Positions 1-21,211 of a stretch of DNA of 21,211 nucleotides are shown piece after piece; the first letter of the stretch is position 1; the number at the start of each line of letters is the position of its first letter. The position numbers and the translations under genes were made by a program. The notes beneath the pieces are model-generated. The model had not been told where the DNA came from, did not search any database, and was given only the letters and a program-made list of their open reading frames with translations. The DNA comes from a bacterium (GTDB lineage: Bacteria; Dependentiae; Babeliae; Babeliales; UASB340), in the NCBI GenBank assembly GCA_030630075.1, contig DAOVNS010000014.1, forward strand, positions 1 through 21,211. The letters are read 5' to 3'.

Positions 1-1590
1 CATAATCAGATCCTTTATATCGGTAAGGCAAAAAACCTAAAAAAGAGGGTTTTGAGTTACTTTAAAGGTATGGATACGAGTTCTAGTTCGATCGATTATA
101 AATCGTACGACTTTAAATCGCACATAATTACAAGCGCAAGTTGCAAAATTGATCATATTGTTACAAAAAACGAACTCGAAGCAATGCTTTTGGAAGCACA
201 ATTAATTCAAAGCAATCAACCAAAATTTAATATTTTACTAAAATCGGGTCAGCCATTTTTATATTTACTCATCACATCACCACAAAAAAAATTACCTGAA
301 ATAAAACTCGTTAGAACAAAAAAAGAGAAGGGTACTTATTTTGGTCCTTTTTTAGAAAAAACGCCCGCAAGAAAAGTTTATAATTTTATAACAAGAACTT
401 TTAAATTAACTTTGTGCAAACAAAAAATGGAATCGGGTTGTCTTGAATATCACATTGGAAATTGTGCAGGAAATTGTCGGACTGATTTTAATCAAGATGA
501 ATATTTAAAACGACTTAATTTAGCAAAAATTGCATTGCAGCAAGGACATAAAAAGTTTTTAAAACACTTAGGCTTAGAAATTGAAAAATGTAATGCAAAA
601 ATGAAGTTTGAAAAATCAAAAGAATTGCACGAATATTACAAAGCGTTTGAAAGAGTTTTTGAAGTTTTAGATACAACAAATTATCCAAATGCTCCAACAA
701 AAACTCTTGCACAAAAAGATATTTGGATTTTAGCAGAAGACAAAAAAACACTATTTTTATTTTTTGAATATAATGCAGCGATTAAAAAGAAAAGAATTTT
801 CTACTTTCCTGTGGCCGATACTAACGATTATCTAGACTACTTTTTGGGATATTACAGAAGTTTTTCTTGTCCAAATACAATTCTTGTAAATTTTGACTTC
901 CCAGGCTTCGCCGAGGCTTCGCCGGGTTCTTCTGCCAATATTTATACTAAAGAAGAAATATTGGCATCGAAAGATATTTATGAGCAGTTTTTAAAAAAAT
1001 GGCATAAAAAAGATTATAATGTTTCTATTATTAATCCAGAAGAAGGTCATTTTTTAAGCCTTATTAAACTTGCAACAATTCATATGCAGGAAGAAATTAA
1101 AAAACAAAAAACTCTAGCAAAATCATTGAAAAAGTTTTTAAAATTAGAAAATGAACCTCATGCAATTGATTGTTTTGATATTTCTCACAAGCAAGGAATG
1201 TTCCAAGTTGGTTCTTGTGTAAGGTTTAAAGATGGAGAACCTGATAAAGATAATTTTAGAAAATTTAAAATTAAAACAGTTGAACAACAAGATGATTATG
1301 CATGTTTACAAGAAATTGTAGAAAGAAGATATTTTAACTCAAAAGATATTCCTGATTTAATTTTAATTGATGGTGGAAAAGGGCAGTTAAGTTCTGTTTT
1401 GCATGTTTTGCCGAATGCACAAGTTATAAGTCTTGCAAAAAAAGAAGAGACAATTTTTTCTGAAAATTTACCAGAAGGTAAAAAATTAAATGAACACGAT
1501 TTTGTTGGTCAGGTTTTAATTGCGCTTCGTGATTATGCACACCACTTTGCAATCAGTTATCATCGAAAATTATCAAAGATTAAAAAATAA
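1..1590 (+). CDS. uvrC: UvrABC excinuclease subunit C (5'-truncated by window edge)
   Basis: UvrC makes the two incisions around a DNA lesion handed over by UvrA/UvrB. The frame is open from base 1, and the first codons (HNQILYIGKAKNLKKRV) are the second half of the GIY-YIG nuclease domain, so the true start lies upstream. Window codons C139, C147, C155 and C159 match the four-cysteine Fe-S region, followed by a degenerate UVR (UvrB-binding) helix around codons 185-215. The RNase H-like 5'-incision domain keeps D393 (CFDISH), D457 (LILIDGGKG) and H514 (RDYAHHFA), with spacing like the known catalytic triad. The protein stops about 15 residues after this histidine, so the C-terminal tandem HhH DNA-binding domain found in most UvrC proteins is absent. 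A 15-bp in-frame duplication (94-123) lengthens the loop after the GIY-YIG domain, and a GC-rich tandem repeat (903-924) lies in the linker before the nuclease domain. Confidence 0.95.
   Translation, partial: HNQILYIGKAKNLKKRVLSYFKGMDTSSSSIDYKSYDFKSHIITSASCKIDHIVTKNELEAMLLEAQLIQSNQPKFNILLKSGQPFLYLLITSPQKKLPEIKLVRTKKEKGTYFGPFLEKTPARKVYNFITRTFKLTLCKQKMESGCLEYHIGNCAGNCRTDFNQDEYLKRLNLAKIALQQGHKKFLKHLGLEIEKCNAKMKFEKSKELHEYYKAFERVFEVLDTTNYPNAPTKTLAQKDIWILAEDKKTLFLFFEYNAAIKKKRIFYFPVADTNDYLDYFLGYYRSFSCPNTILVNFDFPGFAEASPGSSANIYTKEEILASKDIYEQFLKKWHKKDYNVSIINPEEGHFLSLIKLATIHMQEEIKKQKTLAKSLKKFLKLENEPHAIDCFDISHKQGMFQVGSCVRFKDGEPDKDNFRKFKIKTVEQQDDYACLQEIVERRYFNSKDIPDLILIDGGKGQLSSVLHVLPNAQVISLAKKEETIFSENLPEGKKLNEHDFVGQVLIALRDYAHHFAISYHRKLSKIKK
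94..123 (+). repeat. 15-bp tandem duplication inside uvrC
   Basis: Two adjacent 15-bp units (94-108 and 109-123) match at 12 of 15 bases and encode DYKSY-DFKSH in frame. E. coli UvrC, as remembered, has a segment roughly ten residues shorter here, which fits an insertion. Confidence 0.6.
903..924 (+). repeat. GC-rich 11-bp tandem repeat in uvrC linker
   Basis: The unit aggcttcgccg occurs twice without mismatch at 903-913 and 914-924, encoding part of PGFAEASPGSSA. The GC content contrasts sharply with the surrounding gene. The sequence resembles the reverse complement of cgaagccttggcgaagtc near 3640, so both may be copies of one dispersed element. Confidence 0.6.
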
Positions 1591-1603
1591 TATATTTATA
1601 TTA

Positions 1604-1632
1604 TTGCAATTCTGTATTCAAAAAAATAAAAT
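1604..1632 (+). promoter_or_regulatory. Probable sigma70-type promoter of the tandem ATPase gene
   Basis: TTGCAA (1604-1609), a 17-bp spacer and TAAAAT (1627-1632) form a good -35/-10 pair between uvrC and the gene starting at 1686. The long A-tract in the spacer is typical for this AT-rich sequence, so chance similarity cannot be excluded. Confidence 0.5.
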
Positions 1633-1685
1633 ATATTTCAAAAAAATAATCTAATTTTTTTAATAAAAAAGATTGAGGAGAGAAG

Positions 1686-2831
1686 ATGTTAAAAAGATCA
1701 AATCTTTTAGTTGGTTTATTTCTGTGCAGTTTATGTTTTAAGGGAATAGTTTTAACTAAGCCTATAAAAATTGTTTTAGCTGGTGGACCACAAACAGGAA
1801 AAACTACTACCAAAAATAGATTCAAAGAACTTGGATATCAAACAACAGATGAAGCCGCAACTTATCATATAAAGCAAGAATTGAATAAGGGAAACCCTCA
1901 TCCCGCAAATAATCGGGCAACTTTTCAAGAAAATATCAGAAAAACTCAAATGGCATTAGAAGCCGAACTAAAAGAAGAATCGGAAGCGTTTTTAGATCGT
2001 GGAATAATCGATGGGATTGCCTATTACAAACTTGATGGAATAGATACTCCAGAAGAGCTAATATCCTTGGCTCAAGATAATAGATATGACTATGTTTTTC
2101 TTTTCGATTTTGTATCTTCATTAGATTCTTTTAGATCGAATGAAGTAAGTCCAGAAGATTTTGTAACGGCACAAAAAATCCAACAATTTGTAATCGAATC
2201 GTATAAAGAATATGGCTATGAGCCAAGTATGGTTCCAGCAATGTCTGTTGATGATAGAGTTGAATTTATTTTGGATAAAGTTAAAGAATTAAAGAAACAA
2301 AATCCAATAAAACATGTAATAACCGGTGGACCAGGAACAGGAAAAACTACGCTTATTAATGAATTAAAAAAAATGGGACACAAGACTGTTGTAGAAGCTG
2401 CCACATTTATTATTACCGAGGACTTAAAAAATAGTGGAGAAAATCCAAATAAGCACCCAGAAACTTTTCAGGCCAAAGTTGCAATAAAACAAATAGAACA
2501 TGAATCTGTTTTAGATTCTAAAGACGAAGCATTTCTTGATAGAGGAATAGTTGATGGAATTGCGTATTCAAAATTTTATAACAATCCAGCTCCTAAAGAA
2601 TTAACTGATTATGTTGAAAACGAAAGTAATAAATACAGAACTATTTTTATGTTAGATCCTATAGATTCGTATGAAGAAAATGAAGTAAGGCTTGAATCAA
2701 AAGAAGATGCGCAAAAACTTCATGATGCAATTAAGTTGGCATACGAAGATCTTGGATATAATGTAGTAGATGTTCCATTCCTTACTGTTGCGCAAAGAGT
2801 TCAGTTTATTTTGGACAAAATTAAAGCTTAA
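1686..2831 (+). CDS. Exported protein with two tandem NadR/AAA_28-like P-loop ATPase domains
   Basis: The start follows a clear SD (gaggag). Residues 1-24 look like a signal peptide or anchor: a basic MLKRSN, then the hydrophobic LLVGLFLCSLCF. Two homologous P-loop units about 181 residues apart follow. Walker A motifs are GGPQTGKTT (33-41) and GGPGTGKTT (214-222), each followed by an EAAT segment and a strongly conserved FLDRGI(I/V)DGIAY block (102-113 and 283-294), and each unit ends with a similar RV(E/Q)FILDK helix. This pattern fits the AAA_28/NadR-kinase-like P-loop family, which includes nucleotide or nucleoside kinases and TTD14-like GTP-binding proteins. The substrate cannot be inferred. 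Both P-loops are intact, so both units may bind nucleotide. An N-terminal export signal on a P-loop enzyme is odd, because the periplasm lacks ATP; secretion into a host cell is one explanation. Confidence 0.75.
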   Translation: MLKRSNLLVGLFLCSLCFKGIVLTKPIKIVLAGGPQTGKTTTKNRFKELGYQTTDEAATYHIKQELNKGNPHPANNRATFQENIRKTQMALEAELKEESEAFLDRGIIDGIAYYKLDGIDTPEELISLAQDNRYDYVFLFDFVSSLDSFRSNEVSPEDFVTAQKIQQFVIESYKEYGYEPSMVPAMSVDDRVEFILDKVKELKKQNPIKHVITGGPGTGKTTLINELKKMGHKTVVEAATFIITEDLKNSGENPNKHPETFQAKVAIKQIEHESVLDSKDEAFLDRGIVDGIAYSKFYNNPAPKELTDYVENESNKYRTIFMLDPIDSYEENEVRLESKEDAQKLHDAIKLAYEDLGYNVVDVPFLTVAQRVQFILDKIKA

Positions 2832-2864
2832 AAATAAGAAAAAATAACGCAATTCTTGCAATTC

Positions 2865-2901
2865 AATCTCCAAAAACACAAAGATATTAGAAAAGGAGAT
2901 T
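2865..2901 (+). promoter_or_regulatory. Inverted repeat that can mask the SD of the 78-aa gene
   Basis: aatctcc (2865-2871) is complementary to ggagatt (2895-2901), which carries the SD of the ATG at 2906. The loop is 23 nt. The left arm sits in ttcaatctcc, which also occurs in front of the second C11 peptidase gene (around 17905-17914). Confidence 0.4.
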
Positions 2902-2905
2902 TTTC

Positions 2906-3142
2906 ATGAAAAAAGTTTTATGTATCATAAATGCCATTGTTTTTTCTTTTGCCATGTTTTCTGCAAATGCAATGGGGTTGCTTTTTCCATCTCCAAATAT
3001 AACGGTGAGTGGTCTTGATAAGGCGAAGAGTCTTTTGAGATCCGTGTTTGTTTTGGAGGTCATAAAAATTATTTTGTTAATAGCAATACTAGTTTTTGCA
3101 ATTAAAATTTCTTGCACTCTGAAAAAGATTCTTAAAAAATAG
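2906..3142 (+). CDS. Small exported membrane protein (signal peptide plus one C-terminal TM helix)
   Basis: A 78-residue protein with a strong SD (aaaaggagat) before the ATG. Residues 1-22 form a signal peptide ending in SANA, followed by about 25 polar residues and then one TM segment (IKIILLIAILVFAIKI) and a basic tail (KKILKK). No domain is recognised. Its layout is the same as that of the next gene, so the two may be functionally related, although their sequences are not obviously similar. The stop codon lies inside a 15-bp tandem duplication (3127-3156). Confidence 0.65.
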   Translation: MKKVLCIINAIVFSFAMFSANAMGLLFPSPNITVSGLDKAKSLLRSVFVLEVIKIILLIAILVFAIKISCTLKKILKK

Positions 3143-3156
3143 ATACTTAAAAAGTA
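3127..3156 (+). repeat. 15-bp tandem duplication across a stop codon
   Basis: Units 3127-3141 and 3142-3156 match at 13 of 15 bases. The first contains most of the stop codon of the 78-aa gene, and the second recreates a TAG. Confidence 0.55.
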
Positions 3157-3186
3157 GAATTCAGGTTAATTAAAAAAAGGGGAATT

Positions 3187-3432
3187 ATGAATAAATTGTT
3201 TTTAATTTTTTATACGTTATTTTTTACAACAATAAATAGTTTGCTTCTTGCTCAAGGCGGTCCAATGGCTGCGCAAAATGGTCGCGGTTTTGGCAGAGGA
3301 TATTTCAACAGATGTTTGGGCTACATGAGAGGTGGAATGGGCAAATTCATGTGGTTTGTAATTTTATTGTTGGTAATTGTTGTGATTGTTTTAGGAGTGA
3401 TGCTTTATAAAAATAATAATCATAAGAAATAA
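3187..3432 (+). CDS. Small exported Gly/Arg-rich membrane protein
   Basis: An 81-residue protein with an SD-like agggga shortly before the ATG. Residues 1-22 look like a signal peptide ending LLLAQ. A Gly/Arg-rich segment follows (GRGFGRGYFNRCLGYMRGG), then one strong TM helix (WFVILLLVIVVIVLGVML) and a short polar tail. No family is recognised. It lies 44 bp after the similarly built 78-aa gene and is followed by a terminator, so the two may be co-transcribed. Confidence 0.65.
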   Translation: MNKLFLIFYTLFFTTINSLLLAQGGPMAAQNGRGFGRGYFNRCLGYMRGGMGKFMWFVILLLVIVVIVLGVMLYKNNNHKK

Positions 3433-3460
3433 TAGAACAGCGCTTAATAGAACAGAGCTT
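3431..3460 (+). repeat. 15-bp tandem duplication after a stop codon
   Basis: Units 3431-3445 and 3446-3460 differ at one base (aatagaacagcgctt versus aatagaacagagctt). The repeat overlaps the end of the 81-aa gene and leads into the terminator-bearing repeat. Confidence 0.75.
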
Positions 3461-3486
3461 ACGCACTGCTCTAAATACTGAGTGCC

Positions 3487-3509
3487 GCCTCCTTGCGGAG
3501 GCTTTTTTT
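3487..3509 (+). terminator. Rho-independent terminator after the two small membrane-protein genes
   Basis: The stem gcctcc-ttgc-ggaggc (3487-3502) is followed directly by a T7 run on the plus strand. It closes the 2906-3432 gene pair. Confidence 0.85.
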
Positions 3510-3582
3510 ATAATCGAATATTATTTTTGAATATTATATTTATTTTTTGATCTAAAGATTTTTAGCTGATTTTTTTTAAATT

Positions 3583-3603
3583 AAAAAGCCTCCGTGAGGA
3601 GGC
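3583..3603 (-). terminator. Rho-independent terminator of the minus-strand secreted-protein genes
   Basis: Read on the minus strand, gcctcc-tcac-ggaggc is followed by T5. It uses the same six-base stem as the plus-strand terminator at 3487-3502, pointing toward it. Confidence 0.75.
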
Positions 3604-3676
3604 GATGCTATGTATTTAGCGCAGTGCAGCCTGTCGGTCGAAGCCTTGGCGAAGTCTGATAAGCGCTGTGCTTTTT

Positions 3677-4105
3677 TTAATCCTGAACAAAATAAATGGT
3701 TCCTTCAACAGGATCTGAATTTGTTAAAGTTACGTTGATAGAATAAGTTGTATCGGATAATGGTTGCACGATTTTAATGCGATTACCGCTATCATCTGCA
3801 TTTGGATCTGGCCAAAAATGCTTATTTCCATCTTCATCTTTAAAACCAACTTTTGTAGTAATAATAACATGTTGTCCTGGTTCTATTTCAAAACCAATTG
3901 GATGTTCAACTATATTCGTAAAGTCATATGTTTTATCAATTTTGTTTTTTACTTTGTCTTGAATTTGAACTTGAACCAAAACAATAGGTTCTGATTTGTA
4001 GGGAAATCCATTTAGCGATTCTGATTGAATATTGACTGTTATTTTTGAAGCAAAAGAATTTGAAAATAGAAAAAGAGAATAGATTAAAAAAAATATTTTT
4101 TTCAT
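3677..4105 (-). CDS. Small secreted protein, paralogue of the 4181-4573 gene
   Basis: A 142-residue protein with a signal peptide (MKKIFFLIYSLFLF..FAS) and a mature part rich in alternating hydrophobic residues, consistent with a beta-sandwich. The SD agggag precedes the ATG. It aligns along its length with the neighbouring minus-strand gene: PIGFEIEPGQHVIITTKVG corresponds to PLRFTFTPGDTIQISARVG, and both end with a TYxIN strand followed by a Pro-Val turn. No known family is recognised. Surface, periplasmic or secreted location is inferred only from the signal peptide. Confidence 0.7.
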   Translation of the reverse strand: MKKIFFLIYSLFLFSNSFASKITVNIQSESLNGFPYKSEPIVLVQVQIQDKVKNKIDKTYDFTNIVEHPIGFEIEPGQHVIITTKVGFKDEDGNKHFWPDPNADDSGNRIKIVQPLSDTTYSINVTLTNSDPVEGTIYFVQD

Positions 4106-4135
4106 AATTTATTCTCCCTGTTTTTAAATTTTGTA

Positions 4136-4158
4136 AAAGGCCCTGCACTGTAGGACCT
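4136..4158 (-). terminator. Hairpin between the two secreted-protein genes, possible terminator
   Basis: On the minus strand AAAGGTCCT and AGGGCCTTT pair (one G-U) around a 7-nt loop, followed by a short T stretch. It may end or attenuate the 4181-4573 transcript before the 3677-4105 gene. Confidence 0.5.
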
Positions 4159-4180
4159 TTTACTTTTTAGTTATTTATTT

Positions 4181-4573
4181 TTATTGAATAGAAACGGGTC
4201 CACCAGTAGGGTAGTTTATATTGTAAGTGGCATTGGCTTGTGGCGATACAGTAATTGTTTCTGTTGCCCCTAAATAATCTACATTTTCACCAATTCCCGT
4301 TACTAGCCATCTACCAACTCTTGCAGATATTTGAATTGTGTCACCAGGTGTAAAAGTGAATCTCAAGGGTGCATTTAGAATACTTTGATAACCGCCAGAA
4401 CCGTAAGTTGCCAATGTTCCGTTAATTTTTATATTAACTTCAACGACTTGCGTGCTTCCCGCAGGAATTCCTGAAACATTACCTGTTTGAATAGTTAAAG
4501 TTGCAGCGGAACATGCTGAATTTAGACCGAGAAACACTAGAAGAAATGTTCCCAATAACATTAATTTTTTCAT
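4181..4573 (-). CDS. Small secreted protein, paralogue of the 3677-4105 gene
   Basis: A 130-residue protein with a good SD (aggaggg) and a signal peptide (MKKLMLLGTFLLVFLGLNSACSA) probably cleaved before ATL. The cysteine does not sit in a convincing lipobox. The mature part is Gly/Thr/Ile-rich and predicted to be all beta, with the PGDTIQISARVG strand pair shared with its downstream paralogue. No family is recognised. A second SD-like segment in the same local context (ttattcgccccctcaaaa, plus-strand 4613-4630) lies 40 bp upstream of the real one (4573-4590), as if the translation-initiation region had been duplicated. Confidence 0.7.
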   Translation of the reverse strand: MKKLMLLGTFLLVFLGLNSACSAATLTIQTGNVSGIPAGSTQVVEVNIKINGTLATYGSGGYQSILNAPLRFTFTPGDTIQISARVGRWLVTGIGENVDYLGATETITVSPQANATYNINYPTGGPVSIQ

Positions 4574-4713
4574 TATTCGCCCTCCTAAAAAAATATTAAT
4601 TTTATAAAAGTTTTATTCGCCCCCTCAAAACTTTTCTTTTCATCTTCAATTTAATACTTTGCGTGCCCTAAAATCAACAAATAGATTATTTAATAACCGC
4701 AATTCGCAATATT

Positions 4714-4743
4714 TTGACGAATTTTATATATTAACCTTAAAAT
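4714..4743 (+). promoter_or_regulatory. Probable promoter of the ATP synthase membrane cassette
   Basis: TTGACG (4714-4719), an 18-bp spacer and TAAAAT (4738-4743) lie 24 bp before the ATG at 4767. It is the best promoter match upstream of atpB and supports the short start for the first gene. Confidence 0.55.
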
Positions 4744-4766
4744 TACCCATAAAACTGAAGAAAAAA

Positions 4767-5054
4767 ATGTTTATTATTGCTATAAAATCTATATTAATTG
4801 GTCTGATTTTTGGTCTTTTATACTCGAAACTTTTTATTTATAAGACCAAAAGAATGTTTCCGGTGGGTCAGGAACCGACAAAAGCCAACTATTTTAAGGT
4901 AATTACTCTATCCATTCTAAGTTATCTTCTGTTATTCGGTTTATTTTTGTTTTTGATTTTCAAACTAAATGTAAATGTGTTAATTGTCTTACTAACTTTT
5001 ATCATTTCATTTTGGTGTTATATTTTACTTGTTACCAGTATTAAAAAGGCTTAG
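4767..5054 (+). CDS. AtpI/AtpR-like three-helix membrane protein upstream of atpB
   Basis: From the ATG at 4767 the product is 95 residues with three TM segments (about 2-25, 50-72 and 74-93) and a basic loop (YKTKRMF) after helix 1. The reading frame extends back to a TTG at 4659, but that would place the probable promoter inside the gene, so the ATG is preferred. Its position directly before subunits a and c is where AtpI (c-ring assembly) or AtpR of N-type ATPases is found. The GLIFGLLYSKLFIY pattern of helix 1 resembles the AtpR first helix, but the conserved arginines expected in AtpR helices are not evident. The assignment rests mainly on context and topology. Confidence 0.5.
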   Translation: MFIIAIKSILIGLIFGLLYSKLFIYKTKRMFPVGQEPTKANYFKVITLSILSYLLLFGLFLFLIFKLNVNVLIVLLTFIISFWCYILLVTSIKKA

Positions 5055-5071
5055 CTGCTAAGAAAAGCTTG

Positions 5072-5101
5072 GGCTTAAAAAGGTAAGGCTTAAAAAAATG
5101 A
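5072..5101 (+). repeat. 15-bp tandem duplication covering the atpB start
   Basis: Units 5072-5086 (ggcttaaaaaggtaa) and 5087-5101 (ggcttaaaaaaatga) match at about 13 of 15 bases. The second unit contains the atpB ATG, and a degenerate third copy may precede them near 5048. A-richness lowers confidence. Confidence 0.45.
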
Positions 5102-5943
5102 AAATATCTATATTCGATGAAAGAGTAATAAAACCGCTCGAAGGTTTTGGTCTTGCTCATCCCTTTTGGAGTATGCACATAGACACTCTGCGCAATACAT
5201 GGATTGCAATGGGAATAATGTTTGTGCTGGTTTTAATTGGCGGTTATTTTTTACGGAAAAAAGTAAACGTTGTTGCATTGATTTTCGAAAAATCAGTTAG
5301 CTTTTTTGATGATTTGTGTAAAGAATCTTTCGGCGGACAATTTAAATATAAATATTTCAGTTTTGTTTCAACAATATTCTTTTTTACTTTAGCCGGATGT
5401 TTGATTGGATTGCTTCCTTATTGCGATGAAACAACAAAAGATCTAAATACAACTTTGGCTCTTGGTTGTCTTAGTTTTTTCTATGTTCAATATCAAAAAA
5501 TACGTATTCATGGTTTTGTTGCATTCTTAAAAGAATTCACTGAGCCATTCGTTGTTTTGCTTCCGTTAAATATAATTGGTGAATTTGCAAAAGTAGCATC
5601 AATGTCTTTTAGGTTATTTGGTAACATTTTGGGTGGTGCAATAATATTTTTAATAATTATTAATGCATTAGAACCGTTCAAGACTTATTTTGTAATATTT
5701 GCGCTATCTACTTTATTTATTTATTGGATTGCAACAAAAATTATAGATTTTCATAAACACAAAATTATAAATATTTTTTTCAAAACACTGTTAATTGTGG
5801 TTTTCTTTCTAGCAAGTACACAAATATTTTTTGGAATATTCGAAGGTTTTGTACAATCTTTTGTTATTGCAATGTTAACAATTACTTATCTTGCTGTAGC
5901 AATTCAAGAAGAAGACAAAGATGAGGGGACTGCGGTATGTTAG
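5098..5943 (+). CDS. atpB: F-type ATP synthase subunit a
   Basis: Subunit a forms the proton or sodium half-channels beside the c ring. The 281-residue product has about six hydrophobic segments. It carries the essential arginine R172 in SFRLFGNILGG, preceded by LPLNIIGEFAK, and the DLNTTLALG motif (115-123), all diagnostic for F-type subunit a. Length is normal. The stop codon overlaps the start of the c-subunit gene (ATGTTAG), implying translational coupling. No genes for b, delta, alpha, gamma, beta or epsilon follow, so the ATP synthase genes are split between loci or the rest is missing; the window cannot decide. Confidence 0.95.
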   Translation: MKISIFDERVIKPLEGFGLAHPFWSMHIDTLRNTWIAMGIMFVLVLIGGYFLRKKVNVVALIFEKSVSFFDDLCKESFGGQFKYKYFSFVSTIFFFTLAGCLIGLLPYCDETTKDLNTTLALGCLSFFYVQYQKIRIHGFVAFLKEFTEPFVVLLPLNIIGEFAKVASMSFRLFGNILGGAIIFLIIINALEPFKTYFVIFALSTLFIYWIATKIIDFHKHKIINIFFKTLLIVVFFLASTQIFFGIFEGFVQSFVIAMLTITYLAVAIQEEDKDEGTAVC

Positions 5944-6896
5944 CTCCAGAATTATTACACTATTTATCTATTGGATTACTTATCGGACTTGGTTCAATTG
6001 GTGCAGGAATTGGACAAGGAATTGCAGCTTTTAGTTCCGTTGGATCTTTAACGCGTCAACCAGCAAGTAACGATCCGATCGTCAGATCTATGGTTATAGG
6101 TCTTGCATTTATCGAAAGTGGTGCAATTTTTGCACTTGTTATAACATTGCTTCTTCTTTTTACCGGTTTGCCGCAAATCACACTTGCAACTGCAATCGCA
6201 GAATTGGGAATTTGTATTGTTGTCGGCGTTGCTGCGTTATCAATAAGTATTGCATCTAGTTTTGCAGTAAAATCAACGGCGCAAGCAATTTCTAGGCAAC
6301 CATTTTTTTCACAAAAAATTATAACTTTAATGTTACTTGCTCAATCACTTATCGAAGCTCCTGTAGTTTTTGCATTTGTTATCGCTTTAATCATTAAAGC
6401 GAATCTAACTGAAACAATGACGATTTTTGTGGGATTAAAGTATCTTGCCGCATCTTTATGTGTTGCTTTCGGTTGCATTGGACCATCTTGTGGGCAGGCT
6501 ATTTTTGCAAATTCATCATGTAAAGCGGCGGGTTTAAACAAAGATGCGTACAGTAAGATTTTTACTTTTTCTGTAATTAACGAAGCTGTTATAGAAACAC
6601 CATTAATTTTTTCGTTATTAGTTTCTATTATGTTAATTTATTTTCCAATTTCAGCGGCAGCTCCTTTAAGTTCATCTCTTAGTTTTTTAGCTGCTGCATT
6701 TACAGTTGGAGTTGGTTCTTTTGGAACAGCCCTTTCTGCAGGATACGTTGGATCCAAAAGTTGTATACAATTGGCACTGGAGCCTGATAATTATTCACTG
6801 TTGTTTCGTTCAACAATACTTGCACAAGCTTTTATTGAATCTTCAGTTATTTATTCACTGATAATCGCATTGTTTTTGATCACAAAGACGTTTTAG
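5937..6896 (+). CDS. atpE: Four-fold fused F-type ATP synthase subunit c (four hairpins in one chain)
   Basis: Bacterial F-type subunit c is normally a single hairpin of 70-90 residues with one ion-carrying carboxylate. This product has 319 residues and eight TM segments in four consecutive hairpins of about 80 residues. Each second helix keeps its glutamate: E60 (AFIESGAIF), E140 (SLIEAPVVF), E220 (AVIETPLIF) and E301 (AFIESSVIY), at intervals of 80, 80 and 81. The cytoplasmic-loop RQP survives in hairpin 1 (40-42) and hairpin 2 (120-122) but not in 3 or 4. The glutamine 33 residues before the glutamate, which binds Na+ in sodium-type c subunits, is present in hairpins 1 (Q27) and 3 (Q187) and replaced in 2 (S107) and 4 (A268). 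Hairpin 4 has the ESS..Y form seen in Na+-binding helices. The ATG overlaps the atpB stop and has a gagggg SD. There is no frameshift. Confidence 0.93.
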   Translation: MLAPELLHYLSIGLLIGLGSIGAGIGQGIAAFSSVGSLTRQPASNDPIVRSMVIGLAFIESGAIFALVITLLLLFTGLPQITLATAIAELGICIVVGVAALSISIASSFAVKSTAQAISRQPFFSQKIITLMLLAQSLIEAPVVFAFVIALIIKANLTETMTIFVGLKYLAASLCVAFGCIGPSCGQAIFANSSCKAAGLNKDAYSKIFTFSVINEAVIETPLIFSLLVSIMLIYFPISAAAPLSSSLSFLAAAFTVGVGSFGTALSAGYVGSKSCIQLALEPDNYSLLFRSTILAQAFIESSVIYSLIIALFLITKTF

Positions 6897-6914
6897 ATTA
6901 ACGGGAAATTAAAT

Positions 6915-6959
6915 CCATTCGACTGCGCGTTGAAGCAACGCTACGCTCAGGACGAACGG
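6915..6959. repeat. GC-rich imperfect palindrome, possible dispersed repeat
   Basis: Outer arms ccattcg (6915-6921) and cgaacgg (6953-6959, one wobble) enclose a perfect inner stem gcgttg-aag-caacgc (6927-6941). It is far more GC-rich than its surroundings and sits between atpE and the glycosyltransferase gene. It has no T-run, so it is not a classical terminator. Confidence 0.6.
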
Positions 6960-7003
6960 GGAAGGGGAAAAGTTTTTCAGGGTTTTTTTTAAAAGGAGAG
7001 AGA

Positions 7004-8188
7004 GTGGAGAAAAAAGTTAAGGTTTTGTATATTTTAACAAAACTTGAACTTGGGGGAGCACAAAAGGTTTGTTTATCACTTCTTGAGGGAATTCAAAAAA
7101 AAGGTGAATTCAGTGCATTGATTTCTGGTGCGCAAGGTGTTCTTGTCTCGCAGGCGCAGAAATCAGATTCTGTTTATTTGATAGAAAGTTTTAAGAGAGA
7201 AGTTGGAATAAAAACTATCTTTAATGAATTAAAAACTTTGTTTCTTTTAATTAAAAAAATTCGAAATTTAAAGAAACAAAATCCAGATTTAATTGTTCAT
7301 ACGCATAGTACAAAAGCAGGAATTCTGGGAAGATGGGCGGCTTTTTTTGCAAGAGTTAAAACCATCGTTCATACAGTTCATGGTTTTGGCTTTCATGAAC
7401 ATCAAAATAAAATTTCTTGGACAATAATTTTTTTATTCGAGTACTTTGCATCGTTTATAACAACTCATTACGTTTGTGTATCGCAAAATGATGTTAATAT
7501 TGGCAAAAAATATTTACCCAAATTTGGCAAAAAAAGTTCTGTGATTCGCGCAGCCGTTGAATGGGATAAGTTTTATGGTGCAACGAAAACAGAAGGTTTT
7601 GGTTCCAAAGAGTTTGGGGCCAAGGAGCTTGGGTCCGAAAAGTTTATAATTGGAACAGTTTCTTGTTTAAAGCCGCAAAAAAATTTAATTGATCTATTAA
7701 AAGCGTTTAAGCATCTTCACGATGATAAAAAAATCAATTCTGAAATCAAGCAAAATCTTTTGTTGCAAATAATAGGTGATGGTGTTCAGAAACCAGAGAT
7801 TGAAAAATGGATCAATAAAAATAACTTACAAGATAAAATTGAACTTTTGGGATGGCAAAATGATGTATCATCTTGGATGAAAAAATGGAATGTTTTTGTT
7901 ATGAGTTCGCTTTGGGAAGGTTTGCCTTGCGCAATTATAGAAGCAAGATTAAGTAAGCTTCCTGTAGTTTCGTACAATATTTCGGGTATTCCGGAGGTTA
8001 TTATAGAAAATAAAAATGGTTATTTAATTCCTGCAGGTAATTGGAAAATGCTTGCTCAAAGAATAAATCAACTTGTATTGAACCGAAACGAACTAGAATC
8101 AATGAGCAACTACAAAGATAATCTTGAAGATTTCAAAAATGAAAAAATGGTTGAATATCATTTACAGCTTTATAAACAGCTTATTTAA
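7004..8188 (+). CDS. GT-B glycosyltransferase, family 4 type
   Basis: Probably transfers a sugar from a nucleotide donor onto a cell-envelope polysaccharide or lipid acceptor in the cytoplasm. The N-terminal Rossmann domain starts VLYILTKLELGGAQKV with the GGA acceptor-side motif, and continues through HTHSTKAGILGR and TVHGFGFH. The C-terminal domain begins IIGTVSCLKPQKN and has IIGDG, LLGW and the E-x7-E donor motif with E305 and E313 (WEGLPCAIIEA), followed by SGIPEVI and NGYLIPAGN. The length (394) is typical. The start is GTG at 7004 after a strong SD (aaaaggagag). Residues 199-213 (FGSKE-FGAKE-LGSEK) are an in-frame 15-bp triplicate at the domain junction. The acceptor cannot be predicted, because there is no sugar-biosynthesis cluster around it. 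Confidence 0.9.
   Translation: MEKKVKVLYILTKLELGGAQKVCLSLLEGIQKKGEFSALISGAQGVLVSQAQKSDSVYLIESFKREVGIKTIFNELKTLFLLIKKIRNLKKQNPDLIVHTHSTKAGILGRWAAFFARVKTIVHTVHGFGFHEHQNKISWTIIFLFEYFASFITTHYVCVSQNDVNIGKKYLPKFGKKSSVIRAAVEWDKFYGATKTEGFGSKEFGAKELGSEKFIIGTVSCLKPQKNLIDLLKAFKHLHDDKKINSEIKQNLLLQIIGDGVQKPEIEKWINKNNLQDKIELLGWQNDVSSWMKKWNVFVMSSLWEGLPCAIIEARLSKLPVVSYNISGIPEVIIENKNGYLIPAGNWKMLAQRINQLVLNRNELESMSNYKDNLEDFKNEKMVEYHLQLYKQLI
7598..7642 (+). repeat. Three 15-bp tandem units inside the glycosyltransferase gene
   Basis: Units 7598-7612, 7613-7627 and 7628-7642 encode FGSKE, FGAKE and LGSEK in frame. They lie in the linker between the two GT-B domains, where added residues are tolerated. Confidence 0.8.
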
Positions 8189-8205
8189 TTTAAATCATAT
8201 TTGTT

Positions 8206-8235
8206 TTGACAAATAAAACTTACATCTGATAGATT
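8206..8235 (+). promoter_or_regulatory. Probable promoter of the acylphosphatase gene
   Basis: A perfect -35 TTGACA (8206-8211), an 18-bp spacer and TAGATT (8230-8235) lie 50 bp before the ATG at 8285. Confidence 0.55.
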
Positions 8236-8284
8236 TAATCCCGTTGATTTAACGAAAAGATCGTACTAGAGAGAAAGGATAGGG

Positions 8285-8572
8285 ATGAGAAGATGTGTGA
8301 AAATAAAAGTAACAGGCAAAGTGCAAGATGTTGGGTATAGAGATTTTGCAAAAAAACATGCAACAAAATTAAAGATTGAAGGTATTGCGCAAAATCAAGA
8401 TGATGAAAGCGTTTTAATAACTGCGTGCGGTGATTCAGATAGGCTAGATGATTTTATTGATGCTTTATACAAAGGAACTTTAAAGTCTAAAATTGAGGAT
8501 GTTTCGGTTGAACCATTTCTACAAGATAAAGATTTCAGAGGAGTGTTCCGAGTAATTGGATTCAATAAATAA
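8285..8572 (+). CDS. acyP: Acylphosphatase
   Basis: Hydrolyses the carboxyl-phosphate bond of acylphosphates in the cytoplasm. The 95-residue length is typical. The phosphate-binding loop and catalytic arginine are in GKVQDVGYR (R19), and the catalytic asparagine is N37 in IAQNQDDESV; their spacing of 18 equals that of the family. The usual glycine in VQGVGYR is aspartate here and the usual GWVRN is GIAQN, both small departures in an otherwise intact active site. The SD is an extended ggatagg just before the ATG. It appears to be a single-gene unit with its own promoter. Confidence 0.92.
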   Translation: MRRCVKIKVTGKVQDVGYRDFAKKHATKLKIEGIAQNQDDESVLITACGDSDRLDDFIDALYKGTLKSKIEDVSVEPFLQDKDFRGVFRVIGFNK

Positions 8573-8603
8573 AAAAATATCTATTTTCTAAATCATTCAA
8601 TAT

Positions 8604-8622
8604 AAAACTCTATTCAGGAGTT
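8604..8622 (-). terminator. Weak hairpin after tRNA-Glu, possible terminator
   Basis: On the minus strand AACTC-CTGAATA-GAGTT is followed by a short T/A tail, 16 bases past the CCA end of the tRNA. The stem is only 5 bp. Confidence 0.35.
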
Positions 8623-8637
8623 GATAACTCGAGGTGT

Positions 8638-8712
8638 TGGTGACCCTAAGGGGAATCGAACCCCTATTTTTGCCTTGAGAGAGCAACGTCCTAACCGTTA
8701 GACGATAGGGTC
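8638..8712 (-). tRNA. tRNA-Glu (anticodon CTC)
   Basis: The minus-strand sequence folds into a complete cloverleaf: acceptor GACCCTA/TAGGGTC with discriminator A, D arm GTC..GAC containing AACGGTTAG, anticodon arm TTGCT-CTCTCAA-GGCAA with anticodon CTC, and T arm AGGGG-TTCGATT-CCCCT. The 3' CCA is encoded (plus-strand tgg at 8638-8640). CTC reads the rarer GAG codon, so a second tRNA-Glu(TTC) is expected elsewhere. Confidence 0.97.
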
Positions 8713-8727
8713 AAAGTTCACAGAAAA

Positions 8728-8756
8728 AGAATACAAAATTACTTATAACTAGTAAA
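8728..8756 (-). promoter_or_regulatory. Probable promoter of tRNA-Glu
   Basis: On the minus strand TTTACT (plus 8751-8756), a 17-bp spacer and TATTCT (plus 8728-8733) lie just upstream of the tRNA 5' end, giving a leader of about ten bases. Confidence 0.5.
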
Positions 8757-8824
8757 GTAAGGTTGCCTTCGGATTTTCAATTGAATATCGAAACAAATCA
8801 TTGTTGCATCAACGGAGTTTTTAG

Positions 8825-11758
8825 GTGTTCCCAATTTTTATTAAACAAACTAAAATTCTTTTCTTGATCATTTTGTTTCCATTATTTTTATTTCTGACTC
8901 TTGAGTCGCTGACTCTAGTGTCTGCGGTTCAAGATAATGATTCTTATTTTACTGTGTACGAGCCAAACTCTTCTCAATATTTTAATTATTTTATTAATCA
9001 AATCACTTATGAGAGTGATTCGTCCTTTAGTTCAGATGAATTTTTTTATTTAATTAATCTTAAAAATAATAGTTGGATTTCAAGTAACGAAGTTGATTTG
9101 GCTTATCAAAATTTATCTTATAAAAAAAAGTTTAAAGAGATCGAGATTCAAATTTGTGAAACCAAAGATGGCAAAAGTTTAAACTTTAAATTTAAGTCGC
9201 ACTGGATTTTTAAAAAATTAATTTTAAATGGAATTATGTTTGGTAAGCATAAGTATTCAATACTTTATCAGCAACAGTCTGGGGATGTTTTTGATATGTC
9301 TGTTCACGAAGAATCGATAAAACAAATCAATTCTTATCTTCAAGACAAAGGTTACTTTAATTGTGAAGTGAAAGATGAATTGATTTATCAAAAAAAAGAC
9401 AAGGGAATTATCAGTAAAATTGATATAAATAAAAACAAACCGTTCATTGTAAAAACTGTTGGCTTTGAATTAAAAAATAGTTCTGATAAACAATTGTCTA
9501 AATTTCAGGAAAAACTTGAACGTAGAATAGGGGATAATCTTTTAAGCAAAATTTATTCAAAAAGCTCTATAGAAAAAGAAGTAAAAAGAATTAGAATTTT
9601 TTTTAAGAAAAAAGGATTTTTGGATTGCCATATTTCTTTAAAAAAAATCACGAATAAAGATGAAAGCCGCATTGTATTAACATTTATTATAAAATTGGGT
9701 AAAAGACAACTTCTTCGTTTTAATGGAAACAAAGTATTAACTGATAAACAAATTAAAGAAGAAATTATAGGACAAGATTATCCTTCTTGGTATTTTTCGC
9801 CTGAAATTATTGCTGAACAAATTTTACATGAATATTATAAAAAAGGTTATTGGAATACCGTAATTAACTATAAAAAAACAAAAGATAATTTTTTTGAATT
9901 CGAAATTGTAGAAAATAAACCAACAATAATTGATAAAATTGAAATTAAAGATTTTTCCAAAAAACAAATAACATACAATTCTGTTTTTTTTACCAAACTT
10001 CTCAAGAAGGGCGTATTTGATGAACAAACATTAAAAGAAGGAATTAGCCTTTTAAAAAAAACGTATCTAGAAAAGGGATATTGGAATTTTCAGGTAATAG
10101 ATAAACAACTAATTAAAAATAAACAAGGCGAATTTTATACATTAATTTTAAATATAAAAAGTAATCAACAAAGACTTTGGGCTGGGTTTAAAATTGAAAA
10201 CTTTGAATATCTAGAAAAAAATGATTTCTTTAAAAAATATCCTTCAAAAACAAGTTTTAAAATTCCATTTAATTATTATTGGCTTCAAGAACAAAAAACG
10301 TTTTTATTAAACAATTTCCAACAACAAAGTTATTGGTATGTTGATGTTTATCCCGAACTAAAGTTTCAGCAATTAGATGTTTTAGCGGATAAATTTAAAA
10401 TTTTTGTTGTTTGGAAAATTAATTTAGGTCCAAAAATTGAGTTTGGTAAAGTTCTATTAAATGGAAATACAAGATTGCCGTTTTCGCGAATTATGAAAGA
10501 AGTTCAGTTTAATCAACATCAAACTTGGGATAAGAAGAAAATCGATTTAACGCGATATCATTTAAAAAGATTGGATGTTTTTAAACACGTGCAGCTGCAT
10601 CCGTATAAAATTTCAGAAAAAAAAGATCATCAAGAAGAACTCGAACTTCCTGTAAATCTTACATTGATTGATGAAGATCCAATGCAGGCAAGATTTAGAT
10701 TGGGATATTTTTTAACCAGTCAAAACTTCTTATTTAAAAGAGAATCAACTTATAAGGTTGGTGCATCATTAATTTTTAATAACCCAACAAATAATGTTGA
10801 TAAATTAGAAGTTAATGCAGATTTTACAAAATTTGAAAGAAAGTTTGATTTTGATTATCAATTACCATCTCCTCTTGGATTAAAAATTAAAGATTCATCT
10901 TTAATTGGAAAATTTAAAGCATATAGCAATAAATACACTCATCCTGTTGAAATGTTAAATAGTGGTTCTGCTTATGAAGCACACGAAGATGGTTTTTCTT
11001 TTGGACTTAGTAACGAATATAAAAAGGGATATTTTTGTGGAATTAATTTAGGAAACGAATGGATAAATACAAGTAAAGTTAGAGGAAACATAAAGTTTTC
11101 AAAAGATTTAATTAATAAGACAATGCCATACTTTTTTATAGAACCAAATATCGTTATTGATAACTTAGATGATCGACTTAATGTAAAAAAAGGAAGCCTT
11201 ACGTTTTTTGCGCTAAAAAATATGATTCCAGAATATTACGGCGGTTTTTCGTCAAAACTGATGTTTGAACAATCTTTTTTTCATCCGTTAGTTAATGAAA
11301 AAATAATTGGTGCATTTCGAATCCGCTTGGGACATATTTTTAAAACGAAGTTTGAAAACGTTCAACCGCCAGAAAGATTTTACCTTGGAGGACCGTTTTC
11401 GGTTAGAGGTTACGAAAAAGATGCACTTCCTCCAATCGGAATTAGTGAAGAAGTTGAAGATGGAAAAAGTATGAAAAAATATACAATCCAAGGTGGAAGC
11501 ACGATGTTTAATGCGAATATCGAATTTCGCTTTCCAATTTATCTTGCATTAAAAGGTGTTATTTTTACAGACGTTGGCGTTTTGAGCCAATCCGGTTTTT
11601 TAGGTTTTTATGATAAATGGTATCCGGCTTCTGGTTTTGGATTAAGATACAAAACTCCTATTGGTGCAATAAGATTTGATATTGGTTGGAAATGGAAAAC
11701 TCGTTTGCCGGGTGATAGTTCTTATGCCTGGTATTTAACACTTGGCGAAGCGTTTTAA
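8825..11758 (+). CDS. Omp85-family outer-membrane protein (BamA/TamA-like) with extended POTRA region
   Basis: Proteins of this family insert beta-barrel proteins into the outer membrane. The GTG start at 8825 is preceded by an acggag SD and no ATG is available nearby. Residues 1-34 are a signal peptide ending LTLVSA. Residues about 100-600 hold roughly six POTRA-like repeats, recognised by recurring helix/turn/strand ends such as DKGYFNCEV, KKGFLDCHI, KKGYWNTVI and EKGYWNFQV. The barrel (about 610-977) has the diagnostic loop-6 motif VRGYEK with R861-G-Y, preceded by YLGGPF, and ends in an aromatic F. At 977 residues it is longer than E. coli BamA (about 810). BamA is the most likely role, but TamA or another Omp85 member is possible. 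The signal peptide contains a 15-bp tandem duplication. Confidence 0.88.
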   Translation: MFPIFIKQTKILFLIILFPLFLFLTLESLTLVSAVQDNDSYFTVYEPNSSQYFNYFINQITYESDSSFSSDEFFYLINLKNNSWISSNEVDLAYQNLSYKKKFKEIEIQICETKDGKSLNFKFKSHWIFKKLILNGIMFGKHKYSILYQQQSGDVFDMSVHEESIKQINSYLQDKGYFNCEVKDELIYQKKDKGIISKIDINKNKPFIVKTVGFELKNSSDKQLSKFQEKLERRIGDNLLSKIYSKSSIEKEVKRIRIFFKKKGFLDCHISLKKITNKDESRIVLTFIIKLGKRQLLRFNGNKVLTDKQIKEEIIGQDYPSWYFSPEIIAEQILHEYYKKGYWNTVINYKKTKDNFFEFEIVENKPTIIDKIEIKDFSKKQITYNSVFFTKLLKKGVFDEQTLKEGISLLKKTYLEKGYWNFQVIDKQLIKNKQGEFYTLILNIKSNQQRLWAGFKIENFEYLEKNDFFKKYPSKTSFKIPFNYYWLQEQKTFLLNNFQQQSYWYVDVYPELKFQQLDVLADKFKIFVVWKINLGPKIEFGKVLLNGNTRLPFSRIMKEVQFNQHQTWDKKKIDLTRYHLKRLDVFKHVQLHPYKISEKKDHQEELELPVNLTLIDEDPMQARFRLGYFLTSQNFLFKRESTYKVGASLIFNNPTNNVDKLEVNADFTKFERKFDFDYQLPSPLGLKIKDSSLIGKFKAYSNKYTHPVEMLNSGSAYEAHEDGFSFGLSNEYKKGYFCGINLGNEWINTSKVRGNIKFSKDLINKTMPYFFIEPNIVIDNLDDRLNVKKGSLTFFALKNMIPEYYGGFSSKLMFEQSFFHPLVNEKIIGAFRIRLGHIFKTKFENVQPPERFYLGGPFSVRGYEKDALPPIGISEEVEDGKSMKKYTIQGGSTMFNANIEFRFPIYLALKGVIFTDVGVLSQSGFLGFYDKWYPASGFGLRYKTPIGAIRFDIGWKWKTRLPGDSSYAWYLTLGEAF
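8894..8923 (+). repeat. 15-bp tandem duplication in the Omp85 signal peptide
   Basis: Units 8894-8908 and 8909-8923 match at 12 of 15 bases and encode LTLES-LTLVS just before the predicted cleavage site. Confidence 0.6.
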
Positions 11759-11767
11759 AAATAAATA

Positions 11768-12661
11768 TTAATGTTGCCAAGGTTTGTCGTTAAAAAAACA
11801 AAAAAGTGGTGTAATTTCTTCATCCAAACAATATGGTATTTGATCTAGTTTGTAATAATATGAATCAATTAACATTGCAGAAGACTTTGTAATAACTACG
11901 CAGTACCAATGCCTAAATTGTTTCACTACAACTATCTGAGGCTTTCCTGTTGTTTTAAATAACGCTTTTTTCTCAATTAATATTGGATTGTCTTTTACTA
12001 ATTCATCTAAGCTTTCTATACCTTCAATTGAGATAATTGATAAATTAGTAATATTTTTAAGATCTTGTATTTCAAGTTTTATTGATAAAATATCTTCCAA
12101 TTGACTAGTTCTTAAACATTTTTGATTTTTATACGCATACGTAAAAGATTTCTTAGGTTTGGCAAGAGATTTTTTCGGATACTTTGAAAATAATTCTTCG
12201 TAAAATTTATTAAAACCCTCAGCATCATTTATATCAAGTTGAGCTAATGCTATAAATAAGTTTTTATAGTTTTTTAAAATGTTGATAATTGTATAAACAT
12301 TAAAAGCAGTAAAATACCCACATCTCCAATCATCTCCTTGTCTTGTTGATGGAATAAACTTGAAAAAAAATGTTTTAGAAAACATTTTTAAATTTGTTGT
12401 TTTTTCAAAAAAAGTTTTTGATGTTAATGCAAGTTTATGTTTGCTTTGTTCATCTAATAAAGACAAGATTTTTTCATAAACGTTAGAATTGTTTCTAGCT
12501 AAATCTAAAAGATGTTCAGGCTCTCTAGATTTCTTAAAAACTCTCTCTGAACTTAAATCTTTAGGTAAAGATCTTTTCATAGAATAAATTGGACTAATAA
12601 AAATAGATGCAGATAAAACTGCCAAAAATAATTTATTAAAAATAGAATTTTTATTTTTCAT
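11768..12661 (-). CDS. Exported F-box-like protein with papain-like cysteine-protease motif
   Basis: The 297-residue product starts with a signal peptide (FLAVLSASIFISPIYS), followed by a basic stretch. Residues about 50-88 (YEKILSLLDEQSKHKLALTS within them) look like a degenerate F-box helix bundle. The C-terminal part contains QGDDWRCGYFTAFN with C114, similar in form to the D-x-x-W-G-C-x-Y motif of ATG4 (C54) and UFSP (C78) peptidases, then H251 in FRHWYCVVI and D266 in AMLIDSYY. The order C-H-D and the DW-C helix fit a papain-like (clan CA) fold; Q108 may supply the oxyanion hole. An attractive inference is an effector that engages host SCF machinery and cleaves a ubiquitin-like modifier, but neither domain is certain by eye. 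The SD is aagg. The gene is convergent with the Omp85 gene, the stops being 9 bp apart. Confidence 0.6.
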   Translation of the reverse strand: MKNKNSIFNKLFLAVLSASIFISPIYSMKRSLPKDLSSERVFKKSREPEHLLDLARNNSNVYEKILSLLDEQSKHKLALTSKTFFEKTTNLKMFSKTFFFKFIPSTRQGDDWRCGYFTAFNVYTIINILKNYKNLFIALAQLDINDAEGFNKFYEELFSKYPKKSLAKPKKSFTYAYKNQKCLRTSQLEDILSIKLEIQDLKNITNLSIISIEGIESLDELVKDNPILIEKKALFKTTGKPQIVVVKQFRHWYCVVITKSSAMLIDSYYYKLDQIPYCLDEEITPLFCFFNDKPWQH

Positions 12662-12995
12662 GGTATAACCTTCAAATATAACCTCAAAAGAATATGTAAT
12701 TTGCTTATATATTCTTTAAATGCTTAAGCCCAAAAACTCATTTTTATCAAACATTACAAGTGTTGATTTATATCTAAATTTTATATCAATAAGTTTTCTT
12801 ATGCAAAAGCTTCCCCTTTCCAGATTATTTTTTTGCAGTTTTTGCATATATTTCTACAAAAAGCATCTTTTGCGGGGTTTTTCTGGGGCAAGTTTTAAGA
12901 AAATCTATATCTATTTTGTTTACAATCTAAATACACATTTCGTATTATTTAACCAGTTATAAAACATTACAATCATTCTTTTGGGGGAAACTGAG
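12662..12995. other. Intergenic region between divergent exported-protein genes
   Basis: These 334 bases hold the start regions of the F-box-like gene (minus) and the PP2C gene (plus). No RNA gene or repeat is recognised. An 80-codon plus-strand frame here has no SD and a low-complexity product and is not accepted as a gene. A good promoter is present at 12919-12948. Confidence 0.6.
12919..12948 (+). promoter_or_regulatory. Probable promoter of the PP2C gene
   Basis: TTTACA (12919-12924), an 18-bp spacer and TATTAT (12943-12948) lie 47 bp before the ATG at 12996. The leader contains a G5 tract (12983-12987) that also serves as a rough SD. Confidence 0.55.
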
Positions 12996-14198
12996 ATGAA
13001 AAAAAATAATCTAATAATTTTTATTTTATGTATTTTTCAGTTGTTTGTATTTTCTAATCAAAATATAAATGCAATGGCTGAGTATTCGACGTCAAATATA
13101 AAAATGGGAGGTTCGAGTTTAACCAACTTTGGCCAAAGTCATCCGAACGAAGATACTTTTTGTAATATTAAAAATCCTAAAAATTTACCTTTTTTAAAAT
13201 TTTATGCAGGACTTTTTGATGGTCATGGAGGAGGAGATATATCAAGAATCGCCAAACAAAGACTTTATGAAATAATTGAATCTAAACTTTTAAGTCAATG
13301 CCAGGACTTAGAATCCCAACTTGCAAGTTCTCAACTTGTAGGCGTAGAAGAAATCTTAAAATCAAGTTTTATAGAATTAGATCAAGAAATAAAAGATATT
13401 TTATCGCAAGGATGCACTGCATCAATATGTGTATTGATAAACAACGATTTGTATTTAGCGAATGCGGGTGATTCAAGAATTATTGTATCAAGAGATAAAT
13501 CTTTAGATTTTGCTACAACTGATCATAAACCGAATAATCTGATAGAAAAAACTAGAATAGAACAAGAGGGTGGAAGTATCTGGTGTAATGGAACAATGAT
13601 GCTGGATGGCGAGGTTATAAAATATGCAGTTATGCCTGAAGGGGAACAGGTATGGAGGATAGGTCCTCTTGGTGTATCTCGTTCGATTGGCGATTATACT
13701 GATCAAGATGCGATTGATGGTATATACAATTGGCATGACCTTTGCAGAAATAAACTTAGGTCCTCTTATGAAAAAAAAGGTGTTCCGCTGGCTGAATTGT
13801 CTAGAGATAATTTTAGTCTTGCGCAAGATGGTCGAATTGTTGGCTTTTCTTGTATACCGGATGTAAAGCGAATAGAAATAGATTCTTCTTATAATTTTAT
13901 AGTATTAGCAAGTGATGGGCTTTGGGATGTTGTTGGTAACGAAGAAGTAATTGAGTTTGTACAAAATGGTTTAGATGATGGACATGATGTTCAAGAAATT
14001 ACTGATAAATTAGTTCAAATCGCTCAGGATATTGGATCTGGAGATGATATAACCGTAACAATTGTAGAATTTGACTGGAATTTGTCTCGTTCTTTAACAA
14101 AAAAATCTGATCAGAAGAAACCTTTAAGTAGCATTTTAAAATCAAAAGTAGGTTTTTTACATAAAAAACTACCAAAACAGGGTTTTTTTACTTATTGA
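12996..14198 (+). CDS. Exported eukaryotic-type PP2C (PPM) serine/threonine phosphatase
   Basis: A metal-dependent protein phosphatase with all core motifs: NEDTF (E52, D53), GLFDGHGGG (D75, G76), an ANAGDSR strand (155-161), DHKP, GVSRSIGD (226-233), VLASDGLWD with D307, and GSGDDITVTI with D350. These match the two-metal site of human PP2C and argue for an active enzyme. It is a single-domain protein of 400 residues with a basic tail (about 365-400). The ATG at 12996 is preferred to an in-frame TTG 15 bp upstream, because from the ATG the protein begins with a standard signal peptide (MKKNNLIIFILCIFQLFVFS..NAMA). A signal peptide on a PP2C is unusual, since bacterial PP2Cs normally act in the cytoplasm against Hanks-type kinases. 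Action outside the cytoplasm, possibly on host phosphoproteins, is inferred. Confidence 0.92.
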   Translation: MKKNNLIIFILCIFQLFVFSNQNINAMAEYSTSNIKMGGSSLTNFGQSHPNEDTFCNIKNPKNLPFLKFYAGLFDGHGGGDISRIAKQRLYEIIESKLLSQCQDLESQLASSQLVGVEEILKSSFIELDQEIKDILSQGCTASICVLINNDLYLANAGDSRIIVSRDKSLDFATTDHKPNNLIEKTRIEQEGGSIWCNGTMMLDGEVIKYAVMPEGEQVWRIGPLGVSRSIGDYTDQDAIDGIYNWHDLCRNKLRSSYEKKGVPLAELSRDNFSLAQDGRIVGFSCIPDVKRIEIDSSYNFIVLASDGLWDVVGNEEVIEFVQNGLDDGHDVQEITDKLVQIAQDIGSGDDITVTIVEFDWNLSRSLTKKSDQKKPLSSILKSKVGFLHKKLPKQGFFTY

Positions 14199-14212
14199 AA
14201 ATAACCATCTGT

Positions 14213-14241
14213 TTGATATACTTTATATATGCTAATAAAAA
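14213..14241 (+). promoter_or_regulatory. Possible typA promoter and leader hairpin
   Basis: TTGATA (14213-14218), 17 bp and TAAAAA (14236-14241) give a moderate promoter match. It overlaps a perfect 8-bp hairpin gctaataa-aaag-ttattagc (14231-14250) without a T-run, so one of the two readings may be accidental. Confidence 0.35.
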
Positions 14242-14346
14242 GTTATTAGCGCGATTACGGATTTTGGTGGGGGCTAAGTTTTTTTATCCAAAATTTTCAT
14301 CCAAAATTTAGCGATATATACAAAGTTTTAAACTAATGGAACGAAT

Positions 14347-16161
14347 ATGAGTACAAAATCAAGAAATGATTTAAGAAATGTTGCAATTATTGCACACGTT
14401 GACCATGGCAAAACAACTCTAGTTGATCAAATGCTAAGTCAATCGGGAACGGTTGACGCAAAGCATCAAACAGATAGAGTTATGGATTCCAATGATATTG
14501 AAAAAGAACGTGGCATTACAATTCTTGCAAAAAACACATCAATCACTTTACCCGGAGTGAAAATTAACATTGTTGATACTCCTGGTCATATGGATTTTGG
14601 TGGCGAAGTAGAAAGAACCTTGCAAATGGTTGAAGGATTTTTACTTTTAGTTGATGCTGCAGAAGGTCCACTTCCCGGAACGAGATTTGTTCTTCAAAAA
14701 GCTTTAGCTCTAAATTTAAAACCATTAGTTTTAATAAATAAAATAGATCGTAAAGATGCCGATATCGAACGTATAGAATCAGCAATTCATGATTTATTTC
14801 TTGATATCGCAACAGATGACTCACAATTAGATTTTCCAATTTTATATGGTTCTTCAAAATTAGGTTTTGTATCTACTGATCCAACAACAGAAATGTCTGG
14901 AACAATGCAGCCTCTTTTTGATGCGCTTATAGAAAATGTTCCAGCACCAGTATCAAGAGAAGATTCGTTGCAACTTTTAATCACAAGTTTAGACCATTCC
15001 GATTACCTAGGAAGAATAGGTATTGGAAGAGTTTTTAGTGGTTCAATGAAGCTTGGTGATCAAATTATTTGTTGTAAAGATGGAAAAATTAGTAATCCAA
15101 TGAAGGTTACAAAGATTTACACATTTGAAGGTCTCTCAAGGGTAGAAACGGAAGAAGCTTCTTTTGGTGATATTGTAGCCGTAACAGGTTTTGAAGAAGA
15201 AATAACAATTGGTACAACAATTTGCGATGCAGAAAAACCGTTGCCTGTATCATATGTTTCAATTGATGAACCAACATTATCTGTTTTCATTTCTGTTAAC
15301 AGTTCTCCGTTTTCTGGACGTGAAGGAAAACTTTTAACATCGCGTCAAATTAGAGATAGATTATTTAAAGAATTAAAAATTAACGTTGCTTTACGTGTTG
15401 AAGAAACTGATTCTGCAGAAACATTTAAGGTTTCTGGGCGTGGACAATTACATCTTGGTATTTTAATAGAAAATATGCGTCGTGAAGGTTTTGAGTTATC
15501 CGTTTCTGCTCCGCAAGTTATTTACAAAGAAATTGATGGCAAAAAACATGAACCATTCGAAACTCTTACTATCGATGTTGGTGTAGAATATCAAGGCGTC
15601 GTTATGGAAAGCCTTGGAACAAGAAAAGCAGAACTACAGAACATGGAACCATATGGTGATGATAAGATAAAAATGGAATTTAGTATTCCTGCAAGAGGAT
15701 TAATTGGATTTAGAAGTCAGTTTGTTACCAATACACGCGGAACTGGCCTAGTTAACCATAGGTTTGCAGAATATAAACCGTATGCTGGTTCAATTGTAGG
15801 TAGAATTAATGGTGCAATGGTTTCTATGGAAAGAGGCGCTGTTACTGCTTACGCACTTGATGGACTTCAATCTAGAGGAATTTTATTTGTACCTCCAACA
15901 ACAGAAGTTTATGAAGGTATGATTGTTGGTGAACATAATCGTGAAAACGATATTGATGTTAATCCTGCAAAAAAGAAAAAATTAACAAATATGCGTGCTT
16001 CTGGTTCTGATGATTCAGTAAAACTCGCACCACCAAAGCAAATGACACTTGAAGAAGCTCTTGAATGGATTAATGACGACGAATTTATCGAAGTTACTCC
16101 AAAATCAGTTCGCTTAAGAAAGAGATTTTTGAAAGCTGTTGATAGAAAAAGAAGAAAATAA
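14347..16161 (+). CDS. typA: Ribosome-associated translational GTPase TypA/BipA
   Basis: A 604-residue translational GTPase that binds 70S ribosomes and supports ribosome assembly and stress adaptation. The G domain shows G1 AHVDHGKTT (16-24), RGIT (55-58), DTPGH (77-81) and NKID (131-134). An EF-Tu-like domain 2, two EF-G-like domains and the BipA-specific C-terminal domain follow ([48 protein letters not shown]). Length and motifs are normal with no insertions. The SD (ggaacg) is modest. The gene stands alone, with a strong terminator right behind it. Confidence 0.98.
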
Positions 16162-16186
16162 GCATAAAAATAGACGTTTTTAAACG

Positions 16187-16226
16187 AAAAAGAGCCTTTA
16201 GAAATTAATCTAAAAGGCTCTTTTTT
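16187..16226 (+). terminator. Rho-independent terminator of typA
   Basis: aaaaagagcctttaga pairs with tctaaaaggctcttttt (one bulged base) around a 6-nt loop, ending in a T6 run. The A-run on the 5' side means it could also terminate minus-strand transcripts. Confidence 0.9.
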
Positions 16227-16272
16227 ATTGAAAAAACGTATAAAAATCCAGTTTTTTTATAAAAAACACTAA

Positions 16273-16590
16273 AAAAGACAATTTGATTTTGTTTCTAAAC
16301 AAGCTGCTGAATTTAAAAATAAAAAAGATCGAATTTGTGATTATCTAGGATTAAATTTAACTTTTATTTTTTACAAGGCTTTAAATTTATTATCAAAAAA
16401 AAGATATAGTGAATCAGAGATTTACGACCTAGGAGGTTTTTTATTTAGTAATGAAGTTGCCATAAAAAATATATTACCTGAGACTGTCGCGGATTATTTG
16501 TGGGCTGAAGAATTGTTAGATAATGCAGAAAGATTTTTTGGCATTGGTAACTATGCTAAGCCTTGTGACGTAACATACGATCCAGACTAA
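16273..16590 (+). pseudogene. Orphan ORF remnant without a start codon
   Basis: The frame is open for 105 codons up to TAA at 16588-16590 but has no in-frame ATG or GTG, and it is preceded by a stop at 16270-16272. The translation has normal protein-like composition (SESEIYDLGGFLFSNEVAIK, ETVADYLWAEELLDNAERFF), unlike a random AT-rich frame. It has no SD and lies right after the typA terminator. The most likely reading is the 3' remnant of a decayed gene. No family is recognised. Confidence 0.5.
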
Positions 16591-16633
16591 TATTTCCAAA
16601 TTTAGATCCTATAAAAAAAATAGAATTCTTTTG

Positions 16634-16705
16634 TTATTGATTTTTAAAGTTTTAATCTCCTAATATTTAAATAAGTTTTTGTTCTAAATATTAGGAGATT
16701 TTTTT
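16634..16705 (+). promoter_or_regulatory. Regulatory element copy 1: promoter plus 16-bp dyad containing the SD
   Basis: The 72 bp before the first C11 peptidase gene contain TTGATT (16637-16642), 18 bp, TAATAT (16661-16666), and a perfect inverted repeat with arms 16654-16669 and 16685-16700 and a 15-nt loop. The right arm carries the SD aggagat 6 nt before the ATG, and the arm runs into a T-tract. The left arm contains the putative -10. It could be a DNA operator over the promoter, an RNA hairpin masking the SD, or a terminator-like attenuator. Copy 2 at 17888 differs at one base. Confidence 0.75.
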
Positions 16706-17860
16706 ATGAAGAAGTTTTTTAAATTAATTCCATTACTATTTTTATTTTTTAGTGCATTTGCATCAAATGTGAATTGGACTTTATTTTCTTATATGAAAGC
16801 CAATAATGATTTGAGGGAAGAAACTAATAGAGCAATTGACAAAATGGCAAATGCTTGTAAGTGGTACATGACACCGGAAACATCCGCCAAAATAATTGTA
16901 GAGGTTGTTCTCGATGATGCTGTTCCAGATAGAACCTATTTGTATGATTTAACTGAAAATGGAAAAATTCTTAAAGATTCATTTGATCATGGAGATACAC
17001 AGCAAGAAATTGAAGATTTGGGAGTCTGGGTTAAAGCAAATGCTCCTGCAGAAAGGTATAGTTTTGTTATTACGGGGCATGGAAATGGAATAGCTGGAGT
17101 TATTGGATTGGATTTACCTGACCTTAAAAGTGCTGTTGAATCGGTTGTGACATCCTTGGGTAAGAGTTTGGATTTGATGACTTTTGGTGATTGTTCGATG
17201 GGGCTATTAGAGGTTGCCTATGAATTTAAAGATTATGTAGATTTTTGCATGGCAAGCGAAAATACAACATACATATCAAGTTATTCTTTATATAAGGCAA
17301 CGGAAGCAATAATACTAAATAACAATATAATTAGAGCATTAGATATTAGCAGTATTACTACTCGAGAATTAATCGATGATATTTCGAAAGAGGGAAGAAC
17401 TATATCTTCTGTTAAATCAAATGTATTATATCAATTGGTTAATATTATAAATAACTTTTCAAGTCAAATTTTGGCATGTGCAGTACAAGAGCCAATTGAA
17501 ATAAAAACAGCGCTTCTAGAAGCTAGATCTTTATGTACTCAATTTACCAAAGAAACTAATATTGATTTATATGATTATTGTTTAAAATTAGTGGATTTGT
17601 TGGAGGTATTAATAGAAAGTGCTCAAGGAAGTTATTTAAATAATTTAAGAGATACCGTCAAATTATTAAAAGAAATTATGGCAATACTTCCAGAAATTGT
17701 ATGCACCGAAATCCATGGTCCAAAGAGATCAAATGTACATGGTTTAGCAATATATTGCCCAACAGTTATTGGTTCTATTAATGCAGAGTATTATACTTTA
17801 GATTTTGTAATAGATAATCCTAATGGCTGGATAAAAGTTTTGGAATTTATGTTTCCATAA
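16706..17860 (+). CDS. Exported clostripain-family (C11) cysteine peptidase, short form
   Basis: A caspase-fold (clan CD) peptidase of 384 residues. The signal peptide is MKKFFKLIPLLFLFFSAFAS. The catalytic histidine is H125 in FVITGHGNG and the cysteine C163 in DLMTFGDCSMGLLEVAYEF, corresponding to the NHG and DACLMG motifs of clostripain. The C-terminal HGLAIYCP is the HGxxIYxP block of the family. It lacks the G-I-x-Y-D-D/LT segment and linker between histidine and cysteine, where clostripain-type enzymes are cut during activation and which the neighbour retains. It may therefore act without processing or have altered specificity; dyad residues look intact. It is a tandem paralogue of the next gene. 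Confidence 0.85.
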   Translation: MKKFFKLIPLLFLFFSAFASNVNWTLFSYMKANNDLREETNRAIDKMANACKWYMTPETSAKIIVEVVLDDAVPDRTYLYDLTENGKILKDSFDHGDTQQEIEDLGVWVKANAPAERYSFVITGHGNGIAGVIGLDLPDLKSAVESVVTSLGKSLDLMTFGDCSMGLLEVAYEFKDYVDFCMASENTTYISSYSLYKATEAIILNNNIIRALDISSITTRELIDDISKEGRTISSVKSNVLYQLVNIINNFSSQILACAVQEPIEIKTALLEARSLCTQFTKETNIDLYDYCLKLVDLLEVLIESAQGSYLNNLRDTVKLLKEIMAILPEIVCTEIHGPKRSNVHGLAIYCPTVIGSINAEYYTLDFVIDNPNGWIKVLEFMFP

Positions 17861-17887
17861 AATAATATTATTCATGTAAAAATTTAA

Positions 17888-17959
17888 TTATTGATTTTTA
17901 AAGTTTCAATCTCCTAATATTTAAATAAGTTTTTGTTCTAAATATTAGGAGATTTTTTT
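17888..17959 (+). promoter_or_regulatory. Regulatory element copy 2: promoter plus 16-bp dyad containing the SD
   Basis: Identical to 16634-16705 over 72 bp except C at 17907 for T at 16653, with no gaps. The arms are 17908-17923 and 17939-17954, the -35 TTGATT is at 17891-17896 and the -10 TAATAT at 17915-17920; the SD in the right arm sits 6 nt before the ATG at 17960. Each peptidase gene thus appears to have its own copy of the same switch. Confidence 0.75.
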
Positions 17960-19387
17960 ATGAAAAAGTTATTTAAATTAATTCCAACAATTTTTTTATC
18001 ACTTAGTTTATTTGCAAATCAAGCAGAGTGGACCTTTGGTGCATACATGCAGGGGGATAATAATCTGGATCCTTCTTTAGATTTTATTATTAGTCAGATG
18101 ATTGCAGGATGCAAGATGGCGTATATGGATCCAGATGCATCAGTTAATATAATTGCACAAGTTGATTTCCAAGAAGATAAAAGAACTTGGAGATTTAGAA
18201 TAACTGCCGGTGGAAGAATAGAAGATGGTTCAATTAGTACTGAAATGGGTATGAATCCAGCTCAAGAGATAATCGATTTTACATTGTTTTTAAAACAAAA
18301 CTTTGATGCAAAAAAATTTGCATTGATGCTCTATAATCACGGTAGTGGAATAGAAGATTATAAAGATGACAGTGTAAGAGGCTTTGATATAAACAAAGCA
18401 GAGAATTTAATTCTAAAAAGTCTGGACTTAAAAAGTTTGGACTTAAATAACTTTAAAAGTTTTAACTTCAAAAAAACAGAAGATTTAGAAAAAGTTGATT
18501 TAAAAAAAGAAAACATAGAATCAAAAGAAGAAGTTGCTTCTGAAAAAAACAAAGAAGTTACAAAAGGTATTTTGTATGATGATTCTCAAAACACATGTTT
18601 AACAAATCCTGCAATGAAAAGGGCGTTTTTGGGAATTAAAGATATTTTAGGTAAGAAATTAGATTTATTAATTTTAGACGCATGTTTGATGTCGATGTTA
18701 GAAGTTCATTATCAAATTAAAGATAGTGTGCAATATTGTGTTTCTTCTCAACAAATTAAATATTCTGGAAGTTGGAATTATACGGATGTAATTTCAATGT
18801 TAATTCAAAATTCAAGTTTTTTTGATGGTTTAGCATTTGGGAATTTTGTTGTAGATTTTTATCAGCATAATGGTTTTTACAAAGAACGTACTGCATCATG
18901 TATTAATTTAAGTTCTGTTAAAAGATTAAAAAATAATTTAAATAATGTTTCGAATCAGATTCTTGAATGTGCAAGATATAATCGCAACGGCATAGTTGGT
19001 GCAATCAGGCAAGCAAGAAACTTGTGTGTTCCGTTTTATAATAAAGATTACATTGATTTATATAATCTTTATCAAACACTAAAAAATCAGTTTGAAGTTT
19101 TATATGAACAAGATGAAGATGCAACTATTACATCGTGTTGTGGTTTAATAGATAACACTGCTAAATATTTACAAAGCTTGCGGGATGCAATCGAATTACT
19201 AAATGCAGGTCTGATTTTATTTCCACAAATTGTTTGTTCAAATGCTGCTGGTCCGGATAGGCAAGATGCCCACGGATTATCAATATATTTTCCTGCTCTT
19301 GAAGATTCAAAAATACACCGTTCTTACTACGATACGGATTTTGCAAAAGATTGTAACTGGATAAAGGTGTTAAAATTATTTTTTTAA
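17960..19387 (+). CDS. Exported clostripain-family (C11) cysteine peptidase, long form
   Basis: A 475-residue protein with a signal peptide (MKKLFKLIPTIFLSLSLFAN), the AYMQGDNNLD start typical of the family, H127 in LYNHGSG, then GILYDDSQNTCLT (203-215) and the nucleophile C242 in LLILDACLMSMLE. The C-terminal block is HGLSIYFP. Between H127 and GILYDD lies a Lys/Glu-rich insert of about 55 residues (146-202) beginning with pentad-like repeats SLDLK-SLDLN-NFK-SFNFK, at the place where clostripain-type zymogens are cleaved. The insert could be an activation linker. The protein is clearly paralogous to the preceding gene, but overall divergence is high compared with the nearly identical leaders. 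Confidence 0.9.
   Translation: MKKLFKLIPTIFLSLSLFANQAEWTFGAYMQGDNNLDPSLDFIISQMIAGCKMAYMDPDASVNIIAQVDFQEDKRTWRFRITAGGRIEDGSISTEMGMNPAQEIIDFTLFLKQNFDAKKFALMLYNHGSGIEDYKDDSVRGFDINKAENLILKSLDLKSLDLNNFKSFNFKKTEDLEKVDLKKENIESKEEVASEKNKEVTKGILYDDSQNTCLTNPAMKRAFLGIKDILGKKLDLLILDACLMSMLEVHYQIKDSVQYCVSSQQIKYSGSWNYTDVISMLIQNSSFFDGLAFGNFVVDFYQHNGFYKERTASCINLSSVKRLKNNLNNVSNQILECARYNRNGIVGAIRQARNLCVPFYNKDYIDLYNLYQTLKNQFEVLYEQDEDATITSCCGLIDNTAKYLQSLRDAIELLNAGLILFPQIVCSNAAGPDRQDAHGLSIYFPALEDSKIHRSYYDTDFAKDCNWIKVLKLFF
18419..18472 (+). repeat. In-frame 15-bp repeats in the long C11 peptidase gene
   Basis: Units 18419-18433 (SLDLK) and 18434-18448 (SLDLN) are nearly identical, followed by a shortened and a diverged unit (NFK, SFNFK) up to 18472. 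Confidence 0.65.
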
Positions 19388-19416
19388 GATAAAAAAAATA
19401 ATTAAATAAAAATTAA

Positions 19417-19463
19417 GATACGGGGATTTAAACATGTATTAAGTGTATCTAAATCCCCGTATC
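19417..19463. repeat. Perfect 14-bp inverted repeat after the C11 genes
   Basis: gatacggggattta (19417-19430) and taaatccccgtatc (19450-19463) are perfect complements around a 19-nt loop. No T-run follows on the plus strand, so it is not a classical terminator, though it may serve as one or as a protein-binding dyad. Confidence 0.75.
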
Positions 19464-19583
19464 GCTTTACGAATGCCTGATAATTCACTAATATATTTAT
19501 ATGTAAAACAGTGTATTTTCTGGCGGGGGCCTTAGAAGAAACACCTAAAATAACAATAATCATAAAAAAGTTGGGTTTTTTTA

Positions 19584-20255
19584 ATGTGCTGCAATGTTAA
19601 AGAAGACAAAAATAAAACTATTTTAGAACAACATTACACAATGTGGGATGAACTAGTATGTCATCTGCCAATCGCAATATTCTCTGTTGCTTTTTCAATA
19701 ATAATGCTTAGTTTCTTATCATATTTTGATGTAGATGGAACAAATACTGTTGGTGCTCACAGATTGTTTCATAACTTTCACGTATTGCATCTTTTATTTG
19801 CTGCAACTGGAACCGTTCTTACATTCAGAAAATATTCTCAAAGAATTATTCCTGCAATAATTGTTGGATTTTTTGTCCCTGCAATTTTTTGTACTCTTTC
19901 CGACGTTGTTTTTCCATATGTAGCTGGAAACATGTTGGGAGTTCATATGCACTTTCATTGGTGTTTCTTCCATGATTTTGGAACAGTTGCTCCGTTTTTG
20001 ATCGCAGGAATGATTAATGGTTGGTTTATGAGTGAGCATGCAACAAACAAAAAAATGTTTTATTCACAAGGTTTTCATTTTTTGCATATTTTCGTAAGTG
20101 CAATGGCTTCAATTTTATATTTGGTAGGCTTTGGATTAAGCAATTGGTTTCAATATTTAGGAATTATTTTTATTCTTTTAATTTTAATAGTTTTAATTCC
20201 ATGTACATTGTCTGATATAGTAGTTCCAATGTTTTTTGCAAAGATGAAAAAATAG
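19584..20255 (+). CDS. His-rich polytopic membrane protein with an internal repeat
   Basis: A 223-residue protein with about six TM segments. Two halves share a pattern: HVLHLLFAATGTVL (66-79) with CTLSDVVFP (103-111), and HFLHIFVSAMASIL (165-178) with CTLSDIVVP (207-215), suggesting duplication of a three-helix unit. Histidines are abundant near the membrane (H59, H63, H66, H69, H121, H123, H125, H130, H165, H168), and aspartates of the SD pairs recur, so metal or proton handling is conceivable. No family is recognised. The SD is weak; Met20 is a possible alternative start. It lies 70 bp upstream of potA and might share transcription with it. Confidence 0.7.
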   Translation: MCCNVKEDKNKTILEQHYTMWDELVCHLPIAIFSVAFSIIMLSFLSYFDVDGTNTVGAHRLFHNFHVLHLLFAATGTVLTFRKYSQRIIPAIIVGFFVPAIFCTLSDVVFPYVAGNMLGVHMHFHWCFFHDFGTVAPFLIAGMINGWFMSEHATNKKMFYSQGFHFLHIFVSAMASILYLVGFGLSNWFQYLGIIFILLILIVLIPCTLSDIVVPMFFAKMKK

Positions 20256-20325
20256 TATAAAAATATAAAGTAGTAAAAATATTGGATTGTTTATTTTTTT
20301 GTTAGCCTTATTTAAGGATATGTGG

Positions 20326-21211
20326 ATGAGGCAAATTAAGTTTGAAAAAGTATCGAAGTCTTTTGAAGGCGATACAATCATCAATGATTTAAACCTAACA
20401 ATTCCTGCAGGTAAGTTTTTTGCATTGCTTGGTCCAAGTGGATGCGGAAAAACAACAATTTTACGTTTAGTTGCAGGACTTGAGAGTGTAGATTCCGGAA
20501 ATATATATATCGGTGAAAAAAATATAACAAATCTTCCCGTTTATGAGCGAAGCGTTAATACCGTTTTTCAGCAATACGCATTATTCCCACATCTTTCTGT
20601 TTTCGAAAATGTTGCATATAGTTTAAGAATTAAAAACGACAAAGAAAAAGCTATACGCGAAAAAGTTTTTGATGTGTTAAAAACAGTTCGTCTTTTGGGC
20701 TTTGAATCAAAATCAATCAAAAGTTTATCCGGTGGTCAGCAACAACGAGTTGCACTTGCTCGCGCAATTGTAAATGAACCAGAAGTTTTACTATTAGATG
20801 AACCGCTTGCGGCGCTTGATCCAAAATTAAAAGAACAAGTTCTTATAGATCTTATAGATCTTCAGGATAAATTAAAAACAACATTTATTTATATTACGCA
20901 CGATCAATTTGAAGCATTAACTGTTGCAGATAAAATGGCGATTATGAATACCGATGGAAAAATTGAACAAATCGGTACACCAAAAGAAATATATGAATTT
21001 CCAAAATCGAGATTTGTAGCAAATTTTGTTGGTAAAACAAATATCATCGAAGGACAACTTCGTTTAAATGATGGAAACTTCGAAATAGAAGTAGAAAATC
21101 TCGGAACATTTTCTGTGTTCACACCATCACCAAAAAACTGGATGATTCCTGGGTGCCATTTATATTTAAGTTTAAGACCCGAAAAAATATATATCAGCAA
21201 AAAAACAATGG
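20326..21211 (+). CDS. potA: Spermidine/putrescine-type ABC transporter ATP-binding protein (3'-truncated by window edge)
   Basis: ATPase subunit that powers polyamine uptake with PotB, PotC and PotD. The 295 codons in the window show Walker A GPSGCGKTT (36-44), the Q-loop QQYALFPHLSV (82-92), signature LSGGQQQR (134-141), Walker B LLLDEP (155-160), D-loop AALD and the switch H192 in ITHDQFEA, then the start of a TOBE domain with SLRPEKI. The motif set and NTVFQQYALFPH are typical of PotA rather than of other CUT-type ATPases, though sulfate or iron importers are close relatives. The ATG at 20326 is preferred because aagga lies 7 nt upstream; ATG 20320 is in frame. The frame runs off the window, and potB and potC would be expected downstream. 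Confidence 0.9.
   Translation, partial: MRQIKFEKVSKSFEGDTIINDLNLTIPAGKFFALLGPSGCGKTTILRLVAGLESVDSGNIYIGEKNITNLPVYERSVNTVFQQYALFPHLSVFENVAYSLRIKNDKEKAIREKVFDVLKTVRLLGFESKSIKSLSGGQQQRVALARAIVNEPEVLLLDEPLAALDPKLKEQVLIDLIDLQDKLKTTFIYITHDQFEALTVADKMAIMNTDGKIEQIGTPKEIYEFPKSRFVANFVGKTNIIEGQLRLNDGNFEIEVENLGTFSVFTPSPKNWMIPGCHLYLSLRPEKIYISKKTM

Follow-up and report, generated by a model that had tools for sequence, protein, structure and literature searches.

A four-hairpin F-type c subunit, conserved across the Dependentiae, points to a new form of hybrid ATPase rotor

Introduction

In a 21,211-nucleotide stretch of DNA from a Dependentiae bacterium (contig DAOVNS010000014.1 of assembly GCA_030630075.1; hereafter the window), the gene that follows atpB encodes four c-subunit hairpins in a single chain. 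An earlier note on this DNA described the product as a fourfold fused F-type c subunit in which no ion-binding carboxylate is lost, and predicted rings with a stoichiometry in multiples of four unless single c subunits are also made. The locus thus raises the question of whether this fused gene (c4) is genuine, whether it is the only c gene of its enzyme, and what kind of rotor its product would build.

Results

The window encodes an intact four-hairpin c subunit

The c4 frame runs through 319 codons without an internal stop, and a Pfam search with ATP-synt_C matched its product in four stretches, at 136.6 bits against a cut-off of 24 (Table 1). Direct reading bore out the description given in the earlier note: each hairpin carries one glutamate, at the four positions that had been named, RQP is found in loops 1 and 2 only, the TM1 glutamine in hairpins 1 and 3 only, and hairpin 4 reads E301-S302-S303..Y306, in support of the note's view that the hairpins have specialised. 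The proposed coupling to atpB also held, the start of c4 overlapping the a-subunit gene by 7 nt. With its ATP-synt_C matches, a TM2 acid in every hairpin and an F-type a subunit adjoining, window c4 belongs with the F-type c subunits.

Table 1. Coordinates of the c4 locus and of other genes in the window
Feature	Positions	Strand	Basis or remark
Protein with two tandem AAA_28 stretches	1686-2831	+	
Small hydrophobic protein 5' of a; start codon inferred	4767-5054	+	Position upstream of a
atpB, a subunit (stator ion channel), 281 aa, conserved Arg in SFRLFGN	5098-5943	+	PF00119, E 1.7e-33
c4, four-hairpin F-type ATP synthase c subunit, 319 aa	5937-6896	+	PF00137, 136.6 bits
c4 hairpin 1 (residues 4-75): Q27, loop RQP 40-42, E60 (6114-6116), S61	5946-6161	+	Model helices
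c4 hairpin 2 (residues 83-155): S107 at Gln position, loop RQP 120-122, E140 (6354-6356), A141	6183-6401	+	Model helices
c4 hairpin 3 (residues 163-235): Q187, without RQP loop, E220 (6594-6596), T221	6423-6641	+	Model helices
c4 hairpin 4 (residues 243-316): A268 at Gln position, E301 (6837-6839), S302, Y306	6663-6884	+	Model helices
PP2C-type protein phosphatase	12981-14198	+	N-terminus signal-peptide-like by eye
Clostripain-family (Peptidase_C11) protein	16706-17860	+	Adjacent to the next
Clostripain-family (Peptidase_C11) protein	17960-19387	+	Adjacent to the preceding

An AlphaFold2 model, computed from an alignment of 120 sequences, gave four long, clear hairpins (pLDDT 95, pTM 0.91). 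Comparison with the nearest relative (locus L001, 82% protein identity) yielded a dN/dS of 0.077, with values of 0.044-0.135 for the four quarters taken separately and synonymous sites near saturation; purifying selection acts on the c4 gene.

The fused gene is found throughout the Dependentiae

A protein search of 5.8 billion proteins returned 179 c4 homologues. Among the 120 of these matches that were listed, all were 314-329 aa long except one of 281, and the minority with a source named more closely than "bacterium" came from Dependentiae, Babeliales or candidate division TM6. At the genome level, a c4 frame, defined by a length of 280 aa or more and three or more matches to a hairpin profile built here, was present in 96 of 101 Dependentiae genomes, all 96 giving letters at the four acid positions; the five genomes without it also had no PF00119 match, so that the c4 locus may be absent from those assemblies. 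In 96 of the 97 c4 loci, counting that of the window, an a gene in the same orientation lies immediately 5', and the two genes overlap in 54 of the 96, judged by the first in-frame start. The sole exception is genome G020, whose contig stops about 0.2 kb upstream of c4.

The earlier note had proposed checking for an assembly artefact and for relatives with a single-hairpin c at the same locus, and neither was found: no single-hairpin c occupies the c4 locus in any of the 96 Dependentiae genomes that have it, and a collapse of separate c genes during assembly is very unlikely because of the uniform length of the listed homologues and the presence of the frame in nearly all genomes.

Hairpin 2 lacks its acid in most of the phylum

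The claim that no carboxylate is lost stood for the window, which reads EEEE, and for its closest relatives, and failed for the family as a whole, in which at least one hairpin is acid-less in 74 of 97 members. Hairpin 1 keeps its acid in all 97 proteins (93 E, 4 D), hairpin 3 in 92 (E) and hairpin 4 in 96 (56 D, 40 E; the remaining one G); hairpin 2 does so in only 25 (E), the other 72 having Q (62), M (7), V (2) or G (1). Summed from these data, 23 proteins have all four acids, 70 have three and 4 have two.

In the c4 tree the window's clade (25 rows) is sister to a clade of 72 rows. All four acids are present in 22 of the 25, while hairpin 2 of the sister clade has Q, M or V in 71 of the 72, G078 alone keeping E. 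Sister-clade hairpin 2 has Q at the acid position in 62/72, T beside it in 65/72 and Ser at the TM1 Gln position in 64/72. Among the matches listed from the protein search (120 of 179 homologues), hairpin 2 was acid-less in 15 and hairpin 3 had Q in 27.

Two further features of the sister clade were observed. Aspartate replaces glutamate in hairpin 4 of 55 of its 72 members, with hairpins 1 and 3 having glutamate in 69/72 and 70/72, and the TM1 Gln position of hairpin 1 is occupied by glutamine in 40/72 and by glutamate in 17/72, the latter reminiscent of two-carboxylate Na+ rotors.

A second c gene encodes a single hairpin

The predicted stoichiometry in multiples of four does not follow for these bacteria, since the exception that the earlier note had itself named applies: a separate single-hairpin c gene (c1) was found in 96 of the 101 genomes and alongside c4 in 92 of the 96 that bear c4, which rules out c4 as the only c gene for most relatives. 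The first eight genomes had exactly five hairpins each, four in c4 and one in c1, and in the eight genomes examined for location the two genes were on different contigs or at distant positions. Four c4-bearing genomes are without a confident c1 (G059, G061, G065 and G067), perhaps through genome incompleteness. As in its relatives, c1 is presumably encoded in the window's own organism.

The c1 locus looks like that of an ATPase subunit. A delta gene lies downstream of c1 in 83 of 88 loci, and in the remaining five the contig ends within about 1 kb. At locus L010, c1 is followed 3' by a b-like ORF (PF00430, 20.9 bits, below cut-off), then by another small ORF that has no Pfam assignment, and finally by delta (OSCP, 75.4 bits); the stronger PF00006 match, taken as alpha, lies no more than 2.6 kb after c1 in 8/8 genomes. 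The 95 c1 sequences examined (that of G080 was seen as a match and left out) keep the acid in 95/95 and Tyr70 in 80/95, and median pairwise identity over 91 genomes is 50% for c1 against 38% for c4.

With regard to the Na+ signature Gln32/Glu65/Ser-Thr66, Dependentiae c1 has the glutamine in 87/95 and the Ser or Thr in 85/95, while window c4 has the glutamine in two of its hairpins. According to the available text of PMC2359735, the Na+ enzymes of Ilyobacter and Enterococcus take Gln and Glu from one hairpin and the hydroxyl from its neighbour. If the Enterococcus order is as we read it, with the hydroxyl of the first hairpin serving the second, only site 1 of window c4 would be complete, together with the Ser/Thr of the preceding chain; sites 2 and 4 would be without Gln, and site 3 without a hydroxyl (A141).

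Both c genes belong to one F-type ATPase

The a subunit, whose conserved Arg is present in 40 of 40 aligned sequences, gave a single PF00119 match in 95 of 101 genomes, with partial extra matches in G027 and G034; gamma gave a single PF00231 match in 91 of 101, with short extra fragments in G067 and G094. The a-subunit match of G003 (G003:C66:14698-15402, locus L196) spans one TAG. No second full-length a or gamma was found among the 101 Dependentiae genomes. For PF00006, 8/8 genomes had two strong matches, which we take to be alpha and beta, besides a weaker one that is probably Rho; G004 and G006 had one additional match below cut-off.

Two complete ATPases are ruled out, there being no second full-length a or gamma, and a V/A-type rotor is rejected, on the families searched, from the PF00119 a subunit, the PF00231 gamma in relatives and a PF00006 pattern that fits alpha, beta and probably Rho. 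With a single a and a single gamma, both c proteins have to work with the same stator and the same F1, and one ATPase with two c genes suggests a mixed ring like that of Acetobacterium woodii.

Upstream of a, the small hydrophobic protein of the window is perhaps an AtpI-like assembly factor, judged by its position. Short ORFs occupy this place in 74 of 97 c4 loci (10 of 84 having been left out as longer than 145 aa), and 72 score with a profile made from the same 74. These ORFs are short and divergent, and none of four examples had a Pfam match above cut-off. At one locus in another phylum (L232, described below), the ORF at the same place is ATP-synt_I. N-ATPases encode an AtpR protein upstream of a; the four upstream ORFs compared with Pfam, again short and divergent, gave no AtpR match, and an OSCP/delta gene is present.

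Fused F-type c subunits occur in other phyla, usually with acids lost

The earlier note had placed fused hairpins mainly in V/A-type rotors and a few Na+ enzymes, which is narrower than the databases show: fused F-type c proteins of two to five hairpins occur outside the Dependentiae, a two-hairpin example being P0134, named Serpentinicella. Among the matches listed (120 of 391), 118 were multi-hairpin c proteins (P0153-P0270), of which 97 have three hairpins, 9 four and 12 five; their sources include Cloacimonadota (three hairpins), Deltaproteobacteria/Thermodesulfobacteriota (four) and, for the five-hairpin form, other bacteria. In 114 of these 118 listed proteins the acid is absent from at least one hairpin (e.g. 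EQE, EQQ, EQQE or EQQQE), Q standing at the acid position in 185 of their 387 hairpins and in 62 of the 96 in four- and five-hairpin proteins. All acids are kept in three listed three-hairpin proteins (EEE) and one with five (P0240, EEEEE). P0240 is a five-hairpin F-type c of 434 aa, with all five glutamates present.

We searched 374 genomes, 273 of them outside the 101, and picked 20 regions from 18 genomes for their many matches or long frames. At 10 of these 20 loci, a proportion that is no frequency because the regions were hand-picked, the genes for a, a fused c and a single c follow one another in that order (L226, L227, L228, L230, L232, L234, L235, L240, L242 and L244), the fused gene having four hairpins in three loci, three in six and two in one. 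At one further locus, where the contig ends, a single c accompanies a fragment of a fused one, and the remaining nine are arranged otherwise. In the fused proteins of the ten hybrid operons, 24 of 32 hairpins are acid-less. The fused chains of L226 (GQQQ) and L235 (SQQ) have no acid left.

The Dependentiae subunits resemble those of the hybrid operons. Dependentiae a has a mean identity of 35% to hybrid-operon a against 25% to ordinary a (24/24 rows), and Dependentiae c1 one of 40% to hybrid-operon c1 against 30% to ordinary c (95/95 rows). Moreover, an ACE motif behind the TM1 Gln region is found in 79/95 Dependentiae c1 and 11/11 hybrid-operon c1, versus 0/8 ordinary c. The TM1 position itself is Glu (GEG) in 11/11 hybrid-operon single c subunits versus Gln in most Dependentiae c1, so that the ion sites of the two differ. 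In a tree of a subunits the Dependentiae were represented by 24 rows, from the window and from 23 genomes (24 had been picked, of which G020 yielded no sequence); ordinary a and Dependentiae a were each set apart (support 99 and 99) and the hybrid group was placed with a support of 18, which leaves its common descent with Dependentiae a unproven. The tree of hairpins that the earlier note had suggested was built on a chosen subset (188 hairpins, 69 columns) and is weakly resolved on whether Dependentiae c4, Cloacimonadota c3 and the other c4 and c5 go back to one shared fusion. Most simply, the enzyme of the Dependentiae would descend from an operon of a, fused c and single c which was later split between the two c genes.

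Discussion

A probable mixed rotor on one stator

The data above show that the four-hairpin c4 is genuine and phylum-wide, and we regard it as a new form of the hybrid F-type rotor. As to how it works, we consider it likely that c4 and c1 form a mixed ring turning against one a subunit, in the manner of A. woodii, in an enzyme that probably runs mainly in reverse. In such a rotor c4 would be a subunit of the cell's only F-type ATPase; its four hairpins, joined by short linkers, would stand next to one another and make up one segment of the c-ring, and copies of c1, whose own locus precedes b-like genes, delta and alpha, would complete the circle. In the window's clade all four c4 hairpins should usually be able to carry an ion, while in most of the phylum hairpin 2 could not, which should lower the number of ions per turn. 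Co-assembly of c4 and c1, their ratio, the ion carried and the direction of rotation are points that we infer.

The direction is suggested by the gene content of these bacteria. A TLC ATP/ADP translocase is present in 98 of 101 genomes, and COX1 in one, as a 69-aa frame at a contig end; with translocases present and COX1 lacking, the enzyme probably runs mainly backwards, and imported ATP would be spent on ion pumping to hold the membrane potential. A depletion of electron transport components in Dependentiae has been reported (PMC7507113, in the text available), and reverse operation has already been proposed for the ATP synthase of Chromulinavorax (PMC6561590, likewise).

Other ways of using the two genes can be weighed against the mixed ring. 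It is rather unlikely that the working ring consists of c4 only, in two, three or four chains (8, 12 or 16 hairpins), with c1 as a minor or conditional alternative: c4 does lie immediately 3' of the sole a gene, and four c4-bearing genomes are without a confident c1, but c1 accompanies c4 in all the others, never lacks its acid and precedes delta. Moreover, c1 is the better conserved of the two, and fused and single c genes are neighbours in the operons of other phyla. That same neighbourhood speaks against a pair of homomeric rings, one of c4 and one of c1, that would take turns on a shared a and F1 like two gears. Separate loci would permit separate control, and one a with one gamma would serve both rings; a single stator and a single central stalk would nevertheless have to accommodate both, and the portions of the literature available to us offered no precedent, so that we regard such an exchange as very unlikely.

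We give the least credence to a ring made of c1 with c4 serving elsewhere, with or without a, for instance as a channel or an assembly scaffold. The acid-less hairpin of c4 in most of the phylum could be understood in this way, but the sole a gene found is joined to c4, the acids of hairpins 1, 3 and 4 are kept in nearly all members, the gene is under purifying selection, and the fold of its product matches chains of hybrid and V-type rotors. The mixed ring leaves two points of its own. Because c4 and c1 are at different loci, their balanced expression is not assured. In addition, when ten c hairpins were fused by engineering into one ring (c10), changing E to Q in one of them abolished ATP synthesis (PMC8809890, as far as its available text goes), so that the passage of acid-less hairpins past a is left unexplained by the mixed-ring model.

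Gain or loss of the hairpin 2 acid

The number of ions moved per ATP rises with the number of sites at work in each turn and falls when acids are lost. Hairpin 2 is acid-less in 12 of 12 c4 proteins from outside the phylum, and at least three changes at this hairpin are needed on the tree that includes them. This tree is unrooted, and alone it cannot tell acid gain from loss; if the 12 outsiders are a true outgroup, a regain of the acid in the window's clade costs three changes and its retention four by our own count, which assumes outgroup rooting and hairpin-by-hairpin homology with the outsiders. One tentative idea, which we hold to be possible rather than likely, is that c4 acts as an evolvable gear, in which one point change in hairpin 2 toggles an ion site and the ions per turn vary by lineage on an otherwise fixed mixed ring, the window's clade having regained acids lost in fused ancestors.

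Significance

Rings that combine fused and single c subunits have been described in acetogens. Should c4 and c1 assemble together, an entire host-dependent phylum would use such a mixed rotor, with more fused hairpins and more working sites than in acetogens. Within the Dependentiae, matched genomes either have or lack an inactive hairpin, and comparing them could show how a rotor gets past a position that has no carboxylate and in what way the ion-to-ATP ratio changes over evolution in an ATP-importing cell; given the E-to-Q effect in engineered c10, as reported in the text available, this natural tolerance of silent hairpins is worth testing. Since fused genes are annotated simply as subunit c, hybrid F-type rotors may be commoner than has been noticed, as the operons of a, fused c and single c suggest.

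Comparison with known rotors

Among the matches listed from the open-access literature, covered as titles and abstract openings, we found no report of a four-hairpin F-type c or of a Dependentiae c-ring. The best Foldseek match of c4 in the PDB was 4bem_J (E 6.6e-5), the only match under 0.001, followed by V-type c chains. This chain is the fused c1 of the hybrid ring from Acetobacterium woodii, in an entry of nine single-hairpin chains and one fused chain; it was also the top PDB sequence match of a c4 profile and of one Dependentiae c1, in scores of a kind that favours fused chains.

Natural and engineered fusions elsewhere resemble c4 in part. The fused c proteins of Cloacimonadota and Deltaproteobacteria/Thermodesulfobacteriota likewise carry tandem ATP-synt_C hairpins in one chain, but loss of acids is usual there, as in the great majority of those listed. 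Archaeal A-type c/K subunits are fused as well (three hairpins in Methanocaldococcus, 13 in Methanopyrus), and that of Methanopyrus retains all its ion-binding residues according to the available text of PMC2359735; these, however, are A/V-type enzymes, unlike the F-type a and gamma of the Dependentiae. In the engineered single-chain c10 of Bacillus PS3, joined c hairpins give a working F-type ring (PMC8809890, in its available text), although this is a laboratory construct with the entire ring in one chain.

The closest counterpart is the hybrid rotor of A. woodii, which, as far as the genes of the Dependentiae relatives tell, shares with them an F-type enzyme with fused and single c genes and one F1Fo set. 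The silent hairpin of the acetogens A. woodii and C. aceticum reads Q....QT (PMC7911925, in the text available), and sister-clade hairpin 2 is like it in its Q at the acid position and the adjacent T, and unlike it in having Ser at the TM1 Gln position in most members. The two rotors also differ in that c4 has four hairpins where the fused c of A. woodii has two, in that 93 of 97 Dependentiae c4 keep three or four acids, and in that window c4 has no acid-less hairpin at all, unlike most of its family. Finally, the fused and single c genes stand at separate loci in the Dependentiae, in contrast to their adjacency in ten loci of other phyla, and the Dependentiae form is phylum-wide, in bacteria equipped with ATP/ADP translocases.
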